Shown: one piece after another, positions 1 through 58,480 of the stretch
How the letters are laid out: each line of letters opens with the position of its first letter
Numbering within the stretch: the stretch's first letter is position 1
From: Arcobacteraceae bacterium
GTDB lineage: Bacteria > Campylobacterota > Campylobacteria > Campylobacterales > Arcobacteraceae
Assembly: GCA_029935705.1 (NCBI GenBank)
Contig: JAOZJU010000003.1
Location: 1 to 58,480 of the forward strand
DNA length: 58,480 nucleotides
Direction of reading: 5' to 3'
Notes under the pieces: model-generated
Told to the model about the DNA's origin: nothing
What the model saw: the letters and a program-made list of their open reading frames with translations, nothing else
Database searches by the model: none
Position numbers and translations under genes: made by a program

Positions 1-849
1 TTAAAATATTTTTTTAAATCTATGACAATATGGTTGTTGGTTCTTTTGTCTATAGTAGTTTTGGTGATATTTTTCAGCCTTATAAAATTTGGTCGCTGGT
101 TTTATGGTCGTAGCTATACTGTATCCTAAACTTTTTAGCTTCGAAAATGTATCTTTGATCGTTTTTATCTCATCTTTGTTGCTTGTAAATATAGCACTTA
201 GGTATTGTGCTCCTATATCTGGTCCTTGGCCATTTGTTTGAGAAAAGTCATGTATTTGCATAAATAGTTCCAATAGCTCTTTATAAGTTACCTTCTCTTT
301 GTCGTAGCTAACTTGCACAGTTTCAAGATGTCCTGAAGCTCCACTGCTGACATCTTTATAGTTTGCAGTTTTTTCATCTGCTCCCATATATCCAGATACA
401 GCACTGATGACTCCTGGTAGCTTTTCAAAATAATACTCAACTCCCCAAAAGCACCCACCAGCAAAATATGCTTGAGAAAACCGTTTGTCGCTTGATGGCA
501 CAAACTCCATACTCAAAGAGTTTACACAATGTCTTGTATTTTTCGCAGTTATCATCTCGCCTTTAAATACATGACCTAAGTGAGCACCACAATTTGTGCA
601 TACTATCTCAACTCTCCTGCCGTCTTTATCAGCAATTTGTTTGACATTGTTCTCTATGCTACTATCAAAACTAGGCCATCCGCTTTTGCTATCAAACTTA
701 AATGATGACTTAAACAAAGCAGTGCCACACTGCTTGCATACATACAAACCATCTTCATAAAACTTGTCGTATTTGCCACTAAAAGGATACTCAGTGCCTT
801 TGTGTAAAATTATATTTTTCTCTTCGTCTGTTAAGTTGTTTAGTTTCAT
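1..849 (-). CDS. msrAB: Bifunctional peptide methionine sulfoxide reductase MsrB-MsrA
   Basis: Repairs oxidised methionine: the MsrB half reduces the R-epimer and the MsrA half the S-epimer of methionine sulfoxide. MsrB is N-terminal (about residues 1-120), with zinc cysteine pairs C38/C41 and C84/C87 and catalytic C108 in RHCVNS. MsrA follows (about 125-282), with catalytic C133 in GGCFWG. No signal peptide is visible, so it is probably cytosolic, unlike the periplasmic PilB/MsrAB fusions that carry a thioredoxin domain. The ATG at 849 has an excellent ribosome site (AAAAGGAG) 6 bases upstream. The stop codon falls on the first bases of the window, so the gene is complete. It is monocistronic as far as visible and divergent from the helicase. 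The family call is secure. Confidence 0.95.
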   Translation of the reverse strand: MKLNNLTDEEKNIILHKGTEYPFSGKYDKFYEDGLYVCKQCGTALFKSSFKFDSKSGWPSFDSSIENNVKQIADKDGRRVEIVCTNCGAHLGHVFKGEMITAKNTRHCVNSLSMEFVPSSDKRFSQAYFAGGCFWGVEYYFEKLPGVISAVSGYMGADEKTANYKDVSSGASGHLETVQVSYDKEKVTYKELLELFMQIHDFSQTNGQGPDIGAQYLSAIFTSNKDEIKTIKDTFSKLKSLGYSIATTIKPATKFYKAEKYHQNYYRQKNQQPYCHRFKKIF

Positions 850-885
850 AGAACTCCTTTTTGAGATAATATCAAATTTTGCTTA

Positions 886-891
886 ACTATA
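886..891 (-). promoter_or_regulatory. Candidate -10 element for msrAB
   Basis: TATAGT on the minus strand, about 37 bases upstream of the msrAB start, in AT-rich DNA. Campylobacterota sigma-70 promoters rely mainly on the -10 box, so no -35 is expected. Inference from position and sequence only. Confidence 0.4.
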
Positions 892-1135
892 CCAAAATAG
901 AACTTTGAAAATTTTATATAATCTAAAACCACAAGAAGCAAAATATGATTTTGCTATCGTGACTGATGATATCACAATAAAAAAAAGATATTATTTGTAT
1001 TTTACAACCATCCTTTTGGTCAAAATTTCTATTTTGACAAAATACTATTTTCTTCTAAACCTACTTTTAAAGCAGTATCATTATGTTTAAAGTTGCTCTT
1101 TAAATGTAGAGTTCTCTTATTTTATCTTTTTTGGA

Positions 1136-1141
1136 TACAAT
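1136..1141 (+). promoter_or_regulatory. Candidate -10 element for the 1162 helicase
   Basis: GGATACAATAGC, with TACAAT 21 bases before the TTG start. The same GATAnAATA-type box recurs before topA, the pseudopilin at 24668 and the gene at 57930, which supports it as the local sigma-70 -10 consensus. Confidence 0.5.
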
Positions 1142-1161
1142 AGCATATAAAAGGATAAAAA

Positions 1162-2988
1162 TTGACAGATACAAAATTTGAAGAGTTAGGTTTAGACGAA
1201 AATGTCTTAAAAGCCGTGCAAAATGCAGGATATGATAATCCATCGCCAATACAAGAGCAGATGATACCATATATGCTAAAGGGTGGCGATGTTTTAGGAC
1301 AAGCTCAAACAGGTACAGGAAAGACAGCAGCATTTGCTTTGCCGATACTTTCAAAGATAGACACAAAAAAGAAAAAGCCACAAGTGTTGGTGCTCGCACC
1401 TACAAGAGAGTTGGCTATACAAGTAGCCCAATCGTTTCAAGCATACTCAAAATTTTTGAAAAACTTTCACATACTACCGATATATGGTGGGCAAGATTAT
1501 GGTATCCAGCTTAGAGGTTTGAAGCGAAATCCGCAGATCATCGTAGGGACACCAGGAAGAGTTATGGATCATATCAAAAAGAAAACTTTAGTTATAGATG
1601 AGCTAGCTACCATGGTGCTTGATGAAGCAGATGAGATGTTAAATATGGGTTTCATAGATGATATCAAGTGGATACTAAAACACACACCAGATGATAGACA
1701 GATAGCTTTGTTTAGTGCTACTATGCCAAATGAGATTAAAAAGATAAGCAAACAGTATCTAAAAGACCCTCAACATATCATCATCAAGATGAAAACAGCC
1801 ACAGCAGACACGATAAACCAACGATTTTGGATGGTAAGCGGTCTTCACAAGATAGATGCTTTGACAAGAATACTTGAAGTAGAAAAATATGATGGAGTGC
1901 TGATATTTGTGCGAACCAAATCTATGACTACACAACTAGCTGATAACTTAAGTGCAAGAGGATTGGCAGCATCTGCTTTAAATGGCGATATGAATCAAAC
2001 CCAAAGAGAAAAGATGGTAAACCAGCTTAAAAAAGGCAAGATAGATATCTTAATAGGCACTGATATAGTAGCTCGTGGTCTTGATATAGACAGAATCACA
2101 CATGTCATCAACTATGATATACCTTATGATACAGAGAGTTATATACACAGGATAGGGCGAACAGGGCGAGCTGGTAAAACTGGTGAAGCTATACTGTTCG
2201 TAGCTCCCAGAGAGAGAAATTTGCTTCGTGCTATAGAAAAAGCTACAAATAAACCAATACAAAGAATGAATTTGCCGTCGGTCAAAGATATAAACGACAC
2301 AAGAGTGTTGAGATTTAAACAAAAAATTACCGATGTGTTAAACCAAAACTCACTTGAAAGCTATACAGATATAGTCCAAAGTTATCAAGATGAGTTCAAT
2401 ATACCAGGCATAGAGATAGCAGCCGCACTTGCTAAAATAGCAAGCGGTGCTGATCCAATCGAGCTTAAAGATGTAAAAGAACAAAGTGTATCGTATGACC
2501 ATAGCGGTGATATAGTAGCTACTATCAAAGATGGTTTTAAAAGATATCGTATATCAGTTGGTTCTAAAGATGGTGTCAAGACAGGCAATATAGTGGGTGC
2601 TTTAGTAAATGAAGGCAAACTTGATGGTGATGAAATATCAAAAATAGAGATATATGATATATTTAGCACTGTTGATTTGCCAGATGACTTAGTCCAAGAT
2701 AGAGTTGAAGAGCTTTCAGCCATACGAATAAATGGCAGAAAACTTGACTTAAAAGAGCCAAACGAAAGTGAGATGAAAGCAAAATCAAGGTCAAAAAGAC
2801 GAACCAAAGATGAGCGAGGCGGACGAGGAAGAGACAGAGGCGGACGAGGCGACAGAAACTCTCGTAGCAGTAGAGGCGACAGAAACAGCAGAAGCAGTAG
2901 AAGTAGAAAAAATGACGACCACGGAAACTGGAGAGACAATGACAACAGTAGCAGTAGCGACAGAAGCAGAAACAACAGACGACGATAA
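1162..2988 (+). CDS. DEAD-box RNA helicase, DeaD/CsdA-like, with Arg-rich tail
   Basis: ATP-dependent RNA helicase, probably for ribosome assembly or mRNA decay. The Q motif lies near residues 6-36, Walker A AQTGTGKT at 48-55, DEAD at 154-157, the SAT motif follows, and HRIGRTGRAG closes the second RecA domain. A DbpA-type RNA-binding domain occupies about 430-540, as in DeaD. The last ~55 residues form an arginine/glycine/serine tail with the unit GDRNSRSSR nearly repeated twice; such tails bind RNA nonspecifically. The start is TTG at 1162, chosen for the AAGGATAAAAAT ribosome site just before it and because the Q motif starts immediately after. trpF follows 3 bases after the stop. The helicase call is secure; DeaD over other DEAD-box types rests on the C-terminal domain. 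Confidence 0.9.
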   Translation: MTDTKFEELGLDENVLKAVQNAGYDNPSPIQEQMIPYMLKGGDVLGQAQTGTGKTAAFALPILSKIDTKKKKPQVLVLAPTRELAIQVAQSFQAYSKFLKNFHILPIYGGQDYGIQLRGLKRNPQIIVGTPGRVMDHIKKKTLVIDELATMVLDEADEMLNMGFIDDIKWILKHTPDDRQIALFSATMPNEIKKISKQYLKDPQHIIIKMKTATADTINQRFWMVSGLHKIDALTRILEVEKYDGVLIFVRTKSMTTQLADNLSARGLAASALNGDMNQTQREKMVNQLKKGKIDILIGTDIVARGLDIDRITHVINYDIPYDTESYIHRIGRTGRAGKTGEAILFVAPRERNLLRAIEKATNKPIQRMNLPSVKDINDTRVLRFKQKITDVLNQNSLESYTDIVQSYQDEFNIPGIEIAAALAKIASGADPIELKDVKEQSVSYDHSGDIVATIKDGFKRYRISVGSKDGVKTGNIVGALVNEGKLDGDEISKIEIYDIFSTVDLPDDLVQDRVEELSAIRINGRKLDLKEPNESEMKAKSRSKRRTKDERGGRGRDRGGRGDRNSRSSRGDRNSRSSRSRKNDDHGNWRDNDNSSSSDRSRNNRRR

Positions 2989-2991
2989 TAT

Positions 2992-3585
2992 ATGGTTGTA
3001 AAAATTTGTGGTATTACAAACATAAAAGATGCCATAGATAGCATAAACAGTGGAGCTGATGCTTTGGGTTTTGTCTTTTATAAAAAAAGCCCAAGATATA
3101 TAACACCACAAAAAGTAAAAGAGATAATAAACGAGCTTGATCCATTTGTCAAGTTTGTAGGTTTGTTTGTCAATCATACAGTAGATGAGATAAACAATAT
3201 ATCAAAAATATCTGGTATAGATATAGCACAGCTTCACTTTAGTTGTGATGAAAAGTTCAAAAACTCTCTTGAAGTAAAATATATAGAGGTAATTCGTGCA
3301 AAATCAAAAGCAGATATCAAATTAAACAAAAACAAATTTTATATAGTAGATAGTTTTGTTGAACAGTATGGAGGACAGGGTAGGGCAGTTGAGTTGTCGT
3401 GGTTTGAAAATCAAGACAACTCACATATCATATTAGCAGGTGGCCTAAATCCAGAGAATCTTTTAACACTAAAAGATTTTGGCTTTTATGGAGTCGATGT
3501 CAGTAGTGGTGTAGAGAGCTGTGTCGGCAAAAAAGAGAAACAAAAGTTGATCAAGTTTTGTAAAGTAGCTAAAAGTATCTCTTAA
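2992..3585 (+). CDS. trpF: Phosphoribosylanthranilate isomerase
   Basis: Third step of tryptophan synthesis: isomerises N-(5-phosphoribosyl)anthranilate to the 1-deoxyribulose form. It is a single TIM-barrel domain of 197 residues, the usual length. The N terminus (KICGIT, then GADALGFVFY and SPRYI) is the family signature, with the catalytic Cys in KICG. The C-terminal phosphate-binding LAGGLNPEN and GVDVSSGVE motifs are present. The gene starts 3 bases after the helicase stop and its own stop directly abuts the exonuclease gene, so the three are probably cotranscribed. No other trp genes are nearby; trpF standing apart from the trp operon is common in this phylum. Confidence 0.95.
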   Translation: MVVKICGITNIKDAIDSINSGADALGFVFYKKSPRYITPQKVKEIINELDPFVKFVGLFVNHTVDEINNISKISGIDIAQLHFSCDEKFKNSLEVKYIEVIRAKSKADIKLNKNKFYIVDSFVEQYGGQGRAVELSWFENQDNSHIILAGGLNPENLLTLKDFGFYGVDVSSGVESCVGKKEKQKLIKFCKVAKSIS

Positions 3586-4332
3586 GTGCAATATCAAGAA
3601 AAGCTTCAAAAACTTCTTGCAGACAATCCTATGTCTATGGATAGTTTTTTGGAATTTTTGTGCAAAAGCGAAACTACATTTTGTGATACTGGTTTGGAGC
3701 TTGAACTTTTACTTGATAGTGGATTTCCACTTGATATCATAGATGATATAGTCTATTTTAAACCCACTATTACAGATATAAAAGATCAGCAGTTTTGTAT
3801 TGTCGATATTGAGTGTAGTGATAGTGCCAAAAATGGTGGACAAATTATTGAAATAGGTGCTATAAAGTATAAAGATGGTAAGATACTTGATAGTTTTGAT
3901 AGTTTGATATATTGTGACAAAATATCATCGCATATAGATCGTATCACTGGTATAAATACATCTATGGTTCAAAATGCACCGCCACTTTATGAGGTGTTAA
4001 AGAGGTTTAAAATATTTCTAAATGATGATATATTTGTAGCTCATGATGCCAAGTTTGATTATAAGTTTATAAACTATAGTTTAGATAGTGTAGGGTTACT
4101 AAAAATGTCAAATGCCAAACTATGCACAATATCTTTATCAAAAGAGATAATAAACACACAAAGATATGGCTTAAAATACCTCAAGGATTTTCTAAATATA
4201 AATATAGCCAACCATCATAGAGCTTATGATGATGCTTTAAGCACACTAAAAATATTTGATATATGCCTTAAAATGATACCCAAAAAGACAAAAACTTCTT
4301 GGCAATTGATGCAATACAAAAAAGATATTTAA
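3586..4332 (+). CDS. DnaQ-like 3'-5' exonuclease (DEDDh family)
   Basis: Probable 3'-5' exonuclease of the DNA polymerase III epsilon fold. The exonuclease domain covers about residues 68-230, with D74/E76 in VDIEC, D157 in HDAKFDYKF, and H211/D215 in HHRAYDDA, matching the DEDDh catalytic set. About 65 N-terminal residues have no recognised domain. The GTG start at 3586 directly follows the trpF stop; an in-frame ATG at 3631 is an alternative start with no better ribosome site. Whether it is the replicative proofreading subunit or a separate repair or RNA exonuclease cannot be decided, since Campylobacterota carry several DnaQ-type proteins. Confidence 0.8.
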   Translation: MQYQEKLQKLLADNPMSMDSFLEFLCKSETTFCDTGLELELLLDSGFPLDIIDDIVYFKPTITDIKDQQFCIVDIECSDSAKNGGQIIEIGAIKYKDGKILDSFDSLIYCDKISSHIDRITGINTSMVQNAPPLYEVLKRFKIFLNDDIFVAHDAKFDYKFINYSLDSVGLLKMSNAKLCTISLSKEIINTQRYGLKYLKDFLNINIANHHRAYDDALSTLKIFDICLKMIPKKTKTSWQLMQYKKDI

Positions 4333-4409
4333 AAAAAAATCTCAACTTATAATTTTGATAAGCTATATTTAAGTTTAATATGATATATTAGTTTATCGGC
4401 TTAAGTTTT

Positions 4410-4442
4410 TATAAATTTAATGCGGAAATTTTTTTTAAGGAG
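4410..4442 (+). promoter_or_regulatory. nosZ leader: candidate -10 and ribosome binding site
   Basis: TATAAA at 4410-4415 lies about 33 bases before the nosZ ATG, and a strong AAGGAG at 4437-4442 sits 5 bases before it. Known epsilon nos operons are controlled by Crp/Fnr-type regulators, but I find no convincing TTGAT-N4-ATCAA or TTAAC-N4-GTTAA site in the 115-base gap. Confidence 0.35.
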
Positions 4443-4447
4443 TTGTT

Positions 4448-7123
4448 ATGAAAATAACATATATGCTAAAGGTTGTTTTAACTGTTTTTGTCTTATCTGT
4501 ACTGACTACTGGTTGTACAGAAGATAAAAAAAACGAGGTTAAATCAGATACCAATTCAGTAGCTTCAGGTACTGCTACTAACGATGCAAACAGCAAAGTT
4601 GGTGGTGGCTTACAAGCTATCATGGAGAAAAGGGGTTTGACACAAAACGATATAATAAGAGCTGCAAAAACATATCTACCAACAGGCGGTAGAGATGAGT
4701 TTGTAGTATTTAGTTCAGGTGGACAAAGTGGGCAAATCATAGTTTATGGTGTGCCATCTATGAAGATACTCAAGTATATTGCAGTATTTACACCAGAGCC
4801 TTGGCAAGGATATGGTTATGATGAAGATTCAAAAGCAATTCTAAGACAAGGAAACATAAGAGGTAAAGAGATAACTTGGGGAGATACTCATCACCCTGCT
4901 ATCTCTGAAACAGATGGAAAATATGACGGTAAATGGCTTGCTATCAACGACAAAGCAAACCCAAGAGTTGCTATCATAGATTTAGCTGACTTTGAGACTA
5001 AACAAATAGTTGTAAACCCTGTGTTCAAAAGTGACCACGGTGGAGCATTTTTCACACAAAATAGTGAATATATCATAGAAACAGCTCAATATGGAGCTCC
5101 GTTTGATAACAACTATCACTCAATAGAAGAGTACAAAGAGACTTATAGAGGTGGTGTAACTATGTGGAAATTTGATCCAAAAATTGGACGAATCAACGAA
5201 AAAGCATCATACACTATTGAGATGCCTCCATATATGCAAGATCTAAGTGATGCAGGTAAAAGTGTATCTCATGGTTGGGCTTTTACAAACTCATTTAATA
5301 CAGAGATGTATACAGGTGGGATTGAAGTTGGTATGCCACCAAACGAAGCTGGTATGAGTAGATATGATACTGACTTTTTGCATGTATATAACTGGGAAAA
5401 ACTAGCAAAACTAGCAAAAGATCCTAAAAATGTAAAAGTAATAAACGGACACAATGTAATTCCTATGGATGTAGCTGTTAAAAACAATGCATTGTTTTTG
5501 ATACCAGAACCAAAATCACCTCACGGTGTTGATGTATCACCAGATGGTGAATATATTATTGTTTGTGGTAAGCTTGACACTCATGCTTCTGTATACAAAT
5601 GGAGCAAGATCAAAAAACTTATAGAAGCAAAAGAGTTTGCAGGAAAAGATCCATATGGTATACCTATTTTGGATATGAAAAAATCTTTACACGGACAAAT
5701 TGAGTTAGGCTTGGGTCCTTTGCACAACCAATACTCAAACATAGATGGAGAAGTATATACTTCACTTTATGTTGATAGTCAAGTTGTAAAATGGAACTAC
5801 AAAGAGCTTAAAGTTCTTGATAAAGAAAATGTTCACTACAATATAGGACACCTTGCTGGTATGGAGGGTAAAACTGCTGACCCACAAGGAAAATATATAA
5901 TCGCTCTAAACAAACTATCTATAGATAGATTTCAAAATGTTGGACCACTTCACCCACAAAATCATCAGTTGATAGATATAAGTGGAAAAACTATGGATCT
6001 GTTATATGATATGCCTATACCTTTAGGTGAGCCTCATCAAGCAGTTGCAATACGAGCAGAGAAGTTGCACCCACATGTAAGATATCCTATGGGAACAAAT
6101 TCCAAAACAGGTAAAGAACACAAAGGTAAAACACTTGCAGGTCAAGAACGAATAGAAAGAAATGGCAAGACTGTTACTGTATATGGAACTATGGTTAGAT
6201 CTCATATCAACCCTGAAAGAATCACAGTAAACAAAGGTGATACAGTCATCATGCATATGACAAACTTAGAGAGAGCTCAAGATGAAACTCACGGTTTCAC
6301 AGTAGATAACTATAATATACATATGTCACTTGAACCAGGTGAGACATCTACTATCAAGTTTGTAGCTGACACAGAGGGAGTATTTCCTTACTACTGTACT
6401 GAATTTTGTTCTGCACTTCACTTAGAGATGATGGGATATTTGATGGTAAAAGATCCAAATAAAACATACAAAAGTGCAACAAAACTTAAAGTGCAAACCA
6501 TGACAAAAGAGCAACTTGAAGCAGAATACAAAAAAACAGTAGCTACAAACGATGCTACTGATGCTGTAATTCAATCAGTTGTTAAATTTTTGAAAGATAA
6601 TAACTTTGACAAACACAAAGTTGTAGCAGATTTGGTTACTGATGCATTTGATCAATATGGTCAAATCAAAGCACAAAAAGATTTAGCAAACAAAGCTTAC
6701 AAAGCTGGAGATATTGAAAAAGCAATACTATATGAAAATATGATATGGCAACTTATGGTTAAAACAGCAGATGTTGGTATACGAGCAAAAGATGCTTTAG
6801 TGCGAATCATAGCTACCAAACAAAGTCCAGCTGCTATGAGAGGCGAAGTAGCCTTTAATGAAGGTGGATGTAGTGGTTGTCATGTTGTTGGTAAAGTATC
6901 ATCTGGACCAGATTTAACTGGGGTATTATCAAGACATGAAAATGGTGAACAATGGGTAAAAGAGTTTATCTTAAATCCTGCAGAGAAATACCATGAAGAG
7001 TATGTTAAAGGTATGATTGATTATTTTAAATTAAAAATGCCAAATCAAAACATGAGTGAAGCAGAGGCAAACGAGATTGTCGAATACTTCAAATGGATTG
7101 ATGAAAATGCAAAACTATTCTAA
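4448..7123 (+). CDS. nosZ: Nitrous oxide reductase with C-terminal cytochrome c domain (clade II NosZ)
   Basis: Periplasmic multicopper enzyme reducing N2O to N2, the terminal step of denitrification. The order is a Sec-type signal with lipobox-like LTTGC (C23), a beta-propeller carrying CuZ histidine motifs (DTHHP, DHGGAF, HGVDVS), a cupredoxin domain with the CuA ligands C650, C654, H658 and M661, then a cytochrome c domain with haem motif CSGCH at 808-812. The 891-residue length, absence of a Tat signal and fused haem domain define the epsilonproteobacterial clade II enzyme, as in Wolinella. It heads the nos operon and is followed by a perfect terminator hairpin at 7145-7168. A cytochrome-fused enzyme can take electrons directly from small cytochromes such as NosC1/C2. 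Whether the lipobox is used is uncertain. Confidence 0.97.
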   Translation: MKITYMLKVVLTVFVLSVLTTGCTEDKKNEVKSDTNSVASGTATNDANSKVGGGLQAIMEKRGLTQNDIIRAAKTYLPTGGRDEFVVFSSGGQSGQIIVYGVPSMKILKYIAVFTPEPWQGYGYDEDSKAILRQGNIRGKEITWGDTHHPAISETDGKYDGKWLAINDKANPRVAIIDLADFETKQIVVNPVFKSDHGGAFFTQNSEYIIETAQYGAPFDNNYHSIEEYKETYRGGVTMWKFDPKIGRINEKASYTIEMPPYMQDLSDAGKSVSHGWAFTNSFNTEMYTGGIEVGMPPNEAGMSRYDTDFLHVYNWEKLAKLAKDPKNVKVINGHNVIPMDVAVKNNALFLIPEPKSPHGVDVSPDGEYIIVCGKLDTHASVYKWSKIKKLIEAKEFAGKDPYGIPILDMKKSLHGQIELGLGPLHNQYSNIDGEVYTSLYVDSQVVKWNYKELKVLDKENVHYNIGHLAGMEGKTADPQGKYIIALNKLSIDRFQNVGPLHPQNHQLIDISGKTMDLLYDMPIPLGEPHQAVAIRAEKLHPHVRYPMGTNSKTGKEHKGKTLAGQERIERNGKTVTVYGTMVRSHINPERITVNKGDTVIMHMTNLERAQDETHGFTVDNYNIHMSLEPGETSTIKFVADTEGVFPYYCTEFCSALHLEMMGYLMVKDPNKTYKSATKLKVQTMTKEQLEAEYKKTVATNDATDAVIQSVVKFLKDNNFDKHKVVADLVTDAFDQYGQIKAQKDLANKAYKAGDIEKAILYENMIWQLMVKTADVGIRAKDALVRIIATKQSPAAMRGEVAFNEGGCSGCHVVGKVSSGPDLTGVLSRHENGEQWVKEFILNPAEKYHEEYVKGMIDYFKLKMPNQNMSEAEANEIVEYFKWIDENAKLF

Positions 7124-7144
7124 AATATAGTTTTACAAACAGAT

Positions 7145-7168
7145 AAAAAGAGGCTTTCGCCTCTTTTT
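7145..7168 (+). terminator. Perfect hairpin terminator after nosZ
   Basis: Stem AAAAAGAGGC / GCCTCTTTTT (10 bp, no mismatch) with loop TTTC, and a T-run inside the 3' arm. It begins 22 bases after the nosZ stop. This looks like a rho-independent terminator placed inside the nos cluster, which would reduce transcription of the accessory genes relative to nosZ. Confidence 0.8.
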
Positions 7169-7203
7169 ATTTAGATGTGGCTATTTTTTATCCATATCTA
7201 AAT
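7169..7203 (+). repeat. Second hairpin abutting the nosZ terminator
   Basis: Arms ATTTAGATGTGG (7169-7180) and CCATATCTAAAT (7192-7203) pair over 12 positions with one G-T wobble, around an 11-base loop. It starts on the base after the nosZ terminator and ends 8 bases before the nosB ribosome site. It may stabilise a processed nosB mRNA 5' end or modulate read-through. Confidence 0.6.
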
Positions 7204-7224
7204 AAAAATAAAAAGGACAACTTT

Positions 7225-8013
7225 ATGCACCCTAGTTTTAAAAAAGCAAAAATATTTGCAATCACAGCAGTAGTTTTATTGTCTATATCATTTACCTTTC
7301 CTATGATAGCATTTCATGGAACCTTAAACAAAATAGAAAACAACAACATAGATGAGATATCATCTATAGCAAAAGCCACATGGAACCTATACAACCAAGG
7401 CAGATACAAGTCAGTATCTACAGATAAGACTGCATTAAACAATCTTGACAAGATGATAGAAACACAAGGCGAGATAGGAGTAGCTAGCTTGCCTATATGG
7501 GCAGTATCGCTTGAAGCTCCCAACTATCCAAAAGAGGCATTTCCTTTAGGTATACCTGTCTTTTTTCATTTTGATGGATTTAGCGGAGAGGTTCACGAGA
7601 TGAACACTATTAACCACTATGTGGGTATGGATCCTATGTGGGTTGGCGGAACTCTTGAGCGAGAGATAGGGATATATGCTTTGCTTGGTTTGACCTTGGG
7701 TATGATATTTTTCATACTTTATAACAACAAAATATTAAACTATATTATGTTGGTACCAGCAGCATTGCCTGTGATTTTTGTAGCTGATTATTCCTATTGG
7801 TTATATTGGTTTGGACACAACCTTCATGATTGGGGGGCTTTTAAGATAAAACCTTTTATGCCTACTGTATTTGGCGATGGTAAAATTGCTCAATTTACAA
7901 CACATTCATATCCTACTATAGGATTTTATGTGATAATTGCTATATCATTGTTCAGTCTTTTGGCTTACTTTTCTAAACAAAAAGCGATGAGAGAGACAGC
8001 AAAGACTCAATAA
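7225..8013 (+). CDS. nosB: NosB-like membrane protein of the nos cluster
   Basis: Polytopic inner-membrane protein of unknown biochemical role that directly follows nosZ in epsilonproteobacterial nos clusters. I place the start at ATG 7225 because AAAAGGAC lies just upstream; the in-frame GTG at 7177 lies inside a hairpin and lacks a ribosome site. The product is 262 residues: an N-terminal helix (about 9-28), a periplasmic segment with aromatic and His-containing stretches (INHYVGMDPMW), two central helices (about 148-186), a conserved-looking FGHNLHDWGAFKIKP segment and a C-terminal helix near 230-250. The identification rests mainly on synteny with the Wolinella-type order nosZ-B-D-G-C1-C2-H-F; no catalytic motif is visible. 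Confidence 0.75.
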   Translation: MHPSFKKAKIFAITAVVLLSISFTFPMIAFHGTLNKIENNNIDEISSIAKATWNLYNQGRYKSVSTDKTALNNLDKMIETQGEIGVASLPIWAVSLEAPNYPKEAFPLGIPVFFHFDGFSGEVHEMNTINHYVGMDPMWVGGTLEREIGIYALLGLTLGMIFFILYNNKILNYIMLVPAALPVIFVADYSYWLYWFGHNLHDWGAFKIKPFMPTVFGDGKIAQFTTHSYPTIGFYVIIAISLFSLLAYFSKQKAMRETAKTQ

Positions 8014-8016
8014 TAT

Positions 8017-9228
8017 ATGTTTAGAGTTTTACTGTTTATTTTTTTACTGTTAAATATATCTTGGGCAAATCTGCTTCAAGATGCCATAGATAAGGCACCT
8101 GCTGGTTCTACTTTGAAGTTGCCAGCTGGAGTATATAAAGGTGGCATAAAGATAAATAAACCACTTACAATCATAGGCAAAGAGAGTGGTGTGATAATAG
8201 ATGGTTTAAATAAAGGCACTGTTATTGAAGCAATTGGTTCTTTCATAACTTTGAAAAACCTAACAATCATAAACAGTGGAGACAAACATCATACTATTGA
8301 CTCTGCTATTACTATGAAAAATGGCAAACAAAATGAGATAAGCAACTGCAACATAAAAAACTGCTTATTTGGCATAGATTTGCAACAAATTAGCAACACA
8401 ATAGTTCAAGATAACAATATCACATCTATCGATTTGGATTTGGGTCTAAGAGGTGATGGTTTGCGACTTTGGTATAGCAACGACAATATAATCAAAAACA
8501 ACCGCCTAATCAAATCAAGAGATATGGTAGTGTGGTATAGTCACGGCAATGAGATAGTAGGAAACTATGGTGAGCTTGGACGATACTCTTTACACTTTAT
8601 GTATGCTGGTAAAAATATAGTCAAAAACAACTACTACAAAAAAAACTCTGTCGGGATATTTTTTATGTATTCTCAAGATACAACAGCTCAAAACAATATA
8701 ATTCAAGCATCACTTGGTGCAACTGGTATGGGAATAGGGCTAAAAGATGTCTCCAATTTTATCATAAAAGACAATACTGTGGTCTATTGTGCACAAGGCA
8801 TATATATAGATAGGTCACCTTTTGAACCAAATACAAACAATTGGATAAAGAACAATAAAATCATGTACAATAGCGAAGCTATACATTTTCACTCTTTAAG
8901 TGAAAACAATGTAATAAAAGACAATATAATAGTGGGCAATATTGAGGATATAGTAAATGATAGTCGTGGTAGCAAAACAGACGAAAACGACATAGAGGGT
9001 AACTACTGGGACAACTACGAAGGTTTTGATAGGGACAAAAACAACATAGGTGACAGATCGCATAAAATTTACCATTATGCGGACCAGTTATGGGTATTTA
9101 ATCCAAATGTGAAGTTTTTTTATGGTTCGCCTGTTATATCGTTGTTAAATTTTCTCGCAAAATTAGCACCATTTTCAAAACCACTTTTTATATTAGAGGA
9201 CAAAAAACCAAAGATGAGGATAGATTAG
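8017..9228 (+). CDS. nosD: NosD, periplasmic beta-helix copper-site maturation protein
   Basis: Periplasmic protein needed with NosFY to assemble the CuZ sulfide cluster of NosZ. A signal peptide (about residues 1-17, ending SWA) is followed by repeated parallel beta-helix rungs rich in asparagine (NNxI, NxIxNN) from about residue 60 to 320, as in the pectate-lyase-like NosD family. The 403-residue length is normal. The ATG lies 3 bases after the nosB stop and nosG follows immediately, so it is cotranscribed. The family call is secure. Confidence 0.93.
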   Translation: MFRVLLFIFLLLNISWANLLQDAIDKAPAGSTLKLPAGVYKGGIKINKPLTIIGKESGVIIDGLNKGTVIEAIGSFITLKNLTIINSGDKHHTIDSAITMKNGKQNEISNCNIKNCLFGIDLQQISNTIVQDNNITSIDLDLGLRGDGLRLWYSNDNIIKNNRLIKSRDMVVWYSHGNEIVGNYGELGRYSLHFMYAGKNIVKNNYYKKNSVGIFFMYSQDTTAQNNIIQASLGATGMGIGLKDVSNFIIKDNTVVYCAQGIYIDRSPFEPNTNNWIKNNKIMYNSEAIHFHSLSENNVIKDNIIVGNIEDIVNDSRGSKTDENDIEGNYWDNYEGFDRDKNNIGDRSHKIYHYADQLWVFNPNVKFFYGSPVISLLNFLAKLAPFSKPLFILEDKKPKMRID

Positions 9229-9969
9229 ATGAAACAAAATATTATTAAACAAGATAGACGAAAGTTTATCAAATACACAACACTTGGAGCACTTGTAGCT
9301 ACAGCTGGTGTTGGTGTAGTTGTTAGCCCAAAAATTATCAAAGCAGAAGATAGATTAAGGCCACCTGGAGCTGTAGAGGAAAAAAAGTTTCTCTCACTTT
9401 GTATAAAGTGTGGTCAATGCTTACAAGTTTGTCCGTATCATAGTATCTTTCTCGTTGACATATCACACGGTCACGGTGTTGGCACCCCATATATAGATGC
9501 AAATATCAGAGGGTGCTGGGCTTGTAAAGCTGTGCCTTGTGTGTTAGCATGTCCTAGTGGAGCACTTGACCACCATACTGAAAAAGCGACAGATATAAAT
9601 ATGGGTATAGCAGTGTTGGAGCGAAAAAAAGATTGCTTAGCAGTCAAAAGAGAACCAGTTCCAGCAGGATATGACAAAAAGATGAAAAACTTTTTGAAAA
9701 ACACCAACAATGTAACAAAAATTGAGTTAGAAGCTTTGGCAAAATTTGAAGGGTATGAAGGCAAACCATGTACTTTGTGTGCCGATATGTGTCCTATGCC
9801 AAATCCTATATCGTGCATAGAGGTCAAAGAGACAGAAAGTGGCATAATAAGACCTGTGATATATGACCAATGCACCGGATGTGGAGTATGTCAAGAGGTT
9901 TGTCCTACAGATGAACCATCGATTGTAATAAAACCAAGATTGGAGTATAAAGATGTATATAGTAGTTAA
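9229..9969 (+). CDS. nosG: NosG, Tat-exported NapG-like ferredoxin
   Basis: Iron-sulfur electron carrier thought to move electrons with NosH from menaquinol towards NosZ. A twin-arginine signal is visible (R10-R11 in DRRKFIK, then a hydrophobic stretch ending near residue 35). Four cysteine clusters follow: CIKCGQCLQVCP, CWACKAVPCVLACP, CTLCADMCP and CTGCGVCQEVCP, consistent with up to four 4Fe-4S centres as in NapG/MauM proteins. At 246 residues it has the family length. The ATG directly follows nosD, and its end overlaps nosC1 by 17 bases. NapG and NosG are distinguished here by the nos context. Confidence 0.9.
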   Translation: MKQNIIKQDRRKFIKYTTLGALVATAGVGVVVSPKIIKAEDRLRPPGAVEEKKFLSLCIKCGQCLQVCPYHSIFLVDISHGHGVGTPYIDANIRGCWACKAVPCVLACPSGALDHHTEKATDINMGIAVLERKKDCLAVKREPVPAGYDKKMKNFLKNTNNVTKIELEALAKFEGYEGKPCTLCADMCPMPNPISCIEVKETESGIIRPVIYDQCTGCGVCQEVCPTDEPSIVIKPRLEYKDVYSS

Positions 9970-10564
9970 GATATTTGCGGTAGTTTTATATCTTTTTTTT
10001 GTAGGCTGTAGCGACAGTTCACAAAATAAAAAAGAAAAACCAAATGAAGCTCAAGAGAGTTTAAAGATAGAGGTTGTAGCAAACGAAAATCCAAATGAGA
10101 TAAAAATCAAAGAGAAAGAAAAAACAAAATTAGAGCTAAAAGATGGTAAAACATATTATTATGACTACAATATCAAAAGCGAATATGACCAAAATGCACA
10201 ACCAGCAAACAAAGATGCCAGTGTGAGAGTAAGGCCACGAACCAAAACAGATGCAGCTTTACATATAAGAAGCCCATATGAAAAGATAAAAATCTCCTTG
10301 ATGGTGCGAAAACTAAGCAAAAAGTTTATAGTCAAGTGTTCTGCTTGTCATAATGATTATGCAAATGGTATTATAGGTCCATCGTTGTTAAGCAAGACAG
10401 CTGATGAGATTTTGCAAAATATAAAAGAGTTTAAAACGGGTGAAAAATCAAATCCACTCATGAGTGATTTGATAAAACTTATGAGCGACGATGAGATAAA
10501 TGAGATAGCAAACGAAATATATGAGTTTAATAAAAAAATAAAAAATATAAAAGGACTAAAATGA
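9953..10564 (+). CDS. nosC1: NosC1, membrane-anchored mono-haem cytochrome c
   Basis: Small c-type cytochrome expected to carry electrons between the NosGH module and NosZ. An N-terminal lipoprotein-like signal ends at FVGC (C19), followed by a charged linker (about 25-70, Lys/Glu-rich) and a cytochrome domain with a single CSACH haem motif at residues 129-133 and a Met-bearing segment (NPLMSDLIKLM) that may supply the distal ligand. 203 residues. It overlaps nosG by 17 bases and nosC2 by 4 (ATGA), indicating translational coupling. The name follows Wolinella gene order. Confidence 0.85.
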   Translation: MYIVVKIFAVVLYLFFVGCSDSSQNKKEKPNEAQESLKIEVVANENPNEIKIKEKEKTKLELKDGKTYYYDYNIKSEYDQNAQPANKDASVRVRPRTKTDAALHIRSPYEKIKISLMVRKLSKKFIVKCSACHNDYANGIIGPSLLSKTADEILQNIKEFKTGEKSNPLMSDLIKLMSDDEINEIANEIYEFNKKIKNIKGLK

Positions 10565-11076
10565 AAAATATAATAGCAGGAGTATCAACCTTGATTGTAG
10601 TTGGGCTTATGGGTTGGACCTATTCACAAGGTGGTGCATATCAAGGTGGATCGCACAATAAGGTTATAGATAACTTTGGAAATTCAAATGTAGTCAAAAT
10701 GCAAAAAAGTAGCACAAACAGTACAAACAGCACACAAACCAAAAATGACAAACAAAATGATGAACTACTATCTCTCAAAGACAAAGCAGGCAATGCTGGT
10801 GCTTTTGAAGTAAGTCAAAATTATAAAAGCAAATGTTCCTCTTGTCACGGTGTAAATGGTAGTGGTTTTCAAAATGGTAAACCTATGATGGGACCAAAGA
10901 TTATAGGTCAGTCTGAAGATGTAATATATCAAGATCTGCTTGACTTTAAAGCGGGGCGAAAAGAAAATGTTGTCATGAAAGGATTGTTACTTAAAATTGA
11001 GGAGCCAGAGTTAAGAGAGTTAGCAAAAGAGATAGCAACATTTGCCTCTAAACTTGAAAAATTAAATCAAAAGTAG
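10561..11076 (+). CDS. nosC2: NosC2, mono-haem cytochrome c
   Basis: Second small periplasmic cytochrome of the nos electron chain. An uncleaved or signal helix spans about residues 4-20, then a Ser/Thr/Asn-rich linker (about 45-70), then a class I cytochrome domain with CSSCH at 92-96 and a later Met (VVMKGLL) that could be the sixth haem ligand. 171 residues. It overlaps nosC1 by 4 bases, and nosH begins 8 bases downstream. NosC1 and NosC2 have related C-terminal domains, suggesting an old duplication. Confidence 0.85.
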   Translation: MKNIIAGVSTLIVVGLMGWTYSQGGAYQGGSHNKVIDNFGNSNVVKMQKSSTNSTNSTQTKNDKQNDELLSLKDKAGNAGAFEVSQNYKSKCSSCHGVNGSGFQNGKPMMGPKIIGQSEDVIYQDLLDFKAGRKENVVMKGLLLKIEEPELRELAKEIATFASKLEKLNQK

Positions 11077-11084
11077 ATAGAAAA

Positions 11085-11990
11085 ATGGATAAATACAACA
11101 ATAAAGAAACGGTAAGATATTCAAGTTTTTTCAGCACTTTTTTTGATATCACTAAAGAGGGTAAAAAATTTTTAAGCTATAGGTCTAAACGGTGGATACT
11201 TATAATTGGGATTCATCTTTTTTTCTTTTTGTCATTTTATATTGATTTGCAACTCCTTGAGGGTTCGCTCAGTGGTTCGAGATTTTTAGGTTTTCATATG
11301 ATTGATCCTTTTATATCTATCCAGATGTTTGTGGCAACCTATCATGTACCAATAAATATGATAATAGGCATAACAACTATCATAATCGTTTATTTGCTAG
11401 TAGGTGGCAGAAGCTATTGTGCTTGGGTTTGTCCTTATGGACTCTTAAGCGAGATAGGGGAAAAATGGCACAATACATTGGTATCTAAAAATATTATAAA
11501 AAATAGAAAATTTGATGAAAGAGTTCGTCATATATTTTGGTTTATATTTTTGCTCCTTTCATTTAGTAGCGGATATTTGGTATTTGAAACATTTAATGTA
11601 GTAAGCATACTAAGCAGAGCTATAATCTATGGCTGGTCAGTTGCGATAATATGGGTTGTAGTCGTGTTTTTGATGGAGGTGTTTTTCTCTCGTCGTGCTT
11701 GGTGTAAGTATATCTGTCCTGTTGGCACAACATATAGTTACATAAGCAAAGGTTCTGCTCTTAAAATTCAATGGAACGACAACTGTGACCACTGTATGGT
11801 GTGTCATGATGTATGTTTTGAAAGTCATGTTTTGGAGCTTACCAAAGCAAAATACGATACTCAAAGAGAGAAAAATGGCATCAAAACACAATATGTCACA
11901 GGTATTGACTGTTCATTATGTGGTAGATGCATAGATGTTTGTCATGAAGATGCATTAAAATTTGATTTTAGACTCAAAGGATTGATTTGA
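11085..11990 (+). CDS. nosH: NosH, NapH-like membrane ferredoxin
   Basis: Inner-membrane iron-sulfur protein proposed to oxidise menaquinol and pass electrons to NosG. There are four predicted helices (about residues 35-57, 88-112, 145-165, 180-205). After helix 2 and helix 4 come the CxxxCP motifs CAWVCPYG and CKYICPVG typical of NapH/NosR. Two 4Fe-4S motifs lie in the C-terminal part: CDHCMVCHDVC and CSLCGRCIDVC. 301 residues. The stop overlaps the nosF TTG start by 4 bases. The family is clear; the quinol-oxidising role is known from NapGH and inferred here. Confidence 0.9.
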   Translation: MDKYNNKETVRYSSFFSTFFDITKEGKKFLSYRSKRWILIIGIHLFFFLSFYIDLQLLEGSLSGSRFLGFHMIDPFISIQMFVATYHVPINMIIGITTIIIVYLLVGGRSYCAWVCPYGLLSEIGEKWHNTLVSKNIIKNRKFDERVRHIFWFIFLLLSFSSGYLVFETFNVVSILSRAIIYGWSVAIIWVVVVFLMEVFFSRRAWCKYICPVGTTYSYISKGSALKIQWNDNCDHCMVCHDVCFESHVLELTKAKYDTQREKNGIKTQYVTGIDCSLCGRCIDVCHEDALKFDFRLKGLI

Positions 11991-12625
11991 TAAAGATAGA
12001 AAATATCACAAAGAAGTTTGGCAAACATATATCGCTCGATAATATAAATTTGACCATAAACAACGGCGATAGCATAGCCTTGATGGGTGCAAATGGTGCA
12101 GGAAAAACTACACTAGTTAGATCTATATTGGGATATTATCATACTGATAGTGGAGAGATTACAATAGATGGCTTAAACCCAATAAAACACAGAGTAGAGG
12201 TATTAGAAAAGATAAGTTTTGTGCCACAACTTCCACCTCCTATCAAACTTAACATAAGTGAACTTTTACAGTATGTACAAGTTAGCACTGGCACAAAAAA
12301 AGAGGATATTATAGAGCTGTCTTACAAAATGAAACTCGACATAAAAGAGAATCTAAACAAGTCATTTTTCTCTTTGAGTGGTGGTATGAAACAAAAACTT
12401 CTCATAGCTATAAGTTTAGCGAGAAAAAGCAAAATAATTATATATGACGAACCTACAGCAAATCTTGACCCTAAAGCTAGAGACGATTTTTATAGTTTGT
12501 TGCAAGAAAACTCTCAAAACAAGATACTGCTTTTTGTCACACATAGGATAGAAGAGGTCAAACAAGTAGTAAATAGACAAATATATATGGATATAGGCAA
12601 AATAATATCAGATGAAAACTACTAA
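11987..12625 (+). CDS. nosF: NosF, ABC transporter ATP-binding protein
   Basis: Cytoplasmic ATPase that pairs with the NosY permease to export a sulfur species, through NosD, for CuZ assembly. Walker A GANGAGKTT is at residues 34-42, the signature is LSGGMKQK, Walker B is IIIYDEPTANLDP, and the switch histidine follows in FVTHR. 212 residues. It starts at TTG 11987, overlapping the nosH stop by 4 bases. Unusually, its partner nosY lies about 6 kb downstream (18640), with another complete ABC transporter between them. Confidence 0.9.
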   Translation: MIKIENITKKFGKHISLDNINLTINNGDSIALMGANGAGKTTLVRSILGYYHTDSGEITIDGLNPIKHRVEVLEKISFVPQLPPPIKLNISELLQYVQVSTGTKKEDIIELSYKMKLDIKENLNKSFFSLSGGMKQKLLIAISLARKSKIIIYDEPTANLDPKARDDFYSLLQENSQNKILLFVTHRIEEVKQVVNRQIYMDIGKIISDENY

Positions 12626-12719
12626 AAATAGTTTAAAATGATAAATCACAAAAGTTATACAAAGATAGATATAACAAAGTTTTTATAAAACTGACAAAAT
12701 AGACAAAAAAGGATAAAAT

Positions 12720-13796
12720 ATGATAAATATAAACAAAATATTGTTAATAATCACCATAAGCTTGACAGCTTTAAGCGGACAAATGTTCCAAACAGTGCCA
12801 ATACAAAAGGCGAAAATAATCCAGCAAGGAAAAGATAAAATATATTGCCCAAATTGTGGTATGCATCTTGGTAAGTTTTATAAGACCAACCATATTCACA
12901 AAGCCAATCAGTATTGTTCACTTCATTGTTTGGTTGAAAACAATCAAGGAAAACCACCATCAAATGTCAAAGTGGTAGATACAAATAGTCTAAAACATAT
13001 AGATGCTTTCAAGGCTTTTTATATCGTAGGTTCCAAAAAAAAGGGCACTATGAGTTTAAATAGCAAATATGCCTTTGAAGATAAAAATGAAGCGATAAAA
13101 TTTAAAAGAAAGTTTGGTGGCAAGATGATGAGTTTTGAAGAGGCATTTGATGTTGCTAAAAAAGACTTTGTGCAAGATATCAATATGATAGAAAAGAAAA
13201 GAACTAAAAAAGTTTATAAAATAGGCAAAAAATTATATCTTAAAAAATGTCAAAAAGATATGATAGATGTCAATAAGTTTCAAAAAATATCGATGCTAAA
13301 AAACCATATAAAAACAGAAAAATTGTGTAAAAATATAGTCCAAGATAAGCAACTACAAGCTATTGCTGTATATCTATGGGATATAAAAAAATTAGGCAAA
13401 TCACTACAAAAAGCAGACACCATAAAGGTTCCTAAAAGTGCAAAATGCCCTGTATGTGGTATGTTTGTAGCAAAATATCCAAAATGGGCAGCAACCGTAA
13501 GCGACAAAGGCAAGAACTACTATTTTGATGGTGTCAAAGATATGATGAAGTTTATATTTAAAACAAAAAAAGAGTATAAAAATATTAAAGTAACTGATTA
13601 TTATACCACAAACGAGATAGATGCTATCAAAGCATACTATGTCACAGGTTCAACCATATATGGCCCTATGGGGCATGAGCTTATACCATTTTCTACAAGA
13701 GAAAAGGCAAAAAGTTTCAAAGATGACCACAGTGGCAAAAAGATATTAAGATATAGCCAAATAGACAAAAAAGTTATAAATGAGATTGATAAATAG
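12720..13796 (+). CDS. Tandem two-domain NosL-family protein
   Basis: Probable periplasmic copper-binding accessory protein for NosZ. A signal peptide (about 1-20) precedes two NosL domains: domain 1 (about 40-150) with CPNCGM at 43-48 and a second cysteine pair C66/C70, and domain 2 (about 235-350) with CPVCGM at 243-248. The ~75-residue segment between (about 160-230) reads like a small cytochrome c fold (YLKKC ... LQAIAVYLWDI), but the haem motif is missing: C177 is followed by QKDM rather than xxCH. 358 residues, more than twice a normal NosL. The ATG at 12720 has AAAAAAGGATAAAAT before it. A 94-base gap separates it from nosF. The NosL assignment comes from motif and context; the linker origin is inference. 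Confidence 0.75.
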   Translation: MININKILLIITISLTALSGQMFQTVPIQKAKIIQQGKDKIYCPNCGMHLGKFYKTNHIHKANQYCSLHCLVENNQGKPPSNVKVVDTNSLKHIDAFKAFYIVGSKKKGTMSLNSKYAFEDKNEAIKFKRKFGGKMMSFEEAFDVAKKDFVQDINMIEKKRTKKVYKIGKKLYLKKCQKDMIDVNKFQKISMLKNHIKTEKLCKNIVQDKQLQAIAVYLWDIKKLGKSLQKADTIKVPKSAKCPVCGMFVAKYPKWAATVSDKGKNYYFDGVKDMMKFIFKTKKEYKNIKVTDYYTTNEIDAIKAYYVTGSTIYGPMGHELIPFSTREKAKSFKDDHSGKKILRYSQIDKKVINEIDK

Positions 13797-13968
13797 TCTT
13801 ACACTTCTGCTTTTTGTTTTGATAGCTGTAGTTTTTGTTGATTATATTAGCTTTGATAGAGCTTATAAAAATAGTCAAATAGAACTAATAGCATCAAAAA
13901 TAGGATATATAAAACTATCAACCAATTTTAAAAACGACAGTTACAAAAAGTTTGTATATGTTAAATAA
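13780..13968 (+). CDS. Small single-pass membrane protein
   Basis: 62-residue protein with one N-terminal hydrophobic helix (about residues 6-24) and a polar tail. I do not recognise the family. It overlaps the tandem NosL gene by 17 bases and the downstream permease by 11, so it is embedded in the operon and probably translationally coupled. This layout makes a real gene more likely than a chance ORF. It could be a small subunit or assembly factor of the neighbouring ABC transporter. Confidence 0.6.
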   Translation: MRLINSLTLLLFVLIAVVFVDYISFDRAYKNSQIELIASKIGYIKLSTNFKNDSYKKFVYVK

Positions 13969-15067
13969 AGAGTTTTTAAACTTTGCAGTTCTTATGTTGA
14001 ACAAAGACAAATCAAACCATATATTTAGTGCTGTTTTGTTTATGTTTATTGTTTTTATCTTAAGTGCTGTTTTGTTTATATCAAACTCTATACAAAACGA
14101 TATGCTTCTAACTTTAGATAGTCAAGCTCAAATAATAGTCAAAAATCAAAAAGCAGGCAAACACACACAAATCACTGATGAATATCTCGATGAAATAATT
14201 CAAATAAACGGGATAGAGAATATAGAAGGTAAAATTGAGGGTTACTACTATTTTGCTCAAGATGATAGGTATTTTCATATTTTTGGCAACGACGACACCC
14301 CTTTTGACAAGGTCACAATAGGCGAGGGGGTTAAAGATATTTTAGATAAGTTTTATTATAAAGAGTATTTTAATTTTATAACAGATGAGAAAATTTTAAA
14401 AGTTTTTATAGATAAAACAATACCAAAAGAGGCAAATATCATATCAAATGATATTATGATTTTAAACACTCAAAAAGCAAGTATGGTATTGGGTTTAGAT
14501 GAAAATGAGTACTCTTATTTGCAAATAACTATTCCAAAAGATAGTGAGATTGATTTTATAGCAAATAAAATTAAATTTATCTATCCGCATCTAAAAATAG
14601 AAACAAAAGAGCAACTTCAATCAAACATAAAACATCTTTTTTATTATAAGGGTGGGTTATTTATGATACTTTATATTGTTGTTTTGCTCTCTTTTTTTAT
14701 TTTGTTAAAAAACCAAATAGACAATACTATTGGAACTTCTCGAAAAAATATAGCAATACTAAGAGCCATAGGTTATAGTATAAACAATATTATATTGTTG
14801 AAATTTATTCAAAATATCATAATCTCTCTGGGTTCATATACGATAGGGGTTGTAGGGGCTTATATTTATGTATTTAAGTTAGATGCCCCTTTGTTAAAAT
14901 ATCTCTTTTTAGGTAGTGAAATATCAAACAATATATCATTTACACCGACAATCAATTTTGAGATATTGTTTTTGATATTTATATTTACTATCATACCTTT
15001 TTTGTCAGCAGTCATATTGCCATCTTGGAAAATTGCTATTAGTGATATAAATGAGGCGATGAGATGA
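13958..15067 (+). CDS. FtsX/MacB-like ABC permease in nos accessory region
   Basis: Inner-membrane permease of the LolC/E-MacB-FtsX type. One N-terminal helix (about 18-40), a large extracytoplasmic domain (about 45-220), and three C-terminal helices (about 225-245, 275-300, 325-350) give the typical topology. The segment IAILRAIGYS is the coupling region normally seen after the second helix. The start is ATG 13958, chosen over TTG 13952. It overlaps the ATPase gene by 4 bases (ATGA). MacB-type transporters perform mechanotransmission on periplasmic partners, not bulk transport. Placement among NosL genes suggests it works on copper or sulfur delivery, or lipoprotein release. The substrate is unknown. 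Confidence 0.75.
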   Translation: MLNKEFLNFAVLMLNKDKSNHIFSAVLFMFIVFILSAVLFISNSIQNDMLLTLDSQAQIIVKNQKAGKHTQITDEYLDEIIQINGIENIEGKIEGYYYFAQDDRYFHIFGNDDTPFDKVTIGEGVKDILDKFYYKEYFNFITDEKILKVFIDKTIPKEANIISNDIMILNTQKASMVLGLDENEYSYLQITIPKDSEIDFIANKIKFIYPHLKIETKEQLQSNIKHLFYYKGGLFMILYIVVLLSFFILLKNQIDNTIGTSRKNIAILRAIGYSINNIILLKFIQNIIISLGSYTIGVVGAYIYVFKLDAPLLKYLFLGSEISNNISFTPTINFEILFLIFIFTIIPFLSAVILPSWKIAISDINEAMR

Positions 15068-15726
15068 TAAAAGTTACAAATTTGTACAAGATATTTAATC
15101 AAAACAAACCAAACCATTTTGAAGCACTAAAAAATATAAATTTAGATATCAAACAAAATGAGTTGGTACTGCTTAAAGGTATAAGCGGTAGTGGCAAAAG
15201 CACCATGCTCTCTATAATTGCTTCATTTTCACATCCTACAAGCGGTAGTGTGGTATGTGATGGCAAAAATATAGCAAAACTTCCTGATAAACATGCTTCA
15301 AGCTTTAGAAGCAAAAGTATTGGGTTTATTTTTCAGTCATTTAACCTTATTGAAGAGCTTACAGTTGAAGATAATGTAAAAGTACCACTTACTGTATGCG
15401 AAGATAAAGATATAAGCAAACAAACTAAAACAGCTATGAAGCAAGCAAATATATATCATAAAAAAGAGCAAAAAATAAAAAATTTAAGTGGAGGCGAGAA
15501 GCAAAGAGTTGCTATTGCTAGAGCTCTTGTAAACAATCCAAACATCATATTAGCAGATGAGCCAACTGCCAATCTTGACACAGCTAACTCTTTGGTTTTT
15601 ATAGAGACTATAAAAGAGCTTAAAAAGTTAGGCAAAACTATAATAATAGCAACTCATGATAGTATATTTGACAATTTGAGTTTTGTCGATAGATATTTAG
15701 ATATAATAGATGGAACCATTAAGTAA
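15064..15726 (+). CDS. LolD/MacB-like ABC transporter ATP-binding protein
   Basis: ATPase partner of the upstream permease. Walker A GISGSGKST is at residues 39-47, the signature is LSGGEKQRVAIARAL, Walker B is IILADEPTANLD, and the switch histidine is in IATHD. 220 residues, typical of LolD/FtsE/MacB ATPases and distinct from NosF, whose signature is LSGGMKQK. It overlaps the permease by 4 bases, and the next gene begins 3 bases later. Only one permease gene is present, so a homodimeric permease is expected. Confidence 0.85.
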   Translation: MIKVTNLYKIFNQNKPNHFEALKNINLDIKQNELVLLKGISGSGKSTMLSIIASFSHPTSGSVVCDGKNIAKLPDKHASSFRSKSIGFIFQSFNLIEELTVEDNVKVPLTVCEDKDISKQTKTAMKQANIYHKKEQKIKNLSGGEKQRVAIARALVNNPNIILADEPTANLDTANSLVFIETIKELKKLGKTIIIATHDSIFDNLSFVDRYLDIIDGTIK

Positions 15727-15729
15727 ATT

Positions 15730-16686
15730 ATGTCAATATTTTTATCAAACAACATAGTAACACTTTTTTTTATACAAACTATATTGTTGCTCTTTTCAAT
15801 ATATAGTTTGTTTATATCGCTAAATATTATCAAAAACTGGGACTTTAATAAAACAACATCATATCAATACAATTTGGAAAAAAAGAGCTACTTGATATCT
15901 TTGATTATATTTTTTGTTATATTTGTGAAAATTATTTTATTTATATTTTTTGTAAACTCTTTAGATGGTTTGTCCTCTATAGTTCCTGGTGCTATGTGTG
16001 CTTCTGGTATCATCAATGCAAATGAGTATGGAACTATTTTGTTGTTTTTCAAGATATTTGTATTGGCAGGTTTTGGTATATGGCTTGTTTTAAACAAGTT
16101 AGATATAGAAGCTTTAGACTATCCATATCTTGTCAAAAAATATTATCTTTTTTTAGTTTTGTTTTTATCTATAGTTATTGAGTTTGTTCTTGAGTTTTTA
16201 TACTTTACAAATATCTCTATAAAGAGACCTGTGCTTTGTTGTAGTGCTGTATTTCAAGATACTCAAGGCTTTGCATCTATGATGAAGATTGAGTATATAT
16301 TGATACTTTTTTATATAAATTATATAGCTTTAATCATATCAAATGTTATGAAAAATAGTTTGACATCTCTTTTATCTGGAGCTTTGTTTTTAGTTTTGTC
16401 ATATTTTTCTATTGTCTATTTTTTTGGCACATATATATATGAGCTACCTACACACAAATGCCCGTTTTGTATGCTTCAAGAAGAGTATTTTTACATAGGA
16501 TATATTATTTGGATCACTATGTTTTTAGCAGTATTTTTTAGTATTAGTTCGTTTATCATTGAAAAATTTATCAAAAAAGAGTATAATGGCGGATACAAAC
16601 TATCTATCATCTTTAGCACTATATTTGTATTGTTGTGTAGTTATTATGTTTTGGCATATTATATCACAAATGGTGTTTTTTTGTGA
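15730..16686 (+). CDS. Polytopic membrane protein with paired cysteines
   Basis: 318-residue integral membrane protein with about eight hydrophobic helices. It carries C90 (GAMCASG), an adjacent pair C170-C171 (PVLCCSAV) and a CPFC motif at 244-247 in a loop before a helix. CPFC resembles thiol-disulfide active sites of DsbB/VKOR-type proteins, and paired cysteines can also bind copper. I cannot place it in a named family. It follows the ABC ATPase by 3 bases and precedes a NosL gene, so a role in disulfide or copper handling for the nos system is a reasonable inference, not shown. Confidence 0.6.
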   Translation: MSIFLSNNIVTLFFIQTILLLFSIYSLFISLNIIKNWDFNKTTSYQYNLEKKSYLISLIIFFVIFVKIILFIFFVNSLDGLSSIVPGAMCASGIINANEYGTILLFFKIFVLAGFGIWLVLNKLDIEALDYPYLVKKYYLFLVLFLSIVIEFVLEFLYFTNISIKRPVLCCSAVFQDTQGFASMMKIEYILILFYINYIALIISNVMKNSLTSLLSGALFLVLSYFSIVYFFGTYIYELPTHKCPFCMLQEEYFYIGYIIWITMFLAVFFSISSFIIEKFIKKEYNGGYKLSIIFSTIFVLLCSYYVLAYYITNGVFL

Positions 16687-16707
16687 TAGTTAAAGAGGAG
16701 AATTGAT

Positions 16708-17226
16708 ATTTCAAAAGTTTTGATAACCATATTGTTAGTATTGACAATAGTGTTTGTCTTTATTTCTATGTCAAACTCACAAAATATGAGAGTAGTTTAT
16801 ACAAAAAACTATGACAAAAAAGTGATACCTATAGTGCCAGGCAAGTTTCAAGATAGTGATTGTGGTATGGTTATAGATGATATAAGCTATGCTTCACAAG
16901 TTATAGCAGATGATGGCAAAACTTGGTTTTTTCATGACCATGGTGGTATGGTGCATTGGTTACAAAATAAAAGTTTCAAAGATGATGCTACTATATTTGT
17001 CATGACCAAAGATAGTTTAAAATGGATAGATGGAAGAAAAGCTTGGTATAGCAGAACAGATATCACTCCTATGTTTTATGGGTTTGGTGCTTATGAAAAG
17101 AGAAAGGAAGATTTGATTGATTTTCAAACTATGGTACTGCTCATGAATAGGGGAGAAACTATGGCAAATCCAAAAGTAAAAAAAATGTTACTTAAACAAT
17201 TTGGGAAAAAGAATGGAAACGATTGA
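16708..17226 (+). CDS. NosL-family protein with reduced metal motif, probable AUU start
   Basis: NosL-like periplasmic or membrane-anchored protein (N-terminal helix about 5-22). The usual CxxCGM is reduced to DSDCGM, with C52 and M54 kept and the first cysteine replaced by Asp. A later HDHGGM segment (76-81) replaces the second cysteine region with histidines. The only in-frame TTG is 16720, which would start inside the hydrophobic helix and lacks a ribosome site. A strong AAAGAGGAG at 16692-16700 is 7 bases before an ATT at 16708 that gives MSKVLIT, with the expected positive n-region; I therefore propose ATT as start. A sequencing error in an ATG is the alternative. It ends overlapping the next gene by 14 bases. 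Confidence 0.7.
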   Translation: MSKVLITILLVLTIVFVFISMSNSQNMRVVYTKNYDKKVIPIVPGKFQDSDCGMVIDDISYASQVIADDGKTWFFHDHGGMVHWLQNKSFKDDATIFVMTKDSLKWIDGRKAWYSRTDITPMFYGFGAYEKRKEDLIDFQTMVLLMNRGETMANPKVKKMLLKQFGKKNGND

Positions 17227-17923
17227 TATAATCTCTATAATCACTATAGCATTTTTAGGTTCGTTTGGACACTGTATAGGTATGTGTGGTGGTATAGTCA
17301 TAGCATATTCGAGCACCAAGATAGAAGCTAGATGGACAAAAATTAGACAATCAACTGCTCATATATTATACTCTATTGGCAGAGTTTTTACCTATACCAT
17401 TTTAGGTGGTATATTTGGATACTTAGGCGGAGTGGCTACTTTTTCACATATGGCAAATGGCATCTTGTGGTTAGTAGTAGGCAGTGTTATGCTTCTTATT
17501 GGCTTGTCATTGTTAGGTTACATCAAGTTTGTACCAGCTGTTGAACACTCTTTGTCAAGTTCAAACTGGTATAAAAAAAATTTCACAAAACTACTTCAAA
17601 GTCAAACATTTTTTAGCTTTTTTATATTGGGTATGTTAAATGGTCTTTTGCCTTGTGGTTTGGTCTATTTTTTTGCTATTGTAGCAGTGGGCACTGGCAG
17701 TTGGTTTTTTGGTGCTATTGTTATGCTGATATTTGGTCTTAGCACGGTTCCAGCACTTTTTTCACTGGGATTTTTTGTAGCTTTGTTTAAACAAACCAAA
17801 CTTCGCGATATATTTATAAAACTCTCAGCAGTTTTGGTGATACTGTATGGATTTTATACTATTTACAATGGATACAACTATATAATCACTCCTGATAGAA
17901 CTTTGTTAAATTGCCATATATAG
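17213..17923 (+). CDS. DsbD_2/TauE-SafE-like membrane protein
   Basis: 236-residue inner-membrane protein with six helices. GHCIGMCGG (C21, C25) in the first helix and LLPCGLVY (C148) at the fourth are the hallmark motifs of the UreH_2/DsbD_2-type family, often annotated as sulfite exporter TauE/SafE. Members near copper-oxidase and nos genes are thought to move copper or reducing power. The start is ATG 17213 rather than TTG 17201, overlapping the NosL gene by 14 bases. It is the last gene before a promoter-containing gap. The family is secure; transport of copper is inference. Confidence 0.8.
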   Translation: METIDIISIITIAFLGSFGHCIGMCGGIVIAYSSTKIEARWTKIRQSTAHILYSIGRVFTYTILGGIFGYLGGVATFSHMANGILWLVVGSVMLLIGLSLLGYIKFVPAVEHSLSSSNWYKKNFTKLLQSQTFFSFFILGMLNGLLPCGLVYFFAIVAVGTGSWFFGAIVMLIFGLSTVPALFSLGFFVALFKQTKLRDIFIKLSAVLVILYGFYTIYNGYNYIITPDRTLLNCHI

Positions 17924-17979
17924 AACTGTTTGATAGGTGTAGATAGTTCTAATCGTTTGATAAAACAATCAAAATAGAT

Positions 17980-18014
17980 AAAAGATATAGAGCAAAAAGA
18001 GAAAAATATCTTTT
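17980..18014 (+). terminator. Weak AT-rich hairpin, possible terminator
   Basis: AAAAGATAT and ATATCTTTT (9 bp) with a 17-base loop, about 57 bases after the preceding stop and followed by a T-rich run. The stem is all but GC-free, so function is uncertain. Confidence 0.3.
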
Positions 18015-18051
18015 CTTTTACTATTTTTGGGGTTATTTAAGAGATATATGC

Positions 18052-18057
18052 TATAAT
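18052..18057 (+). promoter_or_regulatory. Promoter -10 for the nosL-nosY unit
   Basis: Perfect TATAAT, preceded by ATATATGC (extended -10-like TG) and GGGGTTATTT about 16 bases further upstream. It lies 118 bases before the nosL ATG and implies a separate transcription unit for nosL-nosY-nosL-like. Confidence 0.6.
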
Positions 18058-18169
18058 GTTTTAATAATATTTAAGCCATAGTTACAGATGATTTTTCCAT
18101 CTACTTAAAGAATAAGTGCTTAACTTAAGATGAGCAATAGATAAAAGATATAAACAATATAGGAGATAT

Positions 18170-18643
18170 ATGATAAAAAAGTTAATTTTTGCTGTTTTTT
18201 TGACAATATTTTTACTATCTTGTGAAAAGAAGATCAAAACAGACCTACACGAAGTCCACTGGGACAGAGATATGTGTGAACTATGCAAGATGATAGTTAG
18301 TGAACGAAATTTTGCAGTGCAAGTTGTAAATACAAAAAATGGCAAAAGCTATATGTTTGATGATATAGGTTGTGCTGTTCAATGGTTTGAAGAGAAAAAT
18401 ATAGCATGGAGCGACCAAGCAAACATATTTATAACCGATGCTACAACTGGCAAGTTTATTGATGCTAAAAAAGCTTTTTACGATGTAAATAGCAGAACGC
18501 CTATGGACTTTGGATTTGGGGCATACGAACACAAAAATAGCATAAAAGATAAAAAAACTATACTCAACTATGAAGAGGTAAAACTAAGGATACTAAGAGG
18601 TGAAACGATGCAAAATGCTCTTATTAAAAAGGTAAACCAATGA
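18170..18643 (+). CDS. nosL: NosL, copper chaperone lipoprotein
   Basis: The canonical NosL of this cluster, a periplasmic lipoprotein that binds Cu(I) for NosZ assembly. A lipoprotein signal ends at LLSC (C18). The metal motif CELCKM lies at 36-41, and C68 in DDIGCAVQWF follows. 157 residues, normal length. AGGAG precedes the ATG, and the end overlaps nosY by 4 bases. Of the four NosL-type proteins here this is the only one with both cysteines, the methionine and a lipobox, so it is the best candidate for the standard role. Confidence 0.9.
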   Translation: MIKKLIFAVFLTIFLLSCEKKIKTDLHEVHWDRDMCELCKMIVSERNFAVQVVNTKNGKSYMFDDIGCAVQWFEEKNIAWSDQANIFITDATTGKFIDAKKAFYDVNSRTPMDFGFGAYEHKNSIKDKKTILNYEEVKLRILRGETMQNALIKKVNQ

Positions 18644-19467
18644 AAAATTTAAGTTTAATAGCTTTTTTGGACTTGAAGGAGTCTGTTCGCTCAAAGTGGT
18701 TTTTGGTATATACTGTTGTATTTGGTGGGTTGATAGCTTTATTTTTTGTAGCAGGTGTGACTCAATCGCAAGTGATGGGGTTTAGTGGATTGAGCAGACT
18801 TTTGCTTATGTATATCCAAATAACCATAGTGATACTGCCTATATTTATACTAATTACCACTGTTCGTTCAATATCAAGCGATAGAGATAGCCACATATTG
18901 GAGTATATGTTGTCTTTTCCTATATCACTCAAGCAGTATTATTGGGGCAAAATCATAGGTAGATTTGTGACAGTATTTTTGCCTGTATTTGTAGCTATGA
19001 TTGTAGCTATTGTAGTAGGGGCATTTAAAGGAGCTGGAGTTCCTTGGGATATATTTTTGTTGTATTCTGGGCTTTTGTTTGCTTTGTGTGTGTCGTTTTT
19101 AGGTATTGCATTTTTTATATCTTCATTTGTCAAATCAAGTGAAGTAGCTTTAGGTGTTGCATTTTTTGTGTGGATATTTTTGTTAAGTTTTATAGATATT
19201 GCTTTGATATCTTTGATGTTATCAAATAGATACAACGAAGAGATGATTATAGCTTTTGCTTTGCTCAATCCTTTGGAGCTGTTTAGAGTTGCTGCTATAT
19301 CGCTGTTTGACCCTACACTTACAGTTATGGGGCCTGTGGCATTTTATATACTTGACAATATATCTCAAACAAAGTTTGTGTTGTTGTCTATGTTGTATCC
19401 TATTGTTGTAGGGGTGTTATTTGCAATATCTGGTTTTGTTATATTTAAAAAAAAGGATTTAGTATGA
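18640..19467 (+). CDS. nosY: NosY, ABC permease for copper-site maturation
   Basis: Inner-membrane permease that pairs with NosF and NosD to supply sulfur for CuZ. 275 residues with six hydrophobic helices (about 18-40, 55-78, 105-130, 140-165, 170-200, 245-270), and the ABC-2 type segment SSDRDSHILEYMLSFPIS after the second helix. It overlaps both nosL and the following gene by 4 bases (ATGA). Separation from nosF by about 6 kb is unusual, since nosDFY are generally adjacent. Confidence 0.88.
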   Translation: MKNLSLIAFLDLKESVRSKWFLVYTVVFGGLIALFFVAGVTQSQVMGFSGLSRLLLMYIQITIVILPIFILITTVRSISSDRDSHILEYMLSFPISLKQYYWGKIIGRFVTVFLPVFVAMIVAIVVGAFKGAGVPWDIFLLYSGLLFALCVSFLGIAFFISSFVKSSEVALGVAFFVWIFLLSFIDIALISLMLSNRYNEEMIIAFALLNPLELFRVAAISLFDPTLTVMGPVAFYILDNISQTKFVLLSMLYPIVVGVLFAISGFVIFKKKDLV

Positions 19468-19958
19468 AAAAGTTTCTAATTGTTTGTTGTTTGTTGTTTG
19501 TTGTCAATCTGTCAGCTTTGCCTATACCGCATAAGCCTTATGTGATGGATTATGACAAAAAAACTTTATGTTTAGTAAGAAAACTACCGATATACAAAAA
19601 CCCAAAATGGGCATCAAAAATAACCCTTCAAAATGGTAAAAATCTCTATTTTTCAAGTCCTAAATCTATGTTTGAATTTTATCATCAGCCTGGCAAATGG
19701 TTTGATATAGGAGTAAAAAAAGAGAGTGATTTTAAAGATATAGTTGTCACAGACTATGAAACTATGAAACCAATAGATGCAAAAAAGGCTTTTTTTGTAT
19801 ATGGAAGTCGTGCTATATCACCTAGTGGTGACGATCTAGTATCGTTTGAAAGTAAAGATGCTGCAAGTAAGTTTGCATCTCAATATAGTGGCAAAAGAGT
19901 ATTTAAGTTTGATGAAGTTAAACCATCTCTTATAAAACTTATAAATGGAAATATCTAA
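19464..19958 (+). CDS. NosL-like protein lacking the CxxCxM metal site
   Basis: 164-residue exported protein (signal about 1-18) that aligns without gaps to domain 2 of the tandem NosL at 12720 through the metal-motif segment. CPVCGMFVAKYPKW there corresponds to CLVRKLPIYKNPKW here, so the second cysteine is Arg39, Gly is Lys and Met is Leu. C36 is kept. Downstream SSPKSMFEFY replaces the cysteine region. It probably cannot bind Cu(I) in the NosL manner and may be a structural or partner subunit. It is the last gene of the nosL-nosY unit and is followed by a terminator. Confidence 0.75.
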   Translation: MKKFLIVCCLLFVVNLSALPIPHKPYVMDYDKKTLCLVRKLPIYKNPKWASKITLQNGKNLYFSSPKSMFEFYHQPGKWFDIGVKKESDFKDIVVTDYETMKPIDAKKAFFVYGSRAISPSGDDLVSFESKDAASKFASQYSGKRVFKFDEVKPSLIKLINGNI

Positions 19959-19981
19959 CAAACCATCTGTGGCGATTTTCT

Positions 19982-20029
19982 AAAGCGAACAGCTTTCTGT
20001 GAAAACTGTCGCTTTTGTCTATTTTTTAA
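19982..20029 (+). terminator. Terminator at end of nos region
   Basis: AAAGCGA-A-CAG (19982-19992) pairs with CTGTCGCTTT (20006-20015) with one bulged A and a 13-base loop, followed by TTGTCTATTTTTT. It begins 24 bases after the last nos gene and may also serve the convergent carbonic anhydrase gene. Confidence 0.7.
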
Positions 20030-20050
20030 TTTGATTAAGTGATTGTTAAG

Positions 20051-20680
20051 TTAAATAGTCACAAAACTATCTGTGTGTTGGTCATAAGTTACTATACTGC
20101 CATCTTCAATCTCATAATACCACCCATGTATATTTAGCTTTTTTTCTTTCAAGAGCAGATCTATTTGTGGATATGTCAAAAGATTTTTTATCTGTAGTTT
20201 TATTGATTCTTTTTCTGTAGTGCTTAAAAGTTTTTGTTTGTTGTTTTTTGTTAGTTTTATTGCTTTTTCTTTTGCTTCTTGACCTAATTCTAACCATTTG
20301 TTGACATGAGTTAGGTTTTTGTCTTGTTTGATATTGTCATCATACAAAGCTTTACAAGCACCACAATGACTATGACCACATATGATAATATCTTTTACTT
20401 TGAGTATAGATATAGCATATTCAATCACAGCAGTAGTAGCATGAAAATCATCATCTTTTTTATATGGTGGCACAAAGTTGCCGATATTTCTTGTGATAAA
20501 CATATCTCCAGGCTTGCCATTTACTATCATATTTGGAGATACTCTACTATCACTACAACCTATAAATAGGACTTTTGGTTTTTGACCATATTGAACCAAA
20601 CTCTTAAAATCTTGTTTGTGTGTTGAAAATGTGCTATCTTTAAACCTTTTGTGTCCAGATATAAGTTTTTGAAAATGCAT
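20051..20680 (-). CDS. Beta-class carbonic anhydrase
   Basis: Zinc enzyme interconverting CO2 and bicarbonate, supplying bicarbonate for carboxylations and pH control. Zinc ligands C42, H103 and C106 and the catalytic dyad D44/R46 are seen in GCSDSRVSPN and CGHSHCGAC. 209 residues, usual for the bacterial beta class. The ATG overlaps the purL stop by 1 base (TAATG), so it is coupled to pyrG-purL, which fits because nucleotide synthesis consumes bicarbonate. No signal peptide, so cytoplasmic. Confidence 0.93.
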   Translation of the reverse strand: MHFQKLISGHKRFKDSTFSTHKQDFKSLVQYGQKPKVLFIGCSDSRVSPNMIVNGKPGDMFITRNIGNFVPPYKKDDDFHATTAVIEYAISILKVKDIIICGHSHCGACKALYDDNIKQDKNLTHVNKWLELGQEAKEKAIKLTKNNKQKLLSTTEKESIKLQIKNLLTYPQIDLLLKEKKLNIHGWYYEIEDGSIVTYDQHTDSFVTI

Positions 20681-22887
20681 TATAGATCTTGCTCTATAAT
20701 TTTTTGAAAAGTGTCAAAATATATCTTTTTTATATCATTTAGTTTTTTATACAATCCATTTGCTCTAAATATATCACCACCAGTTTTACCAATACACATA
20801 TAAGTTAGCTCAGTAGTTTGCAAAAATTTATCAAAAGTAGTTATATCTTTTGGTGCCACTTCAACTATACAGCGACTTAAAGACTCGCTAAATATATCAA
20901 TATCATTTTCAAGTGCTATATCTATCTCGCAACCTATGTTTGACAAAACACTCATCTTCGCTAACGATATAGCAAGCCCACCAACTCCAATGTTTTTAGC
21001 ACACTGTAGTAGGTTTTTGTTGTTTGCTTCTATTATAGTATTCCAAATAGTTAGCTCTTTTTTCAAATCAACTTTTGGGTGAGTTCCAGCTATTTGACCC
21101 TCTATCTCTTTTAGATACAAACTTCCACCAAATTCGCTATATGTATCGCCCAATATAAATATATAGTTGTTTTGGTTTTGAAATATACTTGGTAAAAGTC
21201 TCTTTTGATCCTCTAAAACTCCTACAGTGCCTATAGCTGGAGTAGGGTATATACCTATGCCATCTGTTTCATTGTTTAACGATACATTGCCACTAACTAC
21301 TGGAGTATTTAACTCTTTACAAGCTATCTTTATGCCCTCGCAAGCCTCTTTAAACTGCCACATAACTTCAGGATTGTTTGGGTTTCCAAAGTTTAAGCAG
21401 TCAGTTACAGCTAATGGTGTAGCTCCACTCATAGCTACATCAGCTGAAGCACTCATAACAGCACTCATAGCTCCTAATTTTGGGTCAATATAACAATACC
21501 TAGCATTGCACCCTACACTCATAGATATTGCTTTTTTGCTATGTTTAATGCGAATTACACTACTATCAAGAGAACCTGGATGTTTTATCGTGTTTGTTTG
21601 CACCATAGAATCAAACTGTTGATATATCCATGATTTGTCAACTATCTCAGCGGAACTAAAAAGTTTGTCAAATATAGTTTGCAAAGAGAGGTTTTTTGTC
21701 ATACTGATATCTTTGATCTTATCAAGATATTCTGGTCTTTTTATCGGTCTATCTAACACTGGAGCTTCTTCACTAAGAGGCGATATTGGTATCTTTGCTA
21801 CAATTTCGTTTTCCCAAAACAGTTCCATATTTCCACTATTTGTAACTTCACCCATAACCACAGCTTCAAGTTGCCATTTGTGAAATATATCCATAACTTT
21901 TTGTTCATAACCTTTTTTGGCACAAATTAGCATCCGTTCTTGAGATTCACTTAGCATAAAATCATAACCACTCATACCAGATTCTCTTGCTGGAACTTTA
22001 TCAAGTTGCAGTTTCATACCACTACCGCTTTTTCCTGCCATCTCAAATGAACTGCTCGTAAGTCCAGCTGCACCCATATCTTGAATACCTATTATATAAT
22101 CTTTTTTAAAGAGTTCCAAACATGCTTCAAGCAGGAGTTTTTCGGTAAATGGGTCACCAACTTGCACAGTAGGTCTCAAACTTTCATTGCCTTGTTCAAA
22201 ACTGCTACTACTCATGACAGCACCACCTAAGCCATCTCGTCCTGTTTTGCTACCTACATAGATGACAGGATTTCCTTCACCTTTAGCAACTCCCAAAAAT
22301 ATCTCATCTTTTTTGACAATTCCTAGATTGAAAGCATTTACAAGATTGTTGCCAGCATAACACTGCTCAAAACCTACACTACCACCAATAGTAGGCACTC
22401 CCATACAGTTGCCATATCCTCCTATGCCCTCAACTACACCTCTTAAGAGTCTTCTGTGAAGTTTTGCTGTTTGTGTGTCATCGTCTATTTTTGCAAACTG
22501 TATTAAGTTTAAACTTGCTATTGGTCTAGCACCCATAGTAAATATATCTCGCATGATACCACCTACACCAGTGGCTGCTCCTTGATATGGCTCTATAAAG
22601 CTAGGGTGGTTGTGTGATTCCATCTTAAATACAACTGCATCATCATCCCCTATATCTATCACACCAGCATTTTCGCCTGGTCCTTGTATCACCCAAGGAG
22701 CGGTTGTAGGAAAACCTCGAAGATATTTTGTTGATGATTTATAACTACAATGCTCACTCCACATAGCGCTTATTATGCCTATCTCTAAATAGTTTGGCTC
22801 TCTTTGAAGTATATTAACTGCTTTTTCATATTCATCTTTAGTCATATTGTGTGCCAATGCCATCTGTAGTGCTGTTTTGGTTTTCAT
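20680..22887 (-). CDS. purL: Phosphoribosylformylglycinamidine synthase, large subunit
   Basis: Fourth step of purine synthesis (FGAR to FGAM) using ATP and ammonia channelled from glutamine. The 735-residue length is the small PurL type that needs separate PurS and PurQ, neither of which is in this window. The N-terminal segment EHCSYKSS, the ATP/metal segments ([22 protein letters not shown]) and two AIR-synthase-like halves are present. It overlaps pyrG by 4 bases and is joined to the carbonic anhydrase gene. Assignment secure. Confidence 0.96.
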
Positions 22888-24521
22888 CTTTCTCCTTGTT
22901 TGTTTTTTATACTAACCTTAATAAACTCGTCTATTATAGGGTTTGGTCGCTCCAAAGTGCTTGTAAACTCAGGATGAAACTGAACTGCTACAAACCATTT
23001 GTGCGATGGTATCTCCACAGCTTCTATAAGTTCGCCACTTTGAGCTGATATTATCATACCAGCTTTTTGCAATCTCTCTTTATATATTGGATTTGCTTCA
23101 TATCTGTGTCTGTGTCTCTCTTTTTGTATATCTTTGCCATAAGCATCGTATAGTTTTGTTCCCTTTTTTGCTTCAAATGGATAACTACCAAGCCTCATAG
23201 TGCCACCAAGTGGGCTTTTGACTGTTCTTATCTCTTTTGAGCCTGTTGTATTGATAAACTCTTCTATAAGATATACTGCTGGTTCTTTTGTCTCTTTGTT
23301 GAACTCTACAGATGTAGCATCTTTTATACCTACAACATTTTGCAAATACTCTATGTAAGCTAACTGCATACCAAGACATATACCAAAGTAGGGGATATCG
23401 TGAGTTCTTGCATATTTTATAGCTTCTATTTTCCCATCAACTCCTCTATCTCCAAAACCACCAGCTACTAATATACAATCACAATTTTGTAGTATATTTT
23501 TAGCCCCTTTTAACTTTACAGTTTCACTATCACACCATATTATATCTACTTTAGTATTGTGTTTTGCACCACTATGAGATATAGCTTCAAGCAAGGATTT
23601 GTAAGCCTCTTTTAGTTTAAGATATTTGCCTACAAAACATAGTTTGATAGTTTTTTGGGGATTTAGAAGGTTGTTTACCAGATTGTTCCATTTTGTCATA
23701 TCTGGCTTGGTTTTGTCAAGGTTAAAGTGTGTTACAAGTGGTCCAAATATACCATCATCTAAAAACTCTTTAGGCACAGCATAGATAGTTTTGGCATCTT
23801 TTGCTTGTATCACTGCATCCATATTGACATCACAACTGTATGCTAACTTTTTTTTCAGTTGATCTGGCAGATCTCTTTCGCATCTACACACTAACATATG
23901 TGGTTTTATACCAATTCTTCTTAACTCTTGGACACTATGTTGAGTTGGTTTGGTTTTTAACTCACCAGCAGCTTTAAGGTATGGAACCAATGTTACATGT
24001 ATATTCATAGTTTTTGACTTGTCATTTTCAAACACAATCTCACGAACTGCTTCAAGAAATGGCATACCCTCTATGTCGCCAACAGTGCCACCTAACTCTA
24101 CTATCATAAATTCAAAACCTACTGATGCTTTATATATAGCACTTTTTATCTCATCTACGATATGAGGTATCACCTGTATTGTTTGTCCTAAGTATTTGCC
24201 TTGTCGCTCTTTTTTGATAACTTTGCTATATATTTGTCCTGTGGTTATGTTGTTTATTTTGCCAAGATTTGTATTTAAAAATCTTTCATAATGCCCTATA
24301 TCAAGGTCGGTCTCTGCTCCATCTTCTGTGACAAATACCTCTCCGTGTTCAAGAGGACTCATAGTTCCTGGATCTACATTTAGATATGGATCAATTTTTA
24401 GCATAGTAGTTTTATATCCACTATGTTTTAATATAGTAGCAACTGAAGCACTGGTGATTCCTTTGCCTAGACTACTTAATACTCCGCCTGTTACAAATAT
24501 GATTTTACAGTTATTTTGCAC
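22884..24521 (-). CDS. pyrG: CTP synthase
   Basis: Makes CTP from UTP, ATP and glutamine. The N-terminal synthetase domain (about 1-270) starts with [15 protein letters not shown], and the C-terminal class I glutaminase has the nucleophile Cys in [10 protein letters not shown] and the His/Glu pair in FHPEFTS. 545 residues, normal. The start is GTG 24521 because the frame is closed by a stop upstream with no other usable start codon. The ribosome site is weak, and a 21-codon leader ORF (24511-24576) ends just inside pyrG, suggesting translational coupling. Confidence 0.96.
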
Positions 24522-24576
24522 TGCTTGTCTTTGTTGTAGTTCTTTTAGTTTTCTTGATTTTGTTTATATATTGCAT
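24511..24576 (-). CDS. Putative leader peptide overlapping the pyrG start
   Basis: A 21-codon ORF with a good AAGGATACTTT ribosome site before its ATG, encoding a Lys/Thr-rich basic peptide (MQYINKIKK at the start). Its TAA lies 8 bases downstream of the first base of the pyrG GTG, in a different frame. pyrG itself has little ribosome site, so ribosomes ending here could reinitiate at GTG. Conservation is unknown. Confidence 0.45.
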   Translation of the reverse strand: MQYINKIKKTKRTTTKTSSAK

Positions 24577-24593
24577 AAAGTATCCTTTTTTAC

Positions 24594-24599
24594 ATTATA
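24594..24599 (-). promoter_or_regulatory. Candidate -10 for pyrG-purL-carbonic anhydrase
   Basis: TATAAT on the minus strand, followed by GTAAAAAAGGATACTTTATG. Transcription starting about 7 bases downstream would begin in the A-run, giving a very short leader before the 21-codon ORF. Confidence 0.45.
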
Positions 24600-24641
24600 T
24601 CGTAAATCTATTAAAAGATACTCTGTTTTAGTTATTTTAGA

Positions 24642-24647
24642 TACAAT
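24642..24647 (+). promoter_or_regulatory. Candidate -10 for the pseudopilin operon
   Basis: TTTTAGATACAATACC, with TACAAT 20 bases before the ATG at 24668. AAAAAGGAG provides the ribosome site. Confidence 0.45.
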
Positions 24648-24667
24648 ACCAAAAAGGAGAGTTACAA

Positions 24668-25066
24668 ATGAAAAAAGCATTTACACTTATTGAGCTTATA
24701 TTTGTCATAGTAGTTATAGGCATATTGTCATCTTTTGCTTTGCCAAAGTTAAACGACACAAGAGAACATGCTATCATAAACTCAGTCAAGCAAGATATAG
24801 GTTCAATAACCACTGCTATAAAAAGCCACTATCTTATAAAAGGCGACATAACAAAGATAAGCGATGCTATAAAATACAATGAGAGCCTATGGAGCGGTTC
24901 TGATCTTTTCATAGAGTATAAAATATCATCAAACAGTTGTGTCTCTATTGAAGTAGACAAATCATCAACTGTGATGTTAAACATAACCATAACTCCAAGT
25001 TCACATAGCTTGTGTCAAAAGCTAGCAAATCTTGGTGTATCATCTACAAAAGAGGAGTTGTATTGA
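24668..25066 (+). CDS. Type II/IV pseudopilin-like protein
   Basis: Secreted or membrane-assembled pseudopilin. The N terminus MKKAFTLIELIFVIVVIGIL carries the prepilin peptidase site (cleavage before F5, with Glu at mature position 5) and the methylated hydrophobic helix. The rest (about 30-132) is a short periplasmic domain with two cysteines (in SNSCVSIE and HSLCQKL). 132 residues. The 3' end overlaps the next gene by 4 bases. No secretion ATPase, platform or prepilin peptidase gene is in the window, so the machine it serves is unknown. Confidence 0.85.
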   Translation: MKKAFTLIELIFVIVVIGILSSFALPKLNDTREHAIINSVKQDIGSITTAIKSHYLIKGDITKISDAIKYNESLWSGSDLFIEYKISSNSCVSIEVDKSSTVMLNITITPSSHSLCQKLANLGVSSTKEELY

Positions 25067-25923
25067 TAATTTACTACAAAATCAAAACAAAACTTGTAAA
25101 AAAGTTTATGGATATATATGACTTTCATATATATAAAATACCAAACCTAAAAGATAAACTCTTTTCAAAAAAACAAAATATTGATATATTTTTTCATACA
25201 GGAGCTGTAAACAAACAAGATATCAAACTCATAAATATCACCAACATATTGATAGTAAGCTCAAAAAAAACGAAAGATATAGTATCAAACAATCCAAAAA
25301 TCAAGATAAACGACAATCAGATCTTTGTGATATATCCAGTAGTGGATATACCTAAAATAAACAAACAAGATAAAAAAGATTTTTTAAAATCAAGAAATTT
25401 AAACAAAAAGACAACTATATTGTATTTTACAGCAAAAGAGTTCAAAACAACAGGAGTCAGTAGTTTTCTAAATATAATCAAAAATCTCAAAAATAAAAAT
25501 TTTGTAGCTATAATAAGCGGAGATAAACTACAGCTTAAACCTACTGTTAGCTTGTTACAAGAGATGGGCTTGTCAAAAAAAGTGATACTAATACAAGAGG
25601 ATATGTATAATATAAGCGATATTTTTATTTTGCCTACATCAAACAAACTTTTAAGCTATAGTGTTTTAAAAGCTATGAGTTATAAAAATGTAGTTTTTTT
25701 GCCACAAACAAACAGTGCATCTGAACTTCTTGATAGTTTTTCTATCATGAATAGTAGTATAGATAGTAGCATTGGTTTTCGTGTGGATATGTTGCTTGAG
25801 AGTAAAGGCGAATTAAAGATATATCAAAAAAACAACATAAAAATAGCAAAACAGCTCACACTGAACAAACAGTTTAAAAAACTCAAAAAAATCATCAAAA
25901 ACAACAAAGAAGTAAAGATATGA
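25063..25923 (+). CDS. Putative GT-B type glycosyltransferase
   Basis: 286-residue cytoplasmic protein resembling group 1 glycosyltransferases: a segment TTILYFTAKEFKTTGVSSFL followed by VAIISGD, KKVILIQED, DIFILPTSNKLLSYSVLKAM, matching the C-terminal nucleotide-sugar half of GT4 enzymes, where the last stretch usually holds the EGFGLVxLEAM motif. The acidic residues of that motif are not evident here, so it may be divergent or inactive. The start is TTG 25063, with AGAGGAG 6 bases upstream; an earlier start would overlap the pseudopilin by 55 bases. It sits between the pseudopilin and murF (4-base overlap), suggesting a cell-envelope role. Confidence 0.6.
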   Translation: MIIYYKIKTKLVKKFMDIYDFHIYKIPNLKDKLFSKKQNIDIFFHTGAVNKQDIKLINITNILIVSSKKTKDIVSNNPKIKINDNQIFVIYPVVDIPKINKQDKKDFLKSRNLNKKTTILYFTAKEFKTTGVSSFLNIIKNLKNKNFVAIISGDKLQLKPTVSLLQEMGLSKKVILIQEDMYNISDIFILPTSNKLLSYSVLKAMSYKNVVFLPQTNSASELLDSFSIMNSSIDSSIGFRVDMLLESKGELKIYQKNNIKIAKQLTLNKQFKKLKKIIKNNKEVKI

Positions 25924-27359
25924 ATCTGTTAAATATATTAAACTCATCTGTTTTGTCACTTTTGCTTAGTTTTTATCTCATAACCAACTTACAATGGTTT
26001 AATTATAGCTTAACTCGAGTAGTGATACGACATAGTAAAAAGCTATGGCATATACTCTATTTTCTTATTCCTATTGTTGTTTATTATTTTATAGCAGATA
26101 TCTATTTTGCTATATTTTTATATCTTATATATTTACCACTTTTGATATGGTGGAACTATAAGCTTGATAAAAAAGTTATTTTTACTCACAGAGTCAAAAG
26201 ATTTTTTGCTATATTTGTTTTGCTATTTGCTATAGTTTATACTCTTTGTTTTCTATCAAGTAGTTGTAGCTTTTATCCTGTTGTTTTACCGCTTATGGCT
26301 GTTGTTTTGCTATCAAACTTAGTAGAATATATCATTATGCTCAAGTTTAAACATCAAGCTAAACACAAATTAGAAACGATCAAAAATCTAAAAATAGTGC
26401 TAATCACTGCATCATATGGCAAGACATCTATCAAAAATTATCTTTATAGTACCATATCAACAAAATATCAAACACATATGACTCCACGAAGTGTCAATAC
26501 TATAGGTGGTATCATCAAAGATATCAATGAAAATATAGACAACCAAACAGAGTTTTATATAGTTGAAGCGGGTGCGCGACAAAAGGGTGATATATCAAAG
26601 ATTGCAAAACTGTTAAATCCTCAATATGTCATCATAGGTCAAATAGGGCCTGCTCATATAGAGTATTTTAAAACGATAGACAACATAATCCACACCAAAA
26701 AGGAAGCCTTGCAAAGTGAGCGATTGGTTTATGGTGTAGTGCATAAAAGTTTGCATCTATTGGACTATGAAAATATAGAGAACTTTTTTATAAAAGATGA
26801 AAATATAAGTTGTAGCATAAAAGAGAAATTGGAGTTTAACTTTGTATATCAAAACAAAAATATAAAATTAACTGCACCACTTTTAGGCAAATTCAATGCC
26901 ACAAACTTATATGCTGTATCTTTGATGAGTTTGAAACTAGGCTTTACTATAGAGCAAATTCAAAAAAGTTTTATGAGTTTAAAACAAGTTCCACACAGGT
27001 TGCAGCTCATAGAGGCAAATGGCAAAACTATATTAGACGATAGTTTCAACGGCAACATAGACGGTATGCTCGAAGCTATAAACTTAAGTAGTGGCTTTGA
27101 TGGCAAAAAAACTATAGTCACATGTGGTCTAGTAGAATCCACCAAACAAACAAATGAAAAACTATGCCATGCTATAGAGGCGGTATTTGACCAAGTGATA
27201 CTAACAAGCAGCTTAAATGAAACAGTATTTAAAGAGATCATCAACAAAAACAAACTACTGATATTGAGAGACAAAACCAAGCTTGTAGATATATTAGCAA
27301 AGAAAACCCAAGCAGGAGAGCTGATATTGTTTGCAAATGATGCTCCCAACTATGTATAA
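25920..27359 (+). CDS. murF: MurF with N-terminal membrane helices
   Basis: UDP-N-acetylmuramoyl-tripeptide:D-Ala-D-Ala ligase, the last cytoplasmic step of the peptidoglycan precursor. About 140 N-terminal residues form membrane helices, then a Mur ligase domain: P-loop ITASYGKTSIKN near residue 160, VEAGARQKGDI, the central ATPase core with IIGQIGPAHIEYF, and the C-terminal domain with LDDSFNGNIDGM. This membrane-anchored form is typical of Campylobacterota MurF. 479 residues. The P-loop reads TASYGKT instead of the usual TGSxGKT. It overlaps the glycosyltransferase gene by 4 bases. Confidence 0.88.
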   Translation: MNLLNILNSSVLSLLLSFYLITNLQWFNYSLTRVVIRHSKKLWHILYFLIPIVVYYFIADIYFAIFLYLIYLPLLIWWNYKLDKKVIFTHRVKRFFAIFVLLFAIVYTLCFLSSSCSFYPVVLPLMAVVLLSNLVEYIIMLKFKHQAKHKLETIKNLKIVLITASYGKTSIKNYLYSTISTKYQTHMTPRSVNTIGGIIKDINENIDNQTEFYIVEAGARQKGDISKIAKLLNPQYVIIGQIGPAHIEYFKTIDNIIHTKKEALQSERLVYGVVHKSLHLLDYENIENFFIKDENISCSIKEKLEFNFVYQNKNIKLTAPLLGKFNATNLYAVSLMSLKLGFTIEQIQKSFMSLKQVPHRLQLIEANGKTILDDSFNGNIDGMLEAINLSSGFDGKKTIVTCGLVESTKQTNEKLCHAIEAVFDQVILTSSLNETVFKEIINKNKLLILRDKTKLVDILAKKTQAGELILFANDAPNYV

Positions 27360-27403
27360 ATATGAAGTAGATCAGCAGATATATAATTTAAGCACAAATT
27401 AGA

Positions 27404-27409
27404 TATAAT
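27404..27409 (+). promoter_or_regulatory. Candidate -10 for the RND transporter
   Basis: Perfect TATAAT in AAATTAGATATAATTTAG, 45 bases after murF and 94 bases before the transporter ATG. Confidence 0.55.
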
Positions 27410-27422
27410 TTAGCAACTTGCG

Positions 27423-27497
27423 ATGAAAATTAAAATATATTTAAAAAAGAGTATATCAAAATTTGACAGTAACAAAGTGAAAAATATCTGGAGATAA
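27423..27497 (+). CDS. Possible 24-residue leader ORF before the RND transporter
   Basis: An ATG-initiated basic ORF (starts MKIKIYLKKS) whose TAA stop directly abuts the transporter ATG (TAAATG). No ribosome site; it would be nearly leaderless from the TATAAT at 27404. The exact abutment could be chance. Confidence 0.25.
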   Translation: MKIKIYLKKSISKFDSNKVKNIWR

Positions 27498-30400
27498 ATG
27501 ATAAAATATATTATAAACTTTAGTCTTAAAAAACCTATACTAAACCATATGTTACTTTTGCTTATATTTGCAACTTCAATATACTCATATATCAACATAC
27601 CAAAAGAGATTTTTCCACCATCTAAACTTGATGCTATCTCTATAACTGGTGGTTATATTGGCACAAGTAGTGCGGTGCTTGATAAATTGGCAGTTGTAGA
27701 TATAGAAGAGGAACTACTAAGTCATGACGATATAGATACTATCACGACTACTATCAAAACTGGTTATTTTCACATAAAAGCAGACCTAAAAAGTGGGGCT
27801 AAAACAGCAGATGTAGTAGATGATATCAAAGATATCATAAGCAAAACAAAAATAAATTTACCAGTAGATATGGAAGAGCCAATAGTCAAAGAGATAGTAT
27901 ACTCATTTCCACTTATCACTGTAGCAATCACTGGCAAACAATCCAAAGAGAGACTGCTTAAGATAGCTAAAAAACTAAAAAACCAAATCACAAAACTTGG
28001 TGATTTGAGTGATATAAAAATATGGGAAGATAGCGATAAGCATATATATATAAAACTAAACACCCATAAGATAGATGCTTATGGTTTAACATATTCTCAA
28101 GTTGTATCTGCCATATCTCAAATTAGCTCTATATTGCCTGTAGGTGTCATAAAAGATAAAACCAGACACTACTACTTAAGCAGTGAAAATGGCACACAAG
28201 ATATAGACAAACTAAACAACAGTTTGATAAAAATATCAGGCAAAACTATATACTTAAAAGATATTTGTGATATTAGCTATAGTTATGAAGATGTAGCTAT
28301 CACATCAAGGTTTAATGGCACAAACAATCTTTCTATAGGTATAAACAAAGGATTAAATGGCGATAGCATAAAGTTAGTCAAGCAGATAAAAGATATCTTG
28401 AAAACTCAACAAAAAAACTACCCCGATGTGTCGTTAGACACCTATACAGACACATCTGTATGGATAAAAAATCGTCTAAATACGGTAGTATCAAATATAA
28501 TTTTTGGGATCATATTGTTAACTATTGCTTTGCTATTTTTTATAAATTTTCGCATAGCATTTGTAGTAGCTATTGGTATACCTACGAGTTTTATGATAGG
28601 TCTTATTGCTGCCCAACAGTTAGGTTATAGTCTAAATATGCTCTCACTTTTGGGTGCTTTGTTGGCTCTTGGTATGTTAGTAGATGAAGCTATAGTAGTA
28701 GCTGAAAATATTTACAGACATATGGAGATGGGCAAAGATAAACTAACCGCTGCCATAGATGGGGCTATGCAGATCTATCCAGCGGTTCTAACTGCTACGG
28801 CTACTACTATATTTGCCTTTTTGCCGATACTTCTTTTAAGTGGCGAAACTGGTGTGTTTATGAGGATACTTCCTATTATGATATCAGTGCTTATACTAAG
28901 CTCACTTATAGAGGCATTTTTCTTTTTGCCACTTCATGCAAATCATATACTTAAGATAAATAAAGAGAAGAAAAGCTCAGAGAGCTTTTGGAGGTTCAAC
29001 AAAAACCTTTATGAGGTTCTTTTAACTTTTGCTTTAAAATACAAGTACAAATCATTGTCAATATTAGTAGCTGTCGTTTTGCTTTTGAGTGCTTGGCTTT
29101 TAACCATAAGCAAATTTACTTTTATGCCTGAGTTTGATTCCACACAAATATATATTACAGGTTCTGTTGAAGTTGGCAACAGTCTTAAACAAACAGAAGA
29201 AAAAGTAGCTAAAATAGAGCAAAAAATTATAAAAGAGTTTCCCATAGGCGACGATATTAGCTCAATAAGCACGATAATTGGTATGAAACTTGATGGCAAA
29301 TCACAAGCCCAGTTTGAAGAGTTTTATTTTCATATATTTGTAAACCTAAAAGAAGCAACTCCAAAAAACTTTTTTGATAGGTATATCAACCCTATACTAA
29401 GTCCAAAATACGACGATACAGATATGACAAGAGATATCAAAGCAAAAGATTTAAATGCCCTTATGCAAAAAAGTTTGCTACCTATGAAAAAAGATTTTGT
29501 AGCATTTAAGATATTTGTCCCAGGAGCTGGTATAGTCAAAAACGATATAGAGTTAGCCTTAAATAGTCCAAACAAAAAGAGACTAAAGAAGATATTAGAG
29601 GATATCAAAACAAAACTATCAAGCATAGATGGAGTTGTAAATGTAGAAGATGATATCATATCTGGCAATCTTGATTTAAAACTAAAACTAAATGCCTACG
29701 GCCAAAGGTTGGGATTTACAGAAACTAGTTTGATATCAGCTATCAAACCACTATATCTCGAAGCTGGATATGCTAAAATGTTTAGTAGCGATGGGATAGT
29801 TAAAGTTGTGCTACTATCAACTACTAAAGATAAAAAACAATCTTTAAGCAATCTTGAAGTTGTAGTGCCAAACACAAACTACAAAGTAGCTTTGAAAGAT
29901 ATAACCACTTTTGAAGAAGTTTTAAGCAAAAGCCAAATAAATAAAGTAGACAGCAAAGAGATTTTAACTATCACAGCATCTATAAACGACACAACAAGTG
30001 CTGATGTATATGCAAAACTTCAGCCGACTTTACAAAAATACAAAAATGATATAAACATAGAGATAAAAGGGGAAGAGAAAGAGAATGCAAAAGTGAAAAA
30101 AGAGATGGCATTGGCTTTTGTTTTCTCTTTGTTTTTGATATTTTTGTCACTTGTGTGGATGTTTGATTCGCTTTTGAAGTCTTTTTTGATATTAAGCACC
30201 ATACCATTGTCAATTGTAGGAGTGCTTATAGGTCATATGGTAACTGGACTTAACCTTACTATGCCTGGTATCATAGGGGTTATTGGGTTAGCAGGTGTGA
30301 TTGTAAACGATGGTATTATTATGATGGATTTTATCCAAAAAGCTACAACTATAGAGCAACTAAAAACTCAAGCTATGCTACGACTTCGTCCTATACTTTT

Positions 30401-30590
30401 AACCTCACTTACAACAATACTAGGTCTTAGCACTTTGATATTTTTTGCTTCTGGTCAAGCACTCATACTACAACCTATGGCAGTATCATTAGGCTTTGGT
30501 TTGCTTTTTGCTACGGTGTTAAATTTGTATTATCTACCTATGGTTTATAGGATATTTTATATAAAAAAGGAGAAAAATGAACTCAAATAA
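27498..30590 (+). CDS. RND-family efflux transporter permease
   Basis: 1030-residue inner-membrane proton-driven pump of the AcrB/HAE type. Helix 1 (about 15-33), a large porter domain, helices 2-6 (about 335-480) with LGMLVDEAIVVAEN holding the acidic residues of the proton relay, helix 7 near 515-535, a second porter domain, then helices 8-12 (about 865-1020) with MPGIIGVIGLAGVIVNDGIIM. No membrane-fusion or TolC-type gene is adjacent, which is unusual for the tripartite class. It may use a partner elsewhere or act alone. It overlaps the next gene by 14 bases. The substrate cannot be inferred. Confidence 0.9.
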   Translation: MIKYIINFSLKKPILNHMLLLLIFATSIYSYINIPKEIFPPSKLDAISITGGYIGTSSAVLDKLAVVDIEEELLSHDDIDTITTTIKTGYFHIKADLKSGAKTADVVDDIKDIISKTKINLPVDMEEPIVKEIVYSFPLITVAITGKQSKERLLKIAKKLKNQITKLGDLSDIKIWEDSDKHIYIKLNTHKIDAYGLTYSQVVSAISQISSILPVGVIKDKTRHYYLSSENGTQDIDKLNNSLIKISGKTIYLKDICDISYSYEDVAITSRFNGTNNLSIGINKGLNGDSIKLVKQIKDILKTQQKNYPDVSLDTYTDTSVWIKNRLNTVVSNIIFGIILLTIALLFFINFRIAFVVAIGIPTSFMIGLIAAQQLGYSLNMLSLLGALLALGMLVDEAIVVAENIYRHMEMGKDKLTAAIDGAMQIYPAVLTATATTIFAFLPILLLSGETGVFMRILPIMISVLILSSLIEAFFFLPLHANHILKINKEKKSSESFWRFNKNLYEVLLTFALKYKYKSLSILVAVVLLLSAWLLTISKFTFMPEFDSTQIYITGSVEVGNSLKQTEEKVAKIEQKIIKEFPIGDDISSISTIIGMKLDGKSQAQFEEFYFHIFVNLKEATPKNFFDRYINPILSPKYDDTDMTRDIKAKDLNALMQKSLLPMKKDFVAFKIFVPGAGIVKNDIELALNSPNKKRLKKILEDIKTKLSSIDGVVNVEDDIISGNLDLKLKLNAYGQRLGFTETSLISAIKPLYLEAGYAKMFSSDGIVKVVLLSTTKDKKQSLSNLEVVVPNTNYKVALKDITTFEEVLSKSQINKVDSKEILTITASINDTTSADVYAKLQPTLQKYKNDINIEIKGEEKENAKVKKEMALAFVFSLFLIFLSLVWMFDSLLKSFLILSTIPLSIVGVLIGHMVTGLNLTMPGIIGVIGLAGVIVNDGIIMMDFIQKATTIEQLKTQAMLRLRPILLTSLTTILGLSTLIFFASGQALILQPMAVSLGFGLLFATVLNLYYLPMVYRIFYIKKEKNELK

Positions 30591-32391
30591 ACTTATAGAA
30601 CTTTTATCGCAAAACAATCTTTTAAGAGTGATAAACGAACCTCTTGATATATATCTTGAGATACCGCATATAGCTTATGTGGAGGTCAAAAAACAAAATA
30701 GCAAAGCTTTGCTATTTACTAAGCCTATAGACAAGAGATCTGGCAAAAAGTTTGATACTCCTGTACTGATGAATATATTTTGTTCGTTTGAAGCAGTTCG
30801 TTTGCTTATAGGCGATATAGATAGCATATCAAACGAGATAAGCAGTTTGCTAAAACTAAAACCACCATCTGGATTTTTAGATAAACTAAAGTTTGGCAAA
30901 AAAATCTTCAATCTTAAATACCTCACACCAAAAAAACTAAACTCAAAAGGTGTTTGTCAAGAGGTTATAAAACTATCAGACGATATAAATCTATATGATA
31001 TACCTGTGCTTACAACCTGGAGCGGTGATGGCGGTCCATTTATAACTACAGGGCAAGTATATACTAGATCATTAGATGGCGATATCTCAAATGTTGGTTT
31101 GTATCGATTGCAAATATATGATGACAAAACAGTAGGAGTTCACTGGCAAATACACAAAGATAGCAACCATTTTTTCCACCAATACAAAAAAGCAAACAAA
31201 CCTATGCCTGTATCTATAGCTATAGGAGGCGATCCTTTGTATGTTTGGTGTGCTCAAGCACCTTTGCCTATAGGTATATTTGAGTTGTTGTTGTATGGTT
31301 TTATCAAAAAAGAGAATGCCAAGCTTGTTAAAAGTATCACTAATGATATATTTATACCTTTTGATGTGGATTTTGTCATAGAGGGTTTTGTAGATTGTTC
31401 AAAGATGAAAATAGAGGGTCCATTTGGTGATCATACTGGCTATTATACTCTAAAAGAACCATACCCAGTACTTGATGTGACAGCTATTACTCATAGGAGA
31501 AATCCTACTTATACAGCAACTGTAGTAGGCAAACCACCATTAGAAGACAAATATATGGGTTATGCTACATCACGAATTTTTTTGCCTTTGCTTCAAACTA
31601 CCGCACCTGATATGATTGATTATCATATGCCTGAAAACGGAGTGTTTCACAATCTTATTTTAGTCAAATTAAACCCAAAATATCCAAGCCACAGCAAACA
31701 GATGATGCATGCATTTTGGGGAGTAGGGCAGATGAGTTTTGTCAAACATGCTATATTTGTAGATAGTTTTGCGCCAGATTTGGAAGATAGCAATGCTATA
31801 ACATCGTGGTGTTTAGATAGGTTTGATATAAACAATATGCTTATATCAAGCGGTGTTTTAGATGCACTTGATCACTCAAGCGACGAGTTTGCAACAGGAG
31901 GCAAATTGGGTGTTGATTGTACTGTAGCAAAAACTAAAAACAAATTTGAAACATTAGATGACAAAAGTTTATTTGAAAAACTATCAAGCCTTGATGATAC
32001 TATAAAAGATATGAAACAATATTTTACAAACACCGCAAACCCCATAACAGTCATCAAAATCAATAAGCAAAAGATAGCTAAAAAAACTATACAAAAGATA
32101 GATGAGCTGAACAAATATCTAAAAATAGTTGTGATAATCGATGATTTGAATAACAATTTGGATTATAGCTATATGATATTGTGGCGAGTGGTAAACAATA
32201 TAGATGCCTCAAGAGATATATATATTCAAAACGATGTAGTATATATCGATGCTACAAACAAAACTTACATAGACCGATTTAAAAGAGAGTGGCCTGGTGA
32301 TGTAGAATGCAACAAAGATATCTTAAAAGATTTAAGAAGTAGGGGTTTGATAGATATAAGCGATAAGTTTGTAGAGCAGTTTGCTTTGTAA
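30577..32391 (+). CDS. mqnL: UbiD-family menaquinone biosynthesis decarboxylase
   Basis: Prenylated-FMN-dependent decarboxylase. At 604 residues it matches the long UbiD branch assigned to the futalosine menaquinone route, acting on 1,4-dihydroxy-6-naphthoate. Family segments include TWSGDGGPFITTGQVYTR, VGLYRLQIYD, GVHWQIHKD, the cofactor/metal segment IEGPFGDHTGYYT and HRRNPTYTATVVGKPP. Campylobacterota use menaquinone via futalosine, consistent with the N2O-respiring lifestyle. AAAGGAG precedes the ATG, and the 14-base overlap with the RND gene implies cotranscription. UbiD family is certain; the exact pathway step is inferred. Confidence 0.85.
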   Translation: MNSNKLIELLSQNNLLRVINEPLDIYLEIPHIAYVEVKKQNSKALLFTKPIDKRSGKKFDTPVLMNIFCSFEAVRLLIGDIDSISNEISSLLKLKPPSGFLDKLKFGKKIFNLKYLTPKKLNSKGVCQEVIKLSDDINLYDIPVLTTWSGDGGPFITTGQVYTRSLDGDISNVGLYRLQIYDDKTVGVHWQIHKDSNHFFHQYKKANKPMPVSIAIGGDPLYVWCAQAPLPIGIFELLLYGFIKKENAKLVKSITNDIFIPFDVDFVIEGFVDCSKMKIEGPFGDHTGYYTLKEPYPVLDVTAITHRRNPTYTATVVGKPPLEDKYMGYATSRIFLPLLQTTAPDMIDYHMPENGVFHNLILVKLNPKYPSHSKQMMHAFWGVGQMSFVKHAIFVDSFAPDLEDSNAITSWCLDRFDINNMLISSGVLDALDHSSDEFATGGKLGVDCTVAKTKNKFETLDDKSLFEKLSSLDDTIKDMKQYFTNTANPITVIKINKQKIAKKTIQKIDELNKYLKIVVIIDDLNNNLDYSYMILWRVVNNIDASRDIYIQNDVVYIDATNKTYIDRFKREWPGDVECNKDILKDLRSRGLIDISDKFVEQFAL

Positions 32392-32469
32392 AAGCAAAAG
32401 AACCAAAGGTTATGAGTATATAGGTGCTTTAAAAAACTAATAAAGTTTTATAAAATTTTGATACTATAT

Positions 32470-33144
32470 CTATTGTCCAATAGTGCAATTTTTATAGAGA
32501 ATCTCAAGTTGTTCATATAGTTGATCAAAACTTATATTATCTTTTTCTAAAAGTAGTTTCATCATATGTTCATTGTCCTCTTGTCCATTCCAAGTTTTGA
32601 TATATGTGCCATCTTTATATCCATGGTCTTGTCTAAATTTGTTTAAACAGTTTTTAGATAGGTATAACTTATACAACATCACAAAATTAAGCTCACATAT
32701 AGAACAAAGTTTGAAAAACATATTGATAAGTTTTTTCAACTCTTTTGTGTTAGTTTTGTTGTTTTGTGAGATTTTAAGAGCAAGCATCATCAGTTTTTCT
32801 GATTTTTCTACAGCCTCTTTCCATTGAAACTTTTTATCTATGATATACACTGTATAATCATCAACAATTTTGATAATCTGCTTTATGCTTTTTTCTTGAA
32901 GAAGCAAACTTAATATAAAATGCCAAATATCTACAAGCTCTAGTTTGATATTTTCTAAGTCACTATTGTGATCTATATTTTTCCAATGTTTCCAAGGGGT
33001 CGAATCTATAAGTTCTGCTGTCTCCATATAGATACAGCGAGCCCAATTTATCTCCTTGTCAAACTTTGTTAAGCCCAACTCCCAGTTTAAACCATTTGTC
33101 TCATCATTTAATCTTTTTTGTTGTGCTAACATATCATTTATCAT
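32470..33144 (-). CDS. dut: Dimeric all-alpha dUTP diphosphatase
   Basis: Hydrolyses dUTP to dUMP, keeping uracil out of DNA and feeding thymidylate synthesis. It belongs to the all-alpha MazG-like dimeric class (Campylobacter and trypanosome type), not the trimeric beta type: INWARCIYMETAELIDSTPWKHWK holds the E-x-x-E metal motif and LELVDIWHF the second acidic pair. 224 residues, the usual length. It is the last gene of a ten-gene minus-strand run and overlaps prmC by 4 bases. Confidence 0.9.
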   Translation of the reverse strand: MINDMLAQQKRLNDETNGLNWELGLTKFDKEINWARCIYMETAELIDSTPWKHWKNIDHNSDLENIKLELVDIWHFILSLLLQEKSIKQIIKIVDDYTVYIIDKKFQWKEAVEKSEKLMMLALKISQNNKTNTKELKKLINMFFKLCSICELNFVMLYKLYLSKNCLNKFRQDHGYKDGTYIKTWNGQEDNEHMMKLLLEKDNISFDQLYEQLEILYKNCTIGQ

Positions 33145-33965
33145 CTTTTCTCCAATACAAATCCCCTGTCAAGTTGGGCATAATCTTTATAAAATTCAAT
33201 ACATTTTATTGAAAACTGCTTAAAGTATCTACTTAAGCTCTCTTTTTGGTCATATCCTATCTCACAAACTAACCATACAGCATCTGTCTGATAAAATATC
33301 TTTACAATCTTTTTTAACATCTCGTCACCATTTTTACCGCCATACAAAGCGATATTTGGCTCATATGTTACTGGTTTGTCAAGTTTGATATCATCTTGTA
33401 TATAGGGCGGATTTGATACTATTATATCAAAATCTTTTCTCTTTATATCACTTAGTAGATCACTTTGGACAAAAGATATATTTTTGATATTGTGTTTTTT
33501 AGCATTTATCTTTGATACCTCTATGGCACTTGAAGATATATCTGTAGCAGTTATCTCTATATCTTTAATATATTTTGATAAAATTATAGATATCACTCCA
33601 CTTCCACATCCTATCTCAAGAAGTTTTGGATTTTTAATGCTTTTTAATATCTTTAAGCACTGCTTTACCAATAGCTCAGTTTCAGGACGAGCTATCAATA
33701 CTCTATCATCTACAAAAAATTTTTCGCCATAAAACTCAACACAGTTGATAATATACTCAAGAGGATATCCAGTAGCTCTTTTATCTACAAAAATTTTAAG
33801 TTGATCTTCGCAACTACATGGGCTGTTTATATCTTTGTGTAGAGCAACTCTGTTTATATTTAAAATATTACACAAAAATATCTCAATCTCTTTTTGCGGG
33901 ATATTTGTGATATGTTTGATATCTTTTGAGTATTTGATTATAAGTTCATGGTAGCTTTTTGTCAT
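33141..33965 (-). CDS. prmC: Peptide chain release factor N5-glutamine methyltransferase
   Basis: Methylates the GGQ glutamine of release factors RF1/RF2 using SAM. The N-terminal helical domain (about 1-85) is followed by a Rossmann methyltransferase with LEIGCGSGVISI (SAM binding), TDISSSAIEV and the substrate-clamping NPPY in IVSNPPYIQ. 274 residues. It overlaps dut and cysE by 4 bases each. Its usual partner prfA is not in this window. Confidence 0.93.
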   Translation of the reverse strand: MTKSYHELIIKYSKDIKHITNIPQKEIEIFLCNILNINRVALHKDINSPCSCEDQLKIFVDKRATGYPLEYIINCVEFYGEKFFVDDRVLIARPETELLVKQCLKILKSIKNPKLLEIGCGSGVISIILSKYIKDIEITATDISSSAIEVSKINAKKHNIKNISFVQSDLLSDIKRKDFDIIVSNPPYIQDDIKLDKPVTYEPNIALYGGKNGDEMLKKIVKIFYQTDAVWLVCEIGYDQKESLSRYFKQFSIKCIEFYKDYAQLDRGFVLEKR

Positions 33966-34690
33966 TGTTTCATAACAGATAGAAACTTTTTGTAGATATG
34001 TTCAAGCTCTTTGTCTTCTTTGGATACATCTATGTTCTCTTGCTCTTTTATAGCATGTTCTAATATCGCTACTCTTTTGATAAGGTATGTAAACATCTCT
34101 TTGGATACATCTGGAAGGATATGGTGGTCAAGCGATATTTCATCTTTTTTACTGCTTCGTTTTTCTCTTACAACTTTTGCAGGCACTCCAATAGCAGTGC
34201 AGTTTGCTTTGACATCACCTACTACTACCGAATTTGCTCCTATTTTGGCATGTTTACCTACTGTTATATTTCCTAATATTTTTGCACCAGCTCCTATTGT
34301 AGTAAAGCTTTGGATAGTAGGGTGTCTTTTGCCATGACTTAAACTCACACCACCTAAAGTAACTCCTTGATATATAAGCACATCATCGTGTATCACTGAT
34401 GTTTGGCCAATAACCACACCAAAGCCATGGTCTATAAATACTCTTCTGCCTATGTTACAACCGGGATGTATATCGATATTTGTAAATATTTGGCTAATTC
34501 CACTTATAAATCTTGCTAATTTTGTAAAGTTTTTTTTGTATAAGATATTTGCAATCCTATAGTAAAATATTGCCCAAACTCCAGGATAGTTAAAAAAAAC
34601 TTCAAAATTTGAGTTTAGTGCTGGGTCGTTTTTCTTTGGCAAACCAAAATCCTCTTTGATTTTTTGCCATAGTGATATATCGCTAGTCAA
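33962..34690 (-). CDS. cysE: Serine O-acetyltransferase
   Basis: Acetylates serine to O-acetylserine, the acceptor for sulfide in cysteine synthesis. An N-terminal helical region precedes a left-handed beta-helix of hexapeptide repeats with the catalytic segments DIHPGCNIGRRVFIDHG and TLGGVSLSHGKRHP. 242 residues, the medium-length SAT form, with a helical C terminus (about 195-242) that in other enzymes binds cysteine synthase. It overlaps both neighbours by 4 bases. Confidence 0.93.
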   Translation of the reverse strand: MTSDISLWQKIKEDFGLPKKNDPALNSNFEVFFNYPGVWAIFYYRIANILYKKNFTKLARFISGISQIFTNIDIHPGCNIGRRVFIDHGFGVVIGQTSVIHDDVLIYQGVTLGGVSLSHGKRHPTIQSFTTIGAGAKILGNITVGKHAKIGANSVVVGDVKANCTAIGVPAKVVREKRSSKKDEISLDHHILPDVSKEMFTYLIKRVAILEHAIKEQENIDVSKEDKELEHIYKKFLSVMKQ

Positions 34691-35910
34691 TTTAACTCCT
34701 TAAACTCTTTTATCGTAACTATTTTTTCATCTTTTGTGATAAGATTTTTTGTCCATATCGTTCCATCTTGAAACTCATCTTGACCTATTATAGCTAAATG
34801 TGTGGCACCTTTTTTTGTGGCATTTGAGATATGTTTTGTCCAGCTTCGTTTTTTATAATCAGTCAAAACACAAGTGGATTTTCTTTTTGATGATACAATT
34901 TTTCCAAGCATCTGTATAGCTTCATCGGTAGTTGTAGCTATATACCACATATCCTTTTTTTGCTTATCTATCTTGATAAGAGGCATTAGTCTTTCTATGC
35001 CTATAGCAAACCCAACTCCACTTCTGTCTTTTCCACCAAGTTGTGATACAAGCTTGTCGTATCTACCGCCTCCTGCGATTGCATCTTGTGAGCCTATATC
35101 TGCACTAATAAACTCAAAAGCAGTTTTAGTATAATAATCCAACCCACGAACTAAATTTTTGTCTATAGTGTATGGTATATCTAAGTTATCGAGCATATTA
35201 GTTAAACTATCAAAATCTTTTTGACAAACTTCACATAAACTATCTGTGATTTTGGCTATATTTTTAAGTTTGTTTTGACAATCTTTATTTTTGCAGTCAA
35301 ATACTCTTATAGGGTTTGTAATTGCTCGTTTGACACAATCATCACATAGCTTGATAGTGTGTAGTGTTTTGACAAGATCTCTTTTAAACGATGGCATACA
35401 CTCTTGACATCCGAGTGAATTGATATGTAGTTTAAAAGTTATTTTAAAAAATTGAAATATCTTTGTAAGCATATCTATCATATTTAACTCTTCCATATAA
35501 CTACTCTCGCCAATTGTCTCACAACCAAATTGATGAAACTGTCTCAATCTGCCTTTTTGAGGTCTTTCATAACGAAACAAAGGACCAAAATAGTAAAATC
35601 TATGAACTCCACCTGCTTTGTCAAGCTTTTTCTCTATAAAGCTACGAACCACAGATGCAGTGCCTTCTGGTCTTAGGCATACATCATTTTCCCCTTTATC
35701 TGTAAATCTATACATCTCTTTAGTTACTATATCACTACTATTGCCAACAGACCTGACAAATAAGGAGGTTTGTTCTAAAATTGGTGTAGATATAAAATCA
35801 AACCCATATCGTTTTGCTATCAAACTGCAGTTTTCTATAAAATATAAAAACAACACACCATCTTGCTCTTTTATATCGTTCATACCTCTTAAGCTTTGTA
35901 TTGTTTGCAT
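34687..35910 (-). CDS. hisS: Histidyl-tRNA synthetase
   Basis: Class II aminoacyl-tRNA synthetase charging tRNA-His. Motif 1 lies in the first 90 residues, motif 2 is around FRYERPQKGRLRQFHQFG, the histidine-binding LVRGLDYYTKTAFE is present, and motif 3 is GVGFAIGIERL. The C-terminal anticodon-binding domain follows (about 320-407). 407 residues, normal. The ATG at 35910 lies 7 bases after the serB stop, and the end overlaps cysE by 4. Confidence 0.96.
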   Translation of the reverse strand: MQTIQSLRGMNDIKEQDGVLFLYFIENCSLIAKRYGFDFISTPILEQTSLFVRSVGNSSDIVTKEMYRFTDKGENDVCLRPEGTASVVRSFIEKKLDKAGGVHRFYYFGPLFRYERPQKGRLRQFHQFGCETIGESSYMEELNMIDMLTKIFQFFKITFKLHINSLGCQECMPSFKRDLVKTLHTIKLCDDCVKRAITNPIRVFDCKNKDCQNKLKNIAKITDSLCEVCQKDFDSLTNMLDNLDIPYTIDKNLVRGLDYYTKTAFEFISADIGSQDAIAGGGRYDKLVSQLGGKDRSGVGFAIGIERLMPLIKIDKQKKDMWYIATTTDEAIQMLGKIVSSKRKSTCVLTDYKKRSWTKHISNATKKGATHLAIIGQDEFQDGTIWTKNLITKDEKIVTIKEFKELN

Positions 35911-35917
35911 ATTGCTC

Positions 35918-36538
35918 CTATATATATTTTAAAATCTCTGTTAGATTTTTTTTCTTTATGATTATATTTGCTTTTTTTTGCAAAGCTGGTTTTGCGCAAA
36001 ATGCAACTTTTTTAGAGGAGTAATCAAACATACTAATATCATTTGCTCCATCGCCTATAGTTATCGTATCTTCTATATCTATTTTTAAAAGTGTTTGCAA
36101 TCTATTTATCATATCGCCTTTACTAAACTCAAACATCATCTCTCCACCTACTTGCCCAGTAAGATATCCATCTTTTTGATGAAGTATATTTGAAAATTCA
36201 GCATCAAATCCCAAAATATTTTTTGCATATTTTGTAGCAACTCTAAAACCACCAGAGAGACAAACTACTGTATAACCAGCAGTTTGAAGACTCTTTATAG
36301 TCTCTTTTGCTCCATCTATATATGGCAAATTTTTACAAATATTTTGAACCTCTTTATATGGCATACCTCTTAAGAGAGATACCCTTTTTTTAAGACTTTC
36401 ATAAAAATCAATCTCTCCTGCCATAGCTTTATCGGTGATAGTTTTTATCTCATCTCCTACACCATATGCAAAAGCCAAGATATCTATAGTCTCACCATCC
36501 ATAAGTGTAGAATCAAAATCAAATACAGCGAGTTTCAT
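35918..36538 (-). CDS. serB: Phosphoserine phosphatase
   Basis: HAD-family phosphatase completing serine synthesis. The nucleophile motif FDFDSTLMDGE is at the N terminus, motif II is CLSGGF near the middle, and motif III/IV is TIGDGANDISMF. 206 residues, the short SerB form without an ACT domain. Its product serine feeds CysE two genes downstream, so the operon groups serine and cysteine steps. It overlaps the nitroreductase gene by 4 bases. Confidence 0.93.
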   Translation of the reverse strand: MKLAVFDFDSTLMDGETIDILAFAYGVGDEIKTITDKAMAGEIDFYESLKKRVSLLRGMPYKEVQNICKNLPYIDGAKETIKSLQTAGYTVVCLSGGFRVATKYAKNILGFDAEFSNILHQKDGYLTGQVGGEMMFEFSKGDMINRLQTLLKIDIEDTITIGDGANDISMFDYSSKKVAFCAKPALQKKANIIIKKKNLTEILKYI

Positions 36539-37137
36539 ATATTCTCTTTTTCTAAAGGTTTTTCACTTAAAACTATATCTTTAAATACTCTTTTTGGCAC
36601 TATATGATTATCGTTTTTATCTCTATAATAGTTTGTGATATTGTTTTTAACATCTTTTAGTTTAACTGTTTCATCTGCTATACCTAAAGCTATGATAAAG
36701 ATTGGTTTTATATCTTTTTTAAGCTTAAATATCTTTTGATACTCCTCTTTGTCAATACTTGCCATGATGCAACTGCTTATTCCTTTTGTTTTTGCACCTA
36801 ACACAATAGTCTGCATAGCTATACCGCTATCAACTTCACTAAAACCATCTATAGAGCTATCGTTCAATACTAGTATATAAGCAGATGGTTTCTCACTATC
36901 TTTTTGAGACCAGTTTGGCAAGTTTGATGCCCATACAAGTGGTTTGTAAACTTTGTGCTTGATAGACTCATCTGTTATGATTATATATCTAAGTGGTTGT
37001 AAATTTTTTGCACTTGAAACTTGCCTTGCAACATCTACTAACTCTTCTAATTCACTCTTGTCTATCTTTATGTCACTTTTAAATCGTCTTGTACATCTTG
37101 TGTTTAATACTATGTGTTTAAAATCTTTAAAATTCAT
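36535..37137 (-). CDS. Nitroreductase-family FMN oxidoreductase
   Basis: Flavoprotein using NAD(P)H, substrate unknown. The N terminus (VLNTRCTRRFKSD) and SAKNLQPLRYIII are the FMN phosphate and ring contacts typical of the family; VDSGIAMQTIVLGAKTKGIS is the central dimer helix; ALGIADE and KRVFKDIVL close the fold. 200 residues. It overlaps serB and the YgbA-like gene by 4 bases each. In this neighbourhood it may detoxify nitro or nitroso compounds, but that is inference. Confidence 0.85.
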   Translation of the reverse strand: MNFKDFKHIVLNTRCTRRFKSDIKIDKSELEELVDVARQVSSAKNLQPLRYIIITDESIKHKVYKPLVWASNLPNWSQKDSEKPSAYILVLNDSSIDGFSEVDSGIAMQTIVLGAKTKGISSCIMASIDKEEYQKIFKLKKDIKPIFIIALGIADETVKLKDVKNNITNYYRDKNDNHIVPKRVFKDIVLSEKPLEKENI

Positions 37138-37478
37138 TTTGCTCCTAAAATCCTATTTTTTATTTTTGTAAGTCCCAACCTTATGCCACTATATCTCATA
37201 AGTTTTGCTACTTTTTTCCACATAACTGGTTCATAACATGGTTTTGGGCATGTTCTGCATCGTGGTTTTATCTCATGTGGACACTCATTTAATCTATCTA
37301 AACTATAATCTATAAGCTCATAACAATCATCACACAACAGAAGTTCAAGTTTGTGGTTTATCTCATTGTATCTTAGAGTTTTAGTTATTTTTTTTTGATT
37401 TTTGTGCTTATCATTGCAATATTTTTCAAAAAAATTTTTTAAAGTTTGAAACTCGTGAATATATTTTTCATTGGTCAA
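37134..37478 (-). CDS. YgbA-like (nitrous oxide-stimulated promoter family) protein
   Basis: 114-residue cysteine-rich soluble protein. The C-terminal half carries CPHEIKPRCRTCPKPCYEP followed by VMWKKVAKLMRYSGIRL, which I recognise as the PF11756/YgbA pattern (E. coli ygbA is controlled by the NO sensor NsrR). At least seven cysteines, including CDDC, could hold an Fe-S cluster or sense NO. It overlaps the FmdE-like gene by 11 bases and the nitroreductase by 4. The match is from memory of the motif order. Confidence 0.75.
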   Translation of the reverse strand: MTNEKYIHEFQTLKNFFEKYCNDKHKNQKKITKTLRYNEINHKLELLLCDDCYELIDYSLDRLNECPHEIKPRCRTCPKPCYEPVMWKKVAKLMRYSGIRLGLTKIKNRILGAK

Positions 37479-38067
37479 TTTTTATCACTTTATGTCTATG
37501 TTTGAATATATTGTGCACTCTGTCTTGCCACAACTGTCCAAACCTTTCTTTTTCATCTTTGCTGGCAATATTTTTGATCATTTTTGGCATCAGTTCTTTT
37601 TGTTCATCCTCTACAAATATCACTGATGGATTATAATATATATCGACAAAATTTCCATTGTCTACTCTTTGCAACCTAATATCACTTTTGATATCTTGAC
37701 CAAAACTCATAAGAGAGTGCCGAGCAAATCTGTTTTGAATCCCTTTAAATCCATATGTTTCAGTTGCTCCTGTGATTTGAGTAAACACATTTGCTACTAC
37801 TCCTGTAGTATCATCTAAACTATTTTTACTAAATATGACTTTTATCTCACCTCTTTTTGGCAAACTGCCGTTTTTGTAAAGTATCTTTAGACCCTCAAGT
37901 GCCATAAGATATGCTCCTGCTACTGTAGGACAGCTATGACCTGCGAGTTTCACTACATCAATATAATTAAACTCAATCAAACCATCTTCAGTAGAAGATA
38001 AAAAATCAGCTAAGTCATCTTGCAGTTTGATGCTCTCTATATCATCAAAAAAATTTGGGTATTTCAT
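37468..38067 (-). CDS. FmdE-like protein
   Basis: 199-residue soluble protein with the FmdE N-terminal motif: AGHSCPTVAGAYLMALEGLKIL, where His and Cys are the metal-binding residues of the formylmethanofuran dehydrogenase subunit E family. Bacteria with this domain lack methanogenesis, so the function is unknown. A mid-section (FSKNSLDDTTGVVANVFTQITGA) fits the family's second part. No C-terminal zinc ribbon is seen. Tight packing with YgbA-like and nitroreductase genes suggests a shared redox or nitrogen-oxide role. Confidence 0.7.
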   Translation of the reverse strand: MKYPNFFDDIESIKLQDDLADFLSSTEDGLIEFNYIDVVKLAGHSCPTVAGAYLMALEGLKILYKNGSLPKRGEIKVIFSKNSLDDTTGVVANVFTQITGATETYGFKGIQNRFARHSLMSFGQDIKSDIRLQRVDNGNFVDIYYNPSVIFVEDEQKELMPKMIKNIASKDEKERFGQLWQDRVHNIFKHRHKVIKIDQ

Positions 38068-38531
38068 ATTATTTTCCTTTTTGTTATATTTGTTGCCATA
38101 TATGTCAATATACCAAATGGCAAGATTGACAATCCTATAAGATAGGCTATTGGATTTAAGATATGGTTGGTATTTAACAAATAAAATCCAAAAATAAGCA
38201 CCATATAAGATAAGATTCTGTATATAGAAGCAAATGCCGTGATACTATTTGATAGGTTTTTTATATTGTTTTGTTTTGGTTTTTTTATCTCTATATTTGT
38301 GTTGCTATATAGGTCATATGGGTCATCTATCTTGTCAATTTTATCTGGCATATTTGTATTGTTTGTTTTTATTTGGTTGTTGATATTGTTTTTATAACTT
38401 TTATATGAAGCAAAAACCACCAAACACAAACTACCAAATGCCACTTGTGTATTTAAGATATAGATTTTGTCAAAATAAAGAAACAGTATCAATATCGCTA
38501 CAAAATCAACAAACAATATAATTCTAATCAT
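38064..38531 (-). CDS. Small membrane protein, unknown
   Basis: 155 residues with four hydrophobic segments (about 5-22, 28-45, 105-122, 128-147) split by a polar, Asn/Asp/Lys-rich cytoplasmic stretch (about 48-95). I do not recognise the family. It overlaps the FmdE-like gene by 4 bases and the AtpI-like gene by 8, so it is a firm operon member. Confidence 0.7.
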   Translation of the reverse strand: MIRIILFVDFVAILILFLYFDKIYILNTQVAFGSLCLVVFASYKSYKNNINNQIKTNNTNMPDKIDKIDDPYDLYSNTNIEIKKPKQNNIKNLSNSITAFASIYRILSYMVLIFGFYLLNTNHILNPIAYLIGLSILPFGILTYMATNITKRKII

Positions 38532-38808
38532 CTATTTTCATATCTCCATATTTTGCTCTGTGGCTATATCGTGGGTCATCTTCTAGCTCTTTGAACTGTT
38601 TTTGTGCTTTGTCGTAGGCTTTTTTGATATTTAACAAAGCTGCCAATATACCAATAGCCACACCAATCCACAACAACCAAGAAACTCCTGTCAAGTTTTT
38701 AAGAAATATACCCAAAGCAATACCTACTAATATAGCTACAACCATTGATATTCCAAGCGATACAAACTCTAAAGCTTCAAGAGAGTTTTTATATTTTATT
38801 TTTTTCAT
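38524..38808 (-). CDS. AtpI/AtpZ-like membrane protein
   Basis: 94-residue protein with two helices (about 14-35 and 41-60) joined by a short loop, and a charged C-terminal tail. GISMVVAILVGIALGIFL and WLLWIGVAIGILAALLNI match the AtpZ/AtpI-family pattern, small proteins linked to F1Fo assembly and Mg2+. No ATP synthase genes are adjacent. It is the first gene of the ten-gene operon and lies divergent to luxS. Confidence 0.65.
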   Translation of the reverse strand: MKKIKYKNSLEALEFVSLGISMVVAILVGIALGIFLKNLTGVSWLLWIGVAIGILAALLNIKKAYDKAQKQFKELEDDPRYSHRAKYGDMKIDD

Positions 38809-38837
38809 TACTTATTATACCAAAATTAAGTTAAATA

Positions 38838-38846
38838 TAGTATAAT
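38838..38846. promoter_or_regulatory. Overlapping divergent -10 elements (luxS / AtpI-like operon)
   Basis: TATAAT at 38841-38846 (plus) lies 22 bases before the luxS ATG. On the minus strand TATACT (38838-38843) overlaps it. A second minus-strand TATAAT at 38814-38819 is too close to the 38808 start to be its promoter. Confidence 0.45.
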
Positions 38847-38868
38847 TATAAAAAATTAAAGGTTCAAT

Positions 38869-39375
38869 ATGCCACTTCTTGATAGTTTTTGTGTAAACCA
38901 TATAGATATGCCAGCTCCTGCTTTAAGAGTGGCAAAAAATATCAAAACTCCAAAAGGTGACGATATAACCGTATATGATATGAGATTTTGCAAACCAAAC
39001 AAAACTAAAATGAGCACAAAAGGCATACATACGATGGAGCATCTATTTGCTGGATTTTTAAGAGATTATCTTGAAAATGATCATATCCAGATAATTGATT
39101 GTAGCCCTATGGGTTGCAAAACTGGGTTTTATATGAGTATGATAGGCAAAACAAGCGATCAAAACATCATAACCGCATGGGAAAAATCTATGAAAGATGT
39201 GATAAAGGTCAAAAGTAAAAAAGATATACCAGAGTTAAATATATATCAGTGCGGTAGTTACAAGCTTCACAGCCTAAAACAAGCAAAAAAGATAGCAAAA
39301 GATATTTTAGAGAAAAAGATCACAGTGATGGACAATGAGAAGCTAAAACTCGATGAAAGTTATATAAATATATGA
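38869..39375 (+). CDS. luxS: S-ribosylhomocysteine lyase LuxS
   Basis: Cleaves S-ribosylhomocysteine to homocysteine and the AI-2 precursor DPD, part of methyl-cycle recycling. Metal ligands H54 and H58 (HTMEH, with E57 catalytic) and C128 (YQCGSYKLH) are present, and catalytic C83 is in MGCKTGFY. 168 residues, typical. AAAGG precedes the ATG at 38869, and the end overlaps the transpeptidase gene by 4 bases. Confidence 0.96.
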
Positions 39376-41003
39376 TAAAAAAATTATCTCTTTTTTTATT
39401 GTTGTCTAGTTTTCTCTTTGCAGATGCTAAACTCTTTTTTAAAGATAATAGAAAATCAATACACTCAAGCATATGCACCAATATTATACTAAACAACTAT
39501 AAAATTTTTGATAAATTAAGCCAAAAAAAACTGCTTATTAAAATATATAGAAAAAACTGCACACACTCTCATGGGCTTTTGTGGTTTGATAAATATGGCA
39601 ATTTTAATGCAAACTTTGTAGATGCATTGGAGCTTATAAAAAACAATCCAAAATACAACTATATCAAAAAAAGTATCATAAACAACTCTATAGATATCGT
39701 AAATAGCGACAAACTCTATACAAAATCTCATGACAATATAGATATTCAACTTACAAATGCTGTATTAAAAGAGATCAACAATATATATTATGGCAAAACC
39801 AAATTTTATAGGATGAAAAGGTGGCTGAAAAACGATAGAGAGAAGTTTGAATGGGATTATAGCAAAGAGAAGCTTAATATAGCCAACTATCTTTTAAATG
39901 CTCTTAAAAACAACAAATTGATTTCAAGCTTGAAAAACCTTGAACCACAATATATTCAATACAAAAGATTGAAAAAACAACTCAAACTTTACCAACAAAT
40001 CAAAAAACTAGGCGGTTGGCAGAAGATAAAATATGGCAAAACGATAAAGTATAAAACTAAAGATTATCGCATATCAAAGATCAAAAAAAGATTGTCTTTG
40101 ACCGATGGTTTTGTTATGACAAACGACGACAACCTATATAACAAAGCATTGCTCGTAGCTGTCAAGAGATTTCAAAAACGACATGGACTTGAACCAGATG
40201 GCAGAATTGGTAGTAGCACTATATCAAAGATGAATATATCTATAAATAAAAAAATAGATATTATCAAACTAAATTTAGAAAGACACAGATGGTTAACCCA
40301 CATATTTCCAAAAAAATATATTGAGATAAATATCCCAAGTTTTAGACTAAATATTGTCGAAAATCACAAATCAATATACAGCACAAAAATAGTTGTAGGT
40401 AAAAAAGAGAGGCCTTCTCCTATATTTACTGACAGATTGTCATCTTTTGTGATAAATCCATACTGGAGAGTGCCAAAATCACTGGTGCAAAAAGATATCT
40501 TAAGACATATTATGGATGATTCTACATATATAGCAAGAAACAATATAAAAATTACAAACAAAAGAGGCAAAAAAGTATCTGTCACTGATGTAAATTGGTT
40601 TGAGTATGATGAAGATAGCAATATACCTTACAGGTTCAGACAAGAACCAGGCAAGAAAAATGCATTGGGTTTAGTAAAATTCCTTTTCCCAAATAGATAT
40701 GCTGTATATCTACACGACACAAACCACAAAAGCTTATTTAAAAAGACAAATAGGGCATATAGTTCTGGCTGTATTAGAGTTCATAAACCATTTGATCTTT
40801 TAACTGAATTAAATAAAGATGACAGCAGATATACAAATAAAAATATCAAAAATCATATCAAAAGTAAAAAAAATAGACATTTTAGCTTTAAAGATAAACT
40901 AAAAATCTATATAAACTATCTTACAGCATATGTAGGTGATGATGGTTTGCTATATTTTTATAAAGATGTTTATGACTACGATAGAGTTCAACTAAGGTTT
41001 TAA
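39372..41003 (+). CDS. L,D-transpeptidase, YcbB/LdtD-like
   Basis: Periplasmic cell-wall enzyme making 3-3 peptidoglycan cross-links or related attachments. A signal peptide (about 1-18, ending FA) is followed by an N-terminal scaffold, a peptidoglycan-binding domain ([19 protein letters not shown], about 260-285) and a YkuD catalytic domain (about 315-480) with the nucleophile C467 in [11 protein letters not shown]. 543 residues, in the range of YcbB proteins. A ~60-residue tail follows the catalytic domain. It overlaps luxS by 4 bases. Confidence 0.88.
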
Positions 41004-41045
41004 GCACAACTTTTATATATCTAAAGATGCCTAAACCTGTTTGCC

Positions 41046-42716
41046 TTACTTAAAGAAAAGATGCCTTTTCTCTTCGCCATTGATTGCATAATGCAACTCA
41101 AAGATGTTGTTTGCTATTAACTCTATCTCATCTACACTATATTGATCACTTGCAAAAAGTATTTTGTCGTTTGGTTCTATATCTACATCCCAGCTTGGTA
41201 GGATTATCTCTTTTTGATTTTTTGTATTGTATATCATCAAAGCCATTACACTGTTGTCAAGTTTATAGTTAGATAGTGATGTTTTAAATATTGATAGTTT
41301 TAGTTTAGAAGTTTTTAACTCCTCAACCACTGCAGGTGAGTGTTTTTCGCTAAGATGAAGTAGATATAAAATAGGGTCCTCTCCTATAAGTTTTATGAGT
41401 TGTTTTACCAGATTTTGACCCCATGATTCATCTTTGGTTCTAATATATTTGATAAATTTATCAGCAGATGGTTTGATTAGGGCATTTGTGGTTTTGTTTA
41501 TCAATATCTTTGAAGGCATAAATATCACATCTATATTTGCATTGTTAAAAATTGAAAAATCCTCAATATGGTTTTCTCTTGCGATAGTAATTATGTTGCT
41601 ATTTAATTTTTTTGCAGTTCTTAAGATAGATATATTTACAGTATCGTTTTGTGTGCCAGCTATTATAGCTACACTTCTATCTATACCAGCATTTGTTAAG
41701 ATATGTTTATCGTCGCTATTTCCGTATATTATATCTATATCTTTTTTTCTTTTTGGCTCTTGTATCTCTATAAATACTGCATCAACATTGTTTGCTTTGA
41801 ATACTTTGTATATCTCTTGCCCAAATCTACCATAACCACATACTATATACCTACCTACTGGAAGTATTGGCAATTTGTCATTTAGTTTGCCTATTTGATA
41901 TATCCATCTTTCCAATTTTAAAATATTTGGTGCATTAAGTGCTAGGTTTATTTGTGAAGCTATGATTTTAAAAGGATTTTCTACCACTTCTACATCAAGG
42001 TCTTTTAGATTTTCTGTATGGTTTTTTGTCGTTGATTTTGCTGCTATTTTTATATTTGGATTTAGCATTTTTGTAGTTACTGCAATCCTTAGATTGAGTT
42101 CATCATTTTTATACAAAGTTACAAGTGCTTTACAAAACATTGATTTGACACCAGCTAATTCTAAAGTTTGTGAGTCATATGTGTTTGCTCTTAATACTGG
42201 AACATGTGGGGTAAAATTTTCAAGTATTAGATTGTCCACCTTATTTTTGTCATTTTCTACTACAACTACTCTATAGTCTGTTTGATTTATGATTTTGATT
42301 ATCTCGCTTGTGACATAGTTGTATCCTAATACTATTATAAATTTTTCTCGTAGTTTGTTGACTTGCTTTTTAAATCTGTATTGTTTGATTTGGGATATAA
42401 AAAGCTTATCTTGAAGCAAACTTATAAGTGTACCTATAGCATAAAACCACGACACAACCGATATATATATCATAGCACTCACCCACAATCGCTGTTGATA
42501 AGTAAACTCAAAAGGATACTCACCAAAACCAATAGTAGATGCCGTATATGTGACAAAATAAAAAGCATCAAATATGCTCATATGGTGAGCATTGCCATTG
42601 TTGTCAATACCGCTTATTAACAACAATCCAATAATTGATACTGTATATGAAAGTATGATTGCCAAAAATGGCACTTTCATCTTGTTGAGCACTAGCCACA
42701 GAGCACTATCGTTCAT
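41046..42716 (-). CDS. Potassium channel with RCK (TrkA-N) domains
   Basis: 556-residue K+ channel: helix 1 (about 14-36), a pore loop with selectivity filter TIGFGE at 61-66, helix 2 (about 75-98), then two RCK/TrkA-N Rossmann domains (about 118-245 with VLGYNYVTSEI, and about 290-400 with IVCGYGRFGQEI) and a C-terminal TrkA-C-like part. The filter TIGFGE differs slightly from TVGYGD but is a recognised K+ filter variant. The gene lies 3 bases after a conserved small membrane protein and ends the murB operon. Confidence 0.88.
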   Translation of the reverse strand: MNDSALWLVLNKMKVPFLAIILSYTVSIIGLLLISGIDNNGNAHHMSIFDAFYFVTYTASTIGFGEYPFEFTYQQRLWVSAMIYISVVSWFYAIGTLISLLQDKLFISQIKQYRFKKQVNKLREKFIIVLGYNYVTSEIIKIINQTDYRVVVVENDKNKVDNLILENFTPHVPVLRANTYDSQTLELAGVKSMFCKALVTLYKNDELNLRIAVTTKMLNPNIKIAAKSTTKNHTENLKDLDVEVVENPFKIIASQINLALNAPNILKLERWIYQIGKLNDKLPILPVGRYIVCGYGRFGQEIYKVFKANNVDAVFIEIQEPKRKKDIDIIYGNSDDKHILTNAGIDRSVAIIAGTQNDTVNISILRTAKKLNSNIITIARENHIEDFSIFNNANIDVIFMPSKILINKTTNALIKPSADKFIKYIRTKDESWGQNLVKQLIKLIGEDPILYLLHLSEKHSPAVVEELKTSKLKLSIFKTSLSNYKLDNSVMALMIYNTKNQKEIILPSWDVDIEPNDKILFASDQYSVDEIELIANNIFELHYAINGEEKRHLFFK

Positions 42717-42719
42717 ATT

Positions 42720-43094
42720 TTATCGTTTTGATTTTACTGTTTCACTTACATACAATACAACTGAAGTTATATTTGCAAGAAGTGCACCACCACTTAAAGC
42801 TATCACGATAGCAAACACTTCAGTGCTTATATCTTCATATCCAAAGATAGTCCATACAGATGCCGCTATAACCAACTGTATCACAGCTACAAGCGATGTA
42901 GCAAGAAGCACTGAGCCCATTTGTGTCCTATCACCCAACTTTAGCAAAGTTGCTATGATATTAACTACAATAGCAGCAAACAGCTCGTATTTGCTATGAA
43001 GTTCTACTGCTGTGATATCTCCATAAAAAAATCCAAAATTTACCGTCATCGCCAAGATTATAAAAAATCCAGCTATTACTTTATCTATATTCAT
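42720..43094 (-). CDS. Small four-helix membrane protein next to K+ channel
   Basis: 124 residues, four hydrophobic helices (about 5-25, 38-52, 60-82, 93-115), with FFYGDITAVELHSKYELFAA between the first two. It resembles a Campylobacterota-specific family, possibly DUF6394 (from memory, unverified). Its ATG directly follows the polyprenyl synthase stop and the K+ channel starts 3 bases later, so it may be a channel partner; that is inference. Confidence 0.65.
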   Translation of the reverse strand: MNIDKVIAGFFIILAMTVNFGFFYGDITAVELHSKYELFAAIVVNIIATLLKLGDRTQMGSVLLATSLVAVIQLVIAASVWTIFGYEDISTEVFAIVIALSGGALLANITSVVLYVSETVKSKR

Positions 43095-43991
43095 CTATTT
43101 CTCCCTATCTATGATATTGTTTATTATATCAAAAAGTTTTTTATTTTCTTCGTTTTTTATAGCATCTAAACCATCTTTTGCTATATTTTTACATATTTGC
43201 TTTGTTTTACTTATGATATCGTGCTTGTGTATCATCTGTTTAATCCAATTTTGTTGATCTTGATTTAGATCTTTTTTAAAATATGATTTCAATCTATTTT
43301 TATCTGTTTGTGATAAATTTTGATACAAAAGTATATAGACAATCGTGGTTTTGCCCTCTTTAAAATCCAACAAACAAGGTTTACCAAGAGTTGAACTATC
43401 TTGAGTAACATCAAGTATATCGTCTATTATTTGAAAACACAACCCAATTGAGTTGCCATATATAGCAAAGTTTGTTTGATTTTTATTTGCTAAGATACTA
43501 GCACTTTTTGTTGAAGCCTCTATCAAAGAGGCGGTTTTTTTCTCTATCATATCTATATATGTTTCCAAATTTGTATTAAAAGAGTTTGACAGCTCAATAT
43601 CAAGCATCTCTCCTATGCTTAATGATGTAACAGCATTTGATACACAAAAAGCTATATCTTTGTCCATCAATGTAAGTTTTGAAAATGCTTTAGAGTAGAG
43701 TAGGTCGCCTAACATGATCGCTGTTTTTGTATCATAAAGCTTATGTATAGTCTCTTTGCCTCTTCTTAAGGGTGCTTCATCTATCACATCATCATGCAAC
43801 AAAGACGCCAGATGTATCATCTCTATAACCGCACACAACTGTATAGTTTTTTCACTTTGACCTGCAATTTCAATTATCAAAGAGCTTCTTAGCATCTTGC
43901 CTTGAGATATATGGTTATATAGTTTTATAGTTTGTTTGTGTCCGCACTCGTATACAAACTCATCCATACACTTTTTGACTTTTTCAAACAT
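43095..43991 (-). CDS. ispB: Polyprenyl (octaprenyl) diphosphate synthase
   Basis: Trans-prenyltransferase building the long side chain of menaquinone from IPP and farnesyl diphosphate. First aspartate motif DDVID at 67-71 in LLHDDVIDEAPLRRG, and second DDILD at 190-194 in FQIIDDILDVTQD. 298 residues, normal. It overlaps the upstream DUF2018 gene by 1 base. Chain length (octaprenyl versus others) cannot be read from sequence alone; the gene name follows the usual Campylobacterota annotation. Confidence 0.9.
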   Translation of the reverse strand: MFEKVKKCMDEFVYECGHKQTIKLYNHISQGKMLRSSLIIEIAGQSEKTIQLCAVIEMIHLASLLHDDVIDEAPLRRGKETIHKLYDTKTAIMLGDLLYSKAFSKLTLMDKDIAFCVSNAVTSLSIGEMLDIELSNSFNTNLETYIDMIEKKTASLIEASTKSASILANKNQTNFAIYGNSIGLCFQIIDDILDVTQDSSTLGKPCLLDFKEGKTTIVYILLYQNLSQTDKNRLKSYFKKDLNQDQQNWIKQMIHKHDIISKTKQICKNIAKDGLDAIKNEENKKLFDIINNIIDREK

Positions 43992-44287
43992 TAGCTATCA
44001 AGCCTCATGACTATATCTCCTGTCCACTCTATGAGTAAGCTTTTTGCTTTTTGGTTTAATTGTTCAGAATTGTCAATTTTTGCATGGCTTAAAGCTTTAT
44101 TTAGTTCATCTTCACTTATATATTTTTCTAACATCATCTCCATCATCGCAAACTTTTTTGCTGTAGAATCAAACTGTGATTTGACTACATCGCTGCTCGA
44201 TTGTGTAACTATATCGTAAAATTTTGATAGTGGTGTACCACCAAAAATATCATCTTCATCTTCAAAAAGTGCATCATATTTTGTCAT
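43991..44287 (-). CDS. DUF2018 (HP0242-like) protein
   Basis: 98-residue acidic helical protein with FGGTPLSKFYDIVTQSS near the start and a helical middle (KKFAMMEMMLEKYISEDEL). It matches the DUF2018 family of Campylobacterota; the Helicobacter member HP0242 forms a knotted helical homodimer and also lies near the octaprenyl synthase gene. Function unknown. It sits between murB and ispB. Confidence 0.8.
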   Translation of the reverse strand: MTKYDALFEDEDDIFGGTPLSKFYDIVTQSSSDVVKSQFDSTAKKFAMMEMMLEKYISEDELNKALSHAKIDNSEQLNQKAKSLLIEWTGDIVMRLDS

Positions 44288-44296
44288 TTTTATCCT

Positions 44297-45061
44297 TTAT
44301 ATTATTATTATCTCAAGTTCCAATACTATACCAAACTTATCTTTTACTTTCTCTTTTGCCATAGTTATAAGTTTCATAGCATCATCATAAGTTCCATCGC
44401 CTAAATTTGTTAGAAAATTTGCATGTATTTCACTATAAGCCATATCCCCTATACGAAACCCTTTTAAGCCAACATTTTCTATAAGATATCCAGCACTAAA
44501 ACCAGTTGGATTTTTAAAGCAACTACCAGCACTTGGTGTTGATGGTTGATTTGCTCTCATCTTCTTAAAGATATCTACAGCAGTTTTGTCAAATCCATAT
44601 TTAAGATCAAAAACCACTTCATAAATCACACCAGATATATTTGTCCAACGATAGTTGTGTATTATATCATCTTTTTTGACAATATTGCCATCTATATTGA
44701 TATGTTTGACAATCTGAAATATCTCATATGACTTTAACCCTGCATTCATCTTCACCAAGCCTGCTATACAGCCAGGTAGGGCAGATATAAACTCAAATCC
44801 AGCTATGTTGTTTTTTTTTGTATATGAAAAAAGTTTGCCACTACTCGTAGCTCCACCGACTACAAGTTCGTCGTTTGCCAGCTCAATATATTTGAATCTG
44901 TTTGTTAGTTTTGCCATAGGTTTTGGGTCGTTTGATATTAAAATATTGTTCGCATCTCCTATGATTTGAAAATCTTTATAATCACCAATTTTATCTATCA
45001 TAACGATATCGTGTATGCCACCTATCTTTATGGAACTGTATTTTTTAAAATCAATTTTCAT
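44297..45061 (-). CDS. murB: UDP-N-acetylenolpyruvoylglucosamine reductase
   Basis: FAD enzyme reducing UDP-GlcNAc-enolpyruvate to UDP-MurNAc, the second step of peptidoglycan synthesis. KYSSIKIGG at the N terminus, the FAD-binding ALPGCIAGLVKMNAG and the catalytic segment PSAGSCFKNPTG are present; YLIENVGLKG and IHANFLTNLG complete the fold. 254 residues, the short type. I start it at ATG 45061 (MKIDFKKYSS); the frame opens 12 codons earlier at 45097, but that extension is hydrophobic and unlike MurB. Confidence 0.92.
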   Translation of the reverse strand: MKIDFKKYSSIKIGGIHDIVMIDKIGDYKDFQIIGDANNILISNDPKPMAKLTNRFKYIELANDELVVGGATSSGKLFSYTKKNNIAGFEFISALPGCIAGLVKMNAGLKSYEIFQIVKHINIDGNIVKKDDIIHNYRWTNISGVIYEVVFDLKYGFDKTAVDIFKKMRANQPSTPSAGSCFKNPTGFSAGYLIENVGLKGFRIGDMAYSEIHANFLTNLGDGTYDDAMKLITMAKEKVKDKFGIVLELEIIII

Positions 45062-45124
45062 AAACAATTGTATCAAAACAAGCTTAAAAATAAACAAAAA
45101 AAGGCAAATTTAAAACAATTATGA

Positions 45125-45130
45125 TAAAAT
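45125..45130 (+). promoter_or_regulatory. Candidate -10 for topA
   Basis: ATGATAAAATAGC, with TAAAAT 21 bases before the ATG and AAAAAAGG between them. Same layout as the gene at 57930. Confidence 0.45.
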
Positions 45131-45151
45131 AGCAAAAAAGGTCACAAATAG

Positions 45152-47452
45152 ATGAAAAATTTAGTCATAGTAGAATCACCAGCAAAAGCTAGAACGATAT
45201 CAAAGTTTTTGAGCAACGACTATTTAGTAATGGCATCTATGGGACATGTACGAGACCTACCAAAATCAACCTTAGGTTTTGATCCAGAAAATGAGTTTAA
45301 ACCAAAATACCAAATCAGCAAAGATAAGAGCAAAATCATAAAAGAACTAAAAGCAAAGATAGATAAAGATACTGTCATATACCTTGCTGCCGATGAAGAT
45401 AGAGAGGGTGAGGCTATTGCATGGCACTTGATACCAGCACTAAAATGCGAAAAAAACCCTATCAAAAGGATAGTATTTCACGAAATAACCAAGAGTGCTG
45501 TTTTGGAAGCTATCAAAAACCCAAGAGAGATAGACCAAAATTTAGTAGATGCACAACAAGCAAGAAGGATACTTGATAGGGCAGTAGGATATAAACTTTC
45601 ACCACTTTTATGGAAAAAGGTGCGATATGGTTTAAGTGCTGGCAGGGTTCAAAGTGTGGCGGTTCGTATTATAGTAGATAGAGAAAATGAGATACGAGCT
45701 TTCAAAAAAGAGGAGTTTTGGAAAATTAAAGCAAAATTTACAAACCCAGATTTTGAAGCTTTGCTTGTGAAGATAGAGAACAAAACAATCAAAATTACAA
45801 ACGAAAAAGATGCTACAAATATAAGACAAGCATGTATAAATGGGGATTTTGTGTTAACACAAGTTGAGCAAAATGAGAGCAAAAGAAATCCATCTGCACC
45901 ATATACAACATCAACTTTGCAACAAGATGCTAGTAGCAAACTTGGTTTTTCAGTCAAGCAAACTATGGTTGTAGCTCAAAAGCTATATGAGGGTAGTATA
46001 AATATACCAGGACATAGTGGAGGGCTTATAACATATATGAGAACTGACAGTCTAAACCTTTCAAATAGTGCTACAACTATGGCAAAAGATCTCATAAACG
46101 ACACATTTGGCGATAAATATAGTTTGAAAACTCCACGAAGATATAAGAGCAAATCAAAAGGAGCCCAAGAGGCACATGAAGCTATTCGTCCTGTAAATCT
46201 GTTTTTAAAACCTAAAGATGTAAGGGATTATCTCGATGGATCTCAATATAGATTGTATAGTTTGATATGGAAAAGAACTGTAGCTACACAGATGAGTCAA
46301 GCAGTTGTAGCAAATACGACTTACAATATAGAGGTTTCAAATGATAAAAAATATCAATTTCAAGCAAAAGGAAATAAAATTATCTTTGATGGTTTTATGA
46401 AAGTTTATAGTTTTGATAAAGATAGTTACCAGAACAATACAGAGAGTTTTTTGCCAGTTATCAAACAAGGACAGATATTAACCTGTAAAGATATTGAAAA
46501 TACTCAACACTTTACAAAACCACCAAGCAGATACACAGAAGCTAGTTTGGTCAAAAAGCTTGAAAGTGAGGGAATAGGTCGCCCATCTACTTATGCACCT
46601 ACTATATCTACTATACAAGCAAGAGATTATGTAGTAAAAACAGATGACAAAAAATTAGCTCCAGCACCTATAGGTGAAGTTGTAAATAGTTTTTTGATGG
46701 AACATTTTAAAGATATTGTAGATACAGGTTTTACAGCAAGTGTTGAAGAGAGTTTTGACAAAATAGCAGATGGCAAAATCAAATGGCAAAGTGTCTTAGC
46801 AAACTTTTATCATGAGTTTGCAAAAACTATAGAGGATAAAGAAGAAAATGCACCACGAGCTAAGTTTAACGATGCTAAACTATTAGGCAACGACCCAAAA
46901 ACAAACAAACAAATATCAGCTAGTGTTGGTAGGTTTGGTCCATATGTTCAGCTTGGCAAAAAAGATGACAAAGATGAAAATGGCAAAGAGATTAAACCAA
47001 AATTTGCATCAATTCCAAAAGATATATCTGTAGATAAGATAACTTTAGAACAAGCATTGGTATTGTTACAGCTACCAAAAGTGCTTGGACTAGACGATGA
47101 TGGCAATGAGATAAAAGTAAATGTAGGTAGATTTGGTCCATATTTGCAGATAAAACAGGAGTATTTTAGCATAAAAGAGGATGACCCATATACTATCACA
47201 AAAAATAGGGCAATTGAAGTGATAAAAGCCTTAAAAGAAGAGAAAGCAAAAGCTATCATCAAAGATTTTAAAGATAAAGAGACTACACTTTTATATGGCA
47301 AATATGGTGCATATATAAAACACAAAAAGAAAAACTACAAACTGCCTAAAAAACTTGATGAATCTAAACTCAAAGCACTAACATATGAAGAGGTGGAGCA
47401 TATCATCAAAAATCAACCAAAAGGCGGTAGGGTAGCTAGAAAAAGAAAATAG
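45152..47452 (+). CDS. topA: DNA topoisomerase I
   Basis: Type IA topoisomerase relaxing negative supercoils. TOPRIM domain at the N terminus (LVIVESPAKARTISKFL, ADEDREGEAIAWHL), catalytic Y295 in YMRTDS, and EAHEAIRP and GIGRPSTYAP core motifs. The C-terminal part carries two or three GRFGPYxQ repeats in place of classical CxxC zinc fingers, plus a basic tail. 766 residues. A tRNA gene begins 15 bases after the stop. Confidence 0.96.
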   Translation: MKNLVIVESPAKARTISKFLSNDYLVMASMGHVRDLPKSTLGFDPENEFKPKYQISKDKSKIIKELKAKIDKDTVIYLAADEDREGEAIAWHLIPALKCEKNPIKRIVFHEITKSAVLEAIKNPREIDQNLVDAQQARRILDRAVGYKLSPLLWKKVRYGLSAGRVQSVAVRIIVDRENEIRAFKKEEFWKIKAKFTNPDFEALLVKIENKTIKITNEKDATNIRQACINGDFVLTQVEQNESKRNPSAPYTTSTLQQDASSKLGFSVKQTMVVAQKLYEGSINIPGHSGGLITYMRTDSLNLSNSATTMAKDLINDTFGDKYSLKTPRRYKSKSKGAQEAHEAIRPVNLFLKPKDVRDYLDGSQYRLYSLIWKRTVATQMSQAVVANTTYNIEVSNDKKYQFQAKGNKIIFDGFMKVYSFDKDSYQNNTESFLPVIKQGQILTCKDIENTQHFTKPPSRYTEASLVKKLESEGIGRPSTYAPTISTIQARDYVVKTDDKKLAPAPIGEVVNSFLMEHFKDIVDTGFTASVEESFDKIADGKIKWQSVLANFYHEFAKTIEDKEENAPRAKFNDAKLLGNDPKTNKQISASVGRFGPYVQLGKKDDKDENGKEIKPKFASIPKDISVDKITLEQALVLLQLPKVLGLDDDGNEIKVNVGRFGPYLQIKQEYFSIKEDDPYTITKNRAIEVIKALKEEKAKAIIKDFKDKETTLLYGKYGAYIKHKKKNYKLPKKLDESKLKALTYEEVEHIIKNQPKGGRVARKRK

Positions 47453-47467
47453 ATCAAGCAAAATTGT

Positions 47468-47544
47468 GCTTCCTTAGCTCAGCTGGATAGAGCAATGCCC
47501 TCCTAAGGCATAGGCCACATGTTCGAATCATGTAGGGAGTACCA
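47468..47544 (+). tRNA. tRNA-Arg(CCT)
   Basis: 77-base cloverleaf with the CCA end encoded. Acceptor GCTTCCT pairs with AGGGAGT (two G-T wobbles), the D-arm contains AGCTCAGCTGGATAGAGC, the anticodon loop is CTCCTAA between ATGCC and GGCAT, and the T-loop is GTTCGAATC. The anticodon CCT reads AGG (Arg). It lies just downstream of topA, probably transcribed by read-through or from a promoter inside its end. Confidence 0.93.
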
Positions 47545-47567
47545 CTATAAAATATCTCAAATAGAAC

Positions 47568-48632
47568 TTATAGTTCATCCATAACATCTGCTGCTGATTT
47601 TAGTTTTTCGTTGTCAAAGTGTGTGTATATCTTAGATGTATTGATAGATGCATGACCCAATGCCTCTTGCACCAAGACAAGATCTTGTCTTTTTTTATAT
47701 AAAATAGTAGCATAGGAATGCCTTAGCATATGAGCACCATTTTTATCTTTTTTTATGCCACAACTTTGCAAAATAAGCTCAACAGTTCTGCTAATATATG
47801 CTTGAGATAATCTTTTGTTTGATTTGGTGCAAAATAGGGCATCGTTTTGACAATATCTTATATCAAGCCATTGTTGCAAATCTTTTTCTATGATATTTGA
47901 TTTTATCATCACGACTCTGTGTTTGTTTCCTTTGCCAACTATTTTGATAGTATAAAAATTATCTTGTGGGGTGATATCTTTTATATTTATATTGATAGCT
48001 TCAGTAACCCTTATGCCAGTATATAGTATGATTTTAATCACAAGCTTGTTTCTTGCTTGAAACTGTTTTTTAAAAGGATAGGTCTCTATAGCCTTTAGAA
48101 AAGTTTTTATCTCTTGCTCGTTTAAATAACTAGGCAGTTTATTTGCACTTGTTCCAGATATGCCACCCCAATTTTTAAGCTCTATATTAAATATATGTGA
48201 TTTATCATATTCATCTTTGTTTTGTTTGTCCAAAAAACCAAAGAAACCAACAATTGCTATACGATAGTTTTTTTTAGTAGCATCACTCAACCCAGCAGTG
48301 CTTGATGCTAAAAATTCGCTCAAAAGCTCTTCATCTATGTATTTTAATGATATGAAGTTAAAATTTTCTTTTATGTGGTAATATAGCTTTTCAAGAGGCA
48401 AAAAATAGGTATTTATGCCGATTAGTCCATTGTTTCTTACATCTTTTACTATCTGTTTAAGATGAGTTATATCTTCACAATTTTCTCTTAATACCGCAAT
48501 TGAGTTTGCTAGTTTTTTTTGGTCTTTTACTTGTCTGTTAGATAGCGAGTTTACTTTTGATCTTATAAATTGATTTATCCAAAACAGCAAAGAGCTTTCT
48601 ATATTGTATTTGTAGTCAAGATTATACCTCAT
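47568..48632 (-). CDS. xerH: XerH tyrosine recombinase (chromosome dimer resolution)
   Basis: Single Xer recombinase of Campylobacterota, which resolves chromosome dimers at the dif site with FtsK. 354 residues: an N-terminal DNA-binding domain (about 95-150) and a C-terminal catalytic domain with R208 (TGIRVTEA), K234 (GKGNKHR), H301/R304 (HMLRHSYA), H327 (LGHAS) and nucleophile Y336 (KIYTHF). The N-terminal extension and length match XerH more than XerC/D. A dif-like inverted repeat lies 20 bases upstream of its start. No phage or integrative element is nearby, so a housekeeping role is more likely than integrase. Confidence 0.85.
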   Translation of the reverse strand: MRYNLDYKYNIESSLLFWINQFIRSKVNSLSNRQVKDQKKLANSIAVLRENCEDITHLKQIVKDVRNNGLIGINTYFLPLEKLYYHIKENFNFISLKYIDEELLSEFLASSTAGLSDATKKNYRIAIVGFFGFLDKQNKDEYDKSHIFNIELKNWGGISGTSANKLPSYLNEQEIKTFLKAIETYPFKKQFQARNKLVIKIILYTGIRVTEAININIKDITPQDNFYTIKIVGKGNKHRVVMIKSNIIEKDLQQWLDIRYCQNDALFCTKSNKRLSQAYISRTVELILQSCGIKKDKNGAHMLRHSYATILYKKRQDLVLVQEALGHASINTSKIYTHFDNEKLKSAADVMDEL

Positions 48633-48651
48633 ATTTATCCTTTATATTGAC

Positions 48652-48684
48652 TTTAGTATTGAAAACTGTAATTTTCAAACTTTT
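48652..48684. other. dif: Candidate dif site for XerH
   Basis: An inverted repeat TTGAAAA (48659-48665) / TTTTCAA (48672-48678) with a 6-base centre CTGTAA, with partial ACT symmetry extending outward. Size, the TGAAAA/TTTTCA arms and the 6-base crossover region fit the difH pattern recalled from Campylobacter and Helicobacter. It lies between xerH and priA; proximity of dif to xerH would mark the replication terminus. Confidence 0.65.
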
Positions 48685-48704
48685 ACCGATAAGAGTCACA
48701 CCAC

Positions 48705-50576
48705 TCATATACTACAATCCATATCGATATGGACAAAGCTTTCATCTGTATTGTGCCAAAAGTTTAACATATCATTTATATTGTGAGATCTTATCACCAA
48801 TTCATATCTGTATTTGTTTGATATTTTAAATATCTTACACATATCTGCTTTGATTATCTGTATAGTTTTATAACCTTGCACTTTTTGTTTTGCTCTTTGC
48901 ATCAAATCTTTTGCTTTTTGTTCATCTTTGTGGGCAAATATAGCTTTGGATATTTTAATCTTTGGTGGATACAACTCTCCTCTAAACTCCACCTCGTCGT
49001 TTAAAAACTTTTCAAAATCAACACTATTTAGATAATAATCAAAAAACTCTACATTTTTTGTAGCGATAATCACCTGCCCACTATCTTTTCTGCCTCCCCT
49101 ACCTGCTACTTGTATTGCTGTAGTTATTGCAAGTTGTCTAGCTTGAAAACTATCCATATTTAGGAGCGAATCAAGTCCAAGAACCACTACGAGGTTTATA
49201 TTTAGATAATCATGCCCTTTAGTAAGCATAGATGTGCCTATCATTATATCTATTTTTTTATTGTTGAACTCATTGAGTATCTGTCTTAACTGTTTGTTTG
49301 TTTTTATCTTGTCTCTATCAAACTGTTTTATAGTATAATCTTTAAACTCATTTTCTAATATCTTTGCTACTTCAGCTGTGCCTATTATATTGTTTTGTAT
49401 TATTCCTGTTTTGCAGTATGGGCAACTGTCTGGTATCCTTTGAGCAAAACTACAATAATGACATCTCATCACCCTATTTTGAACATACAAACTCATACTA
49501 ACAGAACAATAAGGACACTCAACCGCTTTGCCACAATCACTACATACTTGATACTTAAAGTTTGCTCTTGTGGGTACGAAAACTATCACTTGAGCACCTG
49601 TGTCAAGATTTTGTTTGATTTTGTTTATAATTATCTCATCTAACATATTGTTTGGTTTTATAAAAGTTATATAATTTTTGCTATTTTTATAAAACTTTTC
49701 TTTTATTCTTATGTATGGTATTTTGTAAAATGTAGATATAGATGGTGTAGCACTTCCTAAGATAGTTTTGATTTTAAAGTTTGATGATATATATATGCTT
49801 AAATCTTTTGCATTGTATCTTGGTGAAGTTGATGATTTGTATGAGTTATCATGCTCTTCATCTACAATTATCAAATCCAAGTGCTTATATGGCAAAAATA
49901 GTGCCGATCTTGCACCTACTACTACTCTTATATTTCCAATTTGAACATCTGTGGCTATATCTTCTTTTACTTTTTTACTGATTTTGCTATGCCATACTGC
50001 TACGATATCGCCAAATACAGCTTCTAACCTCTCTTGCATCTGTGGTGTTAATGATATCTCTGGTATCAAAAAAATAGCTTGCGAACCGCTGTTTATTGTT
50101 TCTATAATTTTTTTGATATATATCTCTGTTTTACCAGCACCTGTATCGGCAAAAATCAAGCTACAGTTGTGTTTGTTTATAAACTCATATGCCCTATTTT
50201 GTGTATTGGTTAATTTTGTTTTATCCTTTATATCTATACTCTTTTTTTCATATATCATATTTGACTCAAATGGAGTAAATAACCCAAAAGCATGACCCAA
50301 ACTACACACATAATATTTTGATATAAAATTTGCTATTTTTATCATCCTTTCATCAAAATAATATTTGGTTTGCGATACTATATCTTTACAAATAAAGCTT
50401 GGTTTGTCTACCTCTTTGATAACTACGGCTTGGACAGATGATTTTCTTCTATTTAAAGGCACTACTACTTTAAACCCAACTTGTATATCCTCTATTTTGG
50501 ATTGATATGTAAGTGGTTTAAGGGGCGATTTAAGTATTACAACTTCAAAATATTTTATCTTGTTAATTTTTCGCAT
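48705..50576 (-). CDS. priA: Primosomal protein N' (PriA helicase)
   Basis: Restarts stalled replication forks by loading the helicase. 3'-DNA-binding domain N-terminal (about 1-100), Walker A FADTGAGKTEIY, DEEH box in IVDEEHD, and zinc-binding cysteine pairs in CSDCGKAVECPYC and CHYCSFAQRIPDSCPYC; the helicase C domain contains GTSMLTKGHDY and QVAGRGGR. I choose ATG 50576 (MRKINKIKYFEV), overlapping the pseudopilin by 22 bases, over the earlier in-frame start at 50600. 623 residues, shorter than E. coli but normal here. Confidence 0.92.
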   Translation of the reverse strand: MRKINKIKYFEVVILKSPLKPLTYQSKIEDIQVGFKVVVPLNRRKSSVQAVVIKEVDKPSFICKDIVSQTKYYFDERMIKIANFISKYYVCSLGHAFGLFTPFESNMIYEKKSIDIKDKTKLTNTQNRAYEFINKHNCSLIFADTGAGKTEIYIKKIIETINSGSQAIFLIPEISLTPQMQERLEAVFGDIVAVWHSKISKKVKEDIATDVQIGNIRVVVGARSALFLPYKHLDLIIVDEEHDNSYKSSTSPRYNAKDLSIYISSNFKIKTILGSATPSISTFYKIPYIRIKEKFYKNSKNYITFIKPNNMLDEIIINKIKQNLDTGAQVIVFVPTRANFKYQVCSDCGKAVECPYCSVSMSLYVQNRVMRCHYCSFAQRIPDSCPYCKTGIIQNNIIGTAEVAKILENEFKDYTIKQFDRDKIKTNKQLRQILNEFNNKKIDIMIGTSMLTKGHDYLNINLVVVLGLDSLLNMDSFQARQLAITTAIQVAGRGGRKDSGQVIIATKNVEFFDYYLNSVDFEKFLNDEVEFRGELYPPKIKISKAIFAHKDEQKAKDLMQRAKQKVQGYKTIQIIKADMCKIFKISNKYRYELVIRSHNINDMLNFWHNTDESFVHIDMDCSI

Positions 50577-50953
50577 AACTCTAGTTTTGTATGCAAACAA
50601 TCAAATTGTCCGCTATCTTTGTCGTATAAAAACTCTATCGTTTTATCTTGAATATTCAGCTCATACTGACTACTTGATTTGATACTCCACTCATCGCCTA
50701 TATCAAGGGTTTTAAAAATATCATCTAATTTGTCATCATATTTTGCAGTTTTATTAGTCAGTAGTTTGTTGTTTTTGTTCTCTTTTATTGTTGTTCTTAT
50801 GAGCAATATGTCAGCTTTGGTTTTGGCTAAATCAGTGTAGTTTAAACTATCTTGAAATTTAGGTATAGCAAATGCCATAACAATTGCAAATATAGACACA
50901 ACTAAGAGCAACTCTAAAACAGTAAAACCAAACTTTTTATTAAATATGTTCAA
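50555..50953 (-). CDS. Pseudopilin-like protein
   Basis: 132-residue protein with a prepilin-type N terminus (KKFGFTVLELLLVVSIFAIV, cleavage after G, Glu5 of the mature form present) and a short soluble domain. It overlaps the small gene upstream by 14 bases and priA downstream. Its length equals the pseudopilin at 24668, but the soluble domains differ. No assembly genes are nearby, so it is probably a minor pseudopilin of a system encoded elsewhere. Confidence 0.85.
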   Translation of the reverse strand: MNIFNKKFGFTVLELLLVVSIFAIVMAFAIPKFQDSLNYTDLAKTKADILLIRTTIKENKNNKLLTNKTAKYDDKLDDIFKTLDIGDEWSIKSSSQYELNIQDKTIEFLYDKDSGQFDCLHTKLELCEKLTR

Positions 50954-51170
50954 GTTTTGCTAAAATCTCATCTATCTTTTTTTTATAACTTATGACTACA
51001 AGTGTTTGGTGCATATAAGCTGACAGCAGGTCTTTAGCGGTGGTTGGTCTATCTTTTGGCAAAAGCTGTCTTAACTCATTTTCAAATATACCATCGACAT
51101 CAAACTTTGCATCATGACTGTAGATTATGTTGTCTATTTTTATATCTATTGTTCTATTTTCATTTTTCAT
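50940..51170 (-). CDS. Small conserved-looking protein, unknown
   Basis: 76 residues, soluble and mixed charge: beta-like N terminus (RTIDIKIDNIIYSHD), a central FENELRQLLPKDRPTTAKDLLSAY and a helical C terminus (KKKIDEILAKLE). I do not recognise the family. It overlaps the coiled-coil gene by 11 bases and the pseudopilin by 14, which supports it as a real gene in the helicase-to-priA run. Confidence 0.65.
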   Translation of the reverse strand: MKNENRTIDIKIDNIIYSHDAKFDVDGIFENELRQLLPKDRPTTAKDLLSAYMHQTLVVISYKKKIDEILAKLEHI

Positions 51171-51402
51171 TTTTGCTCTTTATTATAGTTTCCAAATCAA
51201 AATTTTGGTATGTTTCATCATCATCTCTTTTTAGTGTTTTTGAGATATTGTCAAGCAACAGTTTGCTCTTTTGGTCTATAGAATAGCTACTGCTTTTTAT
51301 CTCTTCTATCTCTTCTCTTAATTCGTCATTTTCCTGTTCAAGATATTTTAATCTTTTTGTCATTTTTTCTATTTTTACACTTAATTTGCTCAATCTATTC
51401 AT
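51160..51402 (-). CDS. Small coiled-coil protein
   Basis: 80 residues; residues about 3-36 (LSKLSVKIEKMTKRLKYLEQ and onward) form a heptad-type coiled coil rich in Leu, Glu and Lys. The C-terminal half is acidic and probably disordered. It starts 4 bases after the DEAD-box helicase stop and overlaps the next gene by 11 bases. It could be an RNP or cell-division adaptor; no specific function can be given. Confidence 0.65.
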   Translation of the reverse strand: MNRLSKLSVKIEKMTKRLKYLEQENDELREEIEEIKSSSYSIDQKSKLLLDNISKTLKRDDDETYQNFDLETIIKSKNEK

Positions 51403-51406
51403 CTAT

Positions 51407-52642
51407 CTATCCCCTTTTTGTTATTTTTTTTCGTTTTGTTTTGTTTGTTTGATTTGTCGATGTTTTTGCCTTTATTGCTTTTAGTTTTTTTAGTTTTTTC
51501 TTTGTGAGTAACTTTTTTTTACTTTTTTGTTTTGGTTGATAATCTTTTAGTTCAAACCCTACCATCACTTCTCTTTTGATTGAAAGTTTTAGTTTGGAAG
51601 TTATATTGTCAAAACTCTTATAATCGTTTGTTGTAAGTAGCGATATAGCTTTACCATTGTGACCTGCCCTACCCGTTCTGCCACATCTATGGGTAAAATC
51701 ATCTATCTTTTTTGGCAATTCAAAGTTGATAACCAATGGCATATTTACGATATCTACTCCTCTGCTTCCTATATTTGTAGATACTAGTATATCAATATCT
51801 TTTTGCTTAAATTGTCGTATAGTTTTATCTCTATTTACAAAATCGATATCTCCGTGAAGTGGTTTTGCTGATAAATTGTTGTTGTTGATATATGCTACAA
51901 CACTTTGAACTGCCTCTTTGGTGTTGACAAATACAAAAGCTTGAGAATCTTCAGATCTTAATATATGAATCAAAAGTTTGGACTTTAGCCTTTTGTCAAC
52001 CTTGTATGCCTTATAGTTTATATGACCTATCAAGCTTAATCTGTTTGATACATTGATTGTTCTGTAGTTATTTAAAAAAGATTTTGCAATATATTTGATA
52101 TTTTGTGATATAGTAGCTCCCAACAATAATGTTTGTTTGTTTTTAGAAGATCTATCAAATATCACTGCCATATCATCTACAAACCCATCGCCAAATATCA
52201 TATCAGCTTCATCTACGACTAAACTATTTACTGAGCTTACATCTATCTTTTGTTGCAAAATATCCTGACTTAGTCTATTTGGAGTAGATATAATTATATC
52301 TATATTGTCAACTTCTCTCTTTTTGTTTTGAAGTTTGTTGTGTCTTATACCGCAATTTTTGCTATACAAACTCAACATAGCGGATACTTGCTCTACAAGC
52401 TCTTTGGTTGGCACTACTATCAAAGCTCTTAATATGTGTTTTGATTTTGATTTGATGATTTTATCAACTATAGGCAGTATATATGATGCTGTTTTGCCTG
52501 TGCCTGATTTGGATATCGCTATGATATCTTTATTTGTTTTAAACTCTTGCAATACTCTTTTTTGTATAGTTGTGGGGTTTTGGTATGGTATATTTTTTAA
52601 CAGTTTGCTTTCTAAATTAAATTGTTCAAAATTTTTAGACAT
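51407..52642 (-). CDS. DEAD-box RNA helicase, RhlE-like
   Basis: Second RNA helicase of the window, 411 residues. Q-motif region FEQFNLESKLLKNIPYQNPT, Walker A SKSGTGKT at 44-51, PTKELV, VDEAD, and HRCGRTGRAG. Motif III reads GAT (LLGATIS) where most relatives have SAT, which may alter coupling of ATP hydrolysis to unwinding. A strongly basic Lys-rich tail (about 370-411) replaces the DbpA-type domain of the helicase at 1162. It heads the run of small genes leading to priA. Confidence 0.88.
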   Translation of the reverse strand: MSKNFEQFNLESKLLKNIPYQNPTTIQKRVLQEFKTNKDIIAISKSGTGKTASYILPIVDKIIKSKSKHILRALIVVPTKELVEQVSAMLSLYSKNCGIRHNKLQNKKREVDNIDIIISTPNRLSQDILQQKIDVSSVNSLVVDEADMIFGDGFVDDMAVIFDRSSKNKQTLLLGATISQNIKYIAKSFLNNYRTINVSNRLSLIGHINYKAYKVDKRLKSKLLIHILRSEDSQAFVFVNTKEAVQSVVAYINNNNLSAKPLHGDIDFVNRDKTIRQFKQKDIDILVSTNIGSRGVDIVNMPLVINFELPKKIDDFTHRCGRTGRAGHNGKAISLLTTNDYKSFDNITSKLKLSIKREVMVGFELKDYQPKQKSKKKLLTKKKLKKLKAIKAKTSTNQTNKTKRKKITKRG

Positions 52643-52643
52643 A

Positions 52644-52829
52644 TTAAATCGTTTTTAGACTATTGTTGTCTATAGTGTTATTTGTTGTGGTTTTATCATC
52701 TACTTTGGTATTTGTATTGTAGCAAGGTGTTTTATCTTTATAAGTTATAGTCTCTATATTGTTAAATTTTTTATTTAGTTGTTTTGATTCTAACTTTATA
52801 AAACTATATTTTTCTCCAACTATCAACAT
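52644..52829 (-). CDS. Possible small protein upstream of RNA helicase
   Basis: 61-codon ORF, product starting MLIVGEKYSFIKLES and ending in a Thr/Asn-rich, probably disordered tail. It is supported by a ribosome site (AGGAT, 9 bases before the ATG), a TATAAT 38 bases upstream on the same strand and its placement 1 base before the helicase start. It might be a genuine short ORF or a leader. Family unknown. Confidence 0.5.
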   Translation of the reverse strand: MLIVGEKYSFIKLESKQLNKKFNNIETITYKDKTPCYNTNTKVDDKTTTNNTIDNNSLKTI

Positions 52830-52866
52830 ATATACTATCCTATGTGTCTTTTTGTTATTTTATCAT

Positions 52867-52872
52867 ATTATA
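52867..52872 (-). promoter_or_regulatory. Candidate -10 for the helicase-priA operon
   Basis: TATAAT on the minus strand, preceded by GCCCTTAAG. It would give a leader of about 30 bases before the 61-codon ORF and probably drives the whole run down to priA. Confidence 0.5.
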
Positions 52873-52900
52873 CTTAAGGGCACCTCTAAAATAGATAACT

Positions 52901-53905
52901 TTAAAAGTAATAACCAGCTTGTATGGTAACGATATCAAAATAATCATTACGGATATAAGATAGTTTTGTTTTGATAGTATCAAAAAATCTTCGATTGAAC
53001 TCAACTTGATAAGTAAACTCATCTTCATCTATATCTTTTATGCCAGCTATAATTATCTCACTACTACCAACATCGTTAAGGTCAAATTTTAAACCAAAAA
53101 AAATATCATTTTGAAATATCAAACTATTTTGTGCTATCTTATCGCTTTTGTAGTATTCTAAAAACAGATCTATATCACTTTTGCCATAAACTCTATAGAA
53201 ACTCTTTTCATATCCTAATCCAAACTCATAAAAACTATCTAAACTATCTTTTAGAAGCTTTGTGTTGATATATTCGAGTTTAAATATATTGTCATCTATT
53301 ATTATAGTGTTATATGTCAAGTAGTTCTCTATCTTTTCATCTTTTTTTATGGCAAATGCTACATCTATGCCATCTAATAGATCTAAACTACTGCTGTATT
53401 TGATATATTTGCTTATGTTGTCGTTTTTAGATGATATGATAGTTACTATCTCATCTTCATTGTCAAAAAAATAGTTTACTGTCAAGCCATTGGTTCCTAA
53501 CTTCTTTTCTTTGTCATACTTATCCAAATCAACATTTTTGTCATTGTAGATATCGGTGATATTTGTAAGCTCCAATGCTCCCCAATACTTTATATCTCGC
53601 CCTACTTTTATATTGAAGTTTTCAAACTCTTTTTGTATATATAGTTCATTTGGTTTAAAGTAATCTTTGTTTTTATCTTCTGTATCTTCCAATCCTATAA
53701 TATTTGCTACTGCTACATAATCACCAAAAAGAGCTTTTGACTCAAACATAGCTATAAACTGTTCTTTATCTATATCATCATATATAGCAGATATAGGAGC
53801 TTTGAAGTTTTGCTCTTCGTGTTTGACAGATATCTCTCCTTTGTACGATATATCTATAGCAAAACTTGATAGAAAAAAAACCATAGTAAAAACTACTATT
53901 TTCAT
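52901..53905 (-). CDS. Outer-membrane beta-barrel protein, porin-like
   Basis: 334 residues with a signal peptide (about 1-17) and alternating amphipathic strands throughout; it ends in QAGYYF, the aromatic C-terminal signature for Bam-dependent outer-membrane insertion. FNIKVGRDIKYWGALEL is typical of the DUF1302-like barrel partners of LolA-like proteins. It follows the LolA-like gene by 3 bases. Function probably in lipid or lipoprotein export to the outer membrane, inferred from the pair. Confidence 0.75.
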   Translation of the reverse strand: MKIVVFTMVFFLSSFAIDISYKGEISVKHEEQNFKAPISAIYDDIDKEQFIAMFESKALFGDYVAVANIIGLEDTEDKNKDYFKPNELYIQKEFENFNIKVGRDIKYWGALELTNITDIYNDKNVDLDKYDKEKKLGTNGLTVNYFFDNEDEIVTIISSKNDNISKYIKYSSSLDLLDGIDVAFAIKKDEKIENYLTYNTIIIDDNIFKLEYINTKLLKDSLDSFYEFGLGYEKSFYRVYGKSDIDLFLEYYKSDKIAQNSLIFQNDIFFGLKFDLNDVGSSEIIIAGIKDIDEDEFTYQVEFNRRFFDTIKTKLSYIRNDYFDIVTIQAGYYF

Positions 53906-53908
53906 AGA

Positions 53909-54658
53909 TTATCTTTTTAATTTTCGTTTTGTAAAATCTTTTGTTGTTAGACCAACTTTTATCTGCCTATCACTCCACTTTAAGATAGTCTGTTTTTTAT
54001 TTTGTAGATTTGTCATATGAATTTTGCCCATAAGGTAGATGCCATCTATCTTTTTCCAATCACTAAAAATAGCAGTTTTTAGCAACTCATTTTTTCTATC
54101 AAAATAATCAATTCTTTTGATTAGATAACTATCTTTATCTACCCATGTTATCTGTTTGGTATAACCACTATTTTTATCTATTGGATATCTTTCACCCTTG
54201 TAGCACTTGACACCATCAAGAACTACATCTTCAAGGGTATCTTTATATTTAAATTTCTCCCATGAACTATTTGCTGTATCTTCATACGAAAACTCACTAC
54301 CCATAAATGACCCAGACTTGTTTGAACTTGCTATTCGTTTGGCTCTTTTAAGTGCTGGCAGATATAACCACTGGTCATCATCTTTGTCTATATGCTCATA
54401 AGTTAGCATCTTGGTACCCTTGACATCAGCGGGAGTTAAAAACTCTAAAAGTGATTTGTCGCCATCTTTGCCCTCTAAAATATAGGATTTTAACTTTCTT
54501 ATAGTTTTTTGGTTGCTTGCATTTATCAGTATCATAGTCATATTTGACTTACTGCTTACAAAACCATCTGTTATCTCATCACTCTTTTTTGCTACTTCTT
54601 TATTTGTAACGGCCATCAATATCACGGTCGATAAAAATATTGCGATCAAACTTTTCAT
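53909..54658 (-). CDS. LolA-like outer-membrane lipoprotein-sorting protein
   Basis: 249-residue periplasmic protein with a signal peptide (about 1-17). The segments LLEFLTPADVKGTKMLTYEH, DDQWLYLPALKRAKRI, GSFMGSEFSYED and SYLIKRIDYFDRKNELL are the classic pattern of the outer membrane lipoprotein-sorting family (LolA-like fold), distinct from LolA itself. Such proteins normally accompany an RND/MMPL-type transporter and a barrel; here the barrel is adjacent but the transporter is not. Confidence 0.85.
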   Translation of the reverse strand: MKSLIAIFLSTVILMAVTNKEVAKKSDEITDGFVSSKSNMTMILINASNQKTIRKLKSYILEGKDGDKSLLEFLTPADVKGTKMLTYEHIDKDDDQWLYLPALKRAKRIASSNKSGSFMGSEFSYEDTANSSWEKFKYKDTLEDVVLDGVKCYKGERYPIDKNSGYTKQITWVDKDSYLIKRIDYFDRKNELLKTAIFSDWKKIDGIYLMGKIHMTNLQNKKQTILKWSDRQIKVGLTTKDFTKRKLKR

Positions 54659-54675
54659 AGATTGTCCTTTTTTTT

Positions 54676-54681
54676 ATTATA
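54676..54681 (-). promoter_or_regulatory. Candidate -10 for the LolA-like gene pair
   Basis: TATAAT on the minus strand in TATGGTATAATAAA, with AAAAAAAGGACAATC leading to the ATG at 54658; a short leader is implied. Confidence 0.45.
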
Positions 54682-54742
54682 CCATAAAAAAAATAAAATT
54701 CATTAACTTATGTTAAAGATAACTCTTAATTCCAACATATCT

Positions 54743-57298
54743 TTATGACAACTTTTTTAGGATATACTCAAGTGCTTTATCTTTTGCTAATTCTATATTT
54801 TTACTATCTTTACCACCAGCTTGAGCAAAATCATCTCTACCGCCACCGCCACCGCCAACTATAGGGGCTATATCTTTTATCCAATCGCCAGCTTTTGTCT
54901 TTATGCCTTTGCATCCAGCTACCATCTTAACTGTGTCGTCACTTTTTTTCAATAAAAATACAGCCAACTTATCACAAGAGTTTTTTATCTTATCTGCTAT
55001 CAATTTTAACTCACCGCTATTTACGATATCTACTATCACTTTGACATCACCTACCATTTGTTCATTTAGCTCATGAGGAAGGTTTTGTGTATTTGATAGT
55101 TTTTGTTTTAGTTCTTTGTTTTGTAGTTTTAGTTTCTTTATGAAAGATATGGTATCTTTTGTTTTTGTCAGTTGCTGTAGTTGATCTGCCGTATCTTTTA
55201 AACTATTTGTATATCTTATCGCACTTTTGCCACATACAGCTTCTATTCGCCTAACACCAGCACTTACACCGCTCTCTTTAATGATATAAAAAGCACCGAT
55301 ATCTTTACTATTTTTGACATGAGTTCCGCCACAAAACTCTATTGAGATACCCCCAAAATTTACCACACGAACCTTATTGCCATATTTCTCACCAAACATA
55401 GCAATAGCCCCTTGCTTCTTTGCTTCATCTATATCCAAAACTTTTGTATCGTTGTTTAGGTTTGACATAATCATATGATTTACTTTTTTTTGAATAATAT
55501 CTATCTCATCTTTCATAAGAGCTTTGTCATAAGTAAAATCAAATCTGAGTCTATTTTTGTCATTTAAACTACCAGCTTGTGATACATTGTCTCCTAAAAT
55601 CTCTTTCAAAACAGCTTGAAGTAGATGTGTAGCACTGTGGTGTTTTGCAACCTCTTGTATATCTGTATCTATAGCAGTTATTATATCCCCTGTATTTATA
55701 GTTTCGTTTTCTATCTTTATCAAACTTAGATTCAACCCAAAAAAACTTCTCGTATCCAATACTTTTATCTTTTGTTCATTTTTGACAATCAAACCTTCAC
55801 TTCCTACTTGTCCACCACCATTTGCATAAAATGGTGTTTGCTCCATCATAATCCAGCACTTAGATTCTGTTTTGCTCTGTTTGATTAAAATAAAATTTTC
55901 ATCAAATATTGCTAATATCTTAGTATCTATCTTAAATTTATCAAAACCTACAAAACTATTTTTGCCTATCGTTTCAAGCACTTGTTTAAAATCACCATTT
56001 TTTTGATCTTGACTATCACCCTTCCATGACTTTTTTGCTCTTGTTTTTTGAATATTCATAAGTTTGTCAAACTCGTCTGTATTTAGTGATATATCGTAAC
56101 TCTTTAGCATATCTTGAGTCAAATCAAGAGGAAACCCGTATGTGTCATATAGCTTAAAAGCGATTTTGCTATCAAATGATTTTTGCCCTTTTGCATTTAA
56201 CTCATATTCAAAAAGTTCTATACCATTTTTTAATGTTTTGAAAAATCTCTGCTCTTCTAGTGTTATTTGTTCTTTGATAAACTCTTTTTTCTCTTTTATA
56301 GAGCTGTAGTGTGGCATAATATCTACTAGTATATCGACCAGCTTTGCCATAAAAGGTTCTTTTAATCCTAGCATATATCCATGCCTTATAGCTCGTCTTA
56401 TGATTCGTCTTGCTACATAACCTCGCCCATCTTTATCAAAAAGTATGCCATCGCCCAACATAAATGTGATAGCTCTTGTATGGTCAGCTATGACTCTAAA
56501 ACTTGCTATATTTTTTTCAGTTTTTTCTATCTTGAGCATATCTTCTATCTTGTTAATGATAGGCATAAAAAGCGAACTATCATAGTTGTTTGATACACCC
56601 TCTTTTATAGCTACGACTCTTTCAAGTCCCATTCCTGTATCTATAGATGGATTTGGAAGTAGGTTTAATTTGCCAGATTTGTCTCTGTCAAACTGCATAA
56701 ACACCAAGTTCCATATCTCAAGAAATCTATCGCCATCTCCTCCTAAATAATCCTCTTTGTCATTAAAAAGCTCTTCGCCTTGGTCGTAAAATATCTCACT
56801 ACAAGGACCACAAGCTCCTGTATCTCCCATAGACCAAAAGTTATCTTTGTCGCCTAATTTTTTGATACGACTTTTATCTATATGTTTTTGCCACAAACTA
56901 TATGCTTCTTCATCATCTATATGCACTGTAACCCAAAGTTTATCTACAGGCAGTTTAAGCTCTAAAGTTATAAACTCCCAAGCATAAGATATAGCCTCTT
57001 TTTTAAAATAATCCCCAAAAGAGAAATTGCCAAGCATCTCAAAAGCAGTATGATGCCTACTTGTGAAGCCCACATTGTCAAGGTCGTTGTGTTTGCCACC
57101 AGCTCTTAAACACAACTGACAGCTTGTGGCTTTTGGATTTTGTGGTATTGGTAGTTTGCCTGTAAATATATCTTTAAACTGAACCATACCTGCATTTGTA
57201 AACATAACTGTTGGGTCATCTGGAGACAAAGAAGCACTTGGCACTACATCGTGATATCTCTTTTTAAAAAAATTTAAAAACTGCTCTCTTATATTCAT
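54743..57298 (-). CDS. alaS: Alanyl-tRNA synthetase
   Basis: Charges tRNA-Ala and hydrolyses mis-made Ser/Gly-tRNA-Ala. The class II catalytic domain begins REQFLNFF with PTVMFTNAGMVQFKD, the editing domain has the zinc-binding HHSATHLL and CGGTHV motifs, and the C-terminal domain ends with the glycine-rich GGGGGGRDDFAQAGG. 851 residues, normal. The ATG overlaps the NUDIX stop by 4 bases. Confidence 0.97.
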   Translation of the reverse strand: MNIREQFLNFFKKRYHDVVPSASLSPDDPTVMFTNAGMVQFKDIFTGKLPIPQNPKATSCQLCLRAGGKHNDLDNVGFTSRHHTAFEMLGNFSFGDYFKKEAISYAWEFITLELKLPVDKLWVTVHIDDEEAYSLWQKHIDKSRIKKLGDKDNFWSMGDTGACGPCSEIFYDQGEELFNDKEDYLGGDGDRFLEIWNLVFMQFDRDKSGKLNLLPNPSIDTGMGLERVVAIKEGVSNNYDSSLFMPIINKIEDMLKIEKTEKNIASFRVIADHTRAITFMLGDGILFDKDGRGYVARRIIRRAIRHGYMLGLKEPFMAKLVDILVDIMPHYSSIKEKKEFIKEQITLEEQRFFKTLKNGIELFEYELNAKGQKSFDSKIAFKLYDTYGFPLDLTQDMLKSYDISLNTDEFDKLMNIQKTRAKKSWKGDSQDQKNGDFKQVLETIGKNSFVGFDKFKIDTKILAIFDENFILIKQSKTESKCWIMMEQTPFYANGGGQVGSEGLIVKNEQKIKVLDTRSFFGLNLSLIKIENETINTGDIITAIDTDIQEVAKHHSATHLLQAVLKEILGDNVSQAGSLNDKNRLRFDFTYDKALMKDEIDIIQKKVNHMIMSNLNNDTKVLDIDEAKKQGAIAMFGEKYGNKVRVVNFGGISIEFCGGTHVKNSKDIGAFYIIKESGVSAGVRRIEAVCGKSAIRYTNSLKDTADQLQQLTKTKDTISFIKKLKLQNKELKQKLSNTQNLPHELNEQMVGDVKVIVDIVNSGELKLIADKIKNSCDKLAVFLLKKSDDTVKMVAGCKGIKTKAGDWIKDIAPIVGGGGGGRDDFAQAGGKDSKNIELAKDKALEYILKKLS

Positions 57299-57873
57299 AG
57301 TTCACCTTTTTTTTCATTTAAAAACCAATAAAATGCAAACATAAGTCCAGATGTTTTGGCTTTGGTTTCATCAAATATAAATTTTTTGGCATCTTTTGTT
57401 TTTATAAACTCTAACTTGATAAACTCATCATCAATACCTCCGCCATCGTGTAGCTTCATAGTTTCATCTATATTTGCAAAATATATATGCTGTTTTGAAC
57501 CACTTACACCAACATTTGCGAAAAATGTTGTAATTTTTTGAATATTTTCAAGTGGCACCACATATCCACACTCCTCATCTATCTCTTCACTAACTATCAT
57601 ATCCAAATCAATATCTTTGTCTATGATACCAGCACACAGCTCATATGTATATTTAAAATTTTTATCAGTCATATATACAGCTGGTCGAAACTGCTTGACT
57701 ACCAAAAAGGCATCTTTTTTTGTATGATACAAAAGCACCGATACACTGTTGAAGCTTTTTACCGCCTCCCATGTCTTGTGCTTTTTGTTTTGTGTATAGT
57801 TCAATCGCATAGGTTTTATATATTTTGGATCGACTAAAGATGATTTGCTAAAGTTTGTTATATTAAAATTCAT
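57295..57873 (-). CDS. NUDIX hydrolase with degenerate Nudix box
   Basis: 192-residue nucleotide-sugar or ADP-ribose diphosphatase-like protein. The Nudix box runs from AGIID to EECGY; the core catalytic glutamates are present (SEEIDEECGY), but the box positions usually Glu (after G-x5) and Arg are Ile and Glu. The N-terminal TWEAVKSFNSVSVLLY and VVKQFRPAVY fit the ADP-ribose pyrophosphatase branch. It is cotranscribed with alaS, which it precedes. Substrate uncertain. Confidence 0.8.
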   Translation of the reverse strand: MNFNITNFSKSSLVDPKYIKPMRLNYTQNKKHKTWEAVKSFNSVSVLLYHTKKDAFLVVKQFRPAVYMTDKNFKYTYELCAGIIDKDIDLDMIVSEEIDEECGYVVPLENIQKITTFFANVGVSGSKQHIYFANIDETMKLHDGGGIDDEFIKLEFIKTKDAKKFIFDETKAKTSGLMFAFYWFLNEKKGEL

Positions 57874-57904
57874 ACACTATTATAACACATTAAGCTTAAT
57901 ATGA

Positions 57905-57910
57905 TAAAAT
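57905..57910 (+). promoter_or_regulatory. Candidate -10 for the 57930 gene
   Basis: TATGATAAAATGG, with TAAAAT 19 bases before the ATG and AAAAAGGATAAAAT as ribosome site. Confidence 0.45.
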
Positions 57911-57929
57911 GGCACAAAAAGGATAAAAT

Positions 57930-58259
57930 ATGAATAAAGAAAAGTTTGATGTAGCAGGAGCTACTGTTGATTTTTATAGATACAAGCAAGATGGATATAC
58001 TATATATGAGTTTGATACTAGCAAATCTGGACCACCAGAACCTATGGTAAATGCTATGGCAGGATTGCAACTATTGGATAAAGACTCAAAACTATCTATG
58101 ATAAACCACAAAGCTCCTGGAGGACTTTTTCCAAAAGTAGAACAAGAGTTTGATTATGAGATAAATCAATTAGATGACGGACGAGTTCAAGTGCTATTTA
58201 GCAAAAAAGTTGGCAGTGCGAACACTACAGATTTTAGTGCAAACAGTTGTGGTGGGTGA
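57930..58259 (+). CDS. DUF2249-like small protein
   Basis: 109-residue soluble protein. The segment GPPEPMVNAMAGLQLLDKD, followed by LSMINHKAPGGLFPKV and a short beta stretch (RVQVLFSKK), matches the pattern of DUF2249/TusA-like proteins (PPEP motif, then loop with HxxxPxxL), which occur beside denitrification and NO-stress genes in several bacteria. The C terminus is SCGG with a single cysteine. Divergent from the NUDIX-alaS unit. Function unknown. Confidence 0.7.
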   Translation: MNKEKFDVAGATVDFYRYKQDGYTIYEFDTSKSGPPEPMVNAMAGLQLLDKDSKLSMINHKAPGGLFPKVEQEFDYEINQLDDGRVQVLFSKKVGSANTTDFSANSCGG

Positions 58260-58368
58260 TACTCACAAACACAACTAAACAGACTATTGTTTTAACCGCT
58301 TTTATATCATACTATAACAAAACCATAAATATAGTTTAAATATGAATCTTGATATAAATAGCTGTTTT

Positions 58369-58390
58369 AAATCAATAGATTTGTTGATTT
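58369..58390. repeat. Inverted repeat near window end
   Basis: AAATCAA (58369-58375) / TTGATTT (58384-58390), 8-base spacer, followed by TATTTTATAG. It could be a weak terminator or an operator for the gene starting near 58425. The arm order (ATCAA before TTGAT) is the reverse of an Fnr site. Confidence 0.4.
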
Positions 58391-58424
58391 TATTTTATAG
58401 TTAGGGGCAAGCTAAAAAAAGAAA

Positions 58425-58480
58425 ATGAAAATGACAAATTTGCTACAAGAAAATATTGAAAATGAAACAAATAGCCAACG
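58425..58480 (+). CDS. Possible start of a truncated gene
   Basis: An ATG at 58425 (MKMTNLLQENIENE) opens a frame that is still open at the window edge; a second ATG lies at 58431. There is no clear ribosome site. The remaining sequence 58260-58424 holds only AT-rich DNA, a TATAAA at 58352-58357 and the inverted repeat at 58369-58390. Confidence 0.3.
   Translation, partial: MKMTNLLQENIENETNSQ

Follow-up and report, generated by a model that had tools for sequence, protein, structure and literature searches.

The nosF and nosY genes encode the ATPase and the permease of one ABC transporter and lie about 0.43 kb apart in most relatives. In the window, by which we mean the whole 58,480-nucleotide stretch of DNA that was analysed, the two genes are 6.0 kb apart, with the end of nosF at 12625 and the start of nosY at 18640, a separation that the initial annotation had already noticed. 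That annotation regarded the intervening genes as a coherent module, perhaps a copper and sulfur delivery machine dedicated to NosZ in this lineage, and the locus raises the question of where these genes come from and which enzyme they serve.

Gene content of the nosF–nosY interval

The ORF list and the profile searches of the window bear out the gene inventory given earlier, as every ORF is open and stands in the order and place described, including the four NosL-type proteins, the MacB/FtsX permease, the LolD-type ATPase, CPFC and the DsbD_2 protein. The features are as follows.

Start 4448: nosZ
Start 7177: nosB
Start 8017: nosD
Start 9229: nosG
Start 9953: nosC1
Start 10561: nosC2
Start 11085: nosH
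11987–12625, + strand: nosF, ATPase of the nos ABC transporter, given for context (Pfam ABC_tran)
12720–13796, + strand: NosLx2, a tandem NosL of 358 aa and putative Cu(I) chaperone of the mcc type (Pfam NosL, two domains)
13780–13968, + strand: cassette gene for a 62-aa protein with a single TM segment (ORF, one TM)
13952–15067, + strand: FtsX-type permease with the type VII (MacB/LolCE/HrtB) fold (Pfam FtsX, 1.1e-9)
15064–15726, + strand: its cognate ATPase, of the LolD/FtsE/MacB type (ABC_tran, 5.5e-37)
15730–16686, + strand: CPFC protein, 318 aa, 8 TM (invariant Cys/Met/His set)
16720–17226, + strand: NosLv, a diverged, N-terminally anchored NosL of the pair type, not the mcc type (one CxM, DCGM)
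17201–17923, + strand: DsbD2, a DsbD_2 membrane protein and partner of NosLv (Pfam DsbD_2, 1.8e-48)
17924–18169: gap of 246 nt before nosL (from the sequence)
18170–18643, + strand: nosL, a lipoprotein-type NosL with CELCKM (Pfam NosL, 1.7e-6)
18640–19467, + strand: nosY, permease partner of nosF (Pfam ABC2_membrane_2)
19464–19958, + strand: NosL2, without CxM, a regular neighbour of nosY in this group (NosL profile over cut-off)

The locus is a clade II nos cluster of the Wolinella succinogenes type, with nosZ-B-D-G-C1-C2-H-F followed by nosY and nosL genes, and nosF carries its ATPase motifs (Walker A GANGAGKT, LSGGMKQ and IIIYDEP). Most junctions are overlaps of 4–26 nt and others nearly touch, the gaps being the 94 nt before NosLx2 and the 246 nt before nosL. 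This order is not due to chance, since the identical set in the identical order recurs in tens of genomes. Within the larger gap, TGCTATAAT near 18049 may be a promoter, a candidate read from its letters in a stretch where the promoter scan stays near background, and the gap itself may separate the block transcriptionally from nosL and nosY.

The type VII ABC pair, CPFC and the NosL-type proteins

Type VII ABC transporters act on lipoproteins, haem and peptides, and we know of none for copper. The permease of the block has the features of this class, namely four TM helices, a periplasmic domain between TM1 and TM2, an FtsX C-terminal domain and the MacB/Lol fold; its AF2 model (pLDDT 84) matches LolE in Foldseek with E 1.2e-14 and gives a VIA Z of 18.8 for LolE (rmsd 8.8, 342 aligned) and of 18.7 for HrtB (rmsd 5.5, 318 aligned). 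The Walker and signature motifs of the ATPase are intact, and it scores below the cut-off of every ATPase subfamily profile that it hits (for LolD, 189 bits where 308 are needed). A MacAB-TolC efflux pump was rejected, there being no MacA adaptor gene among the cassette genes, and so was LolCDE, as there is one permease in place of LolC plus LolE and the ATPase falls under the LolD cut-off. The pair thus shares the permease fold and the ATPase family of LolCDE, MacB and HrtBA but differs from them in lacking a second permease, MacA and a known substrate.

CPFC has eight TM segments and five invariant membrane cysteines together with an invariant Met and His, which in alignments of 34 and 37 members are M89-C90, C170-C171 and H242-C244-P-x-C247. 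It has no Pfam or NCBIfam match, and a search for a known fold gave neither a PDB sequence match nor, for the whole AF2 model (pLDDT 90), a Foldseek match below E 0.001; VIA Z values of up to 13 over residues 1–166 correspond to helical-bundle background. For the DsbB/VKOR thiol oxidoreductases, defined by a four-helix fold with a catalytic CxxC, the comparison gave an invariant CPxC motif and, with the model searched whole, no clear fold match. At the position of the 62-aa protein many relatives likewise have a small ORF.

The four NosL-type proteins, NosLx2, NosLv, nosL and NosL2, make up five NosL domains. NosLx2 matches Pfam NosL over two stretches (E 5.6e-42), each half carrying one CxM motif (CPNCGM and CPVCGM), and its C-terminal half matches the NosL chain of PDB 7osf; a cytochrome-c-like linker in this protein was ruled out, as CxxCH occurs in 0 of 130 homologues. 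Both of these domains and nosL, a lipoprotein by its N-terminus, satisfy the NosL profile and have CxM. NosLv reaches only E 0.095 with Pfam NosL, yet it matches the window's nosL with E 8e-19 and has a CxM despite its weak profile score. NosL2 passes the profile over segment 19551–19931 and has no CxM, which is equally missing from 31 of its 32 homologues; it is an ordinary gene of this group, directly following nosY in the majority of nos loci in which nosY was read.

Distribution, kinship with the mcc operon and composite origin

If the block served NosZ only, its FtsX-LolD-CPFC core should be found only with nos genes. In a sample of 249 genomes spread over Campylobacterota the core occurs in 87, clade-1 MccA in 41, clade-2 MccA in 35 and nosZ in 75, and the reading as a machine of the window's lineage is not supported. 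It is present in 58 of the 75 genomes with nosZ and in 29 of the 174 without (Fisher p 6e-20), and in all 41 genomes with clade-1 MccA (p 7e-23); both p-values ignore kinship and overstate independence, as the sample is rich in one genus. In 40 of these 41 the core lies within 15 kb of mccA and in the remaining one the two are split between contigs, while core and nosZ lie within 30 kb of each other in 13 genomes, a count that includes one mcc-linked copy at 26.7 kb (G250). The core is missing from 17 nosZ genomes, and 21 others carry it although they lack both nosZ and clade-1 mccA; accordingly NosZ does not require the block, and NosZ and MccA together do not suffice to explain it. Among 60 relatives the CPFC gene is found in 33, nosZ in 27 and CPFC without nosZ in 13, and two nos-negative genomes (G029 and G035) have the full order NosLx2-small-FtsX-LolD-CPFC-NosLv-DsbD2 unchanged; a third (G004) has the same order with no separate small ORF called. 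Two-component genes adjoin several cassettes.

MccA, the haem-copper sulfite reductase of the mcc operon, is an octahaem enzyme, and the closest relatives of the window's cassette lie behind its gene. In the 20 clade-1 neighbourhoods that we read, that of W. succinogenes among them, the order is mccA-B-C-D-ccsBA-(Sel1)-NosLx2-(small)-FtsX-LolD-CPFC-NosLv, and Pfam backs the mcc assignments (FKBP isomerase, 4Fe-4S, NrfD, a CcsBA-type assembly protein and Sel1). The window shares NosLx2-small-FtsX-LolD-CPFC with these clusters, as found in W. succinogenes, Campylobacter and Sulfurospirillum (MccA, PDB 4rkm), and groups with the mcc-linked copies, which makes its cassette one of the mcc type. In the mcc clusters the cassette follows mccABCD-ccsBA-Sel1 and ends on its own NosLv, with no DsbD2 in the loci read; in the window, by contrast, nos genes stand upstream in place of mccABCD and ccsBA, a different NosLv is followed by DsbD2, and mccA is absent from the genome, as it is from G001–G003, the three further genomes sampled from the genus (the window's genome is G000). 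The genome whose MccA shows no difference from PDB 4rkm over 701 residues, G209, is that of W. succinogenes; it has both a nos and an mcc cluster, nosZ being interrupted in the genome read here, and a second core behind ccoG. We found no description of the mcc accessory genes in the literature, though Kern et al. 2011, a study of the mcc cluster in W. succinogenes, lay outside the literature covered and may contain one, and none of copper acquisition by MccA in the searchable literature.

The kinship is borne out by phylogeny. When FtsX, LolD and CPFC from 121 loci were concatenated, the resulting tree joined the window's core to the mcc-linked clade as its sister (aLRT 100; 99.2 for the mcc clade alone). 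Gene trees that took in the three other genomes of the window's genus agree for NosLx2 (SH 0.996), FtsX (0.999) and CPFC (0.90), and weakly for LolD (0.66). L217, the nos-linked branch that joins next, is the sister of the window and mcc copies combined; with the root uncertain, transfer between nos and mcc may have run in either direction. The remaining nos-linked cores are scattered over several distant branches (14 Fitch changes for 18 nos-linked tips), from which it follows that linkage to nos has changed repeatedly. NosLv and DsbD2 have a different ancestry, as they group with copies of a pair that is elsewhere stand-alone or, in G001 and G003, lies between ccoG and ccoNOQP, the latter copies being among those that group with the window's NosLv. 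A move of this pair out of the cco operon of the window's own genome is unsupported, as ccoG there belongs to a different type (51% identity) and ccoN lies at a contig edge.

Within the genus all parts are retained, and only the window's genome, as sampled, has them in compact order. G002 has nosF-small-FtsX-LolD at one place and CPFC-NosLx2-NosLv-DsbD2-nosL-nosY-NosL2 at another, while G001 and G003 have NosLx2-small-FtsX-LolD beside nosF, CPFC beside nosL-nosY on another contig and NosLv-DsbD2 in the cco locus, giving two or three loci per genome. The proposal of a coherent module holds, the cassette being recurrent, and the other three genomes of the genus do not share the tight arrangement. 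Judged by these gene orders and trees, the cluster is a composite of two mobile accessory modules.

The pieces are already known elsewhere as gene neighbours. In the published nos cluster of Sulfurospirillum cavolei a five-gene insertion with an ABC transporter lies between nosL and nosY (PMC4794192), similar to the window in that an ABC permease, an ATPase and hypothetical genes are inserted into the nosF–nosY interval. Two Sulfurospirillum-type genomes (G247, locus L292; G285, locus L291) have the core between nosL and nosY, resembling that insertion, but their cores belong to a different clade from that of the window, and L292 lacks NosLx2 and DsbD2 and has its insertion after nosL, where the window's block precedes it. 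What is new is that the core is kin to mcc, that the cluster is built as a composite, and that two copper enzymes recurrently share the cassette.

Proposed copper delivery and its alternatives

We conclude, at a probability of roughly 0.6, that the interval between nosF and nosL-nosY holds a composite accessory block, an mcc-type part A joined to a separate pair B, that would serve periplasmic Cu(I) delivery. Part A, of the type of the mcc operon tail, comprises NosLx2, the 62-aa protein, the FtsX permease, the ATPase and CPFC; part B is the NosLv-DsbD2 pair, elsewhere stand-alone or beside cbb3 oxidase genes. The cassette is portable, and copper delivery is probably its role, because two unrelated copper-needing enzymes share the block; of the themes raised at the outset copper is the most plausible, given the NosL chaperones and the linkage to nos, mcc and ccoG/cbb3, whereas support for sulfur delivery goes no further than the DsbD_2/TauE resemblance.

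NosFY couples ATP hydrolysis to copper transfer by NosD and NosL. The best mechanism we can infer for the block is likewise ATP-driven, and thiol-assisted: the tandem NosL would act as donor, with Cu(I) bound at its two CxM sites; the type VII pair would couple ATP hydrolysis in the cytoplasm to conformational work on the periplasmic side, in the way that NosFY acts on NosD, and so help hand copper to the apo-enzyme; and CPFC and the DsbD_2 protein would either keep Cu(I) and the ligand thiols in reduced form or pass them on. Since this organism lacks MccA, the enzyme served would be NosZ and possibly also the cbb3 oxidase, and the benefit would be felt mainly under copper scarcity. The NosDFY-NosL system (PDB 7osf and 7znq, in which NosL is a copper-binding lipoprotein) has in common with the block an ABC transporter, a NosL chaperone and the proposed periplasmic energy coupling, but NosFY is of the ABC-2 type and works with NosD, whereas the cassette has a type VII permease (FtsX/MacB/Lol) and lacks a NosD.

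The fold matches of the permease to LolE and HrtB could instead point to a LolCDE- or HrtBA-like system that handles lipoproteins or haem for maturation factors, copper being incidental, and this would suit the eight haems of MccA, the haem lyase CcsBA in the mcc operon and the lipoprotein N-terminus of nosL. We think this unlikely, though less so than the other rivals, as there is a single permease gene and no LolC/LolE pair, the block encodes two or more NosL-type copper proteins and none for haem, and copies are linked to ccoG and cbb3 genes. General protection against envelope thiol or copper stress, or supply of reductant with no delivery at all, would account for the 21 genomes that carry the core with neither nosZ nor clade-1 mccA, for the adjoining two-component genes and for the DsbD_2 and CPFC cysteines, which fit a thiol relay; linkage to nos and mcc would then reflect co-regulation under anoxia. 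Because the block keeps a fixed position in mcc operons and was inserted beside nos several times independently, it more likely serves those enzymes, and we rank this explanation slightly lower. Dedication to NosZ in the window's lineage, the reading of the initial annotation, has in its favour the position inside the nos cluster, the adjacency of the parts to nos genes in the genus and the absence of mccA there; it is very improbable, and as a general statement refuted, given that the core is widespread without nosZ, is the fixed tail of mcc operons and is missing from 17 nosZ genomes, although a recent dedication, confined to the genus, is possible.

The cassette is not universal with these enzymes, 17 nosZ genomes being without it. 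We had predicted that MccA without a cassette would lose its non-haem cysteines, and this failed: all 20 clade-2 MccA read, none with a cassette beside it, keep both, so either the cassette is no more than one route among several, or clade 2 has a different role. It is a tentative idea, at somewhat less than even odds, that one interchangeable cassette of a type VII ABC pair and a new 8-TM cysteine protein helps to mature the chemically unrelated NosZ and MccA and perhaps the cbb3 oxidase, and that in this Arcobacteraceae genus the sulfite-reductase version was either transferred to NosZ or retained for it, whether MccA had once been present or not.

Little is known about the accessory routes by which copper reaches clade II NosZ, one of the enzymes behind the biological N2O sink. 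If the delivery role is correct, the cassette common to NosZ and MccA would be a candidate for a shared machine that loads copper by means of a type VII ABC motor. As both clusters are present in W. succinogenes, the question can be tested there.

A second MccA clade

A second clade of MccA-type proteins, related to the haem-copper sulfite reductase, was present at loci L233-L252 (genomes G156, G071 and others), where the protein shares 45-51% identity with the MccA of genome G045 and retains both non-haem cysteines. It adjoins a protein of ~690 aa with six CxxCH motifs and often has ccsBA beside it; neither mccBCD nor the NosL cassette is found next to it at these loci.

NosL proteins and cbb3 oxidase genes

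In the tandem protein NosLx2 (window 12720-13796), the segment that joins the NosL domains looks loosely similar to cytochrome c, but no homologue has a CxxCH motif there. In the congeneric genomes G001 and G003 the diverged NosL and DsbD_2 pair lies between ccoG and ccoNOQP (L144:1366-7280 and L145).

Further copies and neighbours of the cassette

W. succinogenes carries a second FtsX-LolD-CPFC copy following ccoG and a SLAC1/TehA-type channel gene (L289:4431-9900), and its nosZ is interrupted by an inserted 396-aa ORF on the opposite strand (L299:10522-14400). The cassette also occurs on contigs labelled Candidatus Krumholzibacteriota (L212, L215), reflecting either transfer or MAG contamination. 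In several genomes (L098, L106, L107, L185, L203, L218) a response-regulator/histidine-kinase pair adjoins NosLx2 or the cassette, and is a candidate copper or redox sensor.
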